Virus record (IMG/VR): IMGVR_UViG_3300015360_000029 | Location: 23,460 to 87,459 of that record | DNA from: a virus | DNA length: 64,000 nucleotides | Strand: one strand, 5' to 3' | Part shown: positions 1-64,000 of the stretch, piece by piece | How positions within the stretch are numbered: position 1 is the stretch's first letter | Layout of the letters: each line of letters begins with the position of its first letter | Program-made: the position numbers and the translations under genes | Notes under the pieces: model-generated | Databases searched by the model: none | Seen by the model: the letters and a program-made list of their open reading frames with translations, nothing else | Told to the model about the DNA's origin: nothing

Positions 1-15
1 CCGTGATCGTGTCAG

Positions 16-24
16 GTATTTATG
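16..24 (-). promoter_or_regulatory. late-type promoter box
   Basis: Reads CATAAATAC on the minus strand, matching the T4-type late box. It overlaps the stop codon of the 73-aa gene and would drive genes left of the window. Confidence 0.6.
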
Positions 25-241
25 TCGGTAGTTGATCGTCAGGGATCGAACCTTTTCGGACGAGCCACATTCGCTTCATAGTCTCGATGTTCGAGAGTTC
101 AAGGACCTTCTTCTTGTACGGTGCCGGGATGTAGTTCTCGTCGTCTTCCTCTTCATCGAGGTCGGACTTCCAGTTCCAAGTGATCTGCCCAGTCTCGTCT
201 TCGATCTTGCCTTCGGCGATGAATTGTTTGAACGAGATCAT
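20..241 (-). CDS. small protein with capsid-targeting-like N-terminus
   Basis: A 73-aa protein beginning MISFKQFIAEG. The first ten residues match a signature on many proteins in this window and resemble the T4 internal-protein capsid-targeting sequence, with I-A-E as a possible gp21 cleavage site. The remainder is acidic then basic, with no recognised domain. Its ATG overlaps the gp25 stop by 4 bp (ATGA), so it is probably translated from the baseplate operon by coupling. Function unknown; the head-cargo role is inferred from the N-terminus only. Confidence 0.7.
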   Translation of the reverse strand: MISFKQFIAEGKIEDETGQITWNWKSDLDEEEDDENYIPAPYKKKVLELSNIETMKRMWLVRKGSIPDDQLPT

Positions 242-615
242 GATCCAACTGGAAATTCAAGTTTCAACGTTTCCGTGATGTTCAATTTCACGTATTCGAC
301 ATCGATCATTGCTACGATTGCATTGTTATTTGGGAGCGGCAGAACAGCGATGTCGATCAAGCGAACTCGCGGGTCATAATTCATTACCATCATAAGATCT
401 TCCTTGATAATGGAAATGCTTGTTTGATCTAGCGGTTCAAAAGCCATCAACGGGATTCGAGTTCCGAACTTAGGCTGCATCACACGTTCACCTGGAATTG
501 TATAAATGTGGTTCAGCAGATCGCGTTTCACAGTCTCGACATCGATTGTCGAGAAGGTCTTCCCGCCATTCTCGACATGAGCTTGTGTACTAAATCCACG
601 ATAGATTGATCTCAT
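238..615 (-). CDS. 25: baseplate wedge protein gp25-like
   Basis: A 125-aa protein of nearly the same length as T4 gp25 (132 aa). Residues around ...QPKFGTRIPLMAFEPL and the following D-P-R-V-R-L stretch fit the gp25/gpW family, which joins wedge and sheath in contractile tails. The longer upstream frame is rejected because ATG at 615 follows GGAAGG with good spacing. It lies 4 nt after the gp5-like stop and overlaps the next gene by ATGA. It acts in the baseplate at the sheath-initiation site. Well supported. Confidence 0.88.
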   Translation of the reverse strand: MRSIYRGFSTQAHVENGGKTFSTIDVETVKRDLLNHIYTIPGERVMQPKFGTRIPLMAFEPLDQTSISIIKEDLMMVMNYDPRVRLIDIAVLPLPNNNAIVAMIDVEYVKLNITETLKLEFPVGS

Positions 616-619
616 AATG

Positions 620-1732
620 TCATTCCTTCCAATTCTTGCCGCGCACGATCTTCGATATTGGACGCTTCCATGGTTCATGTGACGGGATTAATGATGGTTG
701 ATCAGCGCACGGCGCTAGTGCAGCTTCATTGCCATTCAAATGAATCTGAGGTGCCGACTGCATCAGATTTCCGGCTGCAAGAATGTTGAACGTCTCGCCA
801 GATGTGATGTTTACACCACCTGCGCCTGTGAGCGAAAGATCAGAGCACGCTTCTGCTCGTAATGATTCCGAAGCGTTCAAATTTAGATTCTTACCAGCGC
901 TGATATTCACGTTCCCAAGCGCTTGCAAATTGAAGTCTCCACCTGCGGACATGCTGATAGATTCAGCTGCGTATACATGAACATGCCCGTCGCGATCCAT
1001 CTCTAGCCACGATCGACCTTGTGAAGTTGAAACATAGATTCGTTCATTCGCATCATCAAAGATAATCTGATGCCCTTCGGCTGTTTTGATTCGAACGCGA
1101 GCGCTTCCAGGATGATCTTGCATGATGATCGCGTGCCGACCTGGCGTAGTGATGCAATACGTCTGCGGATCAAGGCGCCCAATGTTTGAATCAGCAGATC
1201 GAATCACTCGCGGCGAATATCCTTCAGAATCCGTCTTTTCGTCTGTTGGCTGAGCTGCCATTCGTTCGTAAGCTCCGCGCGTTCGAGATATCGACGATGC
1301 AAGATCACCTTGGAATTGTGCCTTCAAATTCGTTGCCGTTGGCTCGATGATGCCACCGCTGTCAGATGTCGGTGCATCATCGTTCACATTTCTGCCAGCT
1401 GGAAGACTTCGATTACCGTGATCGGGGAAGAATGATCCCATGTATACACGTTGATTGTAATCTCCGTACAAGAACCCAATTAAGACTTGAGCACCGAGTT
1501 TTGGAACAGCCCAGAATCCGTATGATACAGGCCCAGAAGAAGCAGCACTTGATCCGCCAGCTGGGTACCCATAAGCCTGTCCAGCCAGCGGCGAAACATA
1601 CAGCACCCATGGGAGGATGTCAACGTTAGGATTCTGACCGTCGATAGATGGGCACCAAACTTTAATGCGACCCATCTCTTGTGGATCAGCGGTGTCAACA
1701 ACAACCCCGTCAATAAGTCCTGAGTTTGCCAT
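620..1732 (-). CDS. 5: baseplate central spike gp5-like, no lysozyme domain
   Basis: A 370-aa protein. The N-terminal 100 residues have an OB-fold pattern (GLIDGVVVDTADPQEMGRIKV...), as in gp5/VgrG spikes. The C-terminal half has the repetitive A-G-G-x-x-x-L-x-A-x-G-N-V pattern of the intertwined beta-helix needle. T4 gp5 is 575 aa because a lysozyme domain sits between these parts; here the middle (about residues 110-190) is short and shows no lysozyme motif. It would form the membrane-piercing tip. It shares TGATG with the upstream hub gene and precedes gp25. Confidence 0.85.
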   Translation of the reverse strand: MANSGLIDGVVVDTADPQEMGRIKVWCPSIDGQNPNVDILPWVLYVSPLAGQAYGYPAGGSSAASSGPVSYGFWAVPKLGAQVLIGFLYGDYNQRVYMGSFFPDHGNRSLPAGRNVNDDAPTSDSGGIIEPTATNLKAQFQGDLASSISRTRGAYERMAAQPTDEKTDSEGYSPRVIRSADSNIGRLDPQTYCITTPGRHAIIMQDHPGSARVRIKTAEGHQIIFDDANERIYVSTSQGRSWLEMDRDGHVHVYAAESISMSAGGDFNLQALGNVNISAGKNLNLNASESLRAEACSDLSLTGAGGVNITSGETFNILAAGNLMQSAPQIHLNGNEAALAPCADQPSLIPSHEPWKRPISKIVRGKNWKE

Positions 1733-3825
1733 CAGGTTTTGACCTTTTCAATCTTGGAACCGCCAAAGATGTTGTGTGAGTACAATTCTAATTCTTGCGT
1801 AAACAAATGTCCTGCGAAGATGTTCGTGACTTTGAAGATTACGTAAAAGTTATTCGAGAGCACACTTGATGCGAACGTACCGTCCTGTAACGCTTCATTC
1901 GTCTTGAAATTGACAGCTGGTCCTTTGATGTTCACCTTTGCGAACACAGGCGCGACTGCGTATGATTTCGTACTCAACGGTTTCTGAATTGTGAATGCAT
2001 TCCCAACTTGTGAGATGTCTGAATTTTCATTCAAGATATCCTTTTCCAGACTTTCACGATACTGCCCGCGGCTAATTACTCCACTTTCGGTAGTTGATTG
2101 TCCGGATGTCGATGGCGATGAAGCATCGCCAGTATGAAGCAGCAATTGTCCGATGTTGAACTTGCTCATGATCAACGGATTCCCTTTAATCGTCATAGCG
2201 ACGACAATTGGCGAACCAGCATAGAACATCGAAAGATTCTTTGAGTACTGCAATGATTCTGCGATTCGCTGTTGGCTCATTGGTTTCGATGCAACTGAAG
2301 AAGTATACCTTGTAAAGTTATCGAGAGCACTCTTCGAATCAAGTGGTAGCACTAATGGGTCGAATTCTCGAGCGAATGATATCGCATCCGTCTTTGCTGC
2401 AGAGTCTGGGGTATCACCGCTGCTGTCAGTGACGTTCCTCATTGCACTATCGCCAACTCTCATGTTCGAAGCAAGCAAGAATTGAAAGTCTTGAATCTTT
2501 ACATCAAAATTCAAAATAGAATCGTTCTTACCTGTGAAGATGAAGTCCCATTCTAGAAAGTCTTTTGGTTTTCTAATAGGCAGCCCGTTTTCATCAACAG
2601 AACTAAAATAGTATTGATTGTCGAGTTTTGATATATTGTTCGTCGACACGTCAGCATCTGTGAACAAGTTCGGAACTTGAAACTCGACAACATCGACGTG
2701 CACGACCATTGTGACATTATCAGTTGTGAGTCCTACAAGTTGCTTGAAGAACTTGATGATACCGCCTTGAACAGCATCGCTCTGTTTGAAGTTCCCCATC
2801 GCAGCGATCTCTGGAACAGTTTTGAAAATAGCTTCAAGAACGTCAGTGATCAGCGCACCAGTGTTGGATGCGAAATACGAGCTTCGAATTTGACCGATTG
2901 TTTGGGACGATCCGACTGGTGGTTCTTTGATTGCTTCAGCATCAGCTCTAGCTTTGTCAATCTGGTCTTTGAACAAAGTTTCAACAATCTTCCCAGTGTT
3001 AGATCCCGACAATTGAAACTTGTCCCAATCCTTTGGAATCGTGATCATGTATTGGACTTTGCGACCGATTTTTTTAGCAGTCCTGGATTCATTGAACTTG
3101 TTCACGATGCTTTGAACAGAGTCATAGTATTCGGTTGATTTTCGATTCAGCTCTTGTTCAAGGCTTGTGATCAATCCAAGCAAGGAATTATCAGATGACA
3201 AAGCATTCGTGGCTGTCGAGATCGTAAGAAATCGAGAATTCTGATTCACATCAAAATTCATGTTCGGCATGAATTCTAGAACGTAAGATCCCTTAGCATA
3301 ATCAAGATTGATTTCCATTTGCTGAAGATGCATCGGAATCGTTTCAGTTTGAATTATGTCGGTACTTCCGTCAGGTTTATGCCCGACGAACATCACACGA
3401 AGCATGAACACGATCCCATCGTAATTCGTCTTCATCTGCGAATCAAGCAACCACTGCATAAAATTCGCGAACGAAATTCCGACAGAATCGAGAACTGTCA
3501 TCGACAGATCAGCTGCGAGATTCGATGGTGCTGCACCCTTATGCAAACCATTAACGTATACATCGTACTTCAAACTTTCAACAGTGAATTGTGAGAATCG
3601 ACGAGTATCAATTACTAGAAAGATTTCGTCTTTGCGGCCATTAAAGATTACAGGCGCTCCGAGATACTTCGCATCGTCTATTGCTTTCAGCGACGATGCC
3701 ATCGTATCTTTATCTTCCGAAGTGAATAATTTCGCAGTAACTGTCGTTCGACAAGCAAGAAGAACGTAATGTATCGAATACGTTTGGAACTCGTCAAGCG
3801 GATTGAAAGGTGTTCCGTTTGCCAT
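1732..3825 (-). CDS. probable baseplate hub protein (gp27-like position)
   Basis: A 697-aa protein immediately upstream of the spike gene, where contractile phages encode the hub that holds the spike. The C-terminal pattern NNFYVIFKVTNIFAGHLFTQ-ELELY resembles hub proteins that end in G-x-(Y/F)-V-x-x-V-x-H-x-F. It is much longer than T4 gp27 (391 aa), so it may combine hub functions. TAATG overlap with the gp53-like gene upstream and TGATG with gp5 downstream indicate one translational unit. Hub is the best guess; no catalytic motif is seen. Confidence 0.5.
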   Translation of the reverse strand: MANGTPFNPLDEFQTYSIHYVLLACRTTVTAKLFTSEDKDTMASSLKAIDDAKYLGAPVIFNGRKDEIFLVIDTRRFSQFTVESLKYDVYVNGLHKGAAPSNLAADLSMTVLDSVGISFANFMQWLLDSQMKTNYDGIVFMLRVMFVGHKPDGSTDIIQTETIPMHLQQMEINLDYAKGSYVLEFMPNMNFDVNQNSRFLTISTATNALSSDNSLLGLITSLEQELNRKSTEYYDSVQSIVNKFNESRTAKKIGRKVQYMITIPKDWDKFQLSGSNTGKIVETLFKDQIDKARADAEAIKEPPVGSSQTIGQIRSSYFASNTGALITDVLEAIFKTVPEIAAMGNFKQSDAVQGGIIKFFKQLVGLTTDNVTMVVHVDVVEFQVPNLFTDADVSTNNISKLDNQYYFSSVDENGLPIRKPKDFLEWDFIFTGKNDSILNFDVKIQDFQFLLASNMRVGDSAMRNVTDSSGDTPDSAAKTDAISFAREFDPLVLPLDSKSALDNFTRYTSSVASKPMSQQRIAESLQYSKNLSMFYAGSPIVVAMTIKGNPLIMSKFNIGQLLLHTGDASSPSTSGQSTTESGVISRGQYRESLEKDILNENSDISQVGNAFTIQKPLSTKSYAVAPVFAKVNIKGPAVNFKTNEALQDGTFASSVLSNNFYVIFKVTNIFAGHLFTQELELYSHNIFGGSKIEKVKT

Positions 3826-4196
3826 TATACGATCGGGAGGATTGAAATTGGAACTTCGCGCTTCGATGGTACGCCACCAATTTTATTTGACATGATTGTT
3901 TTGATTCTGTCAATTGTCGGAATGTACAAGATCATTCCTTCTGTGATTTCCGAAGATGGATCAAGAATGTTGTTGTATTGTGCAACAACCCACCAATATC
4001 GCGGCTCGTCAAGAAATGTTGCGGTTATCCAATCAAGTCGACCAACAAATTTCTTCTCTACAATGTAAGTTGTATCATCAGAATTCATTGGGAACACGAC
4101 ACGTTCCCACCATTCGATAGCTATTGGATTCACCTCAGTGGTACCACCGGCGCTGTATCGTGATGTTCGAATTTGGGTGCTATTCTTTTCAGCCAT
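3825..4196 (-). CDS. 53: gp53-like baseplate wedge protein, LysM-type fold
   Basis: A 123-aa protein. Its middle (about residues 45-100) has the LysM-like pattern R-x-D-x-I-x-x-x-F-L-D-E-P-R-Y-W-W-V-V-A, then N-x-I-x-D-P and G-M-I-L-Y-I-P. T4 gp53 has the same L-Y-W-V-L-L motif and clamps the wedges at the inner baseplate. It is shorter than T4 gp53 (196 aa). TAATG overlap with the hub gene supports a baseplate role. A LysM tail-spike-binding protein of another type is the alternative. Confidence 0.6.
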   Translation of the reverse strand: MAEKNSTQIRTSRYSAGGTTEVNPIAIEWWERVVFPMNSDDTTYIVEKKFVGRLDWITATFLDEPRYWWVVAQYNNILDPSSEITEGMILYIPTIDRIKTIMSNKIGGVPSKREVPISILPIV

Positions 4197-4197
4197 G

Positions 4198-5877
4198 TTA
4201 TGGTCCTAGGGCAGCGAGCTGCTCTGTAGCTCTTTGGAAATCACCTGATGCTCTTTTTATATCTGAAATTGCAGCATCGAGTTCTAAATTTATAGCAAAC
4301 ATTTCAGCTTTAGTGGTCGCTGCTGCCAGACGCGGTTCAAGGCTGTTATATTGAGCTTTGTGAAATTGAAGTTCTTTGATAACTACACCAATTTCGTTGT
4401 TAAGAGCACTCTTCTTAGCTTCAATTTCTGAGGAAGTTAAAGCTGGTGCAGGTTGTGCTGCAGGTTGTGCTGCTGACACAGATACAGCTGGTGCCACCTC
4501 AATAGATCCAGATTCGCCAGCACCGGATTCAGAAGCGGCCGTCTTCAATTCTGAAATAGCAGGTGTAACAAGATCAGGGATTACATTACCTCGACCGCCT
4601 TTAACAGAATCGCCAAGCCCAGCAAAAACTCTTTGTGCTGAATCGATATCGGAACGTATCCCACGTCCTCGGCCCCCATTTGGAACTGATTGAGCTTCTT
4701 GTTGAGGGATCTCATTTGTAGAAGTTCCAAAGTTCTGGCCTTCGTATCGAGATTTCGTATCGGCTGTTGGTTGCCCATAAGCATCAATCATGTTCCCGAG
4801 AAGGTAATCTTCAAGACTGAATTGATTGAATTCTTTTGTGCTGAAGCTCTCGACAAGTTGAATTGAAAGTTGGATTACCGTTGGGAACGGGATGTTTGAA
4901 GCTGATTCATCTGGCGACATTGCTGGGATGTAATCTACATCTTTCGGCCAATTCCAACTCAGTGACGTAATGACAACTGGCACCTCGCCGATCATCGATT
5001 TCCTGAATCCACGAAACTTCAAAACAGGTGGTGGCGCGCCAAGTCTGTTCTTGAATCGACCAGATTCGAGTGTGTGATCACCAAAGAACGGCATCGTCCA
5101 GCCGCGCAGCCAGTTCAAGTTCTTCAAGTTCAAAGATGCTTCGGCTGATGTTCGTGAAATAAATGTAGCATTCATTTGCCATTGAACACTTTCAGTGCCT
5201 TTATACTTTTGAAAAGAACCTGGGAACTGTGATGGGGATACAGCTTCGTATGATACTGACCGATTCTCAACGATCTCTGGCATCACTATGAATTCAATGA
5301 TCTCACGAGTGATGGTATTTTCAAGAACAACCAAATGCGAACGATCTTCTCCAGCATCTTGAATTTTGATTACTTCGTTCACAGATTGTGCTGTCGCTGT
5401 CACATCAAGACTGCTGCCGCCGAATCCGAGTCCGAAAGTGTTCCCGCCAAGAGCTCCGAACAAATTTGGTGGGGCAAATTGGGTAGGAGCAGTTCCACCT
5501 AAAAGGCTAGCTGTTGATGGCAGCTTTGATCCTAAATTTTGAAAAGAATTTATTCCATTCGTAAATCTATTTTTTAGATCAGATATACCTTCTCCAACTT
5601 TAGTGCCAAGATCTGAAACAAACATTCCAACTGCGCGGTATGCTTCACCTCGTCCCTTTGCTTGTTGGAGACTCGACATAGCTGCTAACCGATTTTGAGC
5701 TCGTTCGACAAATTCGGCAGGGGCCTGACCATTTTCAACCGCTGCCGCGAGTTCCCGAAGATCGTTTTCATCTTGTGTGGGAGTATCGACCCCCGGTAAC
5801 AACAGATACCCACCAACAAGGTTCTCAGAATTACTGCCTAAGATGCTTGTGTTAAAGGTTGAATCTGGAATTTCCAT
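4198..5877 (-). CDS. probable baseplate tube-cap protein (gp48-like)
   Basis: A 559-aa protein. Residues about 170-340 form a folded domain (W-L-R-G-W-T-M-P-F-F, later G-A-P-P-P-V-L-K-F-R-G-F, then P-F-P-T-V-I-Q-L-S-I-Q-L-V-E) resembling the T4 gp48/gp54 tube-cap class. The N-terminus has Gly/Leu-rich stretches and the C-terminal 100 residues are Ala-rich and probably coiled-coil. It lies 1 nt upstream of the gp53-like gene in the hub operon. The gp48 identity rests on domain pattern and context and is moderate. Confidence 0.45.
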   Translation of the reverse strand: MEIPDSTFNTSILGSNSENLVGGYLLLPGVDTPTQDENDLRELAAAVENGQAPAEFVERAQNRLAAMSSLQQAKGRGEAYRAVGMFVSDLGTKVGEGISDLKNRFTNGINSFQNLGSKLPSTASLLGGTAPTQFAPPNLFGALGGNTFGLGFGGSSLDVTATAQSVNEVIKIQDAGEDRSHLVVLENTITREIIEFIVMPEIVENRSVSYEAVSPSQFPGSFQKYKGTESVQWQMNATFISRTSAEASLNLKNLNWLRGWTMPFFGDHTLESGRFKNRLGAPPPVLKFRGFRKSMIGEVPVVITSLSWNWPKDVDYIPAMSPDESASNIPFPTVIQLSIQLVESFSTKEFNQFSLEDYLLGNMIDAYGQPTADTKSRYEGQNFGTSTNEIPQQEAQSVPNGGRGRGIRSDIDSAQRVFAGLGDSVKGGRGNVIPDLVTPAISELKTAASESGAGESGSIEVAPAVSVSAAQPAAQPAPALTSSEIEAKKSALNNEIGVVIKELQFHKAQYNSLEPRLAAATTKAEMFAINLELDAAISDIKRASGDFQRATEQLAALGP

Positions 5878-6554
5878 TATTTCTTGATTTCTGCATTAGG
5901 TGAATTCAACGAAATTTTGACTTTCTTGAAAATAATGTCAGCAAGTTTCTGATTGACACCAAGAATACTGGCGAACGCTTTCTTTTTACCAAGCTTCACA
6001 GCCAGCCGAGCCATCGATGCCGACATCATGTGAATCGGGATTTCTTTACCATTCTCAGCCATGTCTAAGAGTTCTTCAGACGGAACACCATCATCAGGGT
6101 CAGCACGCTCATCAAGTCCTGGCAAGATGATGTGTTTCAATTTTGAACCGTCAGCTGCAGTGAAATACTTATCTAGCAACTCAATGTATTTCGCAGCACG
6201 ATCTGATCCGGCTGCGATCGCGTACGGCTCAAAACCAGCCTTTCGAACGTCTTTGAAAGCATCGAACGCTGTTTTTGAAGTGATGAACTTCACCCCGTTC
6301 GCATTCCCAGATGCTGTCATGAACTTGATTCTGTCTTCTGCCGAGAGTGGGTTCCTCTTCAAATCTTTAGAAGTATTATCGTTAGCTACGACTACGACGA
6401 TTGGAGTTACCTTGTGCCCCATAGCCACTGTGAATGCTGTCATCAACTTAATGGCACTATAGTGGCCTTGAGTTGGTGGATTGAACCGCCCTACCATGAC
6501 AACCGCCCTTTTCGATTGCTCGCCGACAGTTTCCTCCAACAAGTATTCATTCAT
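5877..6554 (-). CDS. nucleotidyltransferase (NMN adenylyltransferase/cytidylyltransferase-like) with cargo-type N-terminus
   Basis: A 225-aa protein. GRFNPPTQGH at residues 22-31 is the (H/T)xGH nucleotide-binding motif of the cytidylyltransferase superfamily; N-P-L-S-A-E-D-R and a late S-A-S-M-A-R (equivalent of ISSTxIR) also fit. It would transfer AMP or CMP to a small substrate, perhaps NMN. ATG at 6554 is chosen because GGAGAC lies 5 nt upstream; the ATG at 6575 abuts the promoter box. The start MNEYLLEETVG resembles a capsid-targeting sequence. It is first gene of the hub operon (TAATG with the next). Confidence 0.75.
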   Translation of the reverse strand: MNEYLLEETVGEQSKRAVVMVGRFNPPTQGHYSAIKLMTAFTVAMGHKVTPIVVVVANDNTSKDLKRNPLSAEDRIKFMTASGNANGVKFITSKTAFDAFKDVRKAGFEPYAIAAGSDRAAKYIELLDKYFTAADGSKLKHIILPGLDERADPDDGVPSEELLDMAENGKEIPIHMMSASMARLAVKLGKKKAFASILGVNQKLADIIFKKVKISLNSPNAEIKK

Positions 6555-6575
6555 GATGTCTCCAAATTCGATCAT

Positions 6576-6584
6576 GTATTTACG
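6576..6584 (-). promoter_or_regulatory. late-type promoter box for baseplate operon
   Basis: CGTAAATAC on the minus strand, 22 nt upstream of the ATG at 6554. It is the only late-type box seen ahead of the nucleotidyltransferase-to-gp25 operon. Confidence 0.6.
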
Positions 6585-6628
6585 AGTTCGGTCAGATCCT
6601 CGTTTTTGATCGATTGCGGTTCGATGTA

Positions 6629-6637
6629 TGTTACAAT
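6629..6637 (+). promoter_or_regulatory. extended -10 promoter for gp55 operon
   Basis: TGTTACAAT, of the TGnTAnAAT form, 43 nt upstream of the gp55 ATG. A TTGATC about 20 nt upstream could be a weak -35. No late box is nearby. Confidence 0.55.
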
Positions 6638-6680
6638 CAATTTTGTGTCGCCTTTAAACTCTCTTAGGAAAGAGGACATC

Positions 6681-7217
6681 ATGGCGACAAAAAAGATTTT
6701 GACGGCTACCGGAAGCCAACCAGAAGTGATCCCGAAGAAGGTGATCAAAGTAAAGAAGGCGAAATCGACTTCAACTCGCGGGCATTACGTGACGAACGCT
6801 CAGCTGATTGAAGCGATCGCCGCGGACAAACTTACCAAGGATGCAACGAATCCAAACGGAAAACTTTCTGGAAAGTTGGCGAAGTATCTCTGGATGATTG
6901 CCGAACGGTATTCATACAGTCCGTCTTTCGCAGGATATTCGTTCCGCGAAGATATGGTTTCAATCGCTGTCGTGAATCTCTGTGCGAATTGGTACAAGTT
7001 CGACCCAGCGAAGTCTGACAACCCTTTCGCATTCTACACGACGGCTGCATATCGATCGTTCTTGCAGTACCTCGCAGACGAGAAAAAGCATCGCGAAATT
7101 CGTGATTCGCTGTTAGTCGAGCATGGTGCGAACCCGTCATTTGCTTTCCAAGATAGAACACGACCAGGTAAGACTTCGGATGAGACTGCATTTCGTTCCT
7201 CATCTGGGGAGGAGTGA
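6681..7217 (+). CDS. 55: late-transcription sigma factor gp55
   Basis: A 178-aa protein (T4 gp55 is 185 aa). The segment L-W-M-I-A-E-R-Y-S-Y-S-P-S-F-A-G-Y-S, then M-V-S-I-A-V-V-N and F-D-P-A-K-S-D-N-P-F-A-F-Y-T-T-A-A-Y-R, matches the sigma-region-2-like core of gp55. gp55 directs host RNA polymerase to TATAAATA-type late promoters, which occur throughout this window. The N-terminus is Lys-rich. ATG at 6681 follows AGGAAAGAGG; longer upstream frames have no ribosome site. It opens the gp55-gp47-gp46 block. Confidence 0.88.
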   Translation: MATKKILTATGSQPEVIPKKVIKVKKAKSTSTRGHYVTNAQLIEAIAADKLTKDATNPNGKLSGKLAKYLWMIAERYSYSPSFAGYSFREDMVSIAVVNLCANWYKFDPAKSDNPFAFYTTAAYRSFLQYLADEKKHREIRDSLLVEHGANPSFAFQDRTRPGKTSDETAFRSSSGEE

Positions 7218-7221
7218 GTCA

Positions 7222-8307
7222 ATGGCAATCATTACAACTGCTCGGAGTTCTCCATTGAAAAAAGAACTCGGCGAAATCAGAAAGCTCTGTGCTTTTACGG
7301 ACATCCATTTTGGCGCCAGAAACAATAGCGATCAGCATAATTTGGATTGTTTGGACTTCATCGATTGGTTCATCACAAAAGTGAAGATGATCAAGCCAAG
7401 CCACATCGCATTTCTTGGAGACTTCTTTGAGAATCGGAACGCGATCAACGTTCGCACTTTGAATGCTGCGACTGAATGCTGCCGCCGTTTGAACGCCTTA
7501 GGCATCCCGATCTTTTGGATCGTTGGAAATCATGATCTGTATCACCGTTCGAATCGAAAGATCTTCTCGACTGACATCTTCTCAGATCACGATAACTTCA
7601 TCGTCATCAACGAGCCAATCGAATTGAACAAGGATTGGTTCGCTGCTCCTTTCCTATTCAAAGACGAGTACCCGTCGTTGGCTGCCGACATCAACAGCCA
7701 CAAGTACGTGATGGGGCACTTCGAGTTCAGGAACTTCGTTGTTGCTGGATCAACTCGAACTCTCGATCACGGACCTGAGGCTGAAGCATTTTCAGGTCCG
7801 AAGTATATCTTCACTGGACACTTTCATAAGCGGCAGTTCAATCGGAACATTGTATACATCGGGAATACATTCCCGACGAACTACGGCGATGCCGGCGATG
7901 CCGCTCGTGGAATGGCCATCTTCGATGTTGAAAGTGATGAAGTGTATTTTGAAGATTGGGAAGATGCTCCGTTATTTTTCAAGACAAAGCTCAGTCAAGT
8001 TCTCGAAGGCGAAAGCGAATGGCCGCCGAAGAGTCGTGTTCGCTGTACCCTTGATGCTGATATTGGGTACAGCGACGTTCAAGCTCTTCGCGAAGAGATG
8101 ATCAAGTCGTTCAGTCTTCGTGAATTTTCAGTCGAAGAAGATCAAGCACTTCGAAAGGGAATGCTGAGTGAAGGTTTAGAATTAGAGACAGAACTTGACA
8201 CGAGTTCGCTTGATTCGACAGTGAGACAGTTGATCATCGATGGTGTTCAACCATCGCCGACGATTGATCCCGCAGTTCTGGTTCGTTTGTACGAGGAGTT
8301 AGTGTGA
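7222..8307 (+). CDS. 47: recombination nuclease subunit gp47 (SbcD/Mre11-like)
   Basis: A 361-aa protein (T4 gp47 is 339 aa). Metallophosphoesterase motifs occur in order: TDIHFGARN, LGDFFENRN, VGNHDLYH, GHFEF and GHFHKR, which coordinate two metal ions. With gp46 it forms the Mre11-Rad50-like complex that resects DNA ends for recombination-dependent replication. ATG at 7222 follows GGGGAGGAG. It is 4 nt after gp55 and its TGA overlaps the next ATG. Confidence 0.93.
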   Translation: MAIITTARSSPLKKELGEIRKLCAFTDIHFGARNNSDQHNLDCLDFIDWFITKVKMIKPSHIAFLGDFFENRNAINVRTLNAATECCRRLNALGIPIFWIVGNHDLYHRSNRKIFSTDIFSDHDNFIVINEPIELNKDWFAAPFLFKDEYPSLAADINSHKYVMGHFEFRNFVVAGSTRTLDHGPEAEAFSGPKYIFTGHFHKRQFNRNIVYIGNTFPTNYGDAGDAARGMAIFDVESDEVYFEDWEDAPLFFKTKLSQVLEGESEWPPKSRVRCTLDADIGYSDVQALREEMIKSFSLREFSVEEDQALRKGMLSEGLELETELDTSSLDSTVRQLIIDGVQPSPTIDPAVLVRLYEELV

Positions 8308-8435
8308 TGGAGAATTTAGCTGTGATGCTCTGGGCTATCGTCGGCGCTACGTTGATTGGAATTTGGGCAGGTTCTCCAATGCTCGGCATCGGTGTGTACT
8401 GCTGCATTGCGGCAACAGGAGGTTGGAAGTCATGA
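8307..8435 (+). CDS. 42-aa membrane peptide between gp47 and gp46
   Basis: Start shares TGATG with the gp47 stop and the stop shares ATGA with the gp46 start, so it is translationally coupled on both sides. Residues 5-38 are strongly hydrophobic (LAVMLWAIVGATLIG..., then CC), giving one or two transmembrane segments. Small unrelated ORFs are also found at this position in other T4-like phages. Function unknown. Confidence 0.6.
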   Translation: MENLAVMLWAIVGATLIGIWAGSPMLGIGVYCCIAATGGWKS

Positions 8436-10171
8436 GCATCCCGCTAATCTTCAAATCACTCTCGCTGAAGAATTTCATGAGCGTTGGAAATGCGGAAAGC
8501 ACGATCGAGCTTGACTGTCAAGGTACTGTCACTGTCACTGGCGAGAACCTTGACAATGGCGGATCGAACGGTGCTGGGAAAACGACGATCATCAATGCTC
8601 TGTGTTATGCTCTGTATAACAAGGCGTTCGACGCAATCACCTTACAGCGTCTTGTGAATACTACGAACGCGTTGAAGAATACGCAAATGGAAGTGCGTCT
8701 TGTGTTTGAGAAAAACGGTTGCGAGTACGAAGTATTTCGGGCGCGCGGCACAGATTACAAGATCGAAATTACGAAGGATGGCGAGGACATCACTCCTGGA
8801 AAGGGTGCTGTCGAATGTGATGCGCTGCTTGTTGACATCGTAGGGATCAGTTACGAGTTGTTCACGAAAACAATCATATTCTCAGGGAATTCACCTGCAT
8901 TCCTGCAACTCCCTTTGTTTCAACAACGGAATCAGATCGAAGAGCTGTTCAACATTACGATGCTCTCCGAAAAGGCAACGATCTTGAAAGAAAAGATCAA
9001 GGCAACAGAACAAGACATCAAAGTTCAAGAAGCTGTGTGCAAGCAGCAAGAGAGTGCTGTTGAGCTGCATAAAAGGCAAGTGAAAGAAGCTGAATCACGA
9101 GTTCTTCGTTGGGAATCACAACGAGTTTCAGAGATCGAAGAAATTGAAGAAACATTGCTGATCGTTGGACAGATCGATTTCGATGCTGAAAAAGCGCGGC
9201 ATGCCGAACGAAATTTGCTGAAGCAAGATGGCGCGTACCTTGCTGCGAAGCTTGCACCGCTGAAGAAAGACCATCAGCACTTGTCGCAAGCTGTTCAGAA
9301 GTTGATAGCTGAACACTCACACCTTGAAGATGCCACGTGCCCGTATTGTGCTCAATCGTTTCCAGATGCCCCGTCGAAGATTGCACTTGTTGATGCAGAC
9401 ATTCAAACCAAAGGTTCAAAGCTTCTTGAAGTTGAAGAGAAAGTTCAAGACTTCGGAGCGAAACTTCGTGACGCGAATTCGAAACTTGGCATTGTTGAAG
9501 GTGCGATCCAATATCAAGATCTCGATGAACTTCTTTCTGCTCGTGAGAACGCACAAGGTCTTCGTGCGAAGGCTACAGAACTCAAAATCGCAGTGAACCC
9601 ACATATCGAAGCTCGAGAAAAGCTTTCATCTGGAAAGGTTCTAGAAGTAGAGTATCTTCGCGTTGACGACATGCGGAAGCGACTTGACCATCAGCAATTC
9701 TTACTGAAGCTTCTCACTGATAAGAATTCATTCCTTCGTCGTCGGATCATCAACAAAACAATTCCGTTCTTGAACAATCGCTTGAATCATTTCACGAATG
9801 CTCTTGGGTTGCCACACATCGTGAAGTTCGATGCAGACATGAGCTGTACTGTAACAGAATTTGGACGTGAGCTAGACTTCGGGAACCTTTCTGCTGGTGA
9901 AAAGAAACGGGTAAACACGTCAATGGCACTCGCGTTCCGTGACGTGTTGCATCACTTACACGCTAAGACGAATCTTTTGATGATTGACGAGCTCGATGGC
10001 GCGCTTGATCAGCCTGGTATTGATGGCATCATTCGAATTCTGAAAGAGAAGAGTCGCGATGAGAACTTGTCTGTGTTCATCATCTCGCACCACCCGTCGA
10101 TCGTCGGGCGCCTCGACAGAAATCTTCGAGTTGTGAAAGAGAACGGGTTCACTTCCATAGAGATGGAGTAA
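8432..10171 (+). CDS. 46: recombination nuclease subunit gp46 (SbcC/Rad50-like)
   Basis: A 579-aa SMC-like ATPase. Walker A GSNGAGKTT is near residue 43, zinc-hook CPYC near 302 within coiled coil, ABC signature LSAGEKKR near 485 and Walker B LLMIDELDGALD near 514. It partners gp47 in ATP-driven end resection. ATG at 8432 follows GGAGG and overlaps the membrane-peptide stop. Length is close to T4 gp46 (560 aa). Confidence 0.95.
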   Translation: MSIPLIFKSLSLKNFMSVGNAESTIELDCQGTVTVTGENLDNGGSNGAGKTTIINALCYALYNKAFDAITLQRLVNTTNALKNTQMEVRLVFEKNGCEYEVFRARGTDYKIEITKDGEDITPGKGAVECDALLVDIVGISYELFTKTIIFSGNSPAFLQLPLFQQRNQIEELFNITMLSEKATILKEKIKATEQDIKVQEAVCKQQESAVELHKRQVKEAESRVLRWESQRVSEIEEIEETLLIVGQIDFDAEKARHAERNLLKQDGAYLAAKLAPLKKDHQHLSQAVQKLIAEHSHLEDATCPYCAQSFPDAPSKIALVDADIQTKGSKLLEVEEKVQDFGAKLRDANSKLGIVEGAIQYQDLDELLSARENAQGLRAKATELKIAVNPHIEAREKLSSGKVLEVEYLRVDDMRKRLDHQQFLLKLLTDKNSFLRRRIINKTIPFLNNRLNHFTNALGLPHIVKFDADMSCTVTEFGRELDFGNLSAGEKKRVNTSMALAFRDVLHHLHAKTNLLMIDELDGALDQPGIDGIIRILKEKSRDENLSVFIISHHPSIVGRLDRNLRVVKENGFTSIEME

Positions 10172-10175
10172 ATAC
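10167..10175 (+). promoter_or_regulatory. possible late-type promoter box
   Basis: AGTAAATAC spans the gp46 stop codon, 21 nt before the next ATG. It lacks the CA/TA at the box start, so support is modest. Confidence 0.35.
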
Positions 10176-10195
10176 TAGATGCTTTGGAGACTTGA

Positions 10196-10771
10196 ATGAA
10201 AAAGAACGACTTACAAAATCTTGGAAGATCACTTCGCGAAAGTGCATCTGTGAGTTCGCGATTTAAGATTGCTATCGATAAAGTACGCGAAGACATCAAA
10301 GCTCTTGATGTCCTATTGAAGGAAGCAAATCGTCTCGGTTTGATTGATCTTTCAGAAGAAGCGATTGAAGTCGAATCAGCCGAGAATGTTTGGAAGGCTT
10401 CGAAAGATTCTGCTAAAACATACATTAGCAACACAGCGTACTTCGTAAAACAGCTGAAAGACGATTCCGAATTCGAAGTTATGATTGACACTGCCGGGAA
10501 GCGGAAGTTCTTCGCGAAGCTCTCGAATATCGATCTCAAAAAGTCATTCACTCCGATGCGCCCGAACCAGACTCCTGATGTTGAAGGGTATGTTCAGTAT
10601 CGCGACATCGAACAGGTCGAAGCATTCGCGTACTCTGAAGACACAGTGAAGCTGAACACAGATGCTCTGCTGAACAAGGGTGATTATCTCGTTCGCAAGA
10701 TTGATGGTAATGATTTCATCTACGAAGTTCAAAAGGCGAGAGATTTCGAAGCATCGTATTCTGAGAAGTGA
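10196..10771 (+). CDS. conserved-looking protein of unknown function
   Basis: A 191-aa protein. The first 70 residues look helical and charged; the rest has a beta-rich pattern including EGYVQYRDIEQVEAF and K-G-D-Y-L-V-R-K. No signal peptide, membrane segment or catalytic motif is recognised. It sits between gp46 and endonuclease VII with plus-strand codon use like its neighbours. I do not recognise the family. Confidence 0.65.
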   Translation: MKKNDLQNLGRSLRESASVSSRFKIAIDKVREDIKALDVLLKEANRLGLIDLSEEAIEVESAENVWKASKDSAKTYISNTAYFVKQLKDDSEFEVMIDTAGKRKFFAKLSNIDLKKSFTPMRPNQTPDVEGYVQYRDIEQVEAFAYSEDTVKLNTDALLNKGDYLVRKIDGNDFIYEVQKARDFEASYSEK

Positions 10772-10796
10772 GCGGTTCTGAAGCAATAAATAAGGG

Positions 10797-11192
10797 ATGG
10801 AAACATCCCCTCAAAAGTTAAAAACCAAAGACATCGCTTCGACTCGTCGTTCTCTTCTAGAACGACAACAGTTCAAATGTGCGGTTTGCGGGTACGAATG
10901 CTTGGAAGAACAAGCTGTTCTTGACCACGATCACAAAGATGGACACGTTCGAGAAGCATTGCATCGTGGTTGCAATGCAGTTGAAGGCAAAATCGTGAAT
11001 GCGATGCGAAGGTATGCTATCAAAGATACAAGAGCATTCCTCGAAGGTCTGGTTAAGTACCATGAGAAGCATGCCACGAATCGATCTGGCTTGATCCACC
11101 CGACCCACAAAACCCCTGAAGAAAAAGTAGCGCGAGTTAAGGCGAGGGCCAAGAAGAAGCGCGAAGCCATCAAGAAGACAAAGCAACAGTAA
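10797..11192 (+). CDS. 49: recombination endonuclease VII-like (gp49)
   Basis: A 131-aa protein with the His-Me finger/endonuclease VII signature: C28-x-x-C31, DHDH at 43-46, then GHVREALHRGCNAVEG with H56/C59 probably completing the zinc site. T4 gp49 (157 aa) resolves branched DNA during packaging and recombination. The C-terminus is a Lys-rich tail. ATG lies 5 nt after a TAAATA-like run, so no ordinary leader or ribosome site is evident apart from GGG. An HNH enzyme of other specificity is possible. Confidence 0.8.
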   Translation: METSPQKLKTKDIASTRRSLLERQQFKCAVCGYECLEEQAVLDHDHKDGHVREALHRGCNAVEGKIVNAMRRYAIKDTRAFLEGLVKYHEKHATNRSGLIHPTHKTPEEKVARVKARAKKKREAIKKTKQQ

Positions 11193-11199
11193 TCATCCA

Positions 11200-11793
11200 A
11201 TGACAGAAACATCTCTCCATCGATGGAGCGCTCGCCTCGATGCTCATCGAGAACATGGGTTCTCAGATCTCGTTCCAATTGTCTCAACACACTTCAGAGC
11301 TCACGAAGCTGTTGAGAAATTCTTAGGCCCGTACAACGCTCGACAACGAAATTCTGCGATGCCGTACTCAGCGCCAGATCGTGAAACTCTTCGCCAGCTG
11401 ATCCCACAAGGCAGAATGAATGAATTTTCGTACTCCGCGTACTTGAATAGCATCATTCGATTCTGTGAATCCTCAAGGGGCACTCGTGGCCTTCCAACGC
11501 CACATCCATCTGCAATTCACAGCATTCAGCTGCCTGAACCTGCTTTCGAACTCAAGGCTATGGTTTCAGGTGATACAATGGTGAATATCATTGGAATTCC
11601 TGAAGCCATCATCGTTCGTGGTCTTCGAAATGCAAATGATATGAAGTTCATCATCGTGCGGCCGAAATTGAGTCAGCTTGGAACTGCATCAGCAAAGAAT
11701 TGGGAAGTTCTGTTTTATCGTCAAGCACTCGGGTACATTGCTGACTGGGTTGACAGTACCTTGAATCCGCGCTATTCAGGACGTCTACAATAA
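11200..11793 (+). CDS. unknown protein
   Basis: A 197-aa protein starting 7 nt after the endonuclease gene. The C-terminal half (about residues 110-190) has a compact alpha/beta pattern with SGDTMVNIIGIPEAIIVRG and a final L-G-Y-I-A-D-W-V-D-S-T. No family recognised. It probably belongs to the replication/recombination operon by position. Confidence 0.6.
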   Translation: MTETSLHRWSARLDAHREHGFSDLVPIVSTHFRAHEAVEKFLGPYNARQRNSAMPYSAPDRETLRQLIPQGRMNEFSYSAYLNSIIRFCESSRGTRGLPTPHPSAIHSIQLPEPAFELKAMVSGDTMVNIIGIPEAIIVRGLRNANDMKFIIVRPKLSQLGTASAKNWEVLFYRQALGYIADWVDSTLNPRYSGRLQ

Positions 11794-11803
11794 AGGAGTT
11801 TTC

Positions 11804-11995
11804 ATGCTCATTCAATACACACCCGTCTCGTCTCTCAGTACTGAAGCTCGCCAGCGTTTAATCGCATCGGCTCAAAGCTTGTTGCTTACAAATGAAGCTT
11901 CACGTGGGCATGTCATTTTCGAAGGCAAATACTTCAATGTCAGCGAGGTTCGCGCAGCCGCATCCTCGAATCGTATCTTCCTTGCTGAAGGCTGA
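11804..11995 (+). CDS. 63-aa unknown protein
   Basis: Begins MLIQYTPVSSLSTEARQ after a strong AAAGGAG site. The sequence suggests a helix then a small beta region (GHVIFEGKYFNVSEVRAAA). No domain recognised. It ends 3 nt before an extended -10 box. Confidence 0.6.
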   Translation: MLIQYTPVSSLSTEARQRLIASAQSLLLTNEASRGHVIFEGKYFNVSEVRAAASSNRIFLAEG

Positions 11996-11997
11996 TG

Positions 11998-12006
11998 TGA
12001 TACAAT
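11998..12006 (+). promoter_or_regulatory. extended -10 promoter
   Basis: TGATACAAT, of the TGnTAnAAT form, 22 nt upstream of the GTG at 12029, with AGGAG in between. Confidence 0.5.
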
Positions 12007-12028
12007 AACTTTATTAACAGGAGTTATC

Positions 12029-12361
12029 GTGTCAGCAAAGCAAGCAAAGCGCCTTCGTAAGGCAGCTATGGGTCTCGCAGTGTCAGTTTCGGAAGCAGGC
12101 AGGGAAATCAGAGGCCGCACGCTGCTTGCTCAAGAGCATCGTCGAACAGCTGCATCATCCACAGTCACATCTTCAGCCTCAATGAAGCCTGATCAAATTG
12201 TTTCCGACGATGTTCATATCGAGACCTTCGCTGTGTCTGCAATCAATGCGCCGAACTCGCTGCGCGGCATCATTCGTTCCCTAAAGAAGGGCATGAAGAA
12301 TGGCACGCTCGACAAGATGCCACCGCGGTCGCGGTGCTCCACCAGCTCCGAACTTCGCTGA
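12029..12361 (+). CDS. 110-aa unknown protein, GTG start
   Basis: GTG start chosen because ACAGGAG lies 5 nt upstream and an extended -10 box precedes it. The N-terminus is basic (KQAKRLRKAA...); Arg/Lys-rich segments recur and the last 15 residues are Ser/Arg-rich. Possibly nucleic-acid binding, but no motif proves this. It ends 3 nt before the polymerase-like ORF. Confidence 0.55.
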   Translation: MSAKQAKRLRKAAMGLAVSVSEAGREIRGRTLLAQEHRRTAASSTVTSSASMKPDQIVSDDVHIETFAVSAINAPNSLRGIIRSLKKGMKNGTLDKMPPRSRCSTSSELR

Positions 12362-12364
12362 AGA

Positions 12365-13609
12365 ATGAGCATTCTGTACAGAGTGAGTGGTGGAAGCGTT
12401 CATCACTCTGATCCATTGCACTGGTCGAACTTCTACCCAGACAAGCAAAGACACCATCGTGAAACAATGAACAAGCGACAGGATTTGATCCTGTATCTTG
12501 CGAGTTTGCATGCATCAGCTTGTAGATCAGAAATGCCGCTTGGGATGATTCACATCCCAATGCGGCTGATGTCATTGCGCGATTGGGTTCAAGACTACCG
12601 AGTTGTACTCGATGCGTTTTTTGATGTGCAGCAACTCGGGTATAATCTCGGCGATGGGAACCACGAAATCAGTATCCTCACACCAAAGCATTGGAAGAAA
12701 GATGAAAGGATCAAGAGCGCTTCGAATGCTGCTTGTGCTTTGAAGTACGAACCTGGTCTTCGACCTGATACTGAAATCGTTTCAAAAGTATACATTCAGC
12801 AACAGCGCGCAGATCACATCCTCGAAAAGCTGGCGCGCTGCGGGCGCCTCGATTTGCACTCCCCAGTTGAATGGTTGCTTTCACAGAGCGAAGTGAACTT
12901 CCATTTTGAACGAGCTGGAAAACTCCAGCAACGTGATACGTCTGTGTGGCCCGTTAGTGGAGTTGAAACGTGGCCAAGCTGGCTTCGTGAAGATCTATTC
13001 GGGCCAGGCATTGACATCGATTCTGCATACACACAATTCTTGTTGAAGCATCTTCGCGAAGCATACATGGACAGACCACAACTTCTCCAATTGATGTTCC
13101 CAGATCTGCTGAGATCGTTGGTTGACAAGAAGGCTTGGCGCATCGAATTGTGTGCAGATGTTCTCGGGATGGAAGTGTCAAATGAGAACATCGGCATCGT
13201 GAAGCGTCTCTGCATGAGCCTCGCGAACGGCTCACGCATCAGCCCAATGATTCTGACAGGCTCGAGAGCGTTCAGCATCACAGCTGATCTCGTAATTCAA
13301 AACACCGATGACGTATCTGTTTGTAATTTGATTCGTATCGGTGATCGCCTACAGTCGATCTCGAGGCAGTACGTGCAAGCTCGAAAGATCATCTGCATTA
13401 AGGTTCTTGGGCGAAGCCCATCAAGAAAGAACCAAAAGAGTGTGTTCGCTTCGTATTTTGAATGGGAGCGAATAGCGCGCTACATGATCTGGGAAGAAGT
13501 CGGCAGACACGGTGTCATGGTTCATGATGGCATTGATGGCATCCCGCAAGAACATCTTGACCGATTGCCTGCGATCATGGAAGGTCTAAGCCTTCGCCTC
13601 ACAACGTGA
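12365..13609 (+). CDS. unknown protein with polymerase-like motif order
   Basis: A 414-aa protein. Three segments recall polymerase motifs in the right order: GIDIDSAYTQF (about 216-226, like motif A D-x-x-S-x-Y), KRLCMSLANGSRIS (about 279-292, like the K...NG motif B) and MVHDGIDGIP (about 385-394, like family A motif C VHDE). The N-terminal 200 residues show no known exonuclease or primase motif. It could be a divergent template-dependent polymerase or transferase; the resemblance is by eye only. It is last gene of the plus block, ending at a hairpin terminator. Confidence 0.6.
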   Translation: MSILYRVSGGSVHHSDPLHWSNFYPDKQRHHRETMNKRQDLILYLASLHASACRSEMPLGMIHIPMRLMSLRDWVQDYRVVLDAFFDVQQLGYNLGDGNHEISILTPKHWKKDERIKSASNAACALKYEPGLRPDTEIVSKVYIQQQRADHILEKLARCGRLDLHSPVEWLLSQSEVNFHFERAGKLQQRDTSVWPVSGVETWPSWLREDLFGPGIDIDSAYTQFLLKHLREAYMDRPQLLQLMFPDLLRSLVDKKAWRIELCADVLGMEVSNENIGIVKRLCMSLANGSRISPMILTGSRAFSITADLVIQNTDDVSVCNLIRIGDRLQSISRQYVQARKIICIKVLGRSPSRKNQKSVFASYFEWERIARYMIWEEVGRHGVMVHDGIDGIPQEHLDRLPAIMEGLSLRLTT

Positions 13610-13614
13610 GCGTT

Positions 13615-13663
13615 ATTACAGCATTAGGTGCTGAATAAGGAATGGGAGCCATTGGCTCCCATT
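13615..13663. terminator. bidirectional terminator, inverted copy of 42297-42345
   Basis: A 10-bp perfect stem AATGGGAGCC/GGCTCCCATT with a 3-nt loop at 13641-13663, preceded by a second small hairpin CAGCA...TGCTG. It sits between converging genes. About 48 of 50 bases recur in reverse orientation at 42297-42345. Confidence 0.8.
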
Positions 13664-13669
13664 ATTGTT

Positions 13670-14038
13670 TTATGAAGAGCGATCCATAGCATTCTCGAGC
13701 TTAGCAATTCCGCTCATAAGCACTTCCATTTCTTTTTCAAGAACTTTCAAGTCATCGTCAGCCCGACTATCATATTGATCCCCAGACCGTGATCTTTGTG
13801 AATGATATTGATTTTTCCGTTCTACATCAATCCGTTGTTGAAGCTCTTCTTTTTTAGACAGTGCTTGATCGATCTTTGTTTGTAAAGAAGATTTAAGCAT
13901 GTTCTCACCGTCTTCAACCAGACCAGTAACTTCACGTGTCTTCGCAACGAAGTACTCGTGCATCGTAACAGCAGCTTGCTCTTGACGATCGTTGATGATG
14001 TCTTGAAGCATTGCCTTCAGTGTTTCTTTATTGCTCAT
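13670..14038 (-). CDS. paralogous prohead-core-like protein, copy 1
   Basis: A 122-aa protein whose first 45 residues (LKAMLQDIINDRQEQAAVTM, then HEYFVAKTREVTGLVE) are almost identical to the proteins at 41776-42264 and 32143-32328. The rest is a charged coiled coil (KKEELQQRIDVERK...). The third copy lies inside the capsid cluster, which suggests a prohead-core or internal role for the family. ATG follows TAGGAG and a perfect late box at 14062. Function otherwise unknown. Confidence 0.7.
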   Translation of the reverse strand: MSNKETLKAMLQDIINDRQEQAAVTMHEYFVAKTREVTGLVEDGENMLKSSLQTKIDQALSKKEELQQRIDVERKNQYHSQRSRSGDQYDSRADDDLKVLEKEMEVLMSGIAKLENAMDRSS

Positions 14039-14061
14039 GTTTTTCTCCTAGGGTTGATTCT

Positions 14062-14070
14062 GTATTTATA
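14062..14070 (-). promoter_or_regulatory. late-type promoter box
   Basis: TATAAATAC on the minus strand, the full T4 consensus core, 24 nt upstream of the ATG at 14038. Confidence 0.75.
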
Positions 14071-14120
14071 CAGGTTTGCCGTTAAAATAAACTGCTTTGA
14101 ACGGATTTTGAATGTTTGCA

Positions 14121-14690
14121 TCACATCTCAAGTTGATCAACGTACAGCTTCGACACAGGATTCTTGACCAGACGTTTAGAGCCTTGAGCGTACAAGCCTT
14201 GTTTGATCTCGTCCGCCATGTTCTTTGTGATGTTCCTGGATCGCATTCCACCACGCAGGAAGAAGTGAACTGGAACAGGCTCGTCACCATTGACACGTCG
14301 AACCATTCGCATCCGTCCACGACCTTCGTGTCCTACGATCTTCGGAAGCGTCTTGCCTTCGTCGTCGATCATGATCTCGAAGAACGGGATCCCGATTGCG
14401 TACCCTTCTTCAACGAACTTCTCAAGATCACGTGACGTTGGCTCTTGCTGACCTTCGTCGTCGAGAGCGAGCGACATGAACACTGACGGCTTCACAAAAC
14501 CGACGAACCCCATGTACCATACGTTCGTGTTGTTCGGAACTGAGCCGAACCCTTTGCTCGAAGAGAACGTGATCTTCCCGACTGTGTAATCTTCTTCTGC
14601 TAAAGCTGGTGACCAAGCCGGAACATCACCAAGCCTCTTGGCATGAATCTCGCGCTCAGCCTCGGCAAGGAATTGTTTGAATGTGTGCAT
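14121..14690 (-). CDS. putative head-cargo protein with GHEGRxRM motif
   Basis: A 189-aa protein beginning MHTFKQFLAEAER, a clear capsid-targeting-like N-terminus with L-A-E cleavage site. The body has Y-M-G-F-V-G-F-V-K-P-S-V-F-M-S-L-A, G-I-P-F-F-E-I-M, VGHEGRGRMRMVRR and P-V-P-V-H-F-F-L-R-G-G-M-R-S-R-N-I-T, a pattern I associate with an uncharacterised phage protein family. No enzyme class can be assigned. The start has no Shine-Dalgarno; a strong hairpin (14704-14727) lies just upstream, so expression may depend on sheath readthrough. Confidence 0.65.
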   Translation of the reverse strand: MHTFKQFLAEAEREIHAKRLGDVPAWSPALAEEDYTVGKITFSSSKGFGSVPNNTNVWYMGFVGFVKPSVFMSLALDDEGQQEPTSRDLEKFVEEGYAIGIPFFEIMIDDEGKTLPKIVGHEGRGRMRMVRRVNGDEPVPVHFFLRGGMRSRNITKNMADEIKQGLYAQGSKRLVKNPVSKLYVDQLEM

Positions 14691-14703
14691 AGTTTATTTA
14701 CAA

Positions 14704-14727
14704 CAAAGGGACCTACGGGTCCCTTTG
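14704..14727 (-). terminator. hairpin downstream of tail sheath gene
   Basis: CAAAGGGACC/GGTCCCTTTG, a 10-bp stem closed by a C(UACG)G-type tetraloop, 16 nt after the sheath stop. The following T-run is broken, so it may attenuate rather than stop transcription. Confidence 0.65.
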
Positions 14728-14742
14728 TGAAGCGGTTGATCC

Positions 14743-16581
14743 TTAGATCTGCGCGCCAGTTGAAACAACACGGATCGGGATATGGATGAATTCTGCGGCA
14801 CGCGTTGGCTTGATTGCAATATCGAGATACATCTCGTTCGCGTCGATGCGGGCTGCGGTGTTGTTCGTAGCATCACAGTATGATGCGTAGTCGGTAAGAC
14901 CACGCTTAGATAAGATGTCGTTCATCACGCCATCAGCTGCTGCTTTCAAGTTATCACGTGTAAGCTGATCGTTCGGCTCGAATACAAATGGCTGCGCACC
15001 TTTGCGAAGGACGCGGCGAAGATACATCACGAGGCGAACAACGTTGATCCGGTCAAGAGCCGAAGCTGCCGGAGCCGAAGTCTTCTGACCCCAGACAATA
15101 ATTCCGCGACCTGGGAAGAACACGATTGGGTTGATGTTCTTGTAGTATTCATACAAGTTGTCGCGTTGACCGCTGTTCAAAGAAACTGGAACGAAGGTGG
15201 TTGCTGTCCCAAGAGCGCCAGTCACGAACCCAACATTGTCCACACCGAATGTAATGCCGCGTGAGATACCAGCTGGAGCTACCCAAACGTACGATTGATT
15301 GTCGCTGTATGCAAACGTTCGAAGAGCGACACCTGATGGTGCGCCAAGAACATTTCGACCGTCGAGATTTGATTGAACTGCCCACGGGTAGTAGTACGAA
15401 ATTGAATTTCCTGACTGGCGGGCGGATGTGAGCGCCCATTGCGCTGTCTGATCTGGATTCAGATTGGACGGAGTATCGGCAATCACCATCGCTTCGTCCT
15501 TAACATCGACTGAAAGCAGTGTCAATTCGCCAGCGCATTCGAAGTATCCAGGACAGAGGATCAAGTTGAACTCATAAAATTCCGAGCGAACGTCTTGATT
15601 GATGTTGATCGAAGCTTGAAGAGCAGTGACGATCGACAGACGGCGAGCTGCATCATCTGCGCCGAGCGGGTTCGTAACTGTAACAGATGAAGATGTTACA
15701 GTGAATGAATCACCAACCGCGAACAGTGTTACGCCTGGAACGATTGTGAAGTTCAGGTAGTTATCGTCATATGGCGAATTCACAGCGCCCACACCTGCAG
15801 GTCCTATCAAGTACGCAACTGTGAAGTTCGAAGCAGTCGTGAACGTAATCGTAGCAACGTTGTTCCCGAGCGAAACATCAGGTGCAAGATTCTGAACTGC
15901 CCCGTTGCCGACGTTGCCAACACCTGGAGTTGCTGCGTACGCAAGAGCGAACATGAACTTGTCACCGGCTACGAATGGTACGAGGCCCGCAGAAACAGTG
16001 AAGCCAACGACTTGCGACGTGAGAGGAGCACCGACATTGCCGTCTTTGATGAAGCCTGCAACGGAACCAGTAACACCGAATTCAGTACCAGAAGTGAATG
16101 TGACAGTGATGATCTGTGGCTTCACAGCTAATGATGTCGCAATGCGTGCGCTAATCGTACCGTTACCAACGCCAACGAACGAAGCTGCGCCTGACATTGG
16201 GATACCAAGTGAAACGAAAGTTTCAGCAGCATCGTCAAGATCAACGTTCGCACGAACAACGTATGCGCGATTTCCAATCCCCAAGAATGAATTCAAAGCG
16301 AGCAATCCGTATTCATTCCGAGCATCGCCGTGGTATTCGTTACCAGAGATGTCATTCAAGAAATACGGAACACCGTACAGCTCAAGCGATTGAGTTTGTG
16401 ACGTCACTGTGCGAACAACGCCGTGCTCAAGAGTACCAGCAGCCAAAGTCGAACCGTTAGGTTGCAACTTTCCTGTACGAGTAGCAATGAACAGAAGTGG
16501 AACTGTCGTTGCCGTCGTCGGAAAGAAAAAGCTTTGATCTGTAACTGTGACGCTTACGCCAGGGGAGATAAGGTTGGACAT
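14743..16581 (-). CDS. 18: tail sheath protein gp18
   Basis: A 612-aa protein (T4 gp18 is 659 aa). It begins MSNLISPGVSVTVTDQS, typical of contractile sheath subunits. The C-terminal half has the conserved sheath pattern: GIIVWGQKTSA, then D-R-I-N-V-V-R-L-V-M-Y-L-R-R and a final I-A-I-K-P-T-R-A-A-E-F-I. The middle (about 140-330) carries two similar Gly/Thr-rich beta domains. ATG follows CAGGAG and a late box. It polymerises round the tail tube and contracts on infection. Confidence 0.93.
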   Translation of the reverse strand: MSNLISPGVSVTVTDQSFFFPTTATTVPLLFIATRTGKLQPNGSTLAAGTLEHGVVRTVTSQTQSLELYGVPYFLNDISGNEYHGDARNEYGLLALNSFLGIGNRAYVVRANVDLDDAAETFVSLGIPMSGAASFVGVGNGTISARIATSLAVKPQIITVTFTSGTEFGVTGSVAGFIKDGNVGAPLTSQVVGFTVSAGLVPFVAGDKFMFALAYAATPGVGNVGNGAVQNLAPDVSLGNNVATITFTTASNFTVAYLIGPAGVGAVNSPYDDNYLNFTIVPGVTLFAVGDSFTVTSSSVTVTNPLGADDAARRLSIVTALQASININQDVRSEFYEFNLILCPGYFECAGELTLLSVDVKDEAMVIADTPSNLNPDQTAQWALTSARQSGNSISYYYPWAVQSNLDGRNVLGAPSGVALRTFAYSDNQSYVWVAPAGISRGITFGVDNVGFVTGALGTATTFVPVSLNSGQRDNLYEYYKNINPIVFFPGRGIIVWGQKTSAPAASALDRINVVRLVMYLRRVLRKGAQPFVFEPNDQLTRDNLKAAADGVMNDILSKRGLTDYASYCDATNNTAARIDANEMYLDIAIKPTRAAEFIHIPIRVVSTGAQI

Positions 16582-16634
16582 TGAAATACTCCTGCTAAAG
16601 ATGGCAGCAACTGCTGCTCTGGTTGTTCGTAAGA

Positions 16635-16643
16635 GTATTTATG
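16635..16643 (-). promoter_or_regulatory. late-type promoter box for sheath gene
   Basis: CATAAATAC on the minus strand, 54 nt upstream of the sheath ATG. Confidence 0.7.
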
Positions 16644-16674
16644 AAATCGGCAGTTTTTGATAGTCAATCTTGAT

Positions 16675-18162
16675 TCACTTTCTGATACCGAGCTTCTTCA
16701 GAATGTCATCTTCCCATAATGTTCCTGAGATATTTACATCTTGAAGCGTTATTCCTAGACGCTTCAGGATCAAACGGAATTCAGCTTTGTGCCTGTCACT
16801 AGATTTCTTGATTCCAAGTTCAGAGAACGCTCGAAACAGCCCGCTAAGCAACTTACTTTGAAACCAGTCTTTTGCATATCGTTGTCGAGTTGAGTTACTT
16901 GTAATTCTGCCTGCTTTGGCATCGGCCATCCAAACATTCAATTCTTTGGCTATATCTTCTTGATCACCGAACTCGAGGATGTCTGCAAGTGATCGAGAAT
17001 CTAAGTCAGTATTCTCATCTGCAGCTTCGACCTTTCCAAGAATCTTCGTGACTTTCTTCAAGTATTCATTTCGTTCTGCAGCTGGATCGATCGCGATTTC
17101 TAGAGCAAGAACGAATCGCAGAATAGTATCATAGATCAAATCGTACTTCGTGTGGTATTCAGCATTCCCGGCAATTCGGAATTCAAGATATCCACTCTTT
17201 ATCTTCTCAATGTGCACAGACGAATACTTAGCTGTTGAAAGAGCTGAGCGAGCGAGTTTCACCATCGCATCAGCTTCCTTTGGAAGCTTTCCAATGCCAG
17301 TAAGAGAAGTGACGATCGCATCGGTCTGCGGCTTCGTAAATGTGTTCGAAAGACGATCAAATTGTTTCAGAACATATCTATCACCCATGAACAATACGAG
17401 CTTCAACAGATCAGCATTCTCAATCCCAGGCATACTGATGTTTATGTGCAAGCCAGTGGTGATGTTCGTTTCAACATTTTGCCGAACCATCCAGCTAAAC
17501 ATTGATTTCAAATCTTGAAGTGCTTTCATCAAAGTCTGCGGCGGCGAGATAATTTCTGCACCAACCCCTACGGCACCTGCAGTAATTGATCTGTCAGGAA
17601 CTACAAGCCAGTCACCTCTATCGAAGTGTTCTTTAGATTCGCGCCAGGCTATCGTGACATTTTGCTCAAGATGATCTGACAAATCGTCCTCTATGTTCGA
17701 GAATGTTCCCTTTTGCATCTCTTCGATATCCATGTCGGCTAGACCGCCGATGTAGATTCTAGCCGATGATTGCCCAGTATCAGCTTCCCAACCGTATGTT
17801 GGGATGAAACCATTGGCTTTCACGAAATTGTACACAGATTTATATTCGTCAGAGATGAAGTTCTCCCATTCGATTTCATCATCTTCCGATTTCGTTTGAA
17901 CCCAATTGTCGTATTCTTTGGTAATTGTCTTTTTCTCAACTTTGTCAATTTCGAAATAATCAAATAATTCATTGAAGTCTGTGATTTTGTTCAATGACGT
18001 CCATTCGCGATTCACTTCTCCATTCGCAAGAAGTTCGGACTTTTCAGAAATGACGCACTCGAATTCGAACCCAATTTTTGCATCGCTATGCCGCTCCGCT
18101 GCTTTTGCGAATTCAGCACGGTTCATCGCCTTCTCAGCAAGGAAGTTTTTGAATGTAATCAT
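16675..18162 (-). CDS. putative head-cargo amidoligase-like protein
   Basis: A 495-aa protein beginning MITFKNFLAEKA, a capsid-targeting-like start with L-A-E. After it, IGFEFEC (about 30-36), PDRSI near 190, VGAEIISPP near 205 and TGLHINIS near 237 match the motif order of the putative amidoligase family (carboxylate-amine ligases: G-x-E-x-E, D-x-S, E-x-x-S-P, H-x-H/N). Such enzymes use ATP to form amide bonds. The C-terminal 150 residues are helical with no recognised domain. ATGA overlap places it downstream of gp15. Confidence 0.65.
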   Translation of the reverse strand: MITFKNFLAEKAMNRAEFAKAAERHSDAKIGFEFECVISEKSELLANGEVNREWTSLNKITDFNELFDYFEIDKVEKKTITKEYDNWVQTKSEDDEIEWENFISDEYKSVYNFVKANGFIPTYGWEADTGQSSARIYIGGLADMDIEEMQKGTFSNIEDDLSDHLEQNVTIAWRESKEHFDRGDWLVVPDRSITAGAVGVGAEIISPPQTLMKALQDLKSMFSWMVRQNVETNITTGLHINISMPGIENADLLKLVLFMGDRYVLKQFDRLSNTFTKPQTDAIVTSLTGIGKLPKEADAMVKLARSALSTAKYSSVHIEKIKSGYLEFRIAGNAEYHTKYDLIYDTILRFVLALEIAIDPAAERNEYLKKVTKILGKVEAADENTDLDSRSLADILEFGDQEDIAKELNVWMADAKAGRITSNSTRQRYAKDWFQSKLLSGLFRAFSELGIKKSSDRHKAEFRLILKRLGITLQDVNISGTLWEDDILKKLGIRK

Positions 18163-19103
18163 GGGTATTGAACCTGGTTAGGCTCAGGCGGGCTTCGAGT
18201 TCCTCGCTGAGGAGCGATGTATTTTTCGATTTCGTACCAGCGCACCCCGTCCCAACGCTTTGCAATGTTCGATGTCATGTCGAACCAAGTTTCATCGACT
18301 TCTGGATTTGCCGGCGCAATGTTCTGAACGTACGTGCATTCAGCTGCACTCGGTACTTCGTTAGTGTCGAAGTCGAGGCGCGTGAATGGTTCATCGAACG
18401 GAACTAAATTTCCAAAGTCATCAACTTCATTAATATTCATCGATCCAAGGTTTCCAATTTGAATGATAACTCGACGAACCAGATCATCTTTCACGCCCAT
18501 TGGAATACTGAGGAAGATTGGAAGTTCGAACGCCAAAGTCCATAAAATTATTCGACGATCGGATCCAGATGGATAATTCTCTTCGTTGCTAATCGAAGTG
18601 AGTTCGACTTTTGTAATTCGAGTCCAATCAAACGGGCCATCAGACTTCTGAATTTGCAGATCTGGATTGAACAACACAAGCACTTGCTCAAGGATTTGAT
18701 CTCGTTGTTGTGTATTCGAGGTGTAAATGCTGAGTTCAACAGTAATGTTGTACGGGATCGGCATCGCTCGCTTCACAACAGTCAGATCTGTTGGGAACAC
18801 ACCGCCAATTGGAAGCGTGACGCGTTGATCAACGTATGCTTGAACCTTTCGACGCTCTGGCGCTGGATCGATTTGCGTCAGGTGGGCCGCCATCGTCGGA
18901 AGACTGAACACACGATTCTGTGTGTTCCCTGCCATGATCGCAGCGACAACACGATCTTTGTGCCCGATCACGATTGGCACTGTGATAAATTCTGCATCGC
19001 CGCATTCGCCGATCCCAGTTTGAACTTGGAGACCGTGAAAGATACTGACGAATTGCAAAAGGTACTGTCGCAGTTGATTGTCGAAGTGGTAGTGAGTGAT
19101 CAT
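18159..19103 (-). CDS. 15: tail terminator gp15-like
   Basis: A 314-aa protein (T4 gp15 is 272 aa). Start MITHYHFDNQLRQYLLQFVS, then F-I-T-V-P-I-V-I-G-H-K-D-R, Y-N-I-T-V-E-L-S-I-Y-T-S-N and R-R-I-I-L-W-T-L-A-F-E-L match the gp15 sheath-stabiliser family. It caps the completed tail and joins the neck. The C-terminal 80 residues (around WFDMTSNIAKRWDGVRW) are an extension that resembles fibre-type modules in the neighbouring neck proteins. It overlaps genes on both sides by ATGA. Confidence 0.82.
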   Translation of the reverse strand: MITHYHFDNQLRQYLLQFVSIFHGLQVQTGIGECGDAEFITVPIVIGHKDRVVAAIMAGNTQNRVFSLPTMAAHLTQIDPAPERRKVQAYVDQRVTLPIGGVFPTDLTVVKRAMPIPYNITVELSIYTSNTQQRDQILEQVLVLFNPDLQIQKSDGPFDWTRITKVELTSISNEENYPSGSDRRIILWTLAFELPIFLSIPMGVKDDLVRRVIIQIGNLGSMNINEVDDFGNLVPFDEPFTRLDFDTNEVPSAAECTYVQNIAPANPEVDETWFDMTSNIAKRWDGVRWYEIEKYIAPQRGTRSPPEPNQVQYP

Positions 19104-19183
19104 TTGAATAACTTCGGATGAGTGTCAATGTATTCGGCGGCCTTGTCTGTCATTTCAGCAATGAATTGTTTGAATGTGGTCAT
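19100..19183 (-). CDS. 27-aa capsid-targeting peptide
   Basis: Encodes MTTFKQFIAEMTDKAAEYID plus seven residues. ATGA overlaps at both ends couple it to the ParB-like gene upstream and gp15 downstream, which argues that it is translated. It carries the full FKQFIAE signature and almost nothing else; cleavage after I-A-E would release a 17-residue internal peptide. It may be a decayed cargo gene or a true internal head peptide. Confidence 0.6.
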   Translation of the reverse strand: MTTFKQFIAEMTDKAAEYIDTHPKLFK

Positions 19184-19515
19184 GACACCTTCGATTCTTC
19201 AAGTTGTTCTTGCGAAACGATTCTGCCTGGGAGATATTCAACTTCCATATCTATAGCTTTTTGAAGGCGATGAACACCATCCAACACGACCCATTTGCGT
19301 TTCCAAATCGTCATCAACAGCGGAGCATTTAAGTCAGCAGATTTCACACGCGCAGCATCATTGTCTTCAGCAAGGATCCATTCAATGTCAGCAACTTTGA
19401 AATACGAGACTGGGTTCTTATCAACAAGTCTAAACACCGTGTTTATGTCATACTTCTGCTTGTCATGGGTAAACGAACCACCTTTTGTCTCTTGATATAA
19501 TTCAAAAAGCTTCAT
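19180..19515 (-). CDS. ParB/Srx-fold protein with cargo-type N-terminus
   Basis: A 111-aa protein. The start MKLFELYQETKGG resembles the KxFEL form of the targeting signature. The C-terminal part has W-V-V-L-D-G-V-H-R-L-Q-K-A (D79-G80-V81-H82-R83), the nucleotide-binding G-x-H-R motif of ParB/sulfiredoxin-type domains. Members bind CTP or ATP or act as nucleases; which applies here is unknown. ATGA overlaps with both neighbours place it in the neck operon. Confidence 0.6.
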   Translation of the reverse strand: MKLFELYQETKGGSFTHDKQKYDINTVFRLVDKNPVSYFKVADIEWILAEDNDAARVKSADLNAPLLMTIWKRKWVVLDGVHRLQKAIDMEVEYLPGRIVSQEQLEESKVS

Positions 19516-21395
19516 GTGATCTTCTTGGTTGTGAGACTCATTGTCTGAGTGCGATTCAAGATTTCAAGCTGTGACGGACGATGTGCCGAACGATCATTCC
19601 TTCGATCTTGTTCAACAAAAATCCACTTGTTCTTTGCAAGACTGAACTTGTACAATCTTGCTGCGAGCTTCAACGCAGAATCGTATTCAAGCCTGAAGAA
19701 GTTCCCATCAAGTTGGCCAGCTACATCTGGCAATTTATTGTACCCAGTCTGATAAGGTGCGCCATCAGGTGGTAAACCATCTTCGACATATGGTCCGACA
19801 CCATCGTATGAGCCAGGCTGATTGAATCGATTTGTACCTGAAGCTTGTTCACGAACGTTCGTGCCCTTCTCAGGAACAGCGATCTTCGCATCTGCTGAAT
19901 TCTTTTCCGTGATAGTCAATGGCGCTGTTTGAATCTGCTCGACACCGCTGAAGAACGAACCATCGTCAATGATGTACTTCTGTGTGTCGACAGTACCAAC
20001 GATGTCTCGCGTTTCTTGCGAAGGAATCAGAAGCTGCGCCTGAAATCTATACATGATAGGGCGCCAGTTCGTGCTGAATCCTTCAGCACTCCACGAGACA
20101 TCATTCACTTCGAGGAATTTACGAACTGGGCGAAGATTATGATCGTACTGAAGTTCATTCGGGACTTCGATCACATCACCTACAACGATTGGACGTCCGA
20201 GCACTGTAACCATGAGCGCGAAACTCGTAGTGAATGTGTATACGTCAGCGATATTGAATCCGAACTTGCTCAAATCTGAAATCGCATCGAATGGGGTGTA
20301 CGCAGCTTTCAGAGAGATCGAAGCTTTCGCGTAGTCACGATCTCGATTCTCCATGTATAACGTGTCTTGAATGTCATCAAGTCGCGTCTGCTGAAAGTCA
20401 AAGAGTTCCAGCTTTTCGACTGTCCATGAATCATTCGTGAGAGCACCAGTGAAGCTCAATGGGACGATACGCCAGTATCGTGCTCCAGCTGAAGCTTTGA
20501 TTCGAATCATAGCTGAAGTTTGCACGTTCGGCAAGTTCACAACATCAACACGAAGCCACGATAGCTCGATCGGGACGGAAAAGAGATCGTTCGCAGCATA
20601 TGGGATGCTGCCTGCCATAATCGTGAACGACCCAATTAGTGAGTTGAATCGAACACCAACAGTCGCGAGACCAAGCACTGAAGTACCACCAGGACCAGTG
20701 AACATGATGCTGAAGAGTGTTGATGACGATGCAATCGCCATGATAGTGCCTGGCTTCGGCGAAACACCTGAATTGAAGGAACCGAACCCGCCATTCCCGA
20801 CGCCTGTGAACGACACTTTCAATGGGTCAATGAAGTACCCGCCATCGGAACGATCAACACGAACTTGCAGAGCTCGTTGAGAAGCACTTGAACTCTGCTG
20901 GATTCTGAACGAAGTGATGTGCATTCTAACACCAATGTCTGGGGCATTCTCTGGTTGACCGTACGAAGTCAACCTGATACCGAAATCATACCCAAGGAAT
21001 GCAGGTACTGACACGACACTCGATCCAGTTTCAGTTGAAATCCAAGATCCCGCAAGCGAGTCGAATGCGTTCGCCGGAGTGCCTGAACCAAGGGCCTGAC
21101 CATTTCCAGTCAGATCAATTAACTTCCCTTGCTCGTGAATGCCGAGGAGCTTGAAGATGTTCAGCGGTGCACCAGAGACCAGCAGGTTCTCGATCGCTAC
21201 CGATTCTTGATACGACGAATCAGCGGCTGAAGTACTATCCGTAAGCGAGTATTCTGGGGTGCAGTACGCCGGTGGAACATACGGGTTCGCACCAGAACCT
21301 GGTGGCGTCGTTTGGATCGGGAGCCCAGAGCCGGGCAATGTTGGGTTATTGATAGAGCCGGCAGCGTCAGCACAATCATCAAGTGTTGTTCGCAT
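19512..21395 (-). CDS. neck protein, gp14-like C-terminus with long extension
   Basis: A 627-aa protein between the gp15- and gp13-like genes. About residues 370-500 (S-K-F-G-F-N-I-A-D..., GRPIVVGDVIEVPNE, then R-K-F-L-E-V-N-D-V-S-W) resemble T4 gp14, which is only 256 aa. The N-terminal 360 residues are Gly/Ser-rich beta domains like fibre or whisker modules. The C-terminus has DGNFFRLEYDSALKLAARLYKF and may be a separate module. TAATG with the kinase-like gene. The gp14 assignment is moderate. Confidence 0.5.
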   Translation of the reverse strand: MRTTLDDCADAAGSINNPTLPGSGLPIQTTPPGSGANPYVPPAYCTPEYSLTDSTSAADSSYQESVAIENLLVSGAPLNIFKLLGIHEQGKLIDLTGNGQALGSGTPANAFDSLAGSWISTETGSSVVSVPAFLGYDFGIRLTSYGQPENAPDIGVRMHITSFRIQQSSSASQRALQVRVDRSDGGYFIDPLKVSFTGVGNGGFGSFNSGVSPKPGTIMAIASSSTLFSIMFTGPGGTSVLGLATVGVRFNSLIGSFTIMAGSIPYAANDLFSVPIELSWLRVDVVNLPNVQTSAMIRIKASAGARYWRIVPLSFTGALTNDSWTVEKLELFDFQQTRLDDIQDTLYMENRDRDYAKASISLKAAYTPFDAISDLSKFGFNIADVYTFTTSFALMVTVLGRPIVVGDVIEVPNELQYDHNLRPVRKFLEVNDVSWSAEGFSTNWRPIMYRFQAQLLIPSQETRDIVGTVDTQKYIIDDGSFFSGVEQIQTAPLTITEKNSADAKIAVPEKGTNVREQASGTNRFNQPGSYDGVGPYVEDGLPPDGAPYQTGYNKLPDVAGQLDGNFFRLEYDSALKLAARLYKFSLAKNKWIFVEQDRRNDRSAHRPSQLEILNRTQTMSLTTKKIT

Positions 21396-22012
21396 TACGA
21401 AGCCACCGGATCGGTGAACACAAGTTGAGCTCGACCTTTGTCATCTCGCATCATGACGTTCTTATCGTGCAGATCGACGCCATTCAGATTCGCAAAGTAC
21501 TTCGCAACAACTCGAACATCGTCATCAGTTGTTTTGCTAGCGATGCGGCCCCAGTGCTCATCGAGCTCTTGGAAATCGGTGTAATCAATCATGTCATCGA
21601 ACAGCGGATCGTCTTGTCCGCCTTGATCGAAGTACTTCGGTGGGACCGTTTTGAGAACACGTTGCACAGCAGCTTTGATTTCTTTCTTAGTGGCTGGCCG
21701 AAGCTTTTGAAAGAAGATGATGTGCGCACTCACCGTCCCGCCATCTCTTAGGAACTTATCATCAACATCGACCTTATGAATGCTGACGATCTTTGGCAGC
21801 CATTCGTTGTTCGGGTTCTTCTCACAGAACTTTGCGAACTGCATGTACTCTGGATCGTATTCAACAACCTTGACTGCGACGTTGTGGTACACTGGATGTT
21901 GGAACACCGACGCGTACACACCAGTGCCGAGCTTCTTGATGTTCAGCGATTTCACAAGCTTATCGGTGTATTGATCAAGCGTCTCTTCTTGAATGAGTTC
22001 AAATACTTTCAT
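21395..22012 (-). CDS. protein-kinase-like putative head cargo
   Basis: A 205-aa protein beginning MKVFELIQEET, the KxFEL form of the targeting signature. It has a Gly-loop LGTGVYASVF (28-37), VAVKVV with candidate ATP-binding K48, and near the C-terminus DLHDKN (180-185) followed by TDPVAS with D201, equivalent to the catalytic D-x-x-x-x-N and metal-binding Asp of kinase or aminoglycoside-phosphotransferase folds. The compact size suggests a minimal kinase. ATG follows GGGGAGAAG; TAATG links it to the neck gene. Confidence 0.65.
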   Translation of the reverse strand: MKVFELIQEETLDQYTDKLVKSLNIKKLGTGVYASVFQHPVYHNVAVKVVEYDPEYMQFAKFCEKNPNNEWLPKIVSIHKVDVDDKFLRDGGTVSAHIIFFQKLRPATKKEIKAAVQRVLKTVPPKYFDQGGQDDPLFDDMIDYTDFQELDEHWGRIASKTTDDDVRVVAKYFANLNGVDLHDKNVMMRDDKGRAQLVFTDPVAS

Positions 22013-22318
22013 GCTCTTCTCCCCACGATGCGAAAACCATTCTGGTAAGAACCGTACAGCTCAATCTTGTACAAGCTTGTTCGCTTGATGCCATGTTCTT
22101 CTGAAAATTTCACGATGTCCTTGATCTGCTTATTCCCGTCGAGGTCTTCGATCGCTTCTCGGCACCTTTTTGCCTACGAATTTTCAGAACACTTTGATCA
22201 ACGGTTGAGTAGTATTTATCTCGTCCGGCACCCATTCGATCAAATTGTTCAAGCGCCAGTTTGTGAGCTTTTGCCTTGATCGCTTCGACTCGCTTGATAA
22301 CGCTCCCTGCTGAAACAG
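22009..22318 (-). pseudogene. frameshifted or short coupled ORF upstream of kinase-like gene
   Basis: This 310-nt stretch has no intact longer ORF. One frame encodes IKRVEAIKAKAHKLALEQFD and continues to KIRRQK at a CAAAAAGG run; the -1 frame then continues EAIEDLDGNKQIKDIVKFSE to RIVGRRA and stops in ATGA overlap with the kinase ATG. The two halves look like one protein with a -1 frameshift at the A-run. Alternatively only a 34-aa ORF (GTG at 22113, AAGGA upstream) is expressed. No family recognised. Confidence 0.5.
22212..22220 (-). promoter_or_regulatory. late-type promoter box
   Basis: GATAAATAC on the minus strand inside the broken ORF, about 200 nt upstream of the kinase-like gene. It probably serves the kinase-to-amidoligase operon. 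Confidence 0.55.
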
Positions 22319-24205
22319 CTACCCAATCAAGAAGCTCACATTCCCTTGGTTCACGTGTCCACCGTACTCGAAGTTCAAGATTTCTTCCTTGAGCTCAGTC
22401 ATGTCTTGTCTGGCTTCCGAAACCAGAAGCTCTCCGTTCTGCGAAATCGTGCCAGCAGCACCAGGCGTACCAGAGCTAAAGCGTGATCGAATCAAACCAA
22501 GCTGCATCTTGCATTCAGCTAACGCCCAATTTTGAATGAATTGTTTTGCCCAACGATCTACTAGAATCTCTTGTTCAGTACGCTCCATCATGCATTCAAG
22601 GATCACTTTTTCAGTTCGAGCCACTCGCCGAGTCAACAGCAATTCGCGACTTGGTTCATCCCAGAGGAACGTCATGTCGCCTGCGAAGATTCGTTGGAAC
22701 TCTTCGGAGAGCGAGCTGATCAGATGCAACGATAAGATGTCGACTGTAGCTGCAGAATAATACGAAGTCAGGATACCAGATGACCAGATCGCATCATTCC
22801 CATTCGCAGTCTCGATACCAAGAACGTTCAGCCGATGAACCTTCTGAACATCGACAATTCGATCAGTCCTGTTCGATGAAGAATTCAAGTAGTACGTTTG
22901 CTGGCCAGGCATCAAAGTGAACATCACGAACTGTTTTCTGTACGCAGCGTCTGTCCATTGGCGATAGTTGTCGAGCGCGTTGTCGATCCCAATATTGAAT
23001 TGTTCTTCCTTGAGCTCTACACAGGTCTGAGGCCACCCAAGTTGACCCTTGAGAATTTTGATCACTCGAATTCGCTCATCATACGAACCGTCGTTTCCTA
23101 TGGCGATCTTGTCAGTCGTTGGGGTTCCTTGCTGGTGAGTATTAACTTGAATCCAAGACACACCATTGAACGCACCAAGAACACGAAGTTTCGTATTGTA
23201 GAAAAGCAAACCAAGATATGGATCGATCAATGGCTCACTTTCAGTTTTCAAAGCCATTGTGAATGCTGGGATCAAACTGCTTCCAGTATTGAACAAAGAG
23301 TTGGATGCATCTGGATAAATCCAGGCGGTACCATTGTAGTACGCAGCACGTTCTTCAGTATAATTCCAAACGAAATCACCAACACTTGCAGTATTTGGAA
23401 ACGTTGTCACACCGCGAACTTCAGCAAGAGGCGTCCAAGCTGGTCCTGGAATTTTGAATTGGACATTCGTTGAATTTCCGTTCTGCCAGCGAGCCCCGTC
23501 AAATACTTTCAGTTGTGAACCATTCAAAAGATACGTTTGTCCAGAAACACCTGGGTACGCATCGCCAGTACGAATCCAATCAGAACGAGTTGAGATCCAC
23601 TGTGATCCTGTCCAGTACTGAACGAAATTCAGCTGCTCGTCGAAGTACACTGTTCCGGGTGTTGGAGCAAGAGGGGCTTCTGGCAGTGAAGGAATACTTC
23701 CAGAGAATGTTGACGAATCTTTCTCGACGCGCGAGGCTTCAAGTGGGTACGATTGTACTCCAATTGGGTAGTACTGCAGGATGTTTGACGACGGGTGGAT
23801 TGATGCGAAGTACAGCGTAGTACCGTCTGTATTCGTAATCGTGATCTCGAACGTTTCAGTCTTGTTCGCGACATCAATAAGTGTTGCAGCAGGCCACGGC
23901 TGATTCAAGATCTGAGAATAGAACGCAACAACGTGCGCTCCGCTCACCCCTTCTATTCGATCCGCTGGTACGTTCATGTCCGTCGATGAAGTATATTGCA
24001 CCCCATCAGACGGATAGTTCACGGGCGAGATCGCCTTTTCATTCAAGACGATTACTGCGCCATCAACAGTTCCAGCGTCAGTCGGACGAACAATCGTGAG
24101 TTTGATTGTCGTAAGTGACGGGCGAGAGATGTCGATCTTGAAGAGACGTGCTTCGACCCATAAATCGTGGGTCGAGCGAGCTGAGATGTCAGAGCTGGAA
24201 GCCAT
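22319..24205 (-). CDS. 13: neck protein gp13-like with fibre-type N-terminal extension
   Basis: A 628-aa protein. The C-terminal 250 residues match T4 gp13 (309 aa): GWPQTCVELKEEQFNIGIDN, then F-I-Q-N-W-A-L-A-E-C-K-M-Q-L-G, and G-T-I-S-Q-N-G-E-L-L-V-S-E-A-R. The N-terminal 370 residues carry repeated Y-x-(N/T)-G-x-x-W-I units (near residues 200, 235, 290 and 350) like those in tail fibres. gp13 joins the head portal to the tail; the extension may form whiskers. ATG at 24205 follows AAGGA and a late box. Confidence 0.75.
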   Translation of the reverse strand: MASSSDISARSTHDLWVEARLFKIDISRPSLTTIKLTIVRPTDAGTVDGAVIVLNEKAISPVNYPSDGVQYTSSTDMNVPADRIEGVSGAHVVAFYSQILNQPWPAATLIDVANKTETFEITITNTDGTTLYFASIHPSSNILQYYPIGVQSYPLEASRVEKDSSTFSGSIPSLPEAPLAPTPGTVYFDEQLNFVQYWTGSQWISTRSDWIRTGDAYPGVSGQTYLLNGSQLKVFDGARWQNGNSTNVQFKIPGPAWTPLAEVRGVTTFPNTASVGDFVWNYTEERAAYYNGTAWIYPDASNSLFNTGSSLIPAFTMALKTESEPLIDPYLGLLFYNTKLRVLGAFNGVSWIQVNTHQQGTPTTDKIAIGNDGSYDERIRVIKILKGQLGWPQTCVELKEEQFNIGIDNALDNYRQWTDAAYRKQFVMFTLMPGQQTYYLNSSSNRTDRIVDVQKVHRLNVLGIETANGNDAIWSSGILTSYYSAATVDILSLHLISSLSEEFQRIFAGDMTFLWDEPSRELLLTRRVARTEKVILECMMERTEQEILVDRWAKQFIQNWALAECKMQLGLIRSRFSSGTPGAAGTISQNGELLVSEARQDMTELKEEILNFEYGGHVNQGNVSFLIG

Positions 24206-24219
24206 TCGGTTCCTTCGAT

Positions 24220-24228
24220 GTAAATACC
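24220..24228 (+). promoter_or_regulatory. late-type promoter box, plus strand
   Basis: GTAAATACC, back to back with the minus-strand box at 24236. It would serve the LysM-like ORF at 24257. Confidence 0.45.
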
Positions 24229-24235
24229 ATGATCA

Positions 24236-24244
24236 GTATTTATG
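24236..24244 (-). promoter_or_regulatory. late-type promoter box for gp13-like gene
   Basis: CATAAATAC on the minus strand, 31 nt upstream of the gp13-like ATG. Confidence 0.65.
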
Positions 24245-24256
24245 CCAAAAAGAACT

Positions 24257-24478
24257 ATGTCTTTCGTACTTCACACCTTTCGTCCTTCAGAGACAATCGA
24301 TGCTGTCATTCGCCTTCTAGGTCGTCACAATCTGTCTCACGAAGAATTGATTCCACTTCGGGCGGAATTCAATCGAATGAACGATTCAACGTTGCCTAGA
24401 CCTGGGATGACGATGAAAATTCCGTTACCTACGGCTTCAAATCTGAAAACAGAATCTTCTTCAATTCCTGCCGAATGA
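24257..24478 (+). CDS. small LysM-like protein
   Basis: A 73-aa protein, MSFVLHTFRPSETIDAVIRL, then H-E-E-L-I-P-L-R-A-E-F-N-R-M-N and L-P-R-P-G-M-T-M-K-I-P. This follows the LysM layout (H-T-x-x-x-x-E-T-I...N...P-G-M-x-x-x-I-P). LysM modules bind peptidoglycan or serve in baseplates. It lies opposite to its neighbours with a plus-strand late box upstream. ATG at 24242 is possible but overlaps the promoter area. The 3' end overlaps the convergent secreted-protein gene by 50 bp. Confidence 0.5.
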   Translation: MSFVLHTFRPSETIDAVIRLLGRHNLSHEELIPLRAEFNRMNDSTLPRPGMTMKIPLPTASNLKTESSSIPAE

Positions 24479-24773
24479 TCAACCGATTCGCATTGAACTT
24501 CGCTTGAACGGTAGTCGAAGCTTCTTGAAGCTCGTGACCAGCGAACGGTTGGTACCAAATCCTCGCCCAATCGTAACATTGCTGGTCAAGCTCGGCAGCA
24601 AAGTTCAAAATACCAACTCGAGTTGGTTCAACTGAAGCGTACTTGAAAGACGCTTCAATGCAGTCCTTGTACAACGAAGTAGCCATCGTTGCAGGGACTG
24701 CACTTGGGTCTGCTGATGCCGAAAGCATCGAACACAGACAAATTGCAGCAACGATTTTAGATTGAAAGCTCAT
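24429..24773 (-). CDS. small secreted or periplasmic protein
   Basis: A 114-aa protein. MSFQSKIVAAICLCSMLSAS with A-D-P following looks like a Sec signal peptide with cleavage after Ala. The mature part has two Cys that could form a disulfide and a pattern C-Y-D-W-A-R-I-W-Y-Q-P-F-A. ATG at 24773 is chosen because it begins the signal peptide; it overlaps the previous gene by 17 bp. A lysis- or envelope-related role is conceivable but not shown. Confidence 0.6.
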   Translation of the reverse strand: MSFQSKIVAAICLCSMLSASADPSAVPATMATSLYKDCIEASFKYASVEPTRVGILNFAAELDQQCYDWARIWYQPFAGHELQEASTTVQAKFNANRLIIRQELKKILFSDLKP

Positions 24774-25029
24774 CAAGAATCGCTTTTCGAACTTCGTCGG
24801 CATCAAAAATTGTCCGTGGTCCCGAGTGCAAGACTATTTCGTTGTTTATCTTTTCAGTCAACGTATATCTGAACTTGTATTCTTGAATTGCAGAATCGAG
24901 TGTATCATGAACATTGGCCATATCGATCACGATCATTCCTGGAAGCTGTACGTCGTTCTCGTGAAGAATAAATCCGCGAACGGAAGCATAATCGATCCAA
25001 CTGAACGTTTCGACAAGAGTTGCTTTCAC
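24757..25029 (-). CDS. 90-aa unknown protein, GTG start
   Basis: GTG start overlapping the exonuclease stop (GTGA). Pattern F-S-W-I-D-Y-A-S-V-R-G-F-I-L-H-E-N-D, then a central helix and G-P-R-T-I-F-D-A-D-E-V-R-K-A-I. Compact and probably cytoplasmic; no family recognised. It is coupled to the DNA-repair-like genes upstream. Confidence 0.55.
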   Translation of the reverse strand: MKATLVETFSWIDYASVRGFILHENDVQLPGMIVIDMANVHDTLDSAIQEYKFRYTLTEKINNEIVLHSGPRTIFDADEVRKAILDELSI

Positions 25030-25607
25030 GACAGCACCTTCATCACGATCTTGGCGATGTTCGCTGCGTCATCCGCGCCGTTATGATGACGACCATCGAG
25101 CGTCAGACCGTAGAACTTCAGAGCGCGTTCCATTCCAATCTCTTTCGCGAGTCCTTCTTTCAGCGCCATCAACGTCTTCACGTTGAAGTGAGCACGCATT
25201 CGGTCGAAGATGTTCTGATGACGTTGAATGCCGTACAGCTCGTACAGACCTCCACGCTCACCTTCGCGTGAGCTCAACTTCACTCGGTCGTATTCACCGA
25301 AGCTGAACCAAACGTTGTCTTTCGTGATCTCGTAATCTTTCTCGATCTGCTCGATTGTGGACAGAATGTCGGCGCCTTCGTCGACTGCTTCTTGCGTCCA
25401 ACCAGTGAGCTGCGTGCAAAATGGCGAGACCTTTGTTCGGCTCGGTTTCACTACGTACGACGAAACGTCTTGAACACCCTTGATCTTGTCAAGAACACAG
25501 ATGCCGATCTCGATGATCTCGTTCGGCATTGAACCTTGTTCTTCGCGAGTCTCCCAGCACGTAGCTTCAAGATCAACGATGAAAACCCTGTCAAGTGCGG
25601 CTCCCAT
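25026..25607 (-). CDS. DEDDh 3'-5' exonuclease
   Basis: A 193-aa protein with motif I VDLEATCW (D12, E14), motif II WFSFGEYDR (about 95-103) and motif III GRHHNGADDAANIAK (H-x4-D), the DEDDh nuclease triad. The closest pattern is the Eri1-like exonuclease group (D-L-E-A-T-C-W). It would remove 3' nucleotides from RNA or DNA using two metals. ATG at 25607 shares TGATG with the upstream gene. Confidence 0.85.
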   Translation of the reverse strand: MGAALDRVFIVDLEATCWETREEQGSMPNEIIEIGICVLDKIKGVQDVSSYVVKPSRTKVSPFCTQLTGWTQEAVDEGADILSTIEQIEKDYEITKDNVWFSFGEYDRVKLSSREGERGGLYELYGIQRHQNIFDRMRAHFNVKTLMALKEGLAKEIGMERALKFYGLTLDGRHHNGADDAANIAKIVMKVLS

Positions 25608-25855
25608 CAATCATTCCCCAGCACAGATGGTACAGTTGACTTTTGGCTTTCCATGTATTCTTCGATGCAGTTCTTCTCGATGTTCAGCTGAAGTTGCTCA
25701 GCGATCATAGCGTGCATCACAACTGAATGTTGAGCTGCGTACTGTGGGCGCGTTTGATATCGCGATTGACGAAGGGTCAATTCGTTGATCATTCTGCCAA
25801 GCAGGAAGATCCGAGCTTCAAGCCAGCTCAGTCGTTCGTTCGAAATTGGATACAT
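25607..25855 (-). CDS. 82-aa unknown helical protein
   Basis: MYPISNERLSWLEARIFLLG, then a helical stretch and N-C-I-E-E-Y-M-E-S-Q. ATG at 25855 lies inside the end of the upstream gene (36-nt overlap). A longer upstream frame is rejected because it would overlap the upstream gene much further. No family recognised. Confidence 0.5.
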   Translation of the reverse strand: MYPISNERLSWLEARIFLLGRMINELTLRQSRYQTRPQYAAQHSVVMHAMIAEQLQLNIEKNCIEEYMESQKSTVPSVLGND

Positions 25856-26471
25856 GAAAGTCCTTCGTGCCGGCTTTGAACCAGCTTGGGGTTGTGCGGT
25901 TGGTCCAGCGAGCAAACGGTGCTTTCGCGCCAATGTAATAATTTTGGTAAGCCAGGACTGGATCATCTTGAACCTTGAATTCGTCACCCATCGCTTGTGG
26001 CCACGGAGTGAGGTCACCAGCCGGTATGTTCTTTGGTGGCGAACTCAAGAAGTCTTTTGTGTCCGTCCACGTCTTGTGTATCTTACCATACCTGTGAGTG
26101 AACTCGGCAGCTGTTTCTTGGAGGAGCTTAAACAGCCAAAGATAGTTCGAATCCGATTCACGACACCAGATCGCGCACGGATGATTCTGATGCGAGAGGT
26201 TGTAGCAAATCGGATCGACGATGTAGTGCTTCTCGACCGTGGTGCCGGTGAACGGGTTCAGACGCGATTCGAAGATCGTGACTTCTTTACCGAGGAGCTG
26301 AATCTTTTGCTTCTTGCCTGATGGCAGAATCTCGACGACTTGCCGACCGTCGCGGATGCGATGAGCTGTTGAAAGAAGCTGCGCGTACTCGATGATCATC
26401 TTGACGACGTGCTTGTCAAGATGCATTTGAGCTGCAATCTTCGGGTCTTCGTTCAGAACAAAGATGTTCAT
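25818..26471 (-). CDS. widespread phage protein with DKHVVKM motif
   Basis: A 217-aa protein beginning MNIFVLNEDPKIAAQMHLDK, then HVVKMIIEYAQLLSTAHR. I associate this N-terminal block with a common phage family of unknown function, often found near nucleotide or DNA enzymes. Conserved-looking W/H positions follow (HPCAIWCRES, H-R-Y-G-K-I-H-K-T). It lies between the photolyase-like and exonuclease genes, which suggests DNA repair or nucleotide metabolism, by context only. Confidence 0.6.
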   Translation of the reverse strand: MNIFVLNEDPKIAAQMHLDKHVVKMIIEYAQLLSTAHRIRDGRQVVEILPSGKKQKIQLLGKEVTIFESRLNPFTGTTVEKHYIVDPICYNLSHQNHPCAIWCRESDSNYLWLFKLLQETAAEFTHRYGKIHKTWTDTKDFLSSPPKNIPAGDLTPWPQAMGDEFKVQDDPVLAYQNYYIGAKAPFARWTNRTTPSWFKAGTKDFHVSNFERTTELA

Positions 26472-26473
26472 GA

Positions 26474-27682
26474 TCAGGCCTTGTCGTACAGCTTTTTCAT
26501 AGCAGTGTCGATGTTCATTTGAAGGACCTTGCCGTAGCTCAGTTCTAAGGCTCCAAGAACTGAAACCATGTTGTTCGGGCTTTGACCGTCGAGGCCGATG
26601 ATGTCGAACGTGTCGATGATCGTGTTCAGAGCATCGATGCCAGTGGCCGAGTTGTAGAAGACGAGCGAAGCGAACAGCATCCGTGCCCGGTTCGGCATGA
26701 TGCCAGTCTTGAGGAACGGACGAAGAAGCACGTCGAGAGCTTGCACGCCAGTCTTGCCGGCTTGAACCATTTCGAACGTGACACGACCGCCTGGCTTTTG
26801 AGCGATCAAGTTCGCGTACGAAGCTGTCGGCAGCAGAGCCTTGGCCCAGACGAGTGGATCATCCTCGAGAGTGAGGTTGTCACGACGAGCACGAATGATC
26901 GAGATTTCACGAAAGGCCAACTGGCGAAGCATGCCAGCTGAAGGACCTTCGTTGACAGTCAGGTCAGCGCCAGCAGCCTTGAAGTCCTTGGCCAGCGTGA
27001 AGAAGACAGTGCGAGGATCCAGACGACCGTTGTGCAGAATCGTGCTGAGCTGCGTTTGACCGTCGTGCCGATCACGAGTGACGTGGTACGTTGGAGCCAT
27101 TTTGCGTGCTCGCTTCATCGCTTCGTCACGATCCAGCAAAGCGTTCAGCGTCGGCTTTGGGTACGTGCGATTCGAGACCGAAGCGCCGAGGTTGTACGGC
27201 GTGACGGTCTTCGAGAACTTGTACGGCTTGAACGAGTCGATGCTTTTGACGTGCGTCATCCAACGTGACTTCGCAGTCATTTTGAGGCAGGTGTCGTCGA
27301 CCAAAGCGCTGTCCACGAACGAATGTGGAACGGAGATTTTGGAGCAATCAATGGTGTGGTACATGCCGAACAGCGGCATGTCGATCACGACCTCGTCGTA
27401 CCCGTGAAGCTTGACCAGCATGTTGATGTGCGCGATCGGATCAGCTTCCTTGAAGACGTGAAGCTTGCAGTCTTGGTCGGCCTGAAGATCGAAGTCGAAC
27501 GCGTGAAGCGATTCGTAGAACGCATCGAGGTTCGCTTGCGAGCACCGCTTGTACATCGCACGTTCACGTTCGCCTGCGAAGTAATACGGTGAATAGAACA
27601 CGAACGTGACTTCACCGTCCAGCGAAGCTGTCAGACGTGAGTCGGTGCGAAGGGAATTTGTGATCCAGACGAGTGTACGCAT
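26474..27682 (-). CDS. divergent DNA photolyase/cryptochrome-like protein
   Basis: A 402-aa protein. The start RTLVWITNSLRTDSRL, then V-T-F-V-F-Y-S-P, fits the photolyase alpha/beta domain (L-V-W-F-R-x-D-L-R). The C-terminal domain has AGKTGVQALDVLLRPFLKTG, then I-M-P-N-R-A-R-M-L-F-A-S-L-V and later S-P-N-N, matching the FAD-binding signature T-G-x-x-x-x-D-A...T-G-x-M-H-N-R-x-R-M. Family function is light-driven repair of pyrimidine dimers. The canonical G-W-Q-W segment is not visible. Promoter -10 ends 6 nt before the ATG. Confidence 0.6.
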   Translation of the reverse strand: MRTLVWITNSLRTDSRLTASLDGEVTFVFYSPYYFAGERERAMYKRCSQANLDAFYESLHAFDFDLQADQDCKLHVFKEADPIAHINMLVKLHGYDEVVIDMPLFGMYHTIDCSKISVPHSFVDSALVDDTCLKMTAKSRWMTHVKSIDSFKPYKFSKTVTPYNLGASVSNRTYPKPTLNALLDRDEAMKRARKMAPTYHVTRDRHDGQTQLSTILHNGRLDPRTVFFTLAKDFKAAGADLTVNEGPSAGMLRQLAFREISIIRARRDNLTLEDDPLVWAKALLPTASYANLIAQKPGGRVTFEMVQAGKTGVQALDVLLRPFLKTGIMPNRARMLFASLVFYNSATGIDALNTIIDTFDIIGLDGQSPNNMVSVLGALELSYGKVLQMNIDTAMKKLYDKA

Positions 27683-27688
27683 GAATGC

Positions 27689-27697
27689 ATTATACCA
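27689..27697 (-). promoter_or_regulatory. extended -10 promoter, possibly leaderless
   Basis: TGGTATAAT on the minus strand. Only six bases (GCATTC) separate the box from the ATG at 27682, so transcription would start at about the start codon. Confidence 0.6.
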
Positions 27698-27710
27698 TAC
27701 CCTGCGGATT

Positions 27711-27750
27711 CAGGTTCAGCGAATTTGTAACGATTCCTGAACCTGTAACG
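27711..27750 (-). promoter_or_regulatory. operator-like tandem sites upstream of photolyase-like gene
   Basis: Minus strand reads CGTTACAGGTTC, then CGTTACAAATTC 18 nt later, then GCTGAACCTG. The same CGTTACAAATTC pair occurs at 63122-63152. A 9-bp inverted repeat CAGGTTCAG/CTGAACCTG lies within. Confidence 0.5.
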
Positions 27751-27762
27751 ACGAGCGCAGGA

Positions 27763-28632
27763 TCAAGCCTGAACCAGGACGATCCCAGTTTGAGATGTTG
27801 TGAACGTGATCAGCAGTTGGTTCGCGCTTGAGAATGTGACGTCCAACGGTGAGACAATTTTATATCCTGCGACACCAGTATCAATGAAGACTTGAACAAT
27901 CCCAACGAATGGCGCAACGAGGCCAAGACTGTGAAGTACGTTCCAACTTGTTGATGGCGTGTTTTGCGTATGCCGATACGAAGATCCTGAAGAGACAACA
28001 ACCCACCCAGAAGAAGTTCGAACATTCAGCGTGCTTGCGATGCTGTTGAACCAAGTTTGACCAATGTACGGGGATGTTGGTGCCGTTCCACTTGAAAAGT
28101 TCTGAGCAAGATCGATGAGGTTCTGAGAATACGATTCTCCCCATGGGGATACGTTCCTACCTGTAAGTTCAATAGGACGATTTGTAAGTGTTACACCAGG
28201 CGGAATCAAAACAGAAGATTCACCGGCAATTGGAATCAAGTACGTGCTGATGTTCGTGATCTTACCTGTCGTCACATCGCCAATTGTGAGAGCTGAACCA
28301 ACCGTTTCATTCACCCTGATTTCTGTGCTTCCAGAAATGAACTGGCTTGATGGGTTCGTGCCAGAATCAAGAAGAGACACAGGCGTATACACTGTGTACT
28401 TCCCTGCGTAGCTCGCATTGTTCGTGACTTCAAATGTTGTTGCGACAATCGAGTCGTATCCAACAGGCGTTGTTCCTGAAGTGTAGAACGCTTGTGTCGC
28501 GAACGGCGATACTTGCTGCCGATAGAACTTCCCTTGAAAAGAGCTGACAAGGTTCCCAGCGATCTTCAAAACTGCTGGAGAACCTGGAGCACCAGAAGGC
28601 GAAATTTGAACGATTGAAAATGAGCGTGCCAT
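27763..28632 (-). CDS. tail fibre-like structural protein
   Basis: A 289-aa protein. Residues about 190-215 have the fibre unit P-Y-I-G-Q-T-W-F-N...G-W-V-V-V. The last 70 residues (HTQNTPSTSWNVLHSLG to QLLITFTTSQTGIVLV) are a domain shared with 41344-41766 and typical of phage tail proteins. The N-terminus is beta-rich and Ser/Thr-rich. It has its own late box at 28659 and is therefore a late virion gene inside the accessory block. Confidence 0.7.
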   Translation of the reverse strand: MARSFSIVQISPSGAPGSPAVLKIAGNLVSSFQGKFYRQQVSPFATQAFYTSGTTPVGYDSIVATTFEVTNNASYAGKYTVYTPVSLLDSGTNPSSQFISGSTEIRVNETVGSALTIGDVTTGKITNISTYLIPIAGESSVLIPPGVTLTNRPIELTGRNVSPWGESYSQNLIDLAQNFSSGTAPTSPYIGQTWFNSIASTLNVRTSSGWVVVSSGSSYRHTQNTPSTSWNVLHSLGLVAPFVGIVQVFIDTGVAGYKIVSPLDVTFSSANQLLITFTTSQTGIVLVQA

Positions 28633-28658
28633 GTGATACCTGATCTTTGTTCGATTAG

Positions 28659-28667
28659 GTATTTATG
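28659..28667 (-). promoter_or_regulatory. late-type promoter box
   Basis: CATAAATAC on the minus strand, 27 nt upstream of the ATG at 28632. Confidence 0.7.
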
Positions 28668-28684
28668 ACTTTCAGGAAACGTTC

Positions 28685-29149
28685 TTAGACGAATACTTTG
28701 GAGAACAGACCAACGTTGTCGGCGTGAGATGGAGCAGTCCAGCCTGCAGGCTTGATCATGTCAGGCAAGCCAAGTGGATTCAGGCGTGATGGATTGACGC
28801 CTGGTTCTTTCGTCATGTTCGCATCACGAACACGTGCCCAAGCTTCGTAGCTGTCGACATCGAATGCGTTCAAAGTGCCGATCGCAACGACGCACAGGTC
28901 AATCAAAGCATCGACAGTGTTGTCGGCACGCTCTGACGGAGTGTGATTCAGATTGTTATCGAACTCGTCTGACAGCTCCGTCAGTTCTTCACGAAGGAAG
29001 TCAATGCGGAACTTCAAGAACGTTCGAAGCTTCTCGCGATCGAGATTCCGAATGACTGGGTTCACACCGAACTTGTCGTGCATGTTAGCGATGTCCTGAA
29101 CCCAATCACCTTCAAGGGTGAAGTCGATGTCTTGTGCTTGCAAAATCAT
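28685..29149 (-). CDS. MazG-like nucleotide pyrophosphohydrolase
   Basis: A 154-aa protein with the MazG/PRA-PH helical pattern: H-D-K-F-G-V, F-L-K-F-R-I-D-F-L-R-E-E-L-T-E-L, then V-D-A-L-I-D-L-C-V-V-A-I-G-T-L and ARVRDANMTKEPG. The E-E-x-x-E and D-x-x-x-D acidic groups would bind Mg. Such enzymes hydrolyse NTPs or modified nucleotides. It has a separate extended -10 promoter and GGAGC ribosome site. Confidence 0.75.
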   Translation of the reverse strand: MILQAQDIDFTLEGDWVQDIANMHDKFGVNPVIRNLDREKLRTFLKFRIDFLREELTELSDEFDNNLNHTPSERADNTVDALIDLCVVAIGTLNAFDVDSYEAWARVRDANMTKEPGVNPSRLNPLGLPDMIKPAGWTAPSHADNVGLFSKVFV

Positions 29150-29177
29150 GGTTGCTCCAGTTGTGAAGCATAAACAG

Positions 29178-29186
29178 ATTGTATCA
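29178..29186 (-). promoter_or_regulatory. extended -10 promoter for MazG-like gene
   Basis: TGATACAAT on the minus strand, 28 nt upstream of the ATG at 29149. A CTGATCC/GGATCAG hairpin lies just upstream, at the end of the preceding gene. Confidence 0.55.
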
Positions 29187-29218
29187 TGAAGATTTGATTG
29201 CTGATCCGTGATTCAGGA

Positions 29219-29401
29219 TCAGGTGTTCATTGGGTTCGATCGCATCAAAGCTTGACGCTGAAGCTGCCTTTTAACACGCTGAAGATCTTCGATGTCGATG
29301 AACACTTCGATCGTTCCGTCGACGTACGTGACGCGGCATTCGACTTCGTGAGGATCGTTTTCATCGAGCTGAATGTACTCAACAGTTTTGAACATCTTCA
29401 T
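29219..29401 (-). CDS. 60-aa unknown protein
   Basis: MKMFKTVEYIQLDENDPHEV then a beta segment and a helical C-terminus (L-Q-R-V-K-R-Q-L-Q-R-Q). ATGA overlap with the acyl carrier protein gene indicates coupling. No family recognised. Confidence 0.6.
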   Translation of the reverse strand: MKMFKTVEYIQLDENDPHEVECRVTYVDGTIEVFIDIEDLQRVKRQLQRQALMRSNPMNT

Positions 29402-29637
29402 TCTTTGACCTTGTTCAAGTACGCCAGAACATCACCGAACGTTCTGAACGAATCAGCATCTTCGTCGCTGATCTCGATCTTGTACTCGTCTTCGAGCGTC
29501 ATCACGAACTCGAGGACATCGAGTGAATTCATTTCGATCTCTGCGAACTTTGTAGTTTCGACGATCTTTGTGGTGACATCTGAATTGAACGACATGAGCT
29601 CTGAAAGGATAAGCTTCAAATGATCGATTGTCATCAT
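29398..29637 (-). CDS. acyl carrier protein-like
   Basis: A 79-aa protein. MNSLDVLEFVMTLEDEYKIE-I is the ACP signature with S38 at the phosphopantetheine attachment position; the following D-A-D-S-F-R-T-F-G-D-V-L-A-Y-L matches ACP helices III-IV. ACPs carry acyl groups for lipid or related synthesis. No synthase gene lies nearby, so the partner is probably a host enzyme or elsewhere in the genome. Strong TAAGGAG ribosome site; the gene follows the capsid terminator. Confidence 0.8.
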   Translation of the reverse strand: MMTIDHLKLILSELMSFNSDVTTKIVETTKFAEIEMNSLDVLEFVMTLEDEYKIEISDEDADSFRTFGDVLAYLNKVKE

Positions 29638-29672
29638 GGGAACTCCTTAGTTAGAAGTTCTAATTCTAAACA

Positions 29673-29699
29673 GAAAGGGCTCCCGTTGGGAGCCCTTTC
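29673..29699 (-). terminator. terminator downstream of major capsid gene
   Basis: GAAAGGGCTCCC/GGGAGCCCTTTC, a 12-bp perfect stem with a GTT loop, 38 nt after the capsid stop. Confidence 0.8.
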
Positions 29700-29736
29700 G
29701 AGGATCGACCGAACCTCTTTCGAGGTTCATCTTGGA

Positions 29737-31041
29737 TCAGCTGAACGTGACGTTCTTCACGAGGATACGTGAGTAGTAATCGGCTGAGTTACCAAGGGAA
29801 GTACCGACGTTCGTGAACGTAGCCTTGCCGTAACGGGTCATCAGCGACACTGCTGGCATGAACGTGTTTGCGTCCATGACGATGCCAGTGCTCATCAGCG
29901 GGATGTATGGGCAGTAGAAGTACCCTGAGTCGAGCTCAGATGCACCACCCTTGTAACCGATCAAGATGTCTTCGCCGACGTCGCCTGAGGCGTTGACGAT
30001 GCCAGCACCTGAGCCTGTCAGTGAGAACGCGTCATTCAGGCCCCAGTTATATGAGTACACTTTCATTTGACCGTTCATGGTACCAACGAGCTTGTTGCCT
30101 GTTGGATCTGAGAACGAACCAGATACAGCCGGTGCGAACACGGACTTTGCAGCAGATTGCAGGATCGAAGTGATCAGGTGACCACCAACGAGCCAGTTAC
30201 CAGGTCCACGACGTGTCTTGGCACCAATTTCATTGGCCATCTTGTTCACGAGGATACCCAAGTGAGCGTAACGGTCGCCGAGGTAGTTCGGTGCGAAGCC
30301 AGCTGGTGGAGCAGCAAAGTCGAATGTCGAAACAGTCGAAGCCAGTCCGAGCAAGTCGGTCAGGATTTCGTTGTCGATTTCGTGAGCGATTTGTGCCGAC
30401 AGAGCAGCTGTCAGTTCAGACTCGAGGTCCAGACCGTGTTGGCTGTTCAGGTCTTGAGCAGCTTCCATTGTCCAACGAGCTTGCAACTTGCGTGAGCCGG
30501 CCGAGATCGTTTGCTTCAGGACTGACAGACGCATTGCGCGGCCACCGAAGCCTTCAGCGTCAGCTGTTGTTGCAGCGAAACCGTTCGAAGTCGTAGCAGT
30601 CAGAGCTGGCGGATAGCCAGTTGTGCCAACGTTCGAGGATGAATAGAAACGCTTCATCTTCGATGGCGATGCGCCATATTGGCCGAATGCTTCATCACCA
30701 GCGGCGATGTCATTGCCAGCAACGACCGTTGCGCCTGTTGCATCAGCTGCTTCAGAGAAAGCAAAACGCAGCGAGTACACCAGACCGACTGGGCCTGACA
30801 TTGGCTGAACACCAACGAGATCTGACGAGATCGTACCTGGAAGGATACGACGGATCATCGGGATCGTGATCTTCTGGAAGTTCGAGATTGCCGAAGCATC
30901 CATCCCGAGAGCGGATTGGGCGGTTTCCATCAGATGCTGCTTCTGGTTTTCCAGAAGGGTAGACATCACGGATTTCTTGGAACCTTGGAGGCCTTCAAGC
31001 AGGGCGTCTTTGGTTTCTTGCCAGTTTTCAATCAATTGCAT
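29737..31041 (-). CDS. 23: major capsid protein gp23
   Basis: A 434-aa protein (T4 gp23 is 521 aa). After a charged N-terminus come IRRILPGTISSDLVGVQPMS and G-P-V-G-L-V-Y-S-L-R-F, equivalent to T4 R-R-A-I-P-N-L-I-A-F-D-I-C-G-V-Q-P-M. T4 gp23 loses its N-terminal 65 residues to gp21; the start here (LIENWQETKDALLEG...) has candidate L-x-E sites. ATG follows AGGAG. It is preceded by scaffold and protease as in T4. Confidence 0.95.
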   Translation of the reverse strand: MQLIENWQETKDALLEGLQGSKKSVMSTLLENQKQHLMETAQSALGMDASAISNFQKITIPMIRRILPGTISSDLVGVQPMSGPVGLVYSLRFAFSEAADATGATVVAGNDIAAGDEAFGQYGASPSKMKRFYSSSNVGTTGYPPALTATTSNGFAATTADAEGFGGRAMRLSVLKQTISAGSRKLQARWTMEAAQDLNSQHGLDLESELTAALSAQIAHEIDNEILTDLLGLASTVSTFDFAAPPAGFAPNYLGDRYAHLGILVNKMANEIGAKTRRGPGNWLVGGHLITSILQSAAKSVFAPAVSGSFSDPTGNKLVGTMNGQMKVYSYNWGLNDAFSLTGSGAGIVNASGDVGEDILIGYKGGASELDSGYFYCPYIPLMSTGIVMDANTFMPAVSLMTRYGKATFTNVGTSLGNSADYYSRILVKNVTFS

Positions 31042-31067
31042 AGTTTTCTCCTGTGAGAGTGGAAGTC

Positions 31068-31964
31068 TTAACGAATACCTGCGAGGCGGCGGAGGTTGGC
31101 CAGGCTGTCGGATGACGACTTGGTACCTTGGGATTCCACGATCGTGACTGGCTCGCCAGTCACGATAGTAGTCTTTGATTCTCTAGCAGTCTTGCTCTCA
31201 ACGACAACAGCAGGCTTTATAGCAGACTCGTCACCTTCTTTGAGGATGCGACCGATGAAGAATTTGTAGCTTTCTTCGAGGCGGCTTGTTTCGATGTTCC
31301 GAAGGACCATCGCCATTTGCTCGCGCTTCTTGCCCGTCAGTGCGGACAGAACGGATTCCATCTTTGCTTCACGGATCATCTTGTTCAACTCTTCTTCGCG
31401 GATAGCGAGAGCCGTCTCTGCGTCAGCAAGTTTGCTTTCTGCAACGATAAGCTTCGTTTGAGCTGCGTCTTCGTCAACGTATGTCGTGCCGTATGTCGAT
31501 GCGAATGCTTCAAAGATCTTGCGACCGAAATCATTCTGCTTCACTACTTCGAGATCTTCCTTCAGCTCTTCCATCTCAGCGTGAAGGCGCATCTCGAAAA
31601 ATTGATCGATCTTGTCGACAAGACTGTCGAGTTCGGTGGCAACTTCTTCAGCGAGCGCGTGCTTCTCTTCCACGATCTTCTCGGCGTATTCAGCCTCGAG
31701 ATCACGGAATCGATCGATGTCACCGCGCAGCTCTGCGATTTCCTTGGTCAGGGCTTCCGAAACGAATTGATCGACTTTATCGATCAGCTCATCACGTTCC
31801 CCTGCCCACTGTTCTGCGAGCTCAAGGCGAACTGTTCCTGAAACTTCTTCGCGGACTTGCGTCTTGAAGGCTTCAACAGAGATCGTCCATTGCTCGGAGA
31901 GTTCAGCTTTAGTTTCTTCGCTGAGGAGCTCGGATTTCAGAAGCTTGTTCAGAATCTCATCCAT
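31068..31964 (-). CDS. 22: prohead scaffold protein gp22-like
   Basis: A 298-aa, strongly acidic, coiled-coil protein (T4 gp22 is 269 aa) directly upstream of the capsid gene. Start MDEILNKLLKSELLSEETKA contains gp21-like L-x-E sites. Long Glu/Lys heptad helices run through the centre, and K-R-E-Q-M-A-M-V-L-R-N-I-E precedes a disordered Ser/Thr/Val tail. It would form the prohead core and be degraded during maturation. ATG follows AGGAG. Confidence 0.85.
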   Translation of the reverse strand: MDEILNKLLKSELLSEETKAELSEQWTISVEAFKTQVREEVSGTVRLELAEQWAGERDELIDKVDQFVSEALTKEIAELRGDIDRFRDLEAEYAEKIVEEKHALAEEVATELDSLVDKIDQFFEMRLHAEMEELKEDLEVVKQNDFGRKIFEAFASTYGTTYVDEDAAQTKLIVAESKLADAETALAIREEELNKMIREAKMESVLSALTGKKREQMAMVLRNIETSRLEESYKFFIGRILKEGDESAIKPAVVVESKTARESKTTIVTGEPVTIVESQGTKSSSDSLANLRRLAGIR

Positions 31965-32070
31965 TGCTTTCTCCTTTGTGTGGTTGATAAATTTCGTAGA
32001 TCGTCACTGGACAACCTACACTTGGGTTTTAGCGAGACGATGATTCAGAATCGAAGTCTCTTCGCATTTC

Positions 32071-32079
32071 TTATTTAGC
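32071..32079 (-). promoter_or_regulatory. late-type promoter box for scaffold/capsid genes
   Basis: GCTAAATAA on the minus strand, between the terminator at 32095 and the scaffold gene. Confidence 0.45.
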
Positions 32080-32094
32080 AAAATGCACAAAAAA

Positions 32095-32120
32095 GGCAAA
32101 GATTCCAAGCAATCTTTGCC
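32095..32120 (-). terminator. intrinsic terminator after small core gene
   Basis: GGCAAAGATT/AATCTTTGCC with a 6-nt loop, followed on the minus strand by a run of T. A standard rho-independent form. Confidence 0.85.
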
Positions 32121-32142
32121 TTCGAAGCTCATGTGTATGAGC

Positions 32143-32328
32143 TTATTCTTTATTAATTTCGTGTTCGATTACTTCAAATTCGCGAGCTTCTGGAGTTTCC
32201 GCGCTAAGACCCGAAATTTCACAAGTTTTAAGGACGAAGTAATCGTGCATAGTGACCGATGCTTGCTCTTGACGATCATTGATGATGTCTTGCAACATCG
32301 ACTTCAATACTTCTGAATGTTCGCTCAT
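32143..32328 (-). CDS. paralogous prohead-core-like protein, copy in head cluster
   Basis: A 61-aa protein, MSEHSEVLKSMLQDIINDRQ then EQASVTMHDYFVLKTCEISG-L, homologous to the N-terminal domains at 13670-14038 and 41776-42264 but ending soon after. It lies between the gp21 region and the scaffold gene, where T4 encodes small core proteins (gp67, gp68). A core-protein role is inferred from position. It is bounded by its own late box and a strong terminator. Confidence 0.7.
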   Translation of the reverse strand: MSEHSEVLKSMLQDIINDRQEQASVTMHDYFVLKTCEISGLSAETPEAREFEVIEHEINKE

Positions 32329-32361
32329 TGTTGAATCCTTTTGTTTGTTGATCGGACCAGC

Positions 32362-32370
32362 GTATTTAGT
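32362..32370 (-). promoter_or_regulatory. late-type promoter box, variant
   Basis: ACTAAATAC on the minus strand, 34 nt upstream of the ATG at 32328. Confidence 0.5.
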
Positions 32371-32389
32371 AGCGCTGAAAGATCAAATC

Positions 32390-32827
32390 TTAGCGCGATG
32401 CGTCCTTGCCACCATCGTCGTATCCAGCTTCGTACGCATCTGAAACCGAATCACGAATGGCCTTCTGCACATCGCCGTTCCCAACTGTCAGACCAAGCTT
32501 CTTCAAAGCTGCTGAGAGTTCGCCGCAAACGATATTGACAGCTCCAGCCTTCTTGCCAGCGGCACCTTCGGAAATGATCCCGGCCAAGGCGAGCAATCGC
32601 ACTTGATCTTCTTTCATCAACTTTGGTTTTGGAGCTTCCTTCTCGCCGATCATCGATGCGATCATCGAGCAGATCTCGTCGCCAGTGAGTGAATCTGGTT
32701 CGCCAGTGATGTAGTCATCCATTTCCTTGGCATAGAAGTCCGCGAACTTCTGCGAGCCCAGCATGCCGAGTGTTCCGAGAACTGGCTTCGACCAGGCGCG
32801 CTTTGGTTTGTAACTTTTGAATGGCAT
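32390..32827 (-). CDS. unknown head-cluster protein
   Basis: A 145-aa protein between the protease and scaffold regions. Basic N-terminus (PFKSYKPKRAWSKPVLG), a helical acidic middle, then a small Gly/Ala-rich domain ending D-A-Y-E-A-G-Y-D-D-G-G-K-D. It may be a prohead core component given its place, but I see no T4 homologue. ATG follows AAAGGATAAATC. Confidence 0.6.
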   Translation of the reverse strand: MPFKSYKPKRAWSKPVLGTLGMLGSQKFADFYAKEMDDYITGEPDSLTGDEICSMIASMIGEKEAPKPKLMKEDQVRLLALAGIISEGAAGKKAGAVNIVCGELSAALKKLGLTVGNGDVQKAIRDSVSDAYEAGYDDGGKDASR

Positions 32828-32830
32828 GAT

Positions 32831-33040
32831 TTATCCTTTGAGAACTTGAGTGATTGGGGAGGTCAATGAGCAGGTGCGCTTGACACCAGGTGTATCAGCA
32901 GCTGAATCCTTCGTGAAGCCAAGGGTGCGAACGGCAGCAGCGAGCGAAGCAAGAATGCTAGCAGCAGGATCTTTAGCTTCTTCGAGCTGCGCCGCCTCAA
33001 AGAGGCCGGCGAGTTCGAGTGTGCGAGCAAGTTGATTCAT
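32831..33040 (-). CDS. 69-aa head-cluster protein
   Basis: MNQLARTLELAGLFEAAQLE-E, then an Ala-rich helix. The early L-F-E and L-E-E sites resemble gp21 cleavage sites, so it may be processed like T4 gp67. It starts 3 nt after the protease stop. Core-protein role inferred from place and composition. Confidence 0.55.
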   Translation of the reverse strand: MNQLARTLELAGLFEAAQLEEAKDPAASILASLAAAVRTLGFTKDSAADTPGVKRTCSLTSPITQVLKG

Positions 33041-33042
33041 GA

Positions 33043-33651
33043 TTACTTTCGAAACTTGAGCGATTCAAGGAACGTCTTGATCTCTTTGGCGAAGTGCTTC
33101 TGTGCCTTCGGATCATGAACCATTGCTTCAGCCAGAGTCAGAATCTTCTTCGAGCCCATGGCTTCTTGAACGACGTTCGGGTACGCTTCAGGTGCCGATG
33201 GCTGGTACACGATGTCAACTGTGACGAAGCTGAAGTCCGAAACCGAACCGCCTTCATTCACGTTCCCAGTCCCGCGGGACGAGACACCGAGACGAACGCC
33301 ACCTTCAATCAAACCCTTGGCGATGTTCCCTGAAGGTGTATTGAGAAGTTTCATCTTGCCCAGAGCGTTCGCACCATCCATTCGAACTTCTGTGATCGCA
33401 TGCGAAACGTTCGCAAGGTTGATCGACAGAACATCAGGGTGATTGAGTTCGCCGAGGATGTAATGACCTTCGGTGATTCGTTTCGATGCCGTTTCGACTG
33501 CCTTTGAGATCTCGGCGAGCGGATACTTCCGACCATTGCCATTGACGAGGTCAGCTTGCATCATGATGCCAGACAAGTACAGATCGTTCCCGCGCTTCAT
33601 CTCAGTCAGCATTGCTGCAACTGGTGACAGGTCTTCGGAGAGTAGTTTCAT
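33043..33651 (-). CDS. 21: prohead protease gp21
   Basis: A 202-aa protein (T4 gp21 is 212 aa). It has NGNGRKYPLAEI, GELNHPD with candidate catalytic H71, and GVSSRGTGN with candidate nucleophile S124/S125, the pattern of the T4 prohead serine protease. In T4 this enzyme cuts core, capsid and internal proteins after L/I-x-E; many such sites occur in this window. The N-terminus (KLLSEDLSPV) has its own L-S-E site. ATGA couples it to a 26-aa ORF. Confidence 0.93.
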   Translation of the reverse strand: MKLLSEDLSPVAAMLTEMKRGNDLYLSGIMMQADLVNGNGRKYPLAEISKAVETASKRITEGHYILGELNHPDVLSINLANVSHAITEVRMDGANALGKMKLLNTPSGNIAKGLIEGGVRLGVSSRGTGNVNEGGSVSDFSFVTVDIVYQPSAPEAYPNVVQEAMGSKKILTLAEAMVHDPKAQKHFAKEIKTFLESLKFRK

Positions 33652-33728
33652 TTGTGATCCTTATTCGGAAACGGCATCGACGCGACCAGCTGTACGCCAG
33701 CCAAAAAATTAATACGATAGAGTTCCAT
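33648..33728 (-). CDS. 26-aa ORF coupled to gp21
   Basis: MELYRINFLAGVQLVASMPF plus six residues. It has the best ribosome site in the region (TTAGGAGG, 5 nt before ATG), a late box 20 nt upstream, and ATGA overlap with gp21. Either a real micropeptide or a translated leader that sets protease expression. T4 has gp67 and gp68 here, but no similarity is visible. Confidence 0.55.
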   Translation of the reverse strand: MELYRINFLAGVQLVASMPFPNKDHK

Positions 33729-33748
33729 TATGCCTCCTAAATGATCAT

Positions 33749-33757
33749 GTATTTAGT
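33749..33757 (-). promoter_or_regulatory. late-type promoter box for protease operon
   Basis: ACTAAATAC on the minus strand, directly after the portal stop codon. Confidence 0.55.
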
Positions 33758-35437
33758 TCAAACAGCGGGAGGAGGCTCAACTCTAGCACCGGTTGCAGGC
33801 TCTTCTGCTGGTTCTTCAGGTGCTGCGCTGAAGAAATCACCAGGTGCAGGAAGCTCACTGCCAGCGCTAAAGTCTTCTTCGCTACCAGGGTCTCCACCAA
33901 TTTCAGCTTCGGCAGCGCTGCTTTCAACTTTCTGAGCTTCACGGTTCTCGTACACGGCTGGGTCATAGATTTGTTGCAATTCTGAGATGTTCGATGTCCC
34001 CGAGATCATACGCTCCTCTTTGAGCATCACTTCGTTCATCTGGATCTCGTCATCGGTCAGACCGAGGTAACGCTTCAGAATGAATCGGCGGCTCAAGTAC
34101 TTAGTACCTTCAATGTTGTTGAATGAACCGATCAGATCTGCGTCAAGAGCAGCTTGACGGTACAAAGCGAAGTTCGCTGGATCAGGAAGTTTGATCTTAA
34201 AAATTTCGTCGTCGATCTTCAGACCAACAACTTTCAAGTACACCTTGAATTCTTGATCAATGATTTCTTCGATACGATCTTGAAGGCGCATCACAAAATT
34301 CGCGAATCGCAATTCTTCAATGTATGCAATTCCGACCTTACCGTCATTCGTTGCAGCTCCTGCCTGTCCTTCGGCCCCAGTTCCCATGTACGATGTTGGG
34401 ATTCGAAGACCGCGGAACACTTTGTTCTGAAAGTACGCGAGCAAATTTGTACCGAAATCTTCAGTACCACCAGGCAACGTTTCAACACGTGACCCACGTC
34501 CTGATGATGTTACAGGAAAAAACAGATCTTCTTGAATCGACGTCGGATCGTATGCACCGTCAACCGTATCCTTGCCACCAGCTGATGTTGGCGATCGTTT
34601 CTGACGAATTTCATTCTTGATCTGCTCAAGGTATTGTTTCACTCGTTGTGGCGGCAAGTTTCCTGTGTCAACGTAGAACACACGACGTTCTGGGGCACGA
34701 ACAATTCTGTAAATGATAACTGCGTCTTCAATCATCGCAAGCTGACGATACACCCTATAAATCGGTTGCAGTACAGAAGCGCCGAACGGGGCAGAATATC
34801 CCATATCATCGGACATCGTGATGTGAATCATTGCCGCCGCTGGAATAATCTGTAGCTCTTCGTTCTTAGGTGAATACGGGTTCTGAACGCCTGTGTTCGC
34901 CTTCTTCACATGATAGCTGATCTTATCGCCGAGTTCATTGATCTCAATCCCGTGCACAAGCGATGGATCAACGTATTTCCATTTCTTCGTATCGGAAGTC
35001 TTTTGAAAGAAGCAATCGCCGTATTTGATCAAACAACGAGCGATGCTGAATAATCGTTTGTTGAAATCTTGAATTTCTGCCCATTGTCGAAGAGCTTGTC
35101 GAAGAGTAACTGATGTCGAATCGCTGATGTCTTGATTGTCTTCTTTCTGGTATTCAATTATGAACGGAAGATTTGTTTTGCTTTCTTTGCCAGACATTTC
35201 TTCTGCAATGATGTCAAGTGATCGTGAGATGTCAATGTCAGTGTCCATAGCATCGTACTGTTTGTACGACTGTGAGCGCGAGCCAGGTCCTCGCAAGACT
35301 TGCGAGTACCATTGGATCGACGACAACGAAGAGACATCTGTCTTTCGCGGGTCATACGCATCGGTTGCAAGCGAAGTGTACATCTGCTTCCGCGAAGCAG
35401 GTGTAATGATTCGCCAGTAGTTTGAAAATTGTGACAC
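33758..35437 (-). CDS. 20: portal protein gp20
   Basis: A 559-aa protein (T4 gp20 is 524 aa). It contains D-T-D-I-D-I-S-R-S-L-D-I-I-A-E-E-M, APERRVFYVDTGNLPPQR, V-E-T-L-P-G-G and GLRIPTSYMG, typical of T4-type portals. It forms the dodecameric DNA entry vertex and starts prohead assembly. GTG at 35437 is used because no closer ATG exists and TAGGGAA lies upstream. The C-terminal 60 residues are Ala/Pro/Glu-rich and probably disordered. Confidence 0.93.
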   Translation of the reverse strand: MSQFSNYWRIITPASRKQMYTSLATDAYDPRKTDVSSLSSIQWYSQVLRGPGSRSQSYKQYDAMDTDIDISRSLDIIAEEMSGKESKTNLPFIIEYQKEDNQDISDSTSVTLRQALRQWAEIQDFNKRLFSIARCLIKYGDCFFQKTSDTKKWKYVDPSLVHGIEINELGDKISYHVKKANTGVQNPYSPKNEELQIIPAAAMIHITMSDDMGYSAPFGASVLQPIYRVYRQLAMIEDAVIIYRIVRAPERRVFYVDTGNLPPQRVKQYLEQIKNEIRQKRSPTSAGGKDTVDGAYDPTSIQEDLFFPVTSSGRGSRVETLPGGTEDFGTNLLAYFQNKVFRGLRIPTSYMGTGAEGQAGAATNDGKVGIAYIEELRFANFVMRLQDRIEEIIDQEFKVYLKVVGLKIDDEIFKIKLPDPANFALYRQAALDADLIGSFNNIEGTKYLSRRFILKRYLGLTDDEIQMNEVMLKEERMISGTSNISELQQIYDPAVYENREAQKVESSAAEAEIGGDPGSEEDFSAGSELPAPGDFFSAAPEEPAEEPATGARVEPPPAV

Positions 35438-35450
35438 GTTGTTCCCTACA

Positions 35451-38400
35451 TTAAGACTGTGCTAAAACAGCTCTATTCATGAAACGATTATCAGGTAAAC
35501 GGGATTGAAACGCTGGTGCACGAAGCATCTGGGCAGCAATCTCGATTTGAGCATTCTCTGCAATTAAAGTTTGTTGAAGAACTACAAGAATTTGCTGAAG
35601 CGTACTTCCTTGATCTGAACCTGAAATAGCACTTGGTGTTGCAGCCTGAGTTTGATCCAGTGTTTGAACTATAGCCTGCGGTGCTATAGTATTTACGGGT
35701 ACAGGAATGACTGAGGTTACAGCTGTTGGAGGAAGAGTTGCAATAATAGAAGGGGTTGTACTCACAGGCGAAGATTCGATCTTAGCAGCACTAGAAGGGG
35801 TTGTACTCACAGGCGAAGATTCGATCTTAGCAGCACTAGCGTTCTCTGCTTCTTTCTTTTTCTGCTCAGGTGTTTTCTGACTTTCAACACGAGCTGCAAT
35901 TTTCTTATCAGATACTTTTGAATAAGATTCAGCTGTCTGAGTTGCATTTTCAGTTAACGATCTTAAATTCGATGTTGAAACAACTGTTACCCCAGCGCCA
36001 GCACGACTTTCTTTTGTGAGTTCAATTGTGTTCGTCTTTGTTGCTTCTGTGTTCTTCGCGATTTCCTTCGCGCGCTTATCTTCGTCAGATTCCAGACCTG
36101 CCCACCACGTGCCGATAGATTTGCCGACCGTTCCGCCAATGGACGAACCAATAGCGACGCCAATTGGTCCACCGAAAGCGCCAGCGAGGCCGCCGACGAT
36201 GGAACCGACAGTCCCGCCAACACCTTCAGCAACAGCTTGTTTCTTCAGCTTTTCAACATCACCGTCACCACCATTCTCTGGCTTCGCCCGCTCTTCAGCT
36301 GAGTTGTAATCCATCAAGGCCATTCCGCCATAAAGAGCGGCCGCAACGACTCCGGCTTTTCCGATGTTCTTTATATTCGCGCCGATACCTCTTCCACCTC
36401 TTCCGCCCAGTACATCGGGGCCACCGAGGCCTGCGGCGTATCGAGCAACAGCCCTACCAATAAGATCGGCCTGCGCTACAAGGTAAGCTGATCCAGCAAG
36501 GACAGCAAGGAGACCAGCACCAGCCATGAACAACGGACTCTTAGTCATTCCTTCAAATGCTGCCCAAGCTTTACCCAATGTGATCTCTAAATCGGATAAG
36601 GTCTTGTTTATGTCTTTTTGCTTTTGGGGTCCAGTTTGTTCCTGTGCGCGTACAGACATCGCTGCATCTATGTCCTTTTGCACCCCAGCTTCTTGAAGCT
36701 TGTCACCCATTGCTTCAACTTGGAACTGCATCCCTGGCCCGCCAGTCTGCTTCAGCTCTTCGGACCGTTGCCCGTATTCACCAAGGATTCGCGTATATTC
36801 TTTTTGTTCAACATCCGTCTTGTTTCGAATGCTTGCGAGCTCTTGCGCTCGAGCGACCTTGTCTGGGCTCATTCCGACAAGAGACATGGCTTGTCCCAAA
36901 CGGCCACGCTGTTGGAATCGCTCTTTGACCGTTGATTTCCGTTGTGCCAGAATCGAATCCGTCAGTGCGCGCTGTGCTGATTCTGAAAGGCCAAGTTGCT
37001 TACCCCATGCTGTTGTTTGAGCAATTTGAGTCAAACGCTTTTGACGATCTTCTGGCGCAAGACCGATCAATTCTTTCTGAACAATTTCGGACTCGTGAAG
37101 TTGCTTTATCAAATCGCCAAATGACTCTGCCGTAAGACCTACAGATTTTCGTAGATTTTCAAAGACACTCATTTGACCTGTCACTGACTTCGAAAGGTCT
37201 GTAACTGGAATGCCGAGCGATTGAGCGCCACCAGCCATCGCCATCGAAAGACGAGTAGCATCTTCGCCGAACACTCCGAACTTTTCAAGAGCATCTCGAC
37301 CGACATCAAGTTGCTTGTCGAATTCTTCGAAACTTCCTGAACGTGAAACAAGACCCATGTTCTCGTCCATCATCTTCGTATAATCACGAAGTGACATCCC
37401 AGCCATTGCAGCATTCACCGACAAGGTGGTCAAATTCGAAGTGAATACTCCATATCCACGAGACCCAGTTACTTCAAAAGCATCTTCAGCAACGGCAACT
37501 AAGTTGTTCAATAAATTGCTTCGAAGCTCGTCGAAAATTTTGATGAAGCCAGTCTTCAAACCGCCAAAGAAAGTCTTCTTGCCTTTATCGCTGCCGTCTG
37601 GACTTGAAAGATCACCGCCATCACGACCATCGCCGCCACCACCCGCGCCTCCGCCGTTCTTCAAAATAGCGCGAGTTGCTCGAAGTTGAGCATTCACGGC
37701 TCTCAATAGAAGTTCCATTCTTGAAAGATGTGTTCCTATCCCGCCCCTGCGAGTCATTGATGAAACCAACACACCGAGACCTGCGCCGAGCGTAGAGAAT
37801 GCGGCCGAAACGCCTGGAGCTTTCAACATCGTGGCGAAGGAATCGATAGCAAGATTCGTGCCAAGAAGCTTAAGTCGCATTTTGTCGAATCTAGGATTGA
37901 TCTTTTCGTCAAGAATTTTATTCAGCTTGTCGAAGTTTGTGGTGATTGCAGAAGTATCGATTGCTCCGACTGGTGTGCTGCTGATAGTTGCTGCAGCTGC
38001 AGCAACAGCTGATTGTAGTGTATCGAACGAAGTGCTGAAATCGATGTTCGTCAGCTGAGTTCTAGCAGTAGTGAAGCTTGTGAAGGCACTTCCAAATGCC
38101 CCAGTTAAACTATGCAATCCGCTGGCGCTAAGTCCAGATTGTTCCGTGAATTTTTCGAGACTGGTCTTTCCAAAATCGGATTGTGTTTGAAGATCCTTTA
38201 AGCTGTTGACACTGACGTCAGTTTGCTCCTTCAGCTTCTCTAAACCAGTTGATCCAAAATCGGCTCTATCTTTCAGGTTCTTCAGGCCACCTGCCCCTTC
38301 ATCGGTTTGCTTCTTGAATTTCGATAACGAATTTTCAGCACCAAGGGCCTTGTTCCCAAGTCGATGAATAGCTTTCGATGTTGCAATGATTGATTCCCGA

Positions 38401-38567
38401 AGAGCCTTCTCCTGTCCAGCATTCACACGACCAGCTGAAACAGAAGTTCGTGGAGTCGTTCCACCACCCTGCTGTCCGCCTGGGAATGCGTTTTGCATCA
38501 AGCGTTTCAATTCAATCAGAGTTTTTTCTGTCGCTGGTGCGTTTGGCTCTAACATCCTAGGACCCAT
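35451..38567 (-). CDS. tail tape measure protein
   Basis: A 1038-aa protein. The N-terminal 170 residues have repeated L-K-x-L-x-x-Q/R-x-D-F-G-x-x-x-L-E-K units. A central helical domain precedes hydrophobic segments near residues 660-690, 715-740 and 775-815 (including G-G-T-V-G-S-I-V-G-G-L-A-G-A-F). The C-terminus has a 15-aa tandem repeat and low-complexity Pro/Thr. Length and composition fit a tape measure; T4 gp29 is 590 aa. Using 1.5 A per residue, tail length would be about 155 nm. Sits directly upstream of the portal gene. Confidence 0.7.
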   Translation of the reverse strand: MGPRMLEPNAPATEKTLIELKRLMQNAFPGGQQGGGTTPRTSVSAGRVNAGQEKALRESIIATSKAIHRLGNKALGAENSLSKFKKQTDEGAGGLKNLKDRADFGSTGLEKLKEQTDVSVNSLKDLQTQSDFGKTSLEKFTEQSGLSASGLHSLTGAFGSAFTSFTTARTQLTNIDFSTSFDTLQSAVAAAAATISSTPVGAIDTSAITTNFDKLNKILDEKINPRFDKMRLKLLGTNLAIDSFATMLKAPGVSAAFSTLGAGLGVLVSSMTRRGGIGTHLSRMELLLRAVNAQLRATRAILKNGGGAGGGGDGRDGGDLSSPDGSDKGKKTFFGGLKTGFIKIFDELRSNLLNNLVAVAEDAFEVTGSRGYGVFTSNLTTLSVNAAMAGMSLRDYTKMMDENMGLVSRSGSFEEFDKQLDVGRDALEKFGVFGEDATRLSMAMAGGAQSLGIPVTDLSKSVTGQMSVFENLRKSVGLTAESFGDLIKQLHESEIVQKELIGLAPEDRQKRLTQIAQTTAWGKQLGLSESAQRALTDSILAQRKSTVKERFQQRGRLGQAMSLVGMSPDKVARAQELASIRNKTDVEQKEYTRILGEYGQRSEELKQTGGPGMQFQVEAMGDKLQEAGVQKDIDAAMSVRAQEQTGPQKQKDINKTLSDLEITLGKAWAAFEGMTKSPLFMAGAGLLAVLAGSAYLVAQADLIGRAVARYAAGLGGPDVLGGRGGRGIGANIKNIGKAGVVAAALYGGMALMDYNSAEERAKPENGGDGDVEKLKKQAVAEGVGGTVGSIVGGLAGAFGGPIGVAIGSSIGGTVGKSIGTWWAGLESDEDKRAKEIAKNTEATKTNTIELTKESRAGAGVTVVSTSNLRSLTENATQTAESYSKVSDKKIAARVESQKTPEQKKKEAENASAAKIESSPVSTTPSSAAKIESSPVSTTPSIIATLPPTAVTSVIPVPVNTIAPQAIVQTLDQTQAATPSAISGSDQGSTLQQILVVLQQTLIAENAQIEIAAQMLRAPAFQSRLPDNRFMNRAVLAQS
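35749..35838. repeat. 45-bp perfect tandem duplication in tape measure gene
   Basis: Two identical in-frame 45-bp units (35749-35793 and 35794-35838) encoding SAAKIESSPVSTTPS twice. A recent slippage or unequal-exchange event that keeps the frame. Confidence 0.9.
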
Positions 38568-38589
38568 TCTTTTGCTGTAAACCTGAAGT

Positions 38590-38598
38590 CATAAATAC
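38590..38598 (+). promoter_or_regulatory. late-type promoter box for gp26-like gene
   Basis: CATAAATAC, 39 nt upstream of the ATG at 38638. Confidence 0.65.
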
Positions 38599-38611
38599 AT
38601 TTCAGATACCT

Positions 38612-38620
38612 CTATTTAGT
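38612..38620 (-). promoter_or_regulatory. late-type promoter box for tape measure gene, variant
   Basis: ACTAAATAG on the minus strand, overlapping the divergent intergenic region, 44 nt upstream of the tape measure ATG. Confidence 0.45.
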
Positions 38621-38637
38621 GACAGGAGCAAACCCAT

Positions 38638-39423
38638 ATGTCTGACTCAAATACGAACCCCCTTCTTACGAAGCTGAAACTTCCAGGCAGAACATTTCAA
38701 CTCCCGTCACGCGGCGCTCTGTATAAGAATGGCGAACTTGGCAGCGAAGAAGGTGAAATCCACGTTCATTCACTTTCAGCTCTTGCAGAAATTAACCTGA
38801 AAAATCCAGATTTGTTATTCAACGGAAAAGCGATCGAAGCTGTGTTCGCAGAATGTATCCCAGAAATCAAAAAAGGAACGCTACTATACGGTCGTGACAT
38901 CGACGCGATCATGTATTATCTTCGAATCGTTACGTATGGACCGCAGTTCCAGATCAACGTGAAGCATACATGTGATGGAGCGAAAGATCATTCGTATATT
39001 GTCGACCTCGAGCAGAAACTTCAAGAGATGGTATTTCTTGATCCAATGCTTGCTGAAAAGAATTTTGTTGCAACGATGCCAAATGGACAGATCGTAAAGG
39101 TGCACCCGATTCGATTCGAGCATATGATCAAGCTATTCCAGCTGAATGCTGGAAAGCAAGAATTCACTTCTGACGATCAGAAGAAGAACCTCGTGTTCAA
39201 CTTGACAAGCGTAATCGAAGAAATCGACGGTATTACTGATCGCGCTCACATTGAAGAATGGGTGCGAGCTGTAAGCTCGCCATATCACAATCGAATTACT
39301 GAAGCGATTGAACGTACGAATGAATGGGGTCCTGCATCAACGTCAAAATTGAAGTGCAAGGATTGTGGTGAAATTATTGAAGTAGAACTTCCGCTGAATC
39401 CTATTTCTTTTTTCACAGAATGA
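38638..39423 (+). CDS. 26: baseplate hub protein gp26-like
   Basis: A 261-aa protein (T4 gp26 is 208 aa). FQLPSRGALYKNG, L-F-N-G-K-A-I-E-A-V, D-I-D-A-I-M-Y-Y-L-R-I-V-T-Y-G and a C-terminal C-K-D-C-G...L-P-L-N-P-I-S-F-F match the T4 baseplate family that includes gp26. The Cys pairs may bind zinc. It would act in hub assembly. Followed by a coupled small ORF, as gp26 and gp51 are neighbours in T4. ATG follows CAGGAG. Confidence 0.7.
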   Translation: MSDSNTNPLLTKLKLPGRTFQLPSRGALYKNGELGSEEGEIHVHSLSALAEINLKNPDLLFNGKAIEAVFAECIPEIKKGTLLYGRDIDAIMYYLRIVTYGPQFQINVKHTCDGAKDHSYIVDLEQKLQEMVFLDPMLAEKNFVATMPNGQIVKVHPIRFEHMIKLFQLNAGKQEFTSDDQKKNLVFNLTSVIEEIDGITDRAHIEEWVRAVSSPYHNRITEAIERTNEWGPASTSKLKCKDCGEIIEVELPLNPISFFTE

Positions 39424-39644
39424 TCATGAGCGGCGATACAAGCAGGATCGCCGAGATGATCAATTCGATGGCAACAGATGTTCGGAACCTGCTTAAACAA
39501 GCTTTTGAGATCGCGTGGTATTCTAGAGGATCAATCCAATACGAGACAGCTTTAGGAATGTCCCCGCTCGAGCGAGATATTGCAATTACGTTTGTAAATG
39601 ATCGTCTGGAAATGCAGAAAAAGAATCCACACCCTGTGTACTAA
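39420..39644 (+). CDS. small hub/tail assembly protein downstream of gp26
   Basis: A 74-aa protein: LLKQAFEIAWYSRGSIQYET, then M-S-P-L-E-R-D-I-A-I-T-F-V-N-D-R-L-E. W-Y-S-R-G...M-S-x-x-E-R is typical of short phage ORFs following baseplate or tube genes and resembles an assembly chaperone (gp51-like role). ATG at 39420 overlaps the gp26 stop; ATG at 39426 is an alternative. Chaperone function is inferred. Confidence 0.6.
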   Translation: MIMSGDTSRIAEMINSMATDVRNLLKQAFEIAWYSRGSIQYETALGMSPLERDIAITFVNDRLEMQKKNPHPVY

Positions 39645-39647
39645 TTG

Positions 39648-39656
39648 CATAAATAA
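39648..39656 (+). promoter_or_regulatory. late-type promoter box
   Basis: CATAAATAA, 35 nt upstream of the ATG at 39692. The sequence between contains short CAGACT repeats. Confidence 0.55.
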
Positions 39657-39691
39657 ATCTCAACACTCAGACTCAGACTCGGACTGTACAC

Positions 39692-41344
39692 ATGAAAATT
39701 TATCAAGGGGCAGAACTTTCCCGCGATCCACTGGTGGATATGGAAGCTGCTACAAAACGATACGTTGACAATCAGATCACAGGATCTGCCGTCGTCGGTG
39801 GCTTGTTCTTCACGAACATCACCCCCACTTCTTCTGGCATCGTCGGAAGCAAAGCATATGTATCTGGTACAGTCCCAACGAATACTGTAATTACCGAAGG
39901 AACTGCCGATACCGACAACGTGACAGTCACGTTGTACGCTGAAGGTGGTTCAGCTTTTTTCTCTCCGACAATCACAATTACCACAGTGCCAGCACAAGGT
40001 AGCGGTCCAATCGTTGCTACTCTCACAGTCCCATCGCCTGGCGATCGAGTATTCACTGCAACAGCTGCTCTTACAGGCATCACAGCTGACACAATTGTTT
40101 CGGCTGTTTCAACAACGAACGCAACTGCTTCAGCAACCGTTCGACGTGCTGCAGCTGGCCCAACGATCACTCTGCTGACAATTGGTTCTTTGCCAGGTTC
40201 ACAGACCGAAGTCAAGAGCGGCGACGTGGTGCCTGTTACGGGCACAGTACAGAATACAGCTACGTACTTTGAAATCATTTCAAGTGGCGCTTCCGGATCG
40301 ATCTCGGTTCTTTCACTTGGAGCAGCTAATTCTGGTGGCGCAGGCTTCAAGACTGTCAGCGGCACTTTCGTTGTCAGCGGATTGTCAGGATCACAATCTG
40401 TTAGCGGCCGTGCTCAGAACGCACTTGGTACTTTCGGTTCAACATTACAATCATCGAATTCGATAACGCTGAATCAAACATTCCCATCAATCGGCGCTCG
40501 CACGATCACGTACCCAGCAACTCAGTCTGGTCTGAAGAATACAGAAACGGCAACAATCGCATCAACTGTTACGAATTTCGACACGATCGTATATGCTGGA
40601 ACTGGAATTATTGTTTCAGCCTCGACAACTTACGGTGCTACAAAAACGGTAACGCTGAACTCCACTGGATACGTGTTCGGGACGAACAACTACACGATCA
40701 CAGCCACTAAAGCTTCGAACGGTGCGGTTTCAACAGCTTCTTCAGCAATCACTATTGCAACGACAGCCCCAACAGCCGCCATTACGTACACGCCGGCTGG
40801 CCGGATGGCTTCTTCAGCAGCAGGCGTGAGTCACACTGTCACTATCACTGCATCCCAACGTCTGAATGTCGCACCTTCAATGGTCGCTTCGTCTGGCACT
40901 TGGCAGGGTTCATGGACTCAAGGCGCGAACTCGTCTATCTGGACGCGCGTTCTGTTGATCGCCGATTCTGCTCCAAAGGGTTCGCAAACATTCAACACGT
41001 TGTCATTGACGAACTTGGCGAACGTTGCTGGTTCAACTATCACTTCAGGTTCTGCTTACACAGTCGGTGGCTTTGTTTCGCGCACGATCACGTTCCCGGC
41101 ATTCGCACGGTTCACAGCGATTGGAACGAACATTGTTGACATCACGAAAGTTACAGCCTCGTACACAGGCGGTTCAGTCTTGTCTCGACAGACATCTACA
41201 GTAGATGTGTTCCAAGGGTTCACGATCGTAGACATCAACGGGGATTACAGCGCAACCGGTGCGTATCTCTTCATTTCTGACTCGGCATTCGCTGGCTCGA
41301 ATACTTCAGGCACATTACAGCTTGACATCGCGGAGGCTGCATAA
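39692..41344 (+). CDS. fibre-like protein with multiple beta/Ig-like domains
   Basis: A 550-aa protein. The N-terminus DPLVDMEAATKRYVDNQI is the A-T-K-x-Y-V-D attachment motif also found in the giant fibre at 57891. The rest is a chain of Ser/Thr/Val-rich beta domains, each about 85-95 aa, with Ig-like patterns. There are no Cys. Such proteins decorate capsids or form whiskers and fibres. TAATG overlap with the next gene suggests a complex. Confidence 0.65.
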   Translation: MKIYQGAELSRDPLVDMEAATKRYVDNQITGSAVVGGLFFTNITPTSSGIVGSKAYVSGTVPTNTVITEGTADTDNVTVTLYAEGGSAFFSPTITITTVPAQGSGPIVATLTVPSPGDRVFTATAALTGITADTIVSAVSTTNATASATVRRAAAGPTITLLTIGSLPGSQTEVKSGDVVPVTGTVQNTATYFEIISSGASGSISVLSLGAANSGGAGFKTVSGTFVVSGLSGSQSVSGRAQNALGTFGSTLQSSNSITLNQTFPSIGARTITYPATQSGLKNTETATIASTVTNFDTIVYAGTGIIVSASTTYGATKTVTLNSTGYVFGTNNYTITATKASNGAVSTASSAITIATTAPTAAITYTPAGRMASSAAGVSHTVTITASQRLNVAPSMVASSGTWQGSWTQGANSSIWTRVLLIADSAPKGSQTFNTLSLTNLANVAGSTITSGSAYTVGGFVSRTITFPAFARFTAIGTNIVDITKVTASYTGGSVLSRQTSTVDVFQGFTIVDINGDYSATGAYLFISDSAFAGSNTSGTLQLDIAEAA

Positions 41345-41766
41345 TGAGCGCTTTTGAGGACTTCGTCCAAACAGAACTTCCAAAGCGTCCGTATCTGAAT
41401 GCTGACGTAAGTCAGGAAACGATGATCATCAGGCGCGGTGCTGGTCCGCGCCAACTAGCTGCGATCACTTTCACAGAAGGTCAGATCCTTGTGATGAGTT
41501 CAGGTGTTTTGACACCTATGACCCTTTCGCAGATCGCAGGGATGTTCGGTGGCGGACTCAGAAGCTATGTACTCGCAGTTCCAATCGCTTCACAAACTTG
41601 GACTGTAACACACAATTTGAATTCTGAGAACGTGATCGTTCAAGCATTCGATGAAAGCAAATTCGTTGTGTTCCCGAATACAATCCAAATTGTAAGTGCA
41701 AACGTTGTTCAACTGACATTCAACACTGCGCAAGCCGGCGTGGCACGAGTCGTCTTCCTCGATTAA
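41344..41766 (+). CDS. small tail/fibre-associated protein
   Basis: A 140-aa protein. N-terminal MSAFEDFVQTELPKRP is followed by I-I-R-R-G-A-G-P-R-Q-L. The C-terminal 70 residues (SQTWTVTHNLNSENVIVQAF, then NVVQLTFNTAQAGVARVVFL) are the same beta domain as at the end of 27763-28632, common in phage tail proteins. It probably caps or attaches the preceding fibre-like protein. Confidence 0.65.
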   Translation: MSAFEDFVQTELPKRPYLNADVSQETMIIRRGAGPRQLAAITFTEGQILVMSSGVLTPMTLSQIAGMFGGGLRSYVLAVPIASQTWTVTHNLNSENVIVQAFDESKFVVFPNTIQIVSANVVQLTFNTAQAGVARVVFLD

Positions 41767-41775
41767 GGGAACTTT

Positions 41776-42264
41776 ATGTCACATCTTCTCAAATCGATGC
41801 TTCAAGACATCATCAATGATCGTCACGAGCAAGCTGCTGTTACGATGCACGAGTACTTCGTTGCGAAGACACGTGAAGTTACTGGTCTTGTTGAAGCTGA
41901 ACTATCCGAAGACGAAGTCGAAGACATTCTTGAATCGGCTGAAGATGAAGAACTTGACGAAGCACTTCGAGCTGGATTTGCAGGAGCAAGAAATTCAAGC
42001 GGCGAAAGAGAGATCGCATTGCCTGTTGGCACTGCTGAGCGTCAAAAACTTGCTAAACAAATCAAAGACAACCGTTCTGACAACAGAGATCCGAACTCCC
42101 GCGGTGCAGCAAATGATGCACAAAAAATGGAGCGTGAACCAGGAGAATCCGCTGGTGACTTCATGAAGCGAAAAGCTGCACTTTTGGCGAAGCGACATGG
42201 TGCAGCATCAGGAATGCAACGAGATTCTGGCGGCATCAGAGCAGATCTACGTCAGCATCCTTGA
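41776..42264 (+). CDS. paralogous prohead-core-like protein, copy 3
   Basis: A 162-aa protein. The first 45 residues (LLKSMLQDIINDRHEQAAVT...) are nearly identical in protein and DNA to 13670-14038. A very acidic stretch (ELSEDEVEDILESAEDEELD) follows, then a basic, Gln/Arg-rich, probably disordered tail. The acidic block resembles T4 core protein gp67 in composition only. It ends at the inverted copy of the terminator found beside its paralogue. Confidence 0.65.
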   Translation: MSHLLKSMLQDIINDRHEQAAVTMHEYFVAKTREVTGLVEAELSEDEVEDILESAEDEELDEALRAGFAGARNSSGEREIALPVGTAERQKLAKQIKDNRSDNRDPNSRGAANDAQKMEREPGESAGDFMKRKAALLAKRHGAASGMQRDSGGIRADLRQHP

Positions 42265-42296
42265 TGCTCAATAAATCGTTCTGTCCATGAAACAAC

Positions 42297-42345
42297 AATG
42301 GGAGCCAATTGGCTCCCATTCCTTATTCAGCACCTAATGCTGTAT
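42297..42345. terminator. bidirectional terminator, inverted copy of 13615-13663
   Basis: AATGGGAGCC/GGCTCCCATT stem with a 4-nt AATT loop, then CAGCA/TGCTG hairpin. Separates the converging core-like and kinase genes. Confidence 0.8.
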
Positions 42346-42890
42346 TATGCGCGCATAATGAATTCAGCGCACTTGTCCATCAAGATACCTCGACCAGGTG
42401 TTTCAAGACTTGGTGTGTCGCGGTCGTCGCGGAACAGCACTTGATGATTCGGTCCGTACTTCAAGTACTCGTCGATGCCAGCATTGAACTGCTCGATCGT
42501 CAAGCTGATCCGATCGTCGATGAACTCGGTCTGGATATGCGGACGAGTGACGAACACTTCCATCACATCGAACCGCCGCTTGAACTCAGCGTAATACTGG
42601 CGCGATAGTGCGACGTCCTCGCCTCGAAGAACTTTGTCGTACACGAGGTTCGAGACGATAAATCGATCGAGCAAGTACGTCTTGGTTTTGTCGAGCAAGT
42701 CGAACATCGTGAACAGAATCTCGAAGTCCTTTTCGGTGTTCATTCGAAGCAACGTGCCGGATGGCATTGTCTTCGGGAACTTTACTTCGACTGCACGCGG
42801 CCACAAGTCACGAGCTAAGTCTTTCAGCATCGTCGACTTCCCGCAGTTGTCCATGCCGTCGAACACGATGAACTTAGTTTTGACGGACAC
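42345..42890 (-). CDS. P-loop deoxynucleoside monophosphate kinase-like
   Basis: A 181-aa protein. Walker A DGMDNCGKST (11-20) and L-L-D-R-F-I-V-S-N-L-V-Y (the D-R-x lid region) match thymidylate/deoxynucleotide kinases. In the hydroxymethylase cassette it probably phosphorylates the modified dCMP, the role T4 gp1 plays, though gp1 differs in sequence. GTG at 42890 gives a 17-bp overlap with the previous gene; a TTG further upstream is less likely. Confidence 0.7.
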   Translation of the reverse strand: MSVKTKFIVFDGMDNCGKSTMLKDLARDLWPRAVEVKFPKTMPSGTLLRMNTEKDFEILFTMFDLLDKTKTYLLDRFIVSNLVYDKVLRGEDVALSRQYYAEFKRRFDVMEVFVTRPHIQTEFIDDRISLTIEQFNAGIDEYLKYGPNHQVLFRDDRDTPSLETPGRGILMDKCAEFIMRA

Positions 42891-43920
42891 TGATGAACTC
42901 CCTGTTGTAGTACGAATCGTTCTCAAGGGCGCGATACACGAACTGCCGAACTTGAGTGTCTATGACATTATAACTCAAGTCTTCAATGGCCTTACGAAGC
43001 CATCTTAGGTCTGGGATCGTGTTCTCATTGTCGTAGATCTTCGAGGTGTACGTAATGACTGGGCAGCGATAATGAAAGAACTCGATCGTGCCTGGGTGAA
43101 GAACGGTATCCATGTCATCAAGCATCACGATCAGCGGACGCGCAGCCAACATCTGATAGTACTCACTCTTTGACAGCTTCTTCGACATCACGAACGACTT
43201 GTCGCACTCGAGAGTATCGTTCGGGTCAGTGCAAAAGATCAAGTATCCTTCATCATGAAGACCTTGCGCTTCGAACGCTTCGAGGAACTGTTCCCACTGG
43301 TACGCTTTGTCGGAGATTCGAAACGGCCAGAACACCAGCTTTTCGGCCTTGTTCGTCTTGTCGAACTTCGGGAGAAGCGATTCATGAGCGCACTTCGAAT
43401 TGACGATCACCTTGTCGAGCAGATCAGGCCGAACTTCCAGAATGTATTCGCGCTGTCGCGGGTTCAGCACGGTTGTGAACAAGCTTTGCTCGATCGACTT
43501 CAGGTCTTGCTCGAAGAACTTGTCGATGTACGGACGATCAAGTTCTGGAAGTTTCGTGATGTTGAAGTTGTACACCACTGGCAATTGACCAGTGTACCCA
43601 GTCACATCTGAGATTACGATGTCGAACCACGACTCAGCGAAGTCCATCTCGGTCGAGTTCTTCGACCAGAACTGCTCACGAGTCTGAACCGCGTTCAAAC
43701 CGTAATCCATCTCCTTGAATTGAATGTGCGAGCGACCCTCGAACTTCAACTTCAGTTCGTCGAGATCCGATGAGTCTCGTGGGACCGCGATCGAGATCTG
43801 GTCGAAGTCAGATGCGAGGACACGAGCCATCGCGAGCTGAAAGTTCCCGTCCTTCAGGATCGAGTACTTCCCAGTATCGTAAGACCGCATCGAGAAAATC
43901 GGAATCCAGAGAACTCTCAT
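42874..43920 (-). CDS. glycosyltransferase-like protein (GT-B type)
   Basis: A 348-aa protein. The start VLWIPIFSMRSYDTGKYSIL, a central linker, and a C-terminal Rossmann-like half (L-I-F-C-T-D-P-N-D-T, A-R-P-L-I-V-M-L-D-D, HPGTIEFFHYRCPVITY) suggest a GT-B fold, with E in H-P-G-T-I-E-F-F as the usual nucleotide-sugar contact. ATGA overlap with the hydroxymethylase gene suggests that it glycosylates hydroxymethyl-dC in DNA, as T4 alpha/beta-GT do. Fold and role are inferred. Confidence 0.45.
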   Translation of the reverse strand: MRVLWIPIFSMRSYDTGKYSILKDGNFQLAMARVLASDFDQISIAVPRDSSDLDELKLKFEGRSHIQFKEMDYGLNAVQTREQFWSKNSTEMDFAESWFDIVISDVTGYTGQLPVVYNFNITKLPELDRPYIDKFFEQDLKSIEQSLFTTVLNPRQREYILEVRPDLLDKVIVNSKCAHESLLPKFDKTNKAEKLVFWPFRISDKAYQWEQFLEAFEAQGLHDEGYLIFCTDPNDTLECDKSFVMSKKLSKSEYYQMLAARPLIVMLDDMDTVLHPGTIEFFHYRCPVITYTSKIYDNENTIPDLRWLRKAIEDLSYNVIDTQVRQFVYRALENDSYYNREFISVRQN

Positions 43921-44618
43921 TGCAGGAACTCGCTGATGTACTTGAAGTCACGTTCGAAGACATGCCCGTTGTGCATCGTCACGTGGTATTCTGTGTTTTC
44001 GTGAGCGATGCCGAGTTCATCGGCGATCTTGTGAAGCAACTTGATCTGAAGATAGATGTCAAGCTGAAGAACAACGGCGATGTTCTGCGAACGCATCGTC
44101 GTGCTCATGATCAACTTCCCGCTGCGAATCTGGAAGTTGAACGAGATCGTGCACGGGAACTCGAGCGTCTCGTCCTTGTCCAGAAGCTGAAGGTCGTTCG
44201 CATCGAGGATCATCATCGTCGCACGACGGGTCGTCGGCGTTCGCTTCAGCTCAGCGACGATCGAATCGTATTGCTTCGCGATCCGCGGACCGTAGAACGT
44301 GTTGAAGTTCGCTGGGAGCGCATCGCTCTTCGGCTTCGTCAGGAACTTCGCAACACCAGGATAGTCCTTCAGCGCTTCTTGCGCATCAGTCCCGCCGGAG
44401 ATCATGAACTGCCAGAACGTCTCAGCGTAATCGTATCCGATTCGATTGATTCGAGGATCTGTGAACTTGTAGTCTAGCGTCGAAGTGGAGCTAGCTTGAA
44501 CGTCGATCAGTTCGCGAGCCTTTCCGATTCGAGTGTCAGATTCATGATCCGGATGATTCATCGCAAGCTCGTTCAACAGCTTGAACAGCTGCTCCATTGA
44601 CTTCGTTTCGATTCTCAT
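43917..44618 (-). CDS. 42: deoxycytidylate hydroxymethylase-like (T4 gp42 family)
   Basis: A 233-aa thymidylate synthase homologue (T4 gp42 is 246 aa). It has N-T-F-Y-G-P, R131-R132, EFPCTISFNFQI with catalytic C156, and MRSQN with R176. At the position where thymidylate synthases have Asn (N177 of E. coli) it has D187 (Q-L-D-I-Y), as in T4 gp42 (N-D-Y), which marks dCMP rather than dUMP specificity. It would make hydroxymethyl-dCMP using methylene-tetrahydrofolate. dCMP methylation remains possible. GGAG precedes ATG. Confidence 0.8.
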   Translation of the reverse strand: MRIETKSMEQLFKLLNELAMNHPDHESDTRIGKARELIDVQASSTSTLDYKFTDPRINRIGYDYAETFWQFMISGGTDAQEALKDYPGVAKFLTKPKSDALPANFNTFYGPRIAKQYDSIVAELKRTPTTRRATMMILDANDLQLLDKDETLEFPCTISFNFQIRSGKLIMSTTMRSQNIAVVLQLDIYLQIKLLHKIADELGIAHENTEYHVTMHNGHVFERDFKYISEFLQ

Positions 44619-44627
44619 TTGTTCTCC

Positions 44628-45122
44628 TTAGATTTCTTGACCAGCGCGGAATGCGAGATCGAGGTACGCTTCAGCTAGTTCAGGCGAGAGGCGGGGTCCA
44701 ACGTTGTCGAACACATAGAACGTTGAGCGAAGACCACAGTACGTCATCGCTTCGGACATGTTCTTCGTGTTGTATTCCTTTTGCTGTCCCATACTCAAAA
44801 GACAGGTCGCATCCTTCCAGAACTTAGGCTTCATTTTATCTCCTTCAAGATCGAACGCGAACCCCTTGACGAAGTTCGTTTGGAGATAATTCACGAGGAT
44901 CGCTGGTGGCATCTCCCACCATACTGGGTACGCGAAGCTGATGTGATCAGCATTCAAAATTAAACCTTGATGATCAAGTGTGGAAGTTTCTGGATTGTAC
45001 AGGTTGTACGAGAAAACAGTATGCCCAGCATAGTGTGCGCCGCCTCTGAACTTTGTGGCGAGCCGTCCTATGAATGAAGATTGAGACAAGTCTGGGTGAG
45101 CAAAGATTTGAAGTACGTTCAT
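44628..45122 (-). CDS. flavodoxin-fold NAD(P)H oxidoreductase-like
   Basis: A 164-aa protein. MNVLQIFAHPDLSQSSF, then A-G-H-T-V-F-S-Y-N-L-Y, A-D-H-I-S-F-A-Y-P-V-W-W-E-M-P-P-A and K-G-F-A-F match the Flavodoxin_2/quinone reductase family, which binds FMN or FAD. It is first gene of the modification cassette, 9 nt before the hydroxymethylase. Its substrate there is unknown. ATG at 45122 begins the conserved strand; a TTG four codons upstream is less likely. Confidence 0.75.
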   Translation of the reverse strand: MNVLQIFAHPDLSQSSFIGRLATKFRGGAHYAGHTVFSYNLYNPETSTLDHQGLILNADHISFAYPVWWEMPPAILVNYLQTNFVKGFAFDLEGDKMKPKFWKDATCLLSMGQQKEYNTKNMSEAMTYCGLRSTFYVFDNVGPRLSPELAEAYLDLAFRAGQEI

Positions 45123-45149
45123 ACAGTCCAATAAATAACAGTAAGATTG

Positions 45150-45173
45150 ATTGTAACAAACCCTTTGGGTTTG
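45150..45173 (-). promoter_or_regulatory. extended -10 promoter with overlapping palindrome
   Basis: TGTTACAAT (45150-45158) on the minus strand, directly preceded by palindrome CAAACCC/GGGTTTG (45157-45173) that fills the spacer. A repressor or activator site is likely. It serves the modification operon. Confidence 0.55.
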
Positions 45174-45236
45174 GCAACCTAAGTTCAGGATCTGTTCGAC
45201 CTCTTTTCAAGATACACCCTGAAATCGAGTCTGCTC

Positions 45237-45245
45237 GATAAATAG
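45237..45245 (+). promoter_or_regulatory. late-type promoter box for tail tube gene
   Basis: GATAAATAG, 46 nt upstream of the tube ATG. Confidence 0.55.
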
Positions 45246-45291
45246 ATCATACGCACTAGCTCCAGACATTGAGCTCACAGGAGAGAAAACA

Positions 45292-45885
45292 ATGGCAACA
45301 CTCAGTAACTTCGGCATCCCAGGTGCCGGTGCAGGTATTCTGCATCCACGCCTGAAGAACAAGTTCCGTATCACGTTCTTGAACATGGGCCAACTTGTCC
45401 CGGGTACGAACTCGCGGAATCTCACTATGCAGGTTACGAATATCACTCTCCCGAATTTGACATTCGAAGAAGTTATTCTACATCGATATAACTCGACGGC
45501 TTACGTTGCTGGGAAGCACTCGTGGGAACCAATCAGCGTCACAGTTGAAGACGACATCACAGGTCTCGCGGCTACAGTTGTCAAGGGTCAACTTGAAACT
45601 CAGCAGCGCATCATTGGTTCCGATCTCGATGGTCGTTGGTTGAACACAGCCGCGACTGGTTCGGACTACAAGTTCGGTGTGAAGATCGACCAGCTTGACG
45701 GTGACGAAGGCGTCGTTCAGACTTGGATCCTCGAAGGTGCAATGATGACTTCTGCTGACTTTGGCGATCGTGACTATTCGGCTTCAGAAGCAGCAACGAT
45801 CACAATGAACATCCGGTACGACCACGCCCGCCATATCGAGTCTGGTTCTGGATACGGTACAGCTCTGGGCGGTAACGTAGCTTGA
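45292..45885 (+). CDS. 19: tail tube protein gp19
   Basis: A 197-aa protein (T4 gp19 is 163 aa). RLKNKFRITFLNMGQLVPG, then V-T-N-I-T-L-P-N-L-T-F-E-E-V, S-T-A-Y-V-A-G-K-H-S-W-E-P-I and I-L-E-G-A-M-M-T-S-A-D-F-G-D-R-D-Y match the T4-type tube family. It stacks in hexameric rings inside the sheath. Strong GGAG ribosome site, and a strong terminator directly after the gene, as expected for a highly made virion protein. Confidence 0.9.
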   Translation: MATLSNFGIPGAGAGILHPRLKNKFRITFLNMGQLVPGTNSRNLTMQVTNITLPNLTFEEVILHRYNSTAYVAGKHSWEPISVTVEDDITGLAATVVKGQLETQQRIIGSDLDGRWLNTAATGSDYKFGVKIDQLDGDEGVVQTWILEGAMMTSADFGDRDYSASEAATITMNIRYDHARHIESGSGYGTALGGNVA

Positions 45886-45893
45886 AAGACCTA

Positions 45894-45923
45894 AGAATGC
45901 TATTGCCAAGGCAATAGCATTCT
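45894..45923 (+). terminator. terminator downstream of tail tube gene
   Basis: AGAATGCTATTGCC/GGCAATAGCATTCT, a 14-bp perfect stem with a 2-nt loop, followed by a second hairpin TGGCAAT/ATTGCCA. Confidence 0.8.
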
Positions 45924-46003
45924 AGCTGGCAATCAATTGCCATCTTCTAGATCTGAACTACAAGAATCCAGCACTATAGCATTGGCTAAGACTTCTGCGA
46001 GCT

Positions 46004-46012
46004 CGTAAATAG
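46004..46012 (+). promoter_or_regulatory. late-type promoter box, variant
   Basis: CGTAAATAG, 24 nt upstream of the ATG at 46037. Confidence 0.45.
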
Positions 46013-46036
46013 ATTCATCAAAGTAATCGAGCCCTT

Positions 46037-47422
46037 ATGCCATTTTCAGTTAAAAGCCTTCTTAATGAATCCAAGATCTCGCTTGAGAAAGCTGCGACTG
46101 ATAAGTTCGGGTCTGTGGTTGAAGACTTTACAAAGAATGCGATTGGTTCAATATTTCCGTCGAGTTCACAATCGAAGCCGGCCTCGGCATACGATGGATC
46201 GTGGTACGCAACTTCGTATGCAGCACACCTTGCCGGTGCGACAAGTTTCAGACCAAAGCTCAAATTTCTTTTCAAAGTTCAATTTATCTTCACAGAAGAA
46301 GCTAAGAGGATGTATCCTAAAGCACTCGGAAATACGGCACTTTCGAATCAATTCGTATTCATGATAAAGACTGTTGATCGGCCGAAAGTCGATTTTGAGT
46401 ACGAAGAAGATGTGAACATGTACAACTTCAGGACAAAAGTCTTGAAGAAGATTCGACATCGCGATCTTACCATATCATTCATGGATGACAGCGGAAATAG
46501 AGTATTTGAATTCTTTCGGTCATTGATGATGGTTCACTCCCCGATTACACGAACGCAAATGGATCGTGACAATACATTGAAGAACCCATCAACCGGCCTT
46601 CAAAAGCTCTCGACAAGCTCTGGAATGTCATTCGCAGGGAATCAAACTGATAGCGCGCACCGCGCCGTCGTGAACTCATCATTTGGAAATTCTATTGAAG
46701 CTATTCGAGTTCAACAAATTTTCGTTGATTCATCGGAATCTCTTGATCGCGCGACGAAGATGGTGTCATTCGATTTCATCAATCCGCGTATTGTCTCATT
46801 TGATCTTGACGAACTTAGCCATGAAGCAAATGACGTGAATCTGCTTACGATGGTATTCGACTATGATTGGATGGAAATGGTCGATGTCGGCGTACTTGGC
46901 ACAGCACAAACGCAATATGGTTCGGATGTTCCGGTGCTCCCGCCAGCAAAGAATATCACACAGTACGCACCATCAGACATCACACCGAACAAGCCAAACG
47001 GCGTTTCAGAGAGCGCAGCAGGAAACGGAGCTGGACCACCTGGATTCTTTGGTGCTCTTGCAAATTCAGCAGCAAGTATCCTTGGACGAGGTGCTTCTAA
47101 GCTTACATCTGATTTGATTGGCAGATCAGTACGAACTATTGCTGGAAACGGTAGATTCGCAACAGCACTTGGCGGCATTGTTTCGAGCAACCTTTCAGGC
47201 CCTATTGGCGGAATCGTTTCAGGTGCTGCCAGGGAACAACTTTCGGGTATTGCCGGAACTGCGAGCAACATACTGAGTGGCACTAATGCACGTGCATTAG
47301 CACGTGCTGTTGGCGATGCTTCAACGGCAGGATTCGATGAAGCAAAATCTATTGTGTCATCTTCTTCGGCTTCAGCTGCTTCGAATCCTGCGATTGACAA
47401 TCGACCAAGAGGCGGAACATAA
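46037..47422 (+). CDS. 54: baseplate tube-initiator protein gp54-like
   Basis: A 461-aa protein. Residues about 70-165 have a tube-like domain: LKFLFKVQFIF, D-R-P-K-V-D-F-E-Y-E-E-D-V-N-M-Y-N-F-R-T-K-V, then I-S-F-M-D-D. T4 gp54 (320 aa) is a gp19 relative that nucleates tube polymerisation. The C-terminal 140 residues are Gly/Ala/Ser-rich, hydrophobic and repetitive, absent from T4 gp54. Position after gp19 fits. The start VKSLLNESK has an N-terminal L-N-E site of unclear meaning. Confidence 0.6.
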   Translation: MPFSVKSLLNESKISLEKAATDKFGSVVEDFTKNAIGSIFPSSSQSKPASAYDGSWYATSYAAHLAGATSFRPKLKFLFKVQFIFTEEAKRMYPKALGNTALSNQFVFMIKTVDRPKVDFEYEEDVNMYNFRTKVLKKIRHRDLTISFMDDSGNRVFEFFRSLMMVHSPITRTQMDRDNTLKNPSTGLQKLSTSSGMSFAGNQTDSAHRAVVNSSFGNSIEAIRVQQIFVDSSESLDRATKMVSFDFINPRIVSFDLDELSHEANDVNLLTMVFDYDWMEMVDVGVLGTAQTQYGSDVPVLPPAKNITQYAPSDITPNKPNGVSESAAGNGAGPPGFFGALANSAASILGRGASKLTSDLIGRSVRTIAGNGRFATALGGIVSSNLSGPIGGIVSGAAREQLSGIAGTASNILSGTNARALARAVGDASTAGFDEAKSIVSSSSASAASNPAIDNRPRGGT

Positions 47423-47877
47423 TGGCTGCGGCTTCAGGTCGATTCGTTCCAAAGAATCCGGCGAAGTATGTTGGGAGGAGCGCTCGTCAAATAATGTTCC
47501 GATCTTCTTGGGAACTCGCATTCATGAAATGGCTTGACACGAACAATGCTGTGTTGCGCTGGGGCTCAGAAGAACTGGCAATTCCTTATGTTCATCCTGT
47601 TGATCAGCGCGTCCATAGATACTTTCCTGACATGGTGATCATGTATCTTGACACAGCTGGCCAAATTCAAAAAGAAATCATTGAAATCAAGCCTTACAAA
47701 GAAAGTGTTGCTACGCCGCGAATGACTGAACGTGATGCGGCGGCCCTCCAAGTCAATCAAGCAAAATGGGAGTACGCAGCTGACTGGGCAACTAGGAACG
47801 GCGCGAAGTTCAGAGTTTTGACAGAGCGCACAATGTTTAAGCAGAAAACAAAGAAAGCAATTGGGAGCGCAGTATGA
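47422..47877 (+). CDS. 4: head completion protein gp4, nuclease fold
   Basis: A 151-aa protein (T4 gp4 is 150 aa). RSSWELAFMKWLD, WGSEELAIPY, HRYFPDMV and EIIEIKPYK give the TnsA/PD-(D/E)xK-like set E31, D70, E88, K90. gp4 joins filled heads to tails and may trim DNA. TAATG with the upstream gene and ATGA with the next gene. Confidence 0.9.
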   Translation: MAAASGRFVPKNPAKYVGRSARQIMFRSSWELAFMKWLDTNNAVLRWGSEELAIPYVHPVDQRVHRYFPDMVIMYLDTAGQIQKEIIEIKPYKESVATPRMTERDAAALQVNQAKWEYAADWATRNGAKFRVLTERTMFKQKTKKAIGSAV

Positions 47878-48344
47878 AACCAAATGATCTTTTGAAAACT
47901 AAAATTACGAATCCATTGGATGAACTGTTCAACACACTTCCTAATGATCTCGAAGAAGATGGAGATTACATCCCGATGTCAGAAGGCACACTTGCGTCCC
48001 TTGGACCAGCCGAGCTAGTCGCAGTCGAGAAAGACGAAGAAGACATCGAGATTGATCGGAAGGTAGATGAAGTGTACGGTGCTGCGATCGATGCGTTCAA
48101 TAACCAAACAGCGTACATGGAAGTTATTGAACCTCGTTATGCGGCTAGAAATGCCGAGGTCGCTGCGAACTACTTGAATATCGCGCTAAATGCTGCTTCA
48201 GTTCGCGCGAAAGTGAAGGGCGATCGGAAGAAGAACGCAGCGTTCGTTCCATTCGGCAATAACAAGACGAATGGTGCCGTCGTTGCTTCTCGCGAAGACA
48301 TTATGAAAATGATCGCAGTTGATGCAGAAATGAAAAGAGGATGA
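47874..48344 (+). CDS. 16: probable terminase small subunit gp16-like
   Basis: A 156-aa protein (T4 gp16 is 164 aa). Acidic N-terminus, then a long helical centre (IEIDRKVDEVYGAAIDAF... to LNIALNAASVRAKVKGDRKK) and a C-terminal V-A-S-R-E-D-I-M-K-M-I like T4 F-M-G-S-P-T-E-L-M-D. gp16 recognises DNA for packaging and stimulates gp17. It is separated from gp17 by 8 kb of cargo-type genes, unlike T4. Assignment rests on layout and length. Confidence 0.5.
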   Translation: MKPNDLLKTKITNPLDELFNTLPNDLEEDGDYIPMSEGTLASLGPAELVAVEKDEEDIEIDRKVDEVYGAAIDAFNNQTAYMEVIEPRYAARNAEVAANYLNIALNAASVRAKVKGDRKKNAAFVPFGNNKTNGAVVASREDIMKMIAVDAEMKRG

Positions 48345-48733
48345 TTTTGAAGATTTCTGAGCTGATCGAAGATGTGAACAAGAAAGTGTTTATGCAAGGG
48401 TTCGAACAAGAGCGTGGAATCCTTGACGGTAAATACATTCTTGTAGCAAAGCACGGTTACCTTCCGTACACAACACCACAAACTCGTGTAAGTAATCAGT
48501 TCAGAATCGAAGTCAAAACAGCTCGCGGTGTTCAAGTTGGCTGGGTGAACTTCGAGAACATCAACGATGATCTTGAGGCACTTGACCTTTCAGTTTCTGA
48601 GAAGCATCGTCGAAAAGGCATTGCTTCGGAGATGTACAAGTTCGCTCGTGATCTCGGGAACACAATCAAACCATCATCGAAGCAGACCGCAATGGGTAAG
48701 AAGTTCTGGTCGGATAAGGACCACTCGAAATGA
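48341..48733 (+). CDS. GNAT-like acetyltransferase, putative head cargo
   Basis: A 130-aa protein. Residues 80-100, ALDLSVSEKHRRKGIASEMY, match GNAT motif A (V-x-x-x-x-R-R-x-G-I-A) for acetyl-CoA binding. The start MILKISELIEDV resembles the K-x-x-E-L-F-E targeting signature; a TTG two codons later would give MKISELIEDV. It would acetylate an amine or protein. The domain is short for a complete GNAT. ATGA overlaps with both neighbours. Confidence 0.6.
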   Translation: MILKISELIEDVNKKVFMQGFEQERGILDGKYILVAKHGYLPYTTPQTRVSNQFRIEVKTARGVQVGWVNFENINDDLEALDLSVSEKHRRKGIASEMYKFARDLGNTIKPSSKQTAMGKKFWSDKDHSK

Positions 48734-49869
48734 TTACATTCAAACAGTACTTGGCTGAAGGTTCAAGCGGCCCAGACAAATGGGAGAAGTATTTCTCTTC
48801 GGGTGACGTCGAGACACTCGCAAAGAAGGATGCTGACTTGTTCGATGTGTTCGACAAGAAAGTAAAGAAAACTGTTAAAAAAGGCGACAAGATCAAGGTC
48901 CTCTTTTCCGACAAGTACGTGACAAAGGTTAAAGTTCGAATCGGCGACGGTGAGTACTTGATGAAGTTCACAGATGTGGACAAGCCGTTCAAGGTGGAGC
49001 GCGTTGTTGGCATTGACTTAAAGCCAGACAAGCTCGGACTGTTCGGGCCGAAGTTCATGTCAAAATACGGCGCCGAAGTGAAGAGACTTCTTGATTCGCA
49101 CACTGACATCCCGACAGAACGTGCCGATTATCTGAAGGCTCTTGTTGATCTTGCCGAGTCTCCAGATGATAATGATCTTGAAGATGCTGCCAAAGAACTG
49201 TACATCTCGACAGGCACGAAGGATGATCAAGCGTTCAAGAACACGATCAACAATGACTTCATGGAAGTTCTCGGTCCGTTCTTCGTTGTCAATGAGAAGC
49301 CTGAGTACAAGGCAGGCGGTGTTCAATTCCCAGTGCTCGGAAACCAGCCGCTGTACGACTTCACGATGAAAGCGAAGCAAGGCGCAAACGAGAACATCGT
49401 TAGCTTCAGTTCAAAGCGCTCTGGTGGGAACACGAACACGCTGAAAGTGTCCGCAGTATTAAATGCGTTGAAAGATGCTGATCCGAAGTTCAAGAAAAAG
49501 TTCTCGAGAGAGATCGAGTTAATGAAGCTGATCGACGAGAACTCCATCAAAGCAACCCCCGGCAAAATCAATCAATGGCTCGCGAACACATTTTCATCGT
49601 ACGAAAAGTTACCTGATGCAACTGACATTGCATCTAATGTTAATCTCGAGCGCTTAGTTACGAAGTGGATCAATGAAAACTCAGGCATGACATTTATTCC
49701 TGTGGTTCAGCAAGCAGTTCCAGACCTGTGGTATGTGAAGTCGCGATTGGCTTCTGATGGCACGCTCAAAGTGGAACCTTTGAAGTCAGGTCAAGAAATC
49801 ACCAAAGCGATCTTTAGGTCGAAGTCATCTTCAGGTCACATGGCCGACAAGCTTGGTTTCGCTCTGTAA
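48730..49869 (+). CDS. putative head-cargo protein, unknown
   Basis: A 379-aa protein beginning MITFKQYLAEGSS, a clear targeting signature with L-A-E-G. The first 110 residues are Lys/Asp-rich (KKTVKKGDKIKVLF, V-T-K-V-K-V-R-I-G-D-G). The central PLYDFTMKAKQGANENIVSF then S-S-K-R-S-G-G-N-T-N recalls the D...S-x-K core of some restriction-type nucleases, but this is weak. First of a run of cargo-type genes on the plus strand. Confidence 0.65.
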   Translation: MITFKQYLAEGSSGPDKWEKYFSSGDVETLAKKDADLFDVFDKKVKKTVKKGDKIKVLFSDKYVTKVKVRIGDGEYLMKFTDVDKPFKVERVVGIDLKPDKLGLFGPKFMSKYGAEVKRLLDSHTDIPTERADYLKALVDLAESPDDNDLEDAAKELYISTGTKDDQAFKNTINNDFMEVLGPFFVVNEKPEYKAGGVQFPVLGNQPLYDFTMKAKQGANENIVSFSSKRSGGNTNTLKVSAVLNALKDADPKFKKKFSREIELMKLIDENSIKATPGKINQWLANTFSSYEKLPDATDIASNVNLERLVTKWINENSGMTFIPVVQQAVPDLWYVKSRLASDGTLKVEPLKSGQEITKAIFRSKSSSGHMADKLGFAL

Positions 49870-49881
49870 GTAGTCGACAAA

Positions 49882-49890
49882 CATAAATAC
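49882..49890 (+). promoter_or_regulatory. late-type promoter box
   Basis: CATAAATAC, 24 nt upstream of the ATG at 49915. Confidence 0.7.
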
Positions 49891-49914
49891 TTGATCTAAA
49901 TCGGAGTCAAACAA

Positions 49915-52092
49915 ATGACACTTCTCAAAGAACTGTTCGCGCTAACCGAACTTAAGAATCACATGGGCGAAACTGAGTATAGCTCATACAAGTCTTGGAA
50001 AGCTGCTGTGAAGAAAGTTGTTGGCGACTCACCTGTGACATTCATTGGTGACTCTAGTATGGACGAAGCTCATGTCAAGGATGACAATGGCAAGATGCGT
50101 GCCGTTGGCGAATGGGATGGCTACGTTGGCGTCGTCTACAAGAAGCCAGCTGGCATGAAGGTTGATGAAAGTCGCCTCCGCTCGGCGAAAGAACGAGATG
50201 CTCACGATCTTGGTTTCAAAAATGCTTCAAAGGGTACGCCGACTGAACTCAAAGACACGTGCCCGTACACAAGCGGGACACCTGAGTACCGCGCGTATTA
50301 CCGCGGTGTTGAAGATCACGCTATGGCGAATCCAAAGAAGGCGAAGTCATTGAAAGAAGGCCGTGGCTGTCCTTCATGGTTCAAGAACGGTGCGAAAGTG
50401 AAGCTTCGTTCAGAGTACGCTGACAAGGACCCTCAAGAAGTGTTCACGCTTTCGAACGTTGATGACGAACAAGGCGATGGCAAGATTTCGGATGACGACG
50501 GCAAAGGCTGGACAGTCAAGCACTTCAAGGTGTACCCAGCGAACCTGAAGACTGAACCTGTCGATGAGACGCTGACGACGGCTAAGGCTGAAAGTCATGG
50601 CGGCGAATGGCTCGTGAAGTTCATACACTGCCCTTCGGCTACAGACAAGCGTCAGCTTTCGATTCGTTCAATCAAGGCGATCACGTCCGGACAAGCTGTC
50701 GCTCTCGCAAAGGCGAAGCTCCCGAAGGAACTTCAAGACTGCGCTGAAGTCGAGTCGGTCAAGATGATGTCTGAGCCTGTCAAAGAAACACTGGGTGAAG
50801 ACGCCGATTACGCAAAGCAGCTCGTGCGCGGCGAGAAGGCTGGACCTGGCGTTATGAACAAGCTTAATCAATGGTTCACAAAGCTTGTTGTCGATAAGGA
50901 TGCAAATCGTTTCCTTCCGGCAGACAAGGCACTGGATCAGCTCGCACGAGCTGGATTCAGCAAGGATCAAATTCAGAAGATTCGCGATGCAGCTGCCGTT
51001 GCTTGTAACACTGCAATCGAACGGATGCAATCGAAGCACGGAGATCGTGTTCCAGCAAAGTACATCTCGAAGATGGGATCAAGCTTCGGCGTGTTTGATC
51101 TGTATCTCAATGTCTCCGAAGAGATTCACAAAGAGTTCGCAGCGTTGATGCGCAAGCTGTTTGATGCGAAGCTCGACAAGATGAAGGACGATTTGCTGTT
51201 GCCAAAAGCCGCTATTGGGAAGTCGCAAGAAGCGTCGATGAAGGGTGATTGGGGAACTGCCAAAAAGCATTTTGATACGTACGATAAGGGTACAAAGCTC
51301 AAAGAGGATGATGCTCTGCAAAGTCTCGGGAAGATTCTTTCTGGAAAGGCGACTGAAGCACCTGCCAAAGACGAAGTCACCGATTCAACAGATGCTTCAA
51401 TCTCCACAGCACCGGTTGAAGAACCAGCACTTGAAGGTCCAGTGTTCAAGGCCGGTGACAAGGTGAAGCCAAAGTCAGGTCCGCACGCTGGTGAAATTCA
51501 TACAGTTCAGAAAGTCCTTGCGAACGGCTCGCTCGACATCGTTCCGGATAACGTCACCAAAGTGAAGTACGCAAAGGGTGGAGCGAATGCACGCCCAGAA
51601 CAACTTGAACTTTTTGAAGGTTTTAAGTTTCTTGGTTTGTTCAAGAAAGGTTCATTGCTCGCTCAATTCTCGCTGATGGAAACTAAATGGACACCAAAGA
51701 AAGACGATGTGTCATTTCACAATAGCTCTGAAGAATGGAAGAGCGGGTACACGGATTACATGAACGGTCAGAACTGGAGCTTTCCTACAGCTCGATTGAA
51801 ATCTGCCGAAGGTAAGAAGTACCGCAGCGGTTGGGACGAAGCTGAAGCAGCAAAGAAGCGCATGAAAGAACAGGGCAAGGTCACTGAAGCTCGTTCGAAC
51901 GATGACTTCATGCCATTGTCGTACGGTGCCAAGAAGGGTCACACGATCGAAGCGTACGGTCGCAAGGGCATGAATAGTTTGAAGTGGCGCAAGATGTTCG
52001 TGTCTCAGAAAAAGCTTGATGATTGGGTCGAAGCTAATGACGCAAAAGTTGAAGGCATGCGCAAGCTCGACGACAACGAAAAGGTGAAGTGA
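49915..52092 (+). CDS. large multi-module putative head-cargo protein with RMF-like segment
   Basis: A 725-aa protein. Start MTLLKELFALTE resembles the KELF targeting form. Residues 91-137 (AKERDAHDLGFKNASKGT..., TCPYTSG..., YRAYYRGVEDHAM) follow the ribosome modulation factor layout (E-R-x-A-H-x-x-G-Y...C-P-Y...R-x-x-W-x-x-G). A weaker second copy lies near 601-646 (GYTDYMNGQNWSFPTARL...). Two KOW-like beta segments (about 155-205 and 520-555) and a helical middle lie between. Internal L-E-G and L-F-E-G sites could be cut by gp21. Function unknown. Confidence 0.65.
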   Translation: MTLLKELFALTELKNHMGETEYSSYKSWKAAVKKVVGDSPVTFIGDSSMDEAHVKDDNGKMRAVGEWDGYVGVVYKKPAGMKVDESRLRSAKERDAHDLGFKNASKGTPTELKDTCPYTSGTPEYRAYYRGVEDHAMANPKKAKSLKEGRGCPSWFKNGAKVKLRSEYADKDPQEVFTLSNVDDEQGDGKISDDDGKGWTVKHFKVYPANLKTEPVDETLTTAKAESHGGEWLVKFIHCPSATDKRQLSIRSIKAITSGQAVALAKAKLPKELQDCAEVESVKMMSEPVKETLGEDADYAKQLVRGEKAGPGVMNKLNQWFTKLVVDKDANRFLPADKALDQLARAGFSKDQIQKIRDAAAVACNTAIERMQSKHGDRVPAKYISKMGSSFGVFDLYLNVSEEIHKEFAALMRKLFDAKLDKMKDDLLLPKAAIGKSQEASMKGDWGTAKKHFDTYDKGTKLKEDDALQSLGKILSGKATEAPAKDEVTDSTDASISTAPVEEPALEGPVFKAGDKVKPKSGPHAGEIHTVQKVLANGSLDIVPDNVTKVKYAKGGANARPEQLELFEGFKFLGLFKKGSLLAQFSLMETKWTPKKDDVSFHNSSEEWKSGYTDYMNGQNWSFPTARLKSAEGKKYRSGWDEAEAAKKRMKEQGKVTEARSNDDFMPLSYGAKKGHTIEAYGRKGMNSLKWRKMFVSQKKLDDWVEANDAKVEGMRKLDDNEKVK

Positions 52093-52406
52093 TGAAAGTC
52101 TCAGAACTTTTTGAAGGTGTTGATACGCCACCGCGCCGTCCGAAGTCTGTGATTCAATTCAGCGCTAAGGTCGCCGCTGAAGAACTTCGAAAGAAGGGTT
52201 TGAGCGTTCGAATCGATACTCGTGTTGTTGGGCGACATGAGAAATCAGATCGAACTGTGATGACAGTTACTGGTGACATTGAAGAAGCAGACATCTTGAA
52301 GGTGCTGAAGAAACACAAAGTCGTGTTTGCCACTGTTGGCTCGACGATGAAGGGTGACAAGAAGATCAGAATGATTCGTCTCGTTCAACCAAAGGAAGCT
52401 CAATGA
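52092..52406 (+). CDS. small putative head-cargo protein
   Basis: A 104-aa protein, MKVSELFEGVDTPPRRPKSV. The N-terminus is the K-V-S-E-L-F-E-G form of the targeting signature. The rest is a compact alpha/beta pattern (V-S-A...V-M-T-V-T-G-D-I-E-E-A-D-I-L-K-V-L-K-K-H), perhaps ferredoxin-like. TGATG with the upstream gene; a GTG one codon earlier is possible. Confidence 0.6.
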   Translation: MKVSELFEGVDTPPRRPKSVIQFSAKVAAEELRKKGLSVRIDTRVVGRHEKSDRTVMTVTGDIEEADILKVLKKHKVVFATVGSTMKGDKKIRMIRLVQPKEAQ

Positions 52407-52504
52407 AAGTTCACGAGCTATGTTCGATCAAGCTGACACGCGTACTAATCTTATCACGCTCAATGGTATCATCACAATCATGCCAGGCGCGTGATGCAAC
52501 GTAA
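52403..52504 (+). CDS. 33-aa ORF, possible cargo-gene remnant
   Basis: MKVHELCSIKLTRVLILSRS plus thirteen residues. ATGA overlap with the upstream gene and a K-V-H-E-L start like the targeting signature, but the rest does not look like a folded protein. Probably a decayed cargo gene or leader. Confidence 0.35.
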   Translation: MKVHELCSIKLTRVLILSRSMVSSQSCQARDAT

Positions 52505-52522
52505 ACGTCTCTTGCTAAAAGA

Positions 52523-53284
52523 ATGATTTCATTTAAGCAATTCCTTGAAGAGGCTAAGAAGAAGCCTAAAGAAGACAACTGGCACTCTGGGCCAGAAGCG
52601 TATGCTTCAGGGTACTCGAACCTTCGCGACATTCAAGCAAACCTTAATGTCGAGATGGATGGGCGAAAGAAGTTCCAGTTGTTCGTTCCGAAGCGGCGCG
52701 ATCCACAAGTCGAGATCGATCGTGCTCGTGATCGTCGGTATCGTGAAGCGAAACGTGAAGTCGACGCTGAGCTGAAAGAAGAGAAAGCACCAGTTCTAAC
52801 TGGGTTCAACGAAGCTCCTCCCGGTGACAACAAGCCTGGCAGGTCTTTCTGGACATCAACAGCGATTGATCGAAACGATGGTACGTACACATCCGATTGG
52901 TATCTGTACGTCAAGAACAATCATCGTGGCTGGCAAACTGATTACGGGTACTTGTTCGAAGTTCAACCTGACGCTCGAGTATTCAACATCAGCTACGCAG
53001 AACAATACTATCAATGGGCGATGGATCAGAAGCGAATGAAGCTTCCAGAGCGTGAATACTATCGCCCGTACTCACGCGACGATATGCGTTCAAGGTTCCC
53101 TTGGGATGAGCTCAGTCGGCACTTCGATGCTGTTCATTGTTCGCATCCGGACCGCGGGCACGGATACGGCGACGATTTTACATACGGCTGGGATGTTGAA
53201 TCTACAGCGTGGTTCAACACTGCTGCTCTTAAATACAAAGGTGCCGTGAAACTGTTTCGCGGCGGAGATCCAGATGATGAATAA
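52523..53284 (+). CDS. putative head-cargo protein, possible ADP-ribosyltransferase-like
   Basis: A 253-aa protein beginning MISFKQFLEEAKKK. After a basic linker the C-terminal 160 residues show R-S-F-W-T-S-T-A-I, GYLFEVQPDARVFNISYAEQ, H-F-D-A-V-H-C-S-H and Y-G-W-D-V-E-S-T-A-W-F. Short S-T, V-x-x-I and late W-D-V-E elements recall ADP-ribosyltransferase or RES toxins, and T4 packages the ART Alt, but I cannot confirm the fold. Overlaps the next gene by 8-11 bp. Confidence 0.6.
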   Translation: MISFKQFLEEAKKKPKEDNWHSGPEAYASGYSNLRDIQANLNVEMDGRKKFQLFVPKRRDPQVEIDRARDRRYREAKREVDAELKEEKAPVLTGFNEAPPGDNKPGRSFWTSTAIDRNDGTYTSDWYLYVKNNHRGWQTDYGYLFEVQPDARVFNISYAEQYYQWAMDQKRMKLPEREYYRPYSRDDMRSRFPWDELSRHFDAVHCSHPDRGHGYGDDFTYGWDVESTAWFNTAALKYKGAVKLFRGGDPDDE

Positions 53285-54161
53285 GCTGACGTTCAAACAA
53301 TTCCTCGAAGATGCTCGTGGCGCTCATGGCGAATACACGAATGACATTGGTGAGAAGACAATGGTTCATGCGATCATCAATGCTTTGTTTGGCGGGCGGA
53401 AAACTGACGAGAACTATGATCGCGTGTATAGTTTCCTTGAAGAGAACGAGCAGTTCTACGATGCCTTCTACGATGCATTCGCTGAGAAGGCAAACATGAA
53501 GGCGGCGATTTCATACGCTGAACGAAACAAACTTTCAATACCGGCGACAGCGCTCTCTCCAGAAGCTTCGAAGAAAATACAGGAGTTCAAGATTCAATTG
53601 AAGCAAGAGTTCAATGATTGGGAGAACTTGAATGAAGACAAGGAACTCAAGGGCAAGACGAAATCAAGTAAGCGTGCCTATAAAGACTACACGAATTTCA
53701 AGGGTGTCAGTGCCGAAGATAAGAAAGAGCTGAAGAGCACGATGGATCGTGAACTCAGAAAGTTCAAGAAGTCTGACCATAAGGACCCGAAGTCGTACCC
53801 AAAAGATTGGCCAGCTGACAAGAAGTACAATGCGAAGCTGAAAGAAAAAGGTAAAGAACTTCCGAAGTCGAAGTACACAGATAAGTACAAGGCAATGTAC
53901 GGCGAAGTTCAGCTTTCAATCAATGATGAAATGTTATCTGAAGGTAATGTTGATGTGGCTTTGAAGAACAAAGCTGAGAAGACTGGTATTAAACAAAGCA
54001 CTCTTCGCGCTGTTTTGAATCGCGGTCTTGCTGCTTGGCGTCAACATCATCGTCCAGGTGTTGGACAGATTCAATGGGCAATGGGTCGTGTTAATAGCTT
54101 CATCACCGGTGGTGGCGCTCGCAAAGCCGACAAAGACCTGTGGGACAAAAGGAACGCATAA
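53277..54161 (+). CDS. putative head-cargo protein with DUF5824/DUF5872-type segments
   Basis: A 294-aa protein beginning MNKLTFKQFLEDARG, the signature with a three-residue prefix. The middle is Lys-rich (S-K-Y-T-D-K-Y-K-A-M-Y-G-E, pattern of small phage and large-virus domains). The C-terminal LKNKAEKTGIKQSTLRAVLN, then R-G-L-A-A-W-R-Q-H-H-R-P-G and R-V-N-S-F-I-T-G, matches what I know as DUF5824. Highly basic, so DNA contact inside the head is plausible. ATG at 53274 is an alternative start. Confidence 0.65.
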   Translation: MNKLTFKQFLEDARGAHGEYTNDIGEKTMVHAIINALFGGRKTDENYDRVYSFLEENEQFYDAFYDAFAEKANMKAAISYAERNKLSIPATALSPEASKKIQEFKIQLKQEFNDWENLNEDKELKGKTKSSKRAYKDYTNFKGVSAEDKKELKSTMDRELRKFKKSDHKDPKSYPKDWPADKKYNAKLKEKGKELPKSKYTDKYKAMYGEVQLSINDEMLSEGNVDVALKNKAEKTGIKQSTLRAVLNRGLAAWRQHHRPGVGQIQWAMGRVNSFITGGGARKADKDLWDKRNA

Positions 54162-54571
54162 TGGATTTTTCTCAAGATTATAACCCGAATGCGGCTCGCC
54201 GCCCAGTTGACCCGATGGCGAACCTCGTCTCAAAGCTGATGCTCGCTCGCACAGTCGCGCACATGTGGCATTGGAAAGTGAAGTCGTTCGCGATGCACAT
54301 CGCTCTTGGCGAGTTGTACGACGGGCTCACTGAGCTTACGGATCAGCTTATGGAGATGTACATGGGTTCGTACGGAACTGAAGCTCACATCGAGCTTAGC
54401 GACCCGAACGCATTCAGCGAGCAAGATCCAACCGAGTTCATTCGGCAGCTTCATGAGTTCTTGAAAACAGAGCATTCGCTGGTCCCGCAAGACCCGTTCA
54501 TTGTGAACAAGTTCGAAGAGATTCAAGCTCTTGTATCCACAACTAAATACAAGCTAGAGAACTTACGATGA
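54161..54571 (+). CDS. conserved phage protein with HMWHWKVKSFAMH helix
   Basis: A 136-aa helical protein. The AHMWHWKVKSFAMHIALGEL stretch and Y-D-G-L-T-E-L-T-D-Q-L-M-E look like a Dps/ferritin-type four-helix segment (H-x-x-H-W) and occur in an uncharacterised phage family. It lacks a full ferroxidase set as far as I can see. TAATG with the upstream gene; ATGA with the next. Function unknown. Confidence 0.65.
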   Translation: MDFSQDYNPNAARRPVDPMANLVSKLMLARTVAHMWHWKVKSFAMHIALGELYDGLTELTDQLMEMYMGSYGTEAHIELSDPNAFSEQDPTEFIRQLHEFLKTEHSLVPQDPFIVNKFEEIQALVSTTKYKLENLR

Positions 54572-54921
54572 CATTCAAGAAGCTGGAAAACCTTCCGAAA
54601 GTACCGCACACGTACGATGACGTGATGAAGGCAATGGCTGAACTTTACAAGGGCGTGTTGAAACAATCACACATGTATGGTGGCAAGAGCTCGAAGCTAT
54701 TCATCCCACAGGTTGTTGAAACTTCGCTGATGAAATCAATCAACGCTGATGATCTATACGAGAATGACGAAATCTGCTGCCTGCTTGATCTCGCTGATCG
54801 TTCGTGTGAAGATCTGGCAAGTCGTCTGAAGGACCAAAATGATGAACGCAGTCTTCAACTGCTGACGTCTCTTCTTCGCGGAATGCATTTAGCTATCAAT
54901 GCCGATAGAAGTAAGAACTGA
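54568..54921 (+). CDS. 117-aa unknown protein
   Basis: MTFKKLENLPKVPHTYDDVM, mostly helical, with E-I-C-C-L-L-D-L-A-D-R-S-C-E-D-L-A. The T-F-K-K-L-E start is only weakly like the targeting signature and is not counted with it. ATGA coupling to the previous gene. No family recognised. Confidence 0.6.
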   Translation: MTFKKLENLPKVPHTYDDVMKAMAELYKGVLKQSHMYGGKSSKLFIPQVVETSLMKSINADDLYENDEICCLLDLADRSCEDLASRLKDQNDERSLQLLTSLLRGMHLAINADRSKN

Positions 54922-54933
54922 CTGATTTAGTAT

Positions 54934-54942
54934 CATAAATAT
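54934..54942 (+). promoter_or_regulatory. late-type promoter box
   Basis: CATAAATAT. Since it ends one base before the ATG at 54943, that ATG is unlikely to be the start and the ATG at 54967 is preferred. Confidence 0.55.
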
Positions 54943-54966
54943 ATGATGGAAAAAAGAAACCCATCA

Positions 54967-55548
54967 ATGAAAACTGTTGCATACATTCACGGCTTCAATT
55001 CGTCTTCACGATCGTTCTCATACTTACTCAAGAATCTTCAAATTCACAATGTGATTCTTGTGAATTACGAAAGTCATCAAAAACTTCAAGATTCGCTTGA
55101 TCAAGTTTTTCGACAACTCCCGAAGGGTGAGATCGCGCTTCTTGGACACAGCCTTGGCGGTTTGATCGCGACCCTCTTGGCAATTGACGAACCTCAACGA
55201 ATCACAGATCTCGTAACGATTTCGGCGCCGCTAGCTGGATCGAAAGCTGCAAATGCTCTTCGTTGGCTTCCAGGCTCTCCGGCACTTCTCGAAGGCATCA
55301 CACAGACTTCGCCATTCATTCGGAAAGTATCAACAGCGAAACTTTCAATTCCAACGTTGAGCATCTTTAGCACTAGTGGTCATTTGAAAGCTCTTGGCGA
55401 AACTAATGACAGCATCGTTTCAGTTGCAAGTCAAAAGGCTTTAAAATTCGGAAAGAAAGCTGAAGTGAAGGCGAATCATTTTGAAGTTCTGCTTCACGAT
55501 CGAACAACAGATCTTATTCAGAAACACCTCTTTGGAGATCGATCATGA
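54967..55548 (+). CDS. alpha/beta hydrolase, lipase/esterase-like
   Basis: A 193-aa protein with oxyanion region YIHGFNSS, nucleophile elbow GHSLGG (S62), an acid in T-N-D-S-I-V-S and the catalytic His in N-H-F-E-V-L-L-H. The V-T-I-S-A-P-L-A-G-S pattern is typical of lipases and PGAP1-like esterases. No signal peptide. It is expressed from its own late box directly before the terminase genes. A lysis or envelope role is possible; substrate unknown. Confidence 0.75.
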   Translation: MKTVAYIHGFNSSSRSFSYLLKNLQIHNVILVNYESHQKLQDSLDQVFRQLPKGEIALLGHSLGGLIATLLAIDEPQRITDLVTISAPLAGSKAANALRWLPGSPALLEGITQTSPFIRKVSTAKLSIPTLSIFSTSGHLKALGETNDSIVSVASQKALKFGKKAEVKANHFEVLLHDRTTDLIQKHLFGDRS

Positions 55549-56297
55549 TTCTTTCTACGCGCGCCCAAAAAATCTCAAATACTGAAGAACTTCGTCGTTG
55601 TGCTTTGGACCCGAAGTACTTCATGATGAAATACATTCTATCGGAAGTTTCGAGTGTTCAAGAGAAATTCATCGACGGAATCCTTGAATTCAAGCAGCTC
55701 ATCGTGAAACATCCTCGTCAAGGCGGATTCACAACTGCATCAATGGCATATCTTCTTTGGGAGATGATGTTCATGCCGAATCGAACATCGGTTGTTGTTC
55801 TTTCCACAGTTCAAATTGCGACAAATTTAACTGCAATCGTTCGGGTAATGCAACAAAAGCTTCCAAGCTGGCTGAGATCTGAAATTTTGTATGAGGGGCG
55901 AGATTTATTGAAATTCGAAAATGAATCAAAACTATCATTCGTAGCATGTTCAGAAAGATCTATGCATGGCGTCATGTTCGATACTCTATACATCGGAGAC
56001 ATGGCGTATGCTGATGAAGCTCATCTTCAAGGATTCTGGAAAAATGTTGCATCGCGCATTGATTCGCATACGAGAGTTTTGATTCATAGTACACCAAAAC
56101 CTGATGAAAATTTGTTCAAAACACTGTTTCAAAAAGCAGCTAAGGAACGCTCTATGCTTCAAACAATGAGCTTCGAGTACTGCGAGATGCCATACGCTTC
56201 GTTGCAGCATGAATCACAGACGATAAGCTACATCGGTTTTAGCGCTTTTAGAATTGAATTCATGGCACTATTCGAAAATGAAGAACCCACAGCTTAA
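55545..56297 (+). CDS. inactive terminase ATPase-domain paralogue
   Basis: A 250-aa protein that aligns by eye with the N-terminal ATPase half of the gp17 encoded just downstream: C-A-L-D-P-K-Y-F-M-M-K-Y with C-K-D-D-P-I-Y-F-M-R-N-Y; A-Y-L-L-W with M-Y-L-L-W; I-H-S-T-P-K with I-S-S-T-P-N. Walker A is HPRQGGFT where gp17 has QPRQCGKT, losing the Lys; Walker B LYIGDMAY replaces LYLDELAF. No nuclease domain. Likely a duplicated gp17 turned regulator, or a decaying copy. ATGA with the lipase gene. Confidence 0.7.
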   Translation: MILSTRAQKISNTEELRRCALDPKYFMMKYILSEVSSVQEKFIDGILEFKQLIVKHPRQGGFTTASMAYLLWEMMFMPNRTSVVVLSTVQIATNLTAIVRVMQQKLPSWLRSEILYEGRDLLKFENESKLSFVACSERSMHGVMFDTLYIGDMAYADEAHLQGFWKNVASRIDSHTRVLIHSTPKPDENLFKTLFQKAAKERSMLQTMSFEYCEMPYASLQHESQTISYIGFSAFRIEFMALFENEEPTA

Positions 56298-57831
56298 GAA
56301 GGCATTCGCCACGGATGAATATACTCCGTACATGATATCGGAGCTTCGGAAGTGCAAGGATGACCCGATTTATTTCATGCGGAATTACATTAAGATTCAG
56401 CATCCGACGAAGGGCACTATCAAGTTTAATCTATTTGAATACCAAGAACGGTTCGTGAAATGCATGCACGAAAATCGATTCGTTCTCACGCTTCAACCGC
56501 GACAGTGTGGAAAGACACTCACAGTCGCTATGTATCTTCTTTGGTTTTCATGCTTTACTGATGATGTTACAGTTCTGATTGCTTCTAAGAATCAAAGTCA
56601 CGCACTCGAGATCGCAGCTCGTGTTCGATTCGCGTATGAAGAATTGCCGAACTGGCTGAAGCCAGGATTGAAGTATTTCAACAGGCACAATGTCGAGCTT
56701 GATAACGGGTCACGCATTGTTTCGGAAGCAACAACCGAAAAGACAGGTCGAGGTCTCTCGATTTCGAAGCTGTATCTTGACGAGCTAGCTTTTATCTCGC
56801 CACGAATTCAAGAATTGATGTGGGCATCGCTCGCGCCAACTCTATCGACTGGTGGTTCAGCGATCATCTCAAGCACGCCGAACGGTGACACAGAACTGTT
56901 CGCTCAATTGTGGCGTCGCGCGATGTCAGGCCTTCAAGACGAGCTAGGGACGAATTTCGTTCCGTTTCAAGTTAATTGGCGCGAACATCCAGAACGTGAT
57001 GATAGGTATTGGGATACAATGGTGAACATGCTCGGTCTATTGAAGACTCGGCAAGAAGTCGGTGTCGAATTTCTTTCTTCTGATGCGATGTTAATTTCAT
57101 CAATGAAGCTTCAGCAAATCGCTGGGAAGATGGTTCATCATGAAGACATGGGATTCAAGTTCTGGGTTTCTGAAGAAGAGCTCGGCGGGGCCGGCAAGAC
57201 ATATCTTGTATCAATCGATCCTGCGACTGGGAATGGAAAAGACTTCAGCGTAATTGAAATCTTCGATTTCCCTCGGCTTCAGCAGATTGCTGAATGGCGT
57301 TCGAATGAAATCAACATCCCGCTGTTGTACGCGAAAGTAAAGTGGATTTTGAATAAACTCTCGGCTGTTGTGAATCGCGGCAGGGCCGAAGTGCTGTGGA
57401 CGTTCGAACGGAACGGGATCGGCGAAGCCATGTCTGCTCTGTACTTCAATGACGAAAATCAGCCAGAACACCCAGAACTTTATTGTGATGTTCCTGGAAA
57501 ACTCGGAGTGTATACGACTGGGAAAACGAAGATTCAAGCATGTCTTCAAACGAAGGGATTGATTGAAAAGACGAAGAACGGGTTCGATCTTGCTTCCGAA
57601 ACACTGATCTTCGAGCTGAAGAACTATGTAGCGAAAGGCGGATCATATGAAGCAAAGTCTGGTGCGACTGATGATTGCGTTTCAGCTTTACTCGGCATCG
57701 CACGCCTTATCAAGCGATTATCTGAGTACAATGATGATGCATTCAAGCAGGTGAACGAATACGTGAATCCTGAAGCTGAAGATACCGAAGATAGTTGGGG
57801 TGGCGAGCCTGTCCCGTTTGTGATAGTGTAA
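56278..57831 (+). CDS. 17: terminase large subunit gp17
   Basis: A 517-aa protein (T4 gp17 is 610 aa). Walker A QPRQCGKT (73-80), Walker B LYLDELAF, coupling motif ISSTP, then a RuvC/RNase H-like nuclease domain with SIDPATGNGKDFS, FERNGIGEA and TDDCVSALL supplying acidic metal ligands. It powers DNA packaging into the prohead and cuts the concatemer. ATG at 56278 (MKNPQLKK...) is preferred over a TTG at 56254; the gene overlaps its paralogue by 20 bp. Confidence 0.93.
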   Translation: MKNPQLKKAFATDEYTPYMISELRKCKDDPIYFMRNYIKIQHPTKGTIKFNLFEYQERFVKCMHENRFVLTLQPRQCGKTLTVAMYLLWFSCFTDDVTVLIASKNQSHALEIAARVRFAYEELPNWLKPGLKYFNRHNVELDNGSRIVSEATTEKTGRGLSISKLYLDELAFISPRIQELMWASLAPTLSTGGSAIISSTPNGDTELFAQLWRRAMSGLQDELGTNFVPFQVNWREHPERDDRYWDTMVNMLGLLKTRQEVGVEFLSSDAMLISSMKLQQIAGKMVHHEDMGFKFWVSEEELGGAGKTYLVSIDPATGNGKDFSVIEIFDFPRLQQIAEWRSNEINIPLLYAKVKWILNKLSAVVNRGRAEVLWTFERNGIGEAMSALYFNDENQPEHPELYCDVPGKLGVYTTGKTKIQACLQTKGLIEKTKNGFDLASETLIFELKNYVAKGGSYEAKSGATDDCVSALLGIARLIKRLSEYNDDAFKQVNEYVNPEAEDTEDSWGGEPVPFVIV

Positions 57832-57855
57832 AGTTCTCAGCTAAGTGCTTCATAG

Positions 57856-57864
57856 TATAAATAC
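57856..57864 (+). promoter_or_regulatory. late-type promoter box for giant fibre gene
   Basis: TATAAATAC, full consensus core, 26 nt upstream of the ATG at 57891 with TAGGAG between. Confidence 0.75.
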
Positions 57865-57890
57865 CGTCTGAACAACTAGGAGTTCTCCTT

Positions 57891-60800
57891 ATGCTTACTG
57901 ACGGTATTCAATTCATCGAAGGTTCGAACGTTTCGAATCTCACCATTGCTGCAGGCACAGTTTTCCCAAGTTCGCCTTCTGCAGGCGAACTTTTCTATCG
58001 TACTGATAATCAGGCGATGTACATTTCGAACGGAAGTATTTGGAGCGTCGCAGGCGCTGGTTCCGTTACTTCGATTCAAGCTGCTGGCGGCTCAACGGGT
58101 CTTTCGTTCTCAGGTGGCCCAATCTCTACATCCGGTACTTTGACACTTTCAGGTATCCTTGCTCTGGCAAATGGCGGTACAGGCGCAACGACGCAATCAG
58201 GCGCAGCAAATGCAATTCTTCCGTCGCAGGCCGCCGCAAGCGGGATGTATTTGACTTCAAACGGCAGCACAGTATCATGGGCATCGGTCGCTGGTGGCAC
58301 AAGTGCTGGTAGTGCTCTGACAGGTACTTCACTCGCTTCGAACATCGTTACTTCGTCATTGACGTCTGTTGGCACGATCACGACTGGTACTTGGTCTGGT
58401 CTGTTCGGTGCCGTCTCAGGCGCGAACTTGACTACGCTGAACGCATCAAATCTGTCTTCAGGTACAGTTGGCACAGCGCGTCTTGGATCTGGCACAGCAA
58501 ATTCAACTACGTATCTTCGCGGTGATGGCACATGGGCTACTGCTGGAACTGGTGATGCCGGTTCCTTGACAGGCACGACACTTGCAGCGAACGTTGTTAC
58601 TTCGTCATTGACGTCCGTTGGCACACTATCGTCGCTGACAGTAAGCGGTTCTACAACGCTCGGTACTGCGTACACAGAATCTGCAGTATCGATTACAGCA
58701 GCAGCGACAACGAATTTGAACTGCGCCCTTGGAAATATCTTTTCGATCGCTCTTGGTACCGCAATTACTTCACTTACGTTCTCGAACATTCCTGCATCAG
58801 GTCGCGTGTACTCAGCAACACTGTTCATTACACAAGGTGCAGGTGGTAGCTTCTCGGTCACATGGCCCGGAAGCATTCAATGGGCTGGCAACGTTGCTCC
58901 GGTTCTCGCAACTGTTACAGGTCGCACTGACATCATAACTCTGGTTACTCGCGATGCTGGTGCCTCGTGGAACGGGCTTGCAGCTGACACTGCAGCAGTG
59001 TTCGGTGCAGGAGATTTGTCAGGTACAACACTTGCAGCGAACATTGTCTCTTCGTCATTGACGTCTGTTGGCACTCTGTCTTCATTGGCTGTCACTGGCG
59101 GTATCACTGGTGCTTCGTTCACCGGTGCGCATTCTGGCTCAGGTGATGGTTTGACTGGGACAGCTTCAGGTCTCAGCATTGGTGGTAATGCTGCAACGGC
59201 TACGACAGCCACAACAGCAACATCTGCTACAACAGCAACATCTGCTACAACAGCAACATCTGCTACAACAGCAGGCACGGTCAGTACCGCAGCACAACCA
59301 ACAATTACTTCTGTTGGTACATTGACTTCATTGGCTGTCACTGGGAACATCACAGCCGCAGAACCAACAACGAATACTCATCTCGCCACGAAATTCTATG
59401 TCGACAGCCTAGTTCAAGGGCTGACATGGAAGACTGCAGCTCGTGTTGCAACGACTGCGGACATCATCTTGTCAGGCACACAAACAATCGATGGCGTTGC
59501 TGTCGTCGCTGGCAATCGTGTTCTTGTCAAAAATGAGACAACCCCAGCTTCGAACGGCGTGTACGTTGTCGCAGCTGGCGCATGGACACGATCAATCGAC
59601 ATGGACGGCTCGCCAGACGTAGGTGAAGTAAACGGTGCTGCAGTCTACATCACTGATGGTACAACGAACGGTGACACCACTTGGACACAAACAGCGACGA
59701 TCGTGACCGTCGGCACTGAAGCAATGGTGTTCGCACAGCTTTCAGGTGCTGGTGGAGGTTCAACTTCAGCTTCAACTTTGACAGGCACGACACTTGCAGC
59801 GAACGTTGTCTCTTCTTCATTGACGTCCGTTGGCACGATCACGACTGGCACTTGGTCTGGTCTGTTCGGTTCAGTCTCAGGTGCAAGCTTGACTGCACTG
59901 AACGCATCAAATCTGTCTTCAGGTACAGTTGGCACAGCACGTCTTGGAACTGGCACAGCGAGTTCAACTACGTATCTTCGTGGTGATGGCACATGGGCTA
60001 CTGCTGCTGGCGGCGCTGGCACGTTCAACTGGACTGGACGAAATGAATTCGTTTCTACAGGCGGAGTGATTTCTTCATCCAATTCCTCCCCATTGATCGC
60101 TTGGTCGACTGGTGGAGCGAATGGCTCGTTCATGGTGTTCGAGCGCAGCGGTTCGTTCTCATTCAACATGGGTGTCGATACGGACAACATCTTCAAGATC
60201 GGCGGAAACGGGTTAGGCACATTGCTCACACTGGCACCGACGACCGGGAATGTTGTGATTACTGGCACTGTGTCTGGATCGAGCTTCATCGGTTCAGGTG
60301 CAAGCTTGACTGCACTGAACGCATCAAATCTGTCTTCAGGTACAGTTGGCACAGCACGTCTTGGAACTGGCACTGCTGACAGCACAACGTATCTTCGTGG
60401 TGATGGCACATGGTCTACAGTCTCAGGTTCAAGTGCTGGTAGCACTTTGACAGGTACTTCGCTTGCCGCGAACATCGTATCTTCGTCATTGACATCTGTA
60501 GGCACCCTGTCTTCACTTGCAGTGACCGGTACTACCACGTCCACTGGCGCAACGAACCTAGCTGGAGCATCTTCACCACTTCAAGTTGGTGGTTCTGCTG
60601 GTACATCTGGACAAGTGTTGACATCTGCAGGTTCTGGTACTACACCAACTTGGACAACAAGTACTGGTGCAAGCCTTTCAGGTACGAATGCTTGGACTAT
60701 TAGGAATACGTTTACTACTAGCGGTTCAATAGGCACTGCTACGAATACTGAAACTTCATTCTTGAGACTTGCAGCCGCATCTGGAAATTCAACATTCATT

Positions 60801-61898
60801 GGGTTCGAGCGTGTTGGGCAGTATGCTATCAACTTCGGCCTCGATACTGACAACACGTTTAAACTTGGTGGCTGGTCACAAGGCACTGGTTCGTTCCGTT
60901 GGACTTCTGATTCTTCTGGGAACTTCGTTGCACTTGGCACAAGCACAGCAACAAGCTTCATCGGTTCAGGTGCAAGCTTGACTGCACTGAACGCATCGAA
61001 CTTGTCATCAGGCACAGTTGGAACAGCGCGTCTTGGAACTGGCACTGCGAGCTCAACAACGTATCTTCGTGGTGATGGAGCATGGGTAGGACTTGGTGGC
61101 AGTGGCACGAATTCGTGGCTCGGCACGAATTCATTTACCACGACTGGGGCTGTTGGAACTTCTACGAATACAGAAACTCAGTTCGTCAGAATAGCATCAA
61201 ACGGTTCTCAAGCGGCAATGATTGGTTTCGAGCGCCCATCACTTTACGCTATCAACTTCGGCCTCGATACTGACAACACGTTTAAACTTGGTGGCTGGTC
61301 ACAAGGCACAAGTGTGTTCCGTTGGACTTCTGATTCTTCTGGGAACTTCGTTGCACTTGGTTCCATCACGGCTGGAACCAGCATCGCAACTGGCACAGCT
61401 GTCACATCTACAGTTACATCATCGAGTTTCAGATTTAACGGGACTTTCACCTCGACATCGCTCACTAATAGCATCTATCAGGCAGAAGCAAGCAGTATTT
61501 CTATTGCTACGAACGGTAGCGAACGTATTCGCGTTAAGAGTACTGGGCGTATTGATTTTTTGACAGGTGTGACTGATAGAAAGAATTCTCTTGCTTTCTC
61601 AGCAACACCGACTCTAGAAGCAAGTTCTGGGAACACATGGGCACCTACGCTGACTGCCAATATTACAGCAATCACGTTCGGAACTATTCCTGTCGCTGGC
61701 GGCGTGTTTTCGCTGACGTTGTATCTGACGCAAGACGCGACGGGCTCACGAACAGTGACTTGGCCTGCCGCAGTTCGATGGTCTGGCGGTGTTGCACCAA
61801 CACTCACAACTACAGCGAACAAGACTGACATCATCACCATCGTTACACATGATGGTGGATCTATTTGGTACGGGCGCGTTGTTGGCCTGAACTTCTAA
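57891..61898 (+). CDS. giant repetitive tail fibre protein
   Basis: A 1335-aa protein. Near the start G-E-L-F-Y-R-T-D-N-Q-A-M-Y-I-S-N-G-S-I-W is a fibre unit. Repeats of S-L-T-S-V-G-T-I-T-T-G-T-W-S-G and LTALNASNLSSGTVGTARLG, T-T-Y-L-R-G-D-G-T-W run through it. Around residue 485 an A-T-K-F-Y-V-D module is followed by a conserved fibre domain (G-N-R-V-L-V-K-N-E-T...N-G-V-Y-V-V). Two near-identical SFxINFGLDTDNTFKLGG-type blocks follow. A trimeric beta fibre for receptor contact is likely. Confidence 0.85.
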   Translation: MLTDGIQFIEGSNVSNLTIAAGTVFPSSPSAGELFYRTDNQAMYISNGSIWSVAGAGSVTSIQAAGGSTGLSFSGGPISTSGTLTLSGILALANGGTGATTQSGAANAILPSQAAASGMYLTSNGSTVSWASVAGGTSAGSALTGTSLASNIVTSSLTSVGTITTGTWSGLFGAVSGANLTTLNASNLSSGTVGTARLGSGTANSTTYLRGDGTWATAGTGDAGSLTGTTLAANVVTSSLTSVGTLSSLTVSGSTTLGTAYTESAVSITAAATTNLNCALGNIFSIALGTAITSLTFSNIPASGRVYSATLFITQGAGGSFSVTWPGSIQWAGNVAPVLATVTGRTDIITLVTRDAGASWNGLAADTAAVFGAGDLSGTTLAANIVSSSLTSVGTLSSLAVTGGITGASFTGAHSGSGDGLTGTASGLSIGGNAATATTATTATSATTATSATTATSATTAGTVSTAAQPTITSVGTLTSLAVTGNITAAEPTTNTHLATKFYVDSLVQGLTWKTAARVATTADIILSGTQTIDGVAVVAGNRVLVKNETTPASNGVYVVAAGAWTRSIDMDGSPDVGEVNGAAVYITDGTTNGDTTWTQTATIVTVGTEAMVFAQLSGAGGGSTSASTLTGTTLAANVVSSSLTSVGTITTGTWSGLFGSVSGASLTALNASNLSSGTVGTARLGTGTASSTTYLRGDGTWATAAGGAGTFNWTGRNEFVSTGGVISSSNSSPLIAWSTGGANGSFMVFERSGSFSFNMGVDTDNIFKIGGNGLGTLLTLAPTTGNVVITGTVSGSSFIGSGASLTALNASNLSSGTVGTARLGTGTADSTTYLRGDGTWSTVSGSSAGSTLTGTSLAANIVSSSLTSVGTLSSLAVTGTTTSTGATNLAGASSPLQVGGSAGTSGQVLTSAGSGTTPTWTTSTGASLSGTNAWTIRNTFTTSGSIGTATNTETSFLRLAAASGNSTFIGFERVGQYAINFGLDTDNTFKLGGWSQGTGSFRWTSDSSGNFVALGTSTATSFIGSGASLTALNASNLSSGTVGTARLGTGTASSTTYLRGDGAWVGLGGSGTNSWLGTNSFTTTGAVGTSTNTETQFVRIASNGSQAAMIGFERPSLYAINFGLDTDNTFKLGGWSQGTSVFRWTSDSSGNFVALGSITAGTSIATGTAVTSTVTSSSFRFNGTFTSTSLTNSIYQAEASSISIATNGSERIRVKSTGRIDFLTGVTDRKNSLAFSATPTLEASSGNTWAPTLTANITAITFGTIPVAGGVFSLTLYLTQDATGSRTVTWPAAVRWSGGVAPTLTTTANKTDIITIVTHDGGSIWYGRVVGLNF
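59220..59273. repeat. 18-bp tandem repeat, three copies
   Basis: ACATCTGCTACAACAGCA three times in perfect register, encoding repeated T-S-A-T-T-A in the fibre. Copy-number change would keep the frame. Confidence 0.9.
59880..61366. repeat. dispersed long direct repeats in fibre gene
   Basis: The block starting GGTGCAAGCTTGACTGCACT recurs at about 59880, 60298 and 60967 with few changes over about 75 bp. A second block (ATCAACTTCGGCCTCGATAC..., about 110 bp) recurs at about 60829 and 61252. These allow recombination within the fibre. Confidence 0.8.
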
Positions 61899-61906
61899 GG
61901 ACGCAT

Positions 61907-62800
61907 ATGTTCACAGTTCGTCATGTCAAGAAGCGTCGTGTGTACACTGATCCGCCAGAACAGGCTGCTGGGCCTGGCGGATCCATTTACACTGCAGATG
62001 GTGATTTCGTAGTTCCGAATGGAGTGTTCTTTATTCATGCTGTTGCAGTAGGTGGCGGTGGCGGTGGTCGCGATGGCGGAACTGGAAATCAAATGGGTGG
62101 CGGCGGCGCTGGCCTTAGGTACATCAATAATCTACCAGTCACGCCAGGAGAAACTATCTCAGTTATCGTTGGTGCCGCTGGATACAGAATTTCCACTGGG
62201 AATTCAGTTTCCGGTGGAGATTCTGAATTGCGTCGTTCTGGGACGCTGTTGCTTCGTGGTGGTGGTGGTTCAGTTTCTCCAGGTCAAAACCAAGTGGCGT
62301 CTGGCGGAACTGGTTCTTCTACCGGGGCTGGTCCACAAGGTGGAACTGTTGGAGGCGGAAATGGCGGAATTGGTGGCCCAACAGGTGACGTATTCGGTAC
62401 TGGCGGCGGTGGCGCGGGCGGGTACTCTGGTAATGGTGGTGCCGGTGGGACTTCAAACTTCAGCACAGGCGCCCGCTTAACCACTGCTGGTGCCGGTGGC
62501 GGTGGCGGTGGCGGTGGCGGCACTGGTGCAGGCGCTCAGGGCGGCGGTGGTGTCGGTCTAATCGCTCAGGGCGGTAACGGTTCTGCTGGCACATCTGGTG
62601 GCGGTGGCGGTGGCGGTTCTGGGGGTGCGAACGGCGGGAACAACAGCGTCGGTCAATATCAGGGCGGCGCCTATGGTGGTGGCGGTGGAGGTTGGCGCGG
62701 CAGCAACGCCGGCAGCGTCGCGTCTGCTTGCCTTGCTGGTGCTGGTGCAGTTCGCATCATCTGGGGTTCTGGACGTTCGTATCCAACGAACTCGGCTTAA
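61907..62800 (+). CDS. Gly-rich tail fibre adhesin-like protein
   Basis: A 297-aa protein directly after the fibre gene. N-terminus MFTVRHVKKRRVYTDPPEQA, a beta domain (D-F-V-V-P-N-G-V-F-F-I-H-A-V-A-V-G-G), then about 180 residues dominated by Gly runs, with V-T-P-G-E-T-I-S-V-I-V-G-A-A-G. Location and Gly-rich segments recall receptor-binding adhesins of the T4-related gp38 type, which pack as polyglycine helices; a Gly-rich fibre tip of other type is equally possible. ATG follows AAGGA. Confidence 0.65.
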   Translation: MFTVRHVKKRRVYTDPPEQAAGPGGSIYTADGDFVVPNGVFFIHAVAVGGGGGGRDGGTGNQMGGGGAGLRYINNLPVTPGETISVIVGAAGYRISTGNSVSGGDSELRRSGTLLLRGGGGSVSPGQNQVASGGTGSSTGAGPQGGTVGGGNGGIGGPTGDVFGTGGGGAGGYSGNGGAGGTSNFSTGARLTTAGAGGGGGGGGGTGAGAQGGGGVGLIAQGGNGSAGTSGGGGGGGSGGANGGNNSVGQYQGGAYGGGGGGWRGSNAGSVASACLAGAGAVRIIWGSGRSYPTNSA

Positions 62801-62841
62801 GTACTTGAACCTAGGTTTTCCGAACACGAATTCCTAGGTTG

Positions 62842-62850
62842 TGTTACTAT
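62842..62850 (+). promoter_or_regulatory. extended -10 promoter, possibly leaderless
   Basis: TGTTACTAT with six bases (CCTTGT) before the ATG at 62857. CCTAGGTT occurs twice upstream (62810 and 62833). Confidence 0.55.
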
Positions 62851-62856
62851 CCTTGT

Positions 62857-63120
62857 ATGAACACACCTGGATACATGGTTTACTGGTTCGCTCAAGGACC
62901 AGAATGCGAGTTCTTCACATCGACACAGATGTCCGAAGCGCTCGAGCGGATGAACGATCTTCGGAAGAATTCGGAGAACCAGTTCGTCACGTTCGCCTCG
63001 CAGGATTCGAACCGCGTCGGCAAGGATGGTGTCGACAGCATTGTCAACGGGAAGACGCCTGACGGGCATGATTACGAATGGTCGAAGGCTGGTCGAGCTG
63101 GAAAGACACGTCGGAAGTAA
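62857..63120 (+). CDS. 87-aa unknown protein
   Basis: MNTPGYMVYWFAQGPECEFF, then E-A-L-E-R-M-N-D-L-R-K and a basic C-terminus (KAGRAGKTRRK). Small, probably cytoplasmic. ATG at 62857 has no ribosome site, while the -10 box ends six bases before it; a leaderless transcript is likely. No family recognised. Early-type promoter rather than late. Confidence 0.6.
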   Translation: MNTPGYMVYWFAQGPECEFFTSTQMSEALERMNDLRKNSENQFVTFASQDSNRVGKDGVDSIVNGKTPDGHDYEWSKAGRAGKTRRK

Positions 63121-63121
63121 T

Positions 63122-63152
63122 CGTTACAAATTCAGAGCGGCGTTACAAATTC
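63122..63152 (+). promoter_or_regulatory. tandem CGTTACAAATTC operator-like sites
   Basis: Two exact CGTTACAAATTC copies at 63122 and 63141 (19-nt period), then GAACCTAGG at 63163. The same pair, with one variant copy, precedes the photolyase-like gene. Confidence 0.55.
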
Positions 63153-63175
63153 AGGTGAGCAGGAACCTAGGATCG

Positions 63176-63184
63176 TGTTATAGT
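63176..63184 (+). promoter_or_regulatory. extended -10 promoter
   Basis: TGTTATAGT, 23 nt upstream of the ATG at 63208, with AAGGAG between. Confidence 0.55.
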
Positions 63185-63207
63185 AGCACTATCGACAAGG
63201 AGATCAA

Positions 63208-63651
63208 ATGCTTTACGTGAAATGTCTGAACGGGATTCCGCTGAAGGTCACGGACACTCCCGACCGCGCTGAGATTCAGCGAGACGGATACAACCTGAAG
63301 AACGGTTGGTCGACACGGAACGACTGGACCTCGTTCGAACAAGTTCAGCTCCTGTCACTGTACATCACCGCGATGACCGGCGAAGCTCACTTGCCGACGG
63401 ATGAAGGTTTGAGCTGCTCCCCTCAGTTCGACATCGTGAAGGCACCGAAGGTCGGCGACAAGGTCAGCTACGGTTTCAACGGTGACTACACTCCCGATGG
63501 CGAGATCGTGAAGATCTCGAAGACTTTTCAGGTCACGACCACTTCTGGCAAGACATACCGTCGAAAGGGAACGACGTCACGTTGGTCGCAACCCGGTGGG
63601 ACCTGGGGTCTGGTTCCAGGTCATCGGTCCGAGCGGAACCCGCACTTCTGA
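63208..63651 (+). CDS. 147-aa unknown protein
   Basis: MLYVKCLNGIPLKVTDTPDR, a helical centre, then a beta C-terminal half (VGDKVSYGFNGDYTPDGEIV, later S-G-K-T-Y-R-R-K-G) that looks like a small SH3/KOW-type domain repeated in phage hypothetical proteins. Strong ribosome site and early-type promoter. Function unknown. Confidence 0.65.
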   Translation: MLYVKCLNGIPLKVTDTPDRAEIQRDGYNLKNGWSTRNDWTSFEQVQLLSLYITAMTGEAHLPTDEGLSCSPQFDIVKAPKVGDKVSYGFNGDYTPDGEIVKISKTFQVTTTSGKTYRRKGTTSRWSQPGGTWGLVPGHRSERNPHF

Positions 63652-63701
63652 TCGACGAGATCGCCGAACCTAGAAAAAGATGAACAGGAAGAACTTCGGA
63701 A

Positions 63702-63710
63702 TGTTAGAAT
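63702..63710 (+). promoter_or_regulatory. extended -10 promoter
   Basis: TGTTAGAAT, preceded by GAACCTAGA at 63666. It would start a transcript with an about 140-nt leader to the ATG at 63857. Confidence 0.5.
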
Positions 63711-63717
63711 CGCAGTA

Positions 63718-63813
63718 CCCGGCGAAATCCGGGAAGTAAATAGTCCTGCACCCTGCTCCCAGTGGTCGCCAAGAAAGCCCTAAGAATTCTTGGACCTGTC
63801 AACAATGACAGGT
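63718..63813 (+). ncRNA. structured leader or small RNA, three hairpins
   Basis: CCCGG/CCGGG (63718-63733), CCAAGAA/TTCTTGG (63769-63793) and ACCTGTCA/TGACAGGT with a 4-nt loop (63794-63813) lie in series between a promoter and the secreted-protein gene. No tRNA or known riboswitch pattern. The last hairpin lacks a clear T-run. This is the content of the 200-nt non-coding gap. Confidence 0.4.
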
Positions 63814-63856
63814 GCCTCATTCCTCCGGTCTCAATAAACCTAGAAAGGTTACAACC

Positions 63857-64000
63857 ATGAAGAAGATTCTCTCCGCTCTCGCCCTCGCAGTGGCAACGTT
63901 CGCAGCTTCGGCTGTTCCTGTTTCAATCACCAGCGGTGCTGGTCTCACCAACATCACGGTCGATCCTGCCACCGGCACCTCAGGTACGTTCACCATCCTC
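63857..64000 (+). CDS. secreted protein, 5' part only
   Basis: Runs off the window end. MKKILSALALAVATFAASAV is a typical Sec signal peptide with A-S-A cleavage, followed by a Ser/Thr/Gly-rich start of the mature protein (SITSGAGLTNITVDPATGTS...). GC-rich codons (CTC, GCC) differ from neighbours, which may mark transfer. GAAAGG ribosome-type site 11 nt upstream. Product unknown. Confidence 0.6.
   Translation, partial: MKKILSALALAVATFAASAVPVSITSGAGLTNITVDPATGTSGTFTIL

What the first reader, a model, noticed from the sequence alone, without database searches (positions are those of the whole stretch)
42345..45173. Four-gene cytosine modification cassette
A gp42-type enzyme with diagnostic D187, a GT-B-like protein and a P-loop deoxynucleotide kinase are in one coupled operon. 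This implies DNA with hydroxymethylcytosine, probably glycosylated, giving resistance to host restriction. The set is far more compact than in T4, where these genes are scattered.
Basis: partly seen in the sequence, partly recalled or inferred. Interest (0 to 1): 0.75.

Follow-up and report, generated by a model that had tools for sequence, protein, structure and literature searches.

The report
Phage cassette for sugar-capped 5-hydroxycytosine DNA
This bacterial virus carries a compact four-gene set that probably puts an oxygen, not a hydroxymethyl group, on cytosine and caps it with a sugar to protect its DNA, and it brings its own flavin-recycling enzyme to drive that step.

Summary
The four genes are there, on the minus strand (42345-45122): NAD(P)H:flavin/quinone-reductase-like flavoprotein, thymidylate-synthase-fold enzyme, GT-B glycosyltransferase, dNMP-kinase-like protein. 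D187 is real. The hydroxymethylcytosine reading is not supported. The TS-fold enzyme belongs to the RB69-type family (54-55% identity), whose crystallised phage HY126 member is deposited as a riboflavin-dependent monooxygenase/dCMP hydroxylase with dCMP and FAD (9iqc, 9iqu); T4 gp42 is only 22% identical. 80 of 80 gp42-type enzymes keep the folate-contacting Asp (MRSND); this family has Asn there and no C-terminal folate cap. Expected product: 5-hydroxy-dCMP, then a sugar joined directly through the C5 oxygen. It directly precedes the hydroxylase in all relatives of this cassette type found; divergent phages carry another reductase family (FMN_red) within 6 kb; 0 of 50 gp42-type contigs carry either. 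I infer a self-contained two-component flavin monooxygenase. In enterobacterial phages a U32/chorismate-mutase (prephenate) pair sits there instead. The arabinose-donor genes of RB69 are missing from this partial 87-kb record and two related contigs, so the sugar is unknown. New variant of a recently described kind; chemistry in this phage untested.

The parts
44628..45122 (-). NAD(P)H:quinone/flavin-reductase-like flavoprotein (Flavodoxin_2); ORF opens at TTG 45131, likely start ATG 45122
   Evidence: Pfam PF02525 E 1.7e-16; NQO-type PDB relatives; directly upstream of the TS-fold gene in every relative found
43917..44618 (-). TS-fold dCMP 5-hydroxylase (RB69ORF048c / AfhB-type), catalytic Cys156, dCMP-selecting Asp187, Asn179 in place of the folate Asp
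   Evidence: 54-55% identity to RB69ORF048c and to PDB 9iqc 'Monooxygenase dependent on riboflavin with dCMP and FAD'; tree
42874..43920 (-). GT-B glycosyltransferase (phrog_3891), putative 5-hydroxycytosine glycosyltransferase
   Evidence: phrog_3891 E 3.7e-78; AlphaFold + Foldseek GT-B fold; homologue directly after the TS gene in RB69, LC53, Acj9
42345..42890 (-). P-loop deoxynucleoside-monophosphate-kinase-like protein (phrog_761), likely GTG start at 42890 (TTG 42926 possible)
   Evidence: phrog_761 E 1.3e-17; weak PF02223; third gene of the cassette in RB69, LC53, Acj9 and the window clade; start compared

Best explanation
The cassette makes glycosylated 5-hydroxycytosine DNA. The TS-fold enzyme binds dCMP (Asp187), adds Cys156 to C6 and lets the resulting C5 nucleophile take an oxygen from a reduced-flavin/O2 adduct, giving 5-hydroxy-dCMP. 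The flavoprotein encoded directly upstream regenerates reduced flavin from NAD(P)H, so the pair works as a two-component flavin monooxygenase. The kinase starts phosphorylation of 5-hydroxy-dCMP towards the triphosphate. After (or before) incorporation the GT-B enzyme joins a sugar directly to the C5 oxygen. Shown here: homology, gene order, the association and its controls. From PDB deposit titles and papers: RB69-type enzymes hydroxylate dCMP and use flavin. Inferred: the reductase-hydroxylase partnership, kinase specificity, GT acceptor and timing, sugar identity, restriction resistance in this phage.
For: TS-fold enzyme 54-55% identical to RB69ORF048c and to 9iqc/9iqu, deposited as riboflavin-dependent monooxygenase with dCMP and FAD / phage HY126 dCMP hydroxylase. 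Literature: RB69-like phages carry 5-hydroxycytosine with arabinose linked at C5, made by a 5-hydroxy-dCMP synthase of the TS superfamily (PMC13390438). Asn at the folate Asp position in the family, Asp in 80/80 gp42-type enzymes. TS-GT-kinase order conserved. Flavoprotein adjacent in all members of this cassette type found; FMN_red (PF03358) within 6 kb of the TS gene in L028-L030 and L046-L051; reverse searches return 8/8 and 9/10 loci with the TS gene nearby; 0 of 50 gp42-type contigs have either reductase family. In L067/L068 the TS gene is replaced by a divergent homologue while flavoprotein, GT and kinase stay.
Against: No biochemistry for this phage. The window clade has lost residues that RB69-type enzymes share near the active-site strand pair (CTD..HxHMRS is CTI..STxMRS here), so product or efficiency could differ. 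Straboviridae and L010 have no phage reductase, so it is not obligatory. In the FMN_red loci the gene is near, mostly not adjacent, and those loci share ancestry, so the counts are not independent. The papers describing HY126 and RB69 biosynthesis were not held and could not be read.
Confidence: 0.75

Rival explanations
1. T4-like pathway: the TS-fold enzyme is a folate-dependent dCMP hydroxymethylase and the DNA carries glycosylated 5-hydroxymethylcytosine.
For: TS fold, Cys156 and D187 shared with T4 gp42; many public records label close relatives 'dCMP hydroxymethylase'.
Against: 22% identity to T4 gp42, long separate branch; folate Asp replaced by Asn across the family, C-terminal cap missing; nearest solved structures are a flavin-dependent dCMP hydroxylase; RB69's earlier hmC reading was corrected to 5-hydroxycytosine (PMC13390438).
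Confidence: 0.07
2. The window-clade enzyme has drifted from dCMP 5-hydroxylation to another C5 reaction or another pyrimidine nucleotide, and the flavoprotein serves that different reaction.
For: Window, L005-L010 and L040 have CTI..STxMRS where RB69-type and FMN_red-clade enzymes have CTD/CCD..HxHMRS.
Against: Cys156, Asn179 and D187 invariant; in L067/L068 a CTD..HTHMRSNN enzyme occupies the same cassette with the same partners, suggesting the two forms do the same job.
Confidence: 0.12
3. The hydroxycytosine pathway is right, but the flavoprotein is a bystander (for example a quinone reductase against redox stress) that merely travels next to the hydroxylase, which uses host reductases.
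For: RB69, LC53, Acj9 and L010 do without a phage reductase. Host flavin reductases are common.
Against: Fixed adjacency through TS replacement; a second reductase family near the same enzyme in another clade; none in 50 gp42-type contigs; no relative of the flavoprotein in 50,697 phage records.
Confidence: 0.2

Closest known systems
RB69 / HY126 (Mosigvirus) arabinosyl-5-hydroxycytosine pathway (AfhB-type dCMP hydroxylase)
   Same: Homologous TS-fold hydroxylase, GT and kinase in the same order; nearest structures 9iqc/9iqu
   Different: Flavin reductase upstream where RB69 has a U32-family gene; no SIS or NTP-transferase sugar-donor genes found; CTI..STx pocket motif
Serratia phage LC53 (arabinosyl-hydroxy-cytosine, Mahler et al. 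2025, cited in PMC12838424; paper itself not read)
   Same: TS-GT-kinase order
   Different: U32 peptidase-like and chorismate mutase genes upstream instead of the flavoprotein; sugar-donor genes present
T4 gene 42 / beta-gt hydroxymethylcytosine pathway
   Same: TS fold, dCMP-selecting Asp, GT-B glycosyltransferase logic
   Different: 22% identity; folate Asp and C-terminal tail absent here; no flavoprotein or kinase beside gene 42 in T4
Shewanella phage Thanatos pentose-cytosine modification (PMC12838424)
   Same: TS-type gene plus sugar genes, modified cytosine, restriction resistance
   Different: No NTP-transferase gene like the sugar-activating ones of Thanatos found in the window record

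Membership tests
T4 gp42 dCMP hydroxymethylase | Asp at the E. coli TS D169 position (pterin contact; MRSxD) | tested here: not met
   Asn179 (MRSQN) in window; Asn in all family relatives; Asp in 80/80 gp42-type loci
T4 gp42 dCMP hydroxymethylase | Asp at the E. coli TS N177 position (dCMP selection) | tested here: met
   D187; shared with the hydroxylase family, so not discriminating
T4 gp42 dCMP hydroxymethylase | Groups with gp42 sequences | tested here: not met
   Separate clade, long branch; 22% identity
RB69/HY126-type dCMP 5-hydroxylase (AfhB) | Sequence and fold similarity to the characterised member | tested here: met
   54% identity, Foldseek rank 1-2, TM 0.82-0.83
RB69/HY126-type dCMP 5-hydroxylase (AfhB) | MRSQN motif, catalytic Cys, no C-terminal folate cap | tested here: met
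RB69/HY126-type dCMP 5-hydroxylase (AfhB) | CTD..HxHMRS motif seen in RB69-type members (not known to be essential) | tested here: not met
   CTI..STTMRS in window; also absent in L005-L010, L040
RB69/HY126-type dCMP 5-hydroxylase (AfhB) | FAD binding and dCMP hydroxylation | not testable with these tools
   needs purified protein
Arabinosyl-5-hydroxycytosine system | Arabinose-donor genes (SIS isomerase, NTP transferase) | tested here: inconclusive
   SIS absent from G000 and G001, NTP transferase absent from G000, G001, G016; present in RB69, LC53, L010, L030; records may be incomplete
Two-component flavin monooxygenase | Oxygenase plus separate NAD(P)H:flavin reductase encoded together | tested here: met
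   Gene content and adjacency only; activity not tested
GT-B glycosyltransferases | GT-B fold | tested here: met

The most novel reading that the evidence does not exclude
A phage-encoded, self-contained two-component flavin monooxygenase acting on a nucleotide (TS-fold dCMP hydroxylase plus its own NAD(P)H:flavin reductase, recruited from two different reductase families in two clades), replaced in enterobacterial phages by a U32/chorismate-mutase, prephenate-linked and presumably O2-independent helper; and a sugar on 5-hydroxycytosine that is not phage-made arabinose.
Probability: 0.45. Interest if true: 0.7.

Novelty: new variant of a known kind. Interest (0 to 1): 0.55.

Why it matters
It corrects a hydroxymethylcytosine call that public annotation repeats for many phages, and gives a simple sequence test (MRSxN against MRSxD) to tell 5-hydroxy from 5-hydroxymethyl pathways. 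If the reductase is the redox partner, the full reaction becomes testable with two small proteins, and the swap between flavin reductase and U32/prephenate helpers would link how a phage hydroxylates its DNA precursor to whether its host lives with or without oxygen.

Tried and rejected
hmC by a gp42 homologue: rejected on residues, tail, tree and structure hits. A His-His-Asp metal site (CTD..HxH) as the oxygen-activating centre: dropped, since the window clade lacks it while L067/L068 carry the other form in the same cassette. Search for SIS, NTP-transferase, U32 and chorismate mutase genes in the window record: none. Single-sequence viral scan with the GT: no confirmed hit, though BLAST found it next to the TS gene. 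TS family scan of 84,980 cellular genomes: no relatives. Papers for 9iqc/HY126/AfhB and the Lee et al. preprint: not held. tRNA scan empty. Pfam scans of 20 proteins of the related phage G001 gave no sugar or dCTPase gene.

Full report
WHAT IS THERE. The window (bases 23460-87459 of an 87,459-base IMG/VR virus record) carries four close-packed minus-strand genes between two plus-strand genes: an ORF at 41776-42264 and the tail tube gene at 45292 (phrog_4542). In transcription order they are a Flavodoxin_2 flavoprotein (PF02525, E 1.7e-16), a thymidylate-synthase-fold protein (PF00303, E 1.7e-10), a protein of phrog_3891 (E 3.7e-78) and a P-loop kinase-like protein of phrog_761 (E 1.3e-17). The TS and GT genes overlap by 4 bases; the TS gene has a good ribosome site (AAGGAGAACAAATG); the kinase probably starts at GTG 42890 inside the end of the GT gene, and the flavoprotein at ATG 45122.

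THE ENZYME IS NOT A gp42-TYPE HYDROXYMETHYLASE. The TS-fold protein is about 49-56% identical to enzymes of RB69, LC53, Acj9 and other Straboviridae, and then identity falls to 23-34% for gp42-type and other phage enzymes. T4 gp42 is 22% identical and lies on a far branch. The discriminating position is two residues after MRS: the family members have Asn (N179; E. coli TS D169, which contacts the folate pterin by established TS knowledge), while 80 of 80 gp42-type loci have Asp. The family also stops soon after the HVFERD stretch and lacks the C-terminal segment that closes over folate in TS (role of that segment from general TS knowledge). Foldseek of the AlphaFold model (pLDDT 84.8) ranks first 9iqc, titled 'Monooxygenase dependent on riboflavin with dCMP and FAD', and second 9iqu, 'phage HY126 dCMP hydroxylase-AfhB'; by sequence these are nearly identical to RB69ORF048c. 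PMC13390438 states that RB69-like phages carry arabinose attached through an ether at C5 of 5-hydroxycytosine, made by a 5-hydroxy-dCMP synthase of the TS superfamily, and that the earlier hmC reading of RB69 was an error. The hmC inference therefore fails; glycosylated 5-hydroxycytosine replaces it.

THE OTHER GENES. The GT model (pLDDT 90.5) is GT-B, like retaining and plant UDP-sugar transferases and the HY126 glycosyltransferase 9ir0/9iqz. Its homologue follows the TS gene directly in RB69 (where the reading is split in the GenBank record), LC53 and Acj9, with the kinase next. RB69 also keeps gp1, the T4-type dNMP kinase, so the cassette kinase probably has a narrower task; that it acts on 5-hydroxy-dCMP is inference.

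THE FLAVOPROTEIN. It was found directly upstream of the TS gene in L005, L006/L032, L007, L008, L009, L040 and L067/L068. A profile search of 2.9 million viral contigs returned 8 loci, all with the TS gene next to it, and no relative was found in 50,697 phage records. In another clade (L028-L030, L046-L051) a different reductase family, FMN_red, lies about 0.1-6 kb from the TS gene, usually as the only copy on the contig (two copies on L049/L050); the reverse search gives 9 of 10 contigs with the TS gene, L074 being the exception on a short contig. Neither reductase family occurs in 50 gp42-type contigs. As a raw count this is 17 of 18 against 0 of 50 (Fisher 4e-15), but the loci are related and the number must not be read as independent evidence; in effect it is two clades. 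L067/L068 are the most telling: there the TS gene is a divergent homologue (CTD..HTHMRSNN) while flavoprotein, GT and kinase remain. Since the crystallised relative binds FAD, a reductase encoded beside it is best read as its partner. This step is inferred.

A SECOND KIND OF PARTNER. In LC53 the two genes directly upstream of the TS gene are a Peptidase_U32 family protein (E 1.4e-11) and a type II chorismate mutase (E 1.7e-11). E. coli U32 proteins TrhP and RlhA are needed for prephenate-dependent 5-hydroxyuridine and 5-hydroxycytidine formation in RNA (PMC6599085), and UbiUV hydroxylate without O2 (PMC10470549). The phage U32 gene occurs in 218 phage records; the ten commonest genera listed are all enterobacterial and Acinetobacter, with 63 TS records, is not among them. 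It is absent from the window, from all reductase-bearing contigs tested, from the Acinetobacter phages tested, but also from an E. coli phage contig (G082). I could not find whether this is already described.

SUGAR. SIS isomerase and NTP-transferase genes, thought to make the arabinose donor in RB69 (PMC6024577), are present in RB69, LC53, L010 and L030; SIS was not found in G000 (87 kb) or G001 (135 kb), and NTP transferase not in G000, G001 or G016 (116 kb). These records may be incomplete. A host-supplied sugar nucleotide is possible.

LIMITS. No biochemistry; metagenome virus without named host; the window clade differs from RB69-type enzymes at three positions near the active site; key papers not held. 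Verdict: real cassette, reinterpretation needed, new variant of a recently described pathway.

Noticed in passing
L003:2796-4306 (LC53), L002:4526-5931 (RB69): U32-peptidase-family gene and chorismate mutase gene directly upstream of the TS-fold hydroxylase in enterobacterial Straboviridae (mutase recognised in LC53, not in RB69's 79-aa ORF049c); suggests a prephenate-linked hydroxylation helper.
   Followed up: partly
L067:8297-9463: In a related phage the hydroxylase gene of the cassette is replaced by a longer divergent TS homologue while flavoprotein, GT and kinase are kept.
   Followed up: partly
window 39692-41766: The large repeat-like gene and the small gene after it have paralogues at record positions 636-2782 on the other strand (54% and 50% identity), about 62 kb away.
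   Followed up: no
window 41776-42264: ORF shares a 60-residue, 67% identical stretch with the ORF at window 13670-14038.
   Followed up: no
L008:2107-2823: An HNH/NUMOD3 homing-endonuclease-like gene sits between the TS-fold and GT genes of a close relative.
   Followed up: no
L054:5872-7682 and L055:5923-7795: Rhizobium/Agrobacterium Pootjesviridae phages pair an MRSQN-type TS homologue with a weak homologue of this GT, although one is annotated as deoxycytidylate hydroxymethyltransferase; they may also hydroxylate.
   Followed up: partly
L064:15987-16547, L065:1467-2039: The related 135-kb phage G001 carries pieces of a bacterial DNA polymerase III alpha-type polymerase and no RB69-gp43 match was seen.
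   Followed up: no
phages collection, hits: Many RB69-type hydroxylases are annotated as dCMP hydroxymethylase or thymidylate synthase; probably misannotations.
   Followed up: partly

What the first reader, a model, noticed from the sequence alone, without database searches (positions are those of the whole stretch)
50185..50325. Ribosome-modulation-factor-like segment in a cargo-type protein
Residues 91-137 of the 725-aa protein follow the bacterial RMF order: E-R-x-A-H-x-x-G-(Y/F), G...C-P-Y, then R-x-x-(W/Y)-x-x-G-V-x-x-A-M. A weaker second copy lies near residues 601-646. RMF dimerises 70S ribosomes into inactive 100S. A head-delivered RMF-like protein could act on host ribosomes at once after infection.
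Basis: partly seen in the sequence, partly recalled or inferred. Interest (0 to 1): 0.75.

Follow-up and report, generated by a model that had tools for sequence, protein, structure and literature searches.

The report
RMF-like module in phage head cargo
A large phage protein that looks built to be packed inside the virus head and cut up there carries a roughly 60-residue piece that distantly resembles the bacterial ribosome-silencing factor RMF, but nothing yet shows that it acts on ribosomes.

Summary
The 725-aa ORF and the RMF-ordered motif are real and at the stated coordinates. Copy 1 (residues 86-148) is a plausible but distant RMF-like helix-loop-helix. It gets no Pfam RMF hit. A profile comparison with the RMF superfamily gives P about 8e-6, the best of 683 tiles of the window's proteins and above 1120 shuffles. 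The Cys-Pro-Tyr tripeptide carries much of that signal: with it held fixed, 2 of 700 shuffles do as well. A blind single-sequence AlphaFold model has E. coli RMF as its top PDB neighbour, but only at Z 5.4, next to decoys at 4.8. Copy 2 has no support.

The cargo reading is better supported. The phage encodes a T4-type prohead protease, capsid and portal. Neighbouring proteins start with capsid-targeting-like peptides ending L-x-E. The adjacent domain recurs in a phage PA5oct protein annotated as virion-structural by mass spectrometry. Predicted protease sites bracket the module.

Direct ribosome silencing is unproven. RMF residues R11 and R45 are replaced by acidic residues, and the P. aeruginosa RMF homologue does not act in hibernation. 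Verdict: a probable RMF-fold module in a head-packaged polyprotein, moderately interesting.

The parts
49915..52092 (+). 725-aa multi-domain head-cargo candidate containing the finding
   Evidence: no Pfam/NCBIfam family
49915..49950 (+). residues 1-12 MTLLKELFALTE, capsid-targeting-like peptide ending in an L-x-E protease motif
   Evidence: T4 rule L/I-x-E and 10-aa CTS from PMC9026906
49951..50169 (+). residues 13-85, 'KNHMGETEY...GEWDG' domain, shared with cargo/core-like proteins of other phages and with PA5oct EST35_0203
50161..50169 (+). VDE|S, predicted prohead-protease site just upstream of the RMF-like module (residues 83-85)
   Evidence: inferred, V at P3 is looser than the T4 consensus
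50170..50358 (+). RMF-like helix-loop-helix module, residues 86-148 (finding 50185-50325 lies inside)
   Evidence: hhalign prob 83-86%; AF2 helices 91-106, 109-115, 123-138 at block pLDDT 69-83; VIA top hit E. coli RMF Z 5.4
50350..50358 (+). LKE|G, predicted prohead-protease site at the end of the RMF-like module (residues 146-148)
51436..51582 (+). residues 508-556, KOW-like stretch resembling ribosomal protein L24 (weak lead)
   Evidence: phmmer top four hits all L24, best E 0.23; no Pfam match
   Evidence: hhalign 14.3 = noise; model pLDDT 45
33043..33651 (-). T4-type head maturation (prohead) protease
   Evidence: phrog_207 E 6.7e-55
29737..31041 (-). major head protein
   Evidence: phrog_138 E 5e-85; 50% identity to Xanthomonas phage XacN1
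31068..31964 (-). likely prohead core/scaffold, rich in h-x-E motifs (13 vs 6.8 expected)
   Evidence: position between capsid and protease genes
33758..35437 (-). portal protein
   Evidence: phrog_213 E 1.1e-89
48730..49869 (+). neighbouring cargo candidate, N-terminus MITFKQYLAE|G
52523..53284 (+). neighbouring cargo candidate, N-terminus MISFKQFLEE|A
53274..54161 (+). neighbouring cargo candidate with DUF5824 C-terminus, N-terminus MMNKLTFKQFLED
16675..18162 (-). further cargo candidate, N-terminus MITFKNFLAE|K
47422..47877 (+). head closure protein, left boundary of the cargo cluster (same order in PA5oct)
   Evidence: phrog_218 E 7.1e-46
56254..57831 (+). terminase large subunit, right boundary of the cargo cluster (same order in PA5oct)
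   Evidence: phrog_36964 E 2.3e-66

Best explanation
The 725-aa protein is a head-packaged cargo polyprotein of a T4-type jumbo myovirus. Its N-terminal peptide directs it into the prohead core. The T4-type prohead protease then cuts it at h-x-E sites into small modules. One of these, residues 86-148, is a diverged RMF-like helix-loop-helix that is ejected with the DNA into the host. There it most likely works by binding a host RNA or protein partner. The ribosome is one candidate partner, but classical RMF-style 100S dimerisation is unlikely. Shown here: sequence, protease gene, targeting-like peptides, statistical and model resemblance to RMF. Inferred: packaging, cleavage, ejection, partner.
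For: Cargo: T4-type protease, capsid and portal in the same window. Several neighbouring proteins start with a 10-aa peptide ending L-x-E, matching the T4 IPIII rule (PMC9026906). The adjacent domain occurs in PA5oct EST35_0203, annotated structural by ESI-MS/MS and lying between head closure and terminase as here. h-x-E sites are enriched in the 725-aa protein (12 vs 5.8 expected, P 0.0085). RMF fold: hhalign 26.6-26.7 against a next best of 18.4 in the window and a shuffle maximum of 16.9. Blind single-sequence AF2 model, then VIA rank 1 E. coli RMF (9iot_y, Z 5.4, 53 of 54 residues) and rank 5 V. parahaemolyticus RMF (2jrm, Z 4.5). A second set of core-like phage proteins, two of them with the same adjacent domain, carries an RMF-like unit (26.2 vs maximum 17.0 of 661 column shuffles), each copy preceded by V-x-E|(S/G/A). 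PA5oct also encodes a stand-alone RMF-like ORF, EST35_0072 (PF04957 E 1e-5, below cut-off; hhalign prob 95%).
Against: No Pfam RMF match at any tested E. CPY carries much of the profile score. Foldseek alone lists no RMF among its top 50. VIA Z 5.4 is close to unrelated C5a at 4.8, with rmsd 5 A. No close relatives of the segment itself were found in phage or viral collections. VDE is looser than the T4 L/I-x-E consensus. Nearer relatives by capsid (XacN1, RAS14) show no RMF-like unit in the genes next to the terminase.
Confidence: 0.5

Rival explanations
1. [quoted passage not shown]
For: R3 and K5, which contact 16S rRNA helix 28, correspond to R87 and R89, and G23 to G107 (PMC8778775). A KOW/L24-like stretch lies in the same protein.
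Against: R11 and R45 are replaced by D95 and E133. Net charge +2 vs +7. Core-family units are acidic (-3 to -5). The Pseudomonas RMF homologue BatR does not act in hibernation (PMC13411936).
Confidence: 0.17
2. Chance resemblance: a small helical linker with a CPY loop in a cargo or core protein, unrelated to RMF and without a binding role of that kind.
For: No family hit. CPY-fixed shuffles reach the score in 2 of 700. Single-sequence comparison to E. coli RMF is not above shuffles. Low-confidence model and modest Z.
Against: Best of all window tiles by a wide margin. RMF is the top structural neighbour of a model made without any RMF sequence. A similar unit recurs in other core-like proteins.
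Confidence: 0.33
3. Structural role only: the module is a core/scaffold piece used during head assembly (binding capsid, core or DNA) with no host target.
For: Related units sit in large acidic core-like proteins of other phages. The PA5oct relative is simply 'structural'.
Against: Capsid-targeting-like peptides and domain variety among neighbours (GNAT-like, DUF5824, KOW-like) look like delivered effectors.
Confidence: 0.35

Closest known systems
Ribosome modulation factor, PF04957 (E. coli RMF; PDB 6h4n, 9iot, 2jrm)
   Same: order A-H-x2-G-(Y/F)-x5-G, CPY, aromatic-x2-G; about 55-63 residues; two helices around a loop in the model; top VIA neighbour
   Different: below Pfam detection; 3-residue insertion before CPY; W44, R11 and R45 replaced; less basic; embedded in a 725-aa protein; host function unknown
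BatR (PA3049), Pseudomonas RMF homologue (PMC13411936)
   Same: RMF-family fold; example of an RMF relative with a partner other than the ribosome (SrkA)
   Different: true RMF-family cellular protein with a C-terminal helix; not phage-borne
T4 internal head proteins and Alt with capsid targeting sequence (PMC9026906)
   Same: short N-terminal peptide ending in L-x-E, T4-type prohead protease in the genome, cargo-like gene cluster
   Different: T4 cargo proteins lose short propeptides; here a multi-domain chain with many candidate sites
PA5oct EST35_0203 virion protein and EST35_0072 small ORF
   Same: EST35_0203 shares the adjacent GEWDG domain and gene position; EST35_0072 is a stand-alone RMF-like ORF
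   Different: in PA5oct the two are on separate genes and EST35_0203 shows no RMF-like unit
PHROG 10492 and 13106 (phage families of unknown function)
   Same: stand-alone phage families matched by E. coli RMF (E 1.9e-4 and 0.015)
   Different: not known to be fused to head cargo; the window segment itself does not match them

Membership tests
RMF (PF04957) | score above the Pfam gathering cut-off (27.9 bits) | tested here: not met
   no match for the full protein or segment; none in the virus record at E<=10
RMF (PF04957) | conserved skeleton G16, G23, C29-P30-Y31, W40, G43, W44 | tested here: inconclusive
   G100, G107, CPY116-118, Y128 (for W) and G131 kept; V132 replaces W44
RMF (PF04957) | ribosome-binding residues R3, K5, R11 | tested here: inconclusive
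   R87, R89, D95 by ungapped alignment from A12=A96; residue roles from PMC8778775
RMF (PF04957) | dimerisation residues G23 and R45 | tested here: not met
   G107 kept, R45 is E133 (PMC8778775)
RMF (PF04957) | two-helix fold with linker loop | tested here: inconclusive
   single-sequence model, block pLDDT 69-83 over about 91-140; VIA top hit 9iot_y Z 5.4, 2jrm Z 4.5, C5a 4.8
RMF (PF04957) | binds 30S and forms 100S dimers | not testable with these tools
   needs sedimentation or binding assays
T4-type head cargo (CTS-bearing internal proteins) | N-terminal targeting peptide of about 10 residues ending L/I-x-E | tested here: met
   MTLLKELFALTE|L here (12 residues); MITFKQYLAE|G, MISFKQFLEE|A and MITFKNFLAE|K in other window proteins
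T4-type head cargo (CTS-bearing internal proteins) | T4-type prohead protease encoded in the same genome | tested here: met
   33043-33651, phrog_207 E 6.7e-55
T4-type head cargo (CTS-bearing internal proteins) | protein present and cleaved in the virion | not testable with these tools
   only indirect: a PA5oct protein with the same domain is annotated ESI-MS/MS structural

The most novel reading that the evidence does not exclude
Jumbo phages deliver from the virion, together with their DNA, an RMF-fold factor that is cut out of a cargo polyprotein by the prohead protease and binds host ribosomes before any phage gene is expressed.
Probability: 0.15. Interest if true: 0.85.

Novelty: new variant of a known kind. 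Interest (0 to 1): 0.42.

Why it matters
If right, an RMF-like fold is used as a pre-made, head-delivered effector, and prohead proteases act not only as maturation enzymes but as processors of multi-domain cargo chains. That would give a direct test of how a phage could touch host translation at time zero. Even without ribosome action, the domain inventory points to a modular cargo class that recurs in environmental and jumbo T4-type phages.

Tried and rejected
Default Pfam, NCBIfam and PHROG scans of the protein and its pieces: no RMF. phmmer of the segment against PDB sequences: nothing relevant. tblastn of the segment and of copy 2 in phages, and viral-contig scans with either: no relatives. 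HMM built from the core-like family: does not find the window protein above noise, so the two RMF-like sets are linked only through RMF. Foldseek against PDB and viral models: no significant match, E 0.057 or worse. C-terminal model (585-725): pLDDT 45, neighbours meaningless. The hhalign result for an alignment that mixes the window segment with the core family (prob 95%) was not used as evidence, because the alignment was made with the resemblance in mind. A tile scan first seemed to miss the segment; the two tiles holding it had failed on a template file format and were rerun. The window is not PaBG-like overall: its capsid and terminase are closest to XacN1, RAS14/CM1 and PA5oct. Cargo-zone proteins of XacN1, RAS14 and PA5oct scanned the same way gave no RMF-like tile (maximum 13.9 of 231).

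Full report
Observation. The motif order is present: A96-H97-x2-G100-F101, G107, C116-P117-Y118, Y128-x2-G131-V132, A136-M137. Against E. coli RMF (sequence confirmed against PDB 6h4n and 4v8g) this keeps both glycines and CPY, replaces W40 by Tyr and W44 by Val, and has a 3-residue insertion before Cys.

Is it more than chance? Curated libraries say nothing: no Pfam, NCBIfam or PHROG RMF hit, and PF04957 finds nothing in the whole virus record at E<=10. I built an RMF-superfamily alignment from RMF relatives found with E. coli RMF and PF04957 across bacterial genomes. This set includes shorter forms of the pattern F..G..A...G....CPY.EGSED..AWL.A(W/Y)DEA, several of which pass the Pfam RMF cut-off. 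An unfiltered bona fide RMF HMM ranks the 725-aa ORF first in the window, but at 5.0 bits with noise at 4.8. Profile comparison is clearer. The segment scores 26.6-26.7 (prob 83-86%, P about 8e-6) whatever the exact borders, while the best other place among 683 tiles of window proteins scores 18.4 and the best of 1120 shuffles 16.9. Two caveats matter. With CPY held in place, 2 of 700 shuffles reach the score, so CPY carries much of the signal. Against E. coli RMF alone, the score is not above shuffles.

Structure. AlphaFold2 on residues 1-152 without any alignment gave helices at 91-106, 109-115 and 123-138 with block pLDDT of 69-83 over about 91-140, and low confidence over most of the rest. 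VIA-align against PDB chains placed E. coli RMF first (9iot_y, Z 5.4, 53 of 54 residues, model 83-142 on chain 2-54, rmsd 5.0) and V. parahaemolyticus RMF fifth (2jrm, Z 4.5); unrelated C5a anaphylatoxin scored 4.8. Foldseek itself listed no RMF in its top 50. The overall register agrees with the sequence alignment, but Z values of this size are weak evidence alone.

Second copy. Residues 601-646 score 14.3-14.4, i.e. noise, and the C-terminal region folded to pLDDT 45. The visible W-K-S-G-Y ... K-Y-R-S-G-W-D-E-A string is suggestive to the eye only.

Surroundings. The window is part of an 87-kb virus record. Its capsid protein and terminase are closest to Xanthomonas phage XacN1, Stenotrophomonas phages CM1/RAS14 and Pseudomonas phage PA5oct. 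It encodes a T4-type major head protein, portal and head maturation protease. Between head closure and terminase lies a run of proteins with similar N-termini: MITFKQYLAE|G, MTLLKELFALTE|L, MISFKQFLEE|A, MMNKLTFKQFLED; another, MITFKNFLAE|K, lies at 16675-18162. In T4 the 10-residue capsid targeting sequence ends at an L/I-x-E site cut by the prohead protease (PMC9026906). The 725-aa protein has 12 h-x-E sites against 5.8 expected (P 0.0085); two of them, VDE|S (83-85) and LKE|G (146-148), bracket the RMF-like segment and would release a 63-residue piece. With one site every 40-60 residues, bracketing by chance is possible, so this is supportive only.

Relatives. No close relative of the segment was found. 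The domain before it (residues 13-85, KNHMGETEY...GEWDG) recurs in 20 viral loci and in PA5oct-type phages, where EST35_0203 is annotated as a structural protein by ESI-MS/MS and sits between head closure and terminase. In most of the loci examined the domain starts directly after, or one residue after, an x-x-E motif that usually fits h-x-E. Two of the environmental proteins carry, after this domain, an RMF-like unit (L006, L007), and a further scan gave ten more proteins with that unit, each copy preceded by V-x-E|(S/G/A). This family also matches the RMF superfamily (26.2 against a maximum of 17.0 of 661 column shuffles). It is acidic, unlike RMF. PA5oct in addition encodes a free-standing RMF-like ORF, EST35_0072 (PF04957 E 1e-5, below the cut-off; hhalign prob 95%).

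Mechanism. The best reading is a head-packaged polyprotein, cut by the prohead protease into small modules that enter the host with the DNA, one of them an RMF-like helix-loop-helix that binds an RNA or protein partner. Packaging, cleavage, ejection and partner are inferred. The ribosome is possible: R3 and K5, which contact 16S rRNA helix 28 in RMF, correspond to R87 and R89, and G23 to G107. It is weakened because R11 and R45 are replaced by Asp and Glu (residue roles from PMC8778775), and because an RMF homologue in P. aeruginosa, BatR, is reported not to act in hibernation but to bind a kinase (PMC13411936).

Comparison and novelty. It is not a member of RMF by the tests available (cut-off and R45 not met), but it may well share its fold. 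A library search for papers naming RMF, phage and virion protein together returned none, and a broader one listed none on phage-encoded RMF among its top 15. I file it as a new variant of a known kind: an RMF-like unit embedded in T4-type head cargo. Rival confidences overlap the best explanation in part, because the structural-role and ribosome readings are special cases of the partner question.

Noticed in passing
window 51436-51582: Residues 508-556 (AGDKVKPKSGPHAGEIHTVQKVLANGSLDI...) look like a KOW/SH3-type stretch; the top four PDB sequence hits are all ribosomal protein L24, best E 0.23.
   Followed up: partly
L200 1701-1907 (PA5oct MK797984.1 23200-23406): PA5oct EST35_0072, annotated hypothetical protein in the terminal repeat region, is a stand-alone RMF-like protein (GVHAAKLG...DCPYTKNEPYERNEWIRGH; PF04957 E 1e-5, below cut-off).
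   Followed up: partly
L006, L007, L185-L194: Large acidic core-like phage proteins carry a conserved 'AAxxxGKxHALAKxxYxCxYxxxxEAxxYHEGxKEGLDECYG' unit, each copy preceded by V-x-E; no named family.
   Followed up: partly
L184 9001-9150: The GEWDG domain also occurs inside a protein annotated DarB-like antirestriction in Tunturiibacter phage Tunturi_5; DarB of P1 is a head-carried protein (from general knowledge).
   Followed up: no
window 13670-14038 (-) and 41776-42264 (+): The two ORFs share a near-identical N-terminal stretch (MLQDIINDR-EQAAVTMHEYFVAKTREVTGL), a possible gene duplication.
   Followed up: no
window 48341-48733: Small GNAT-acetyltransferase-like protein with a targeting-like N-terminus (MILKISELIEDV), so possibly an enzymatic cargo.
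   Followed up: no
PHROG 12708: E. coli RMF weakly matches a family named head maturation protease (E 0.063, profile 86-121), a possible further head-associated RMF-like unit.
   Followed up: no
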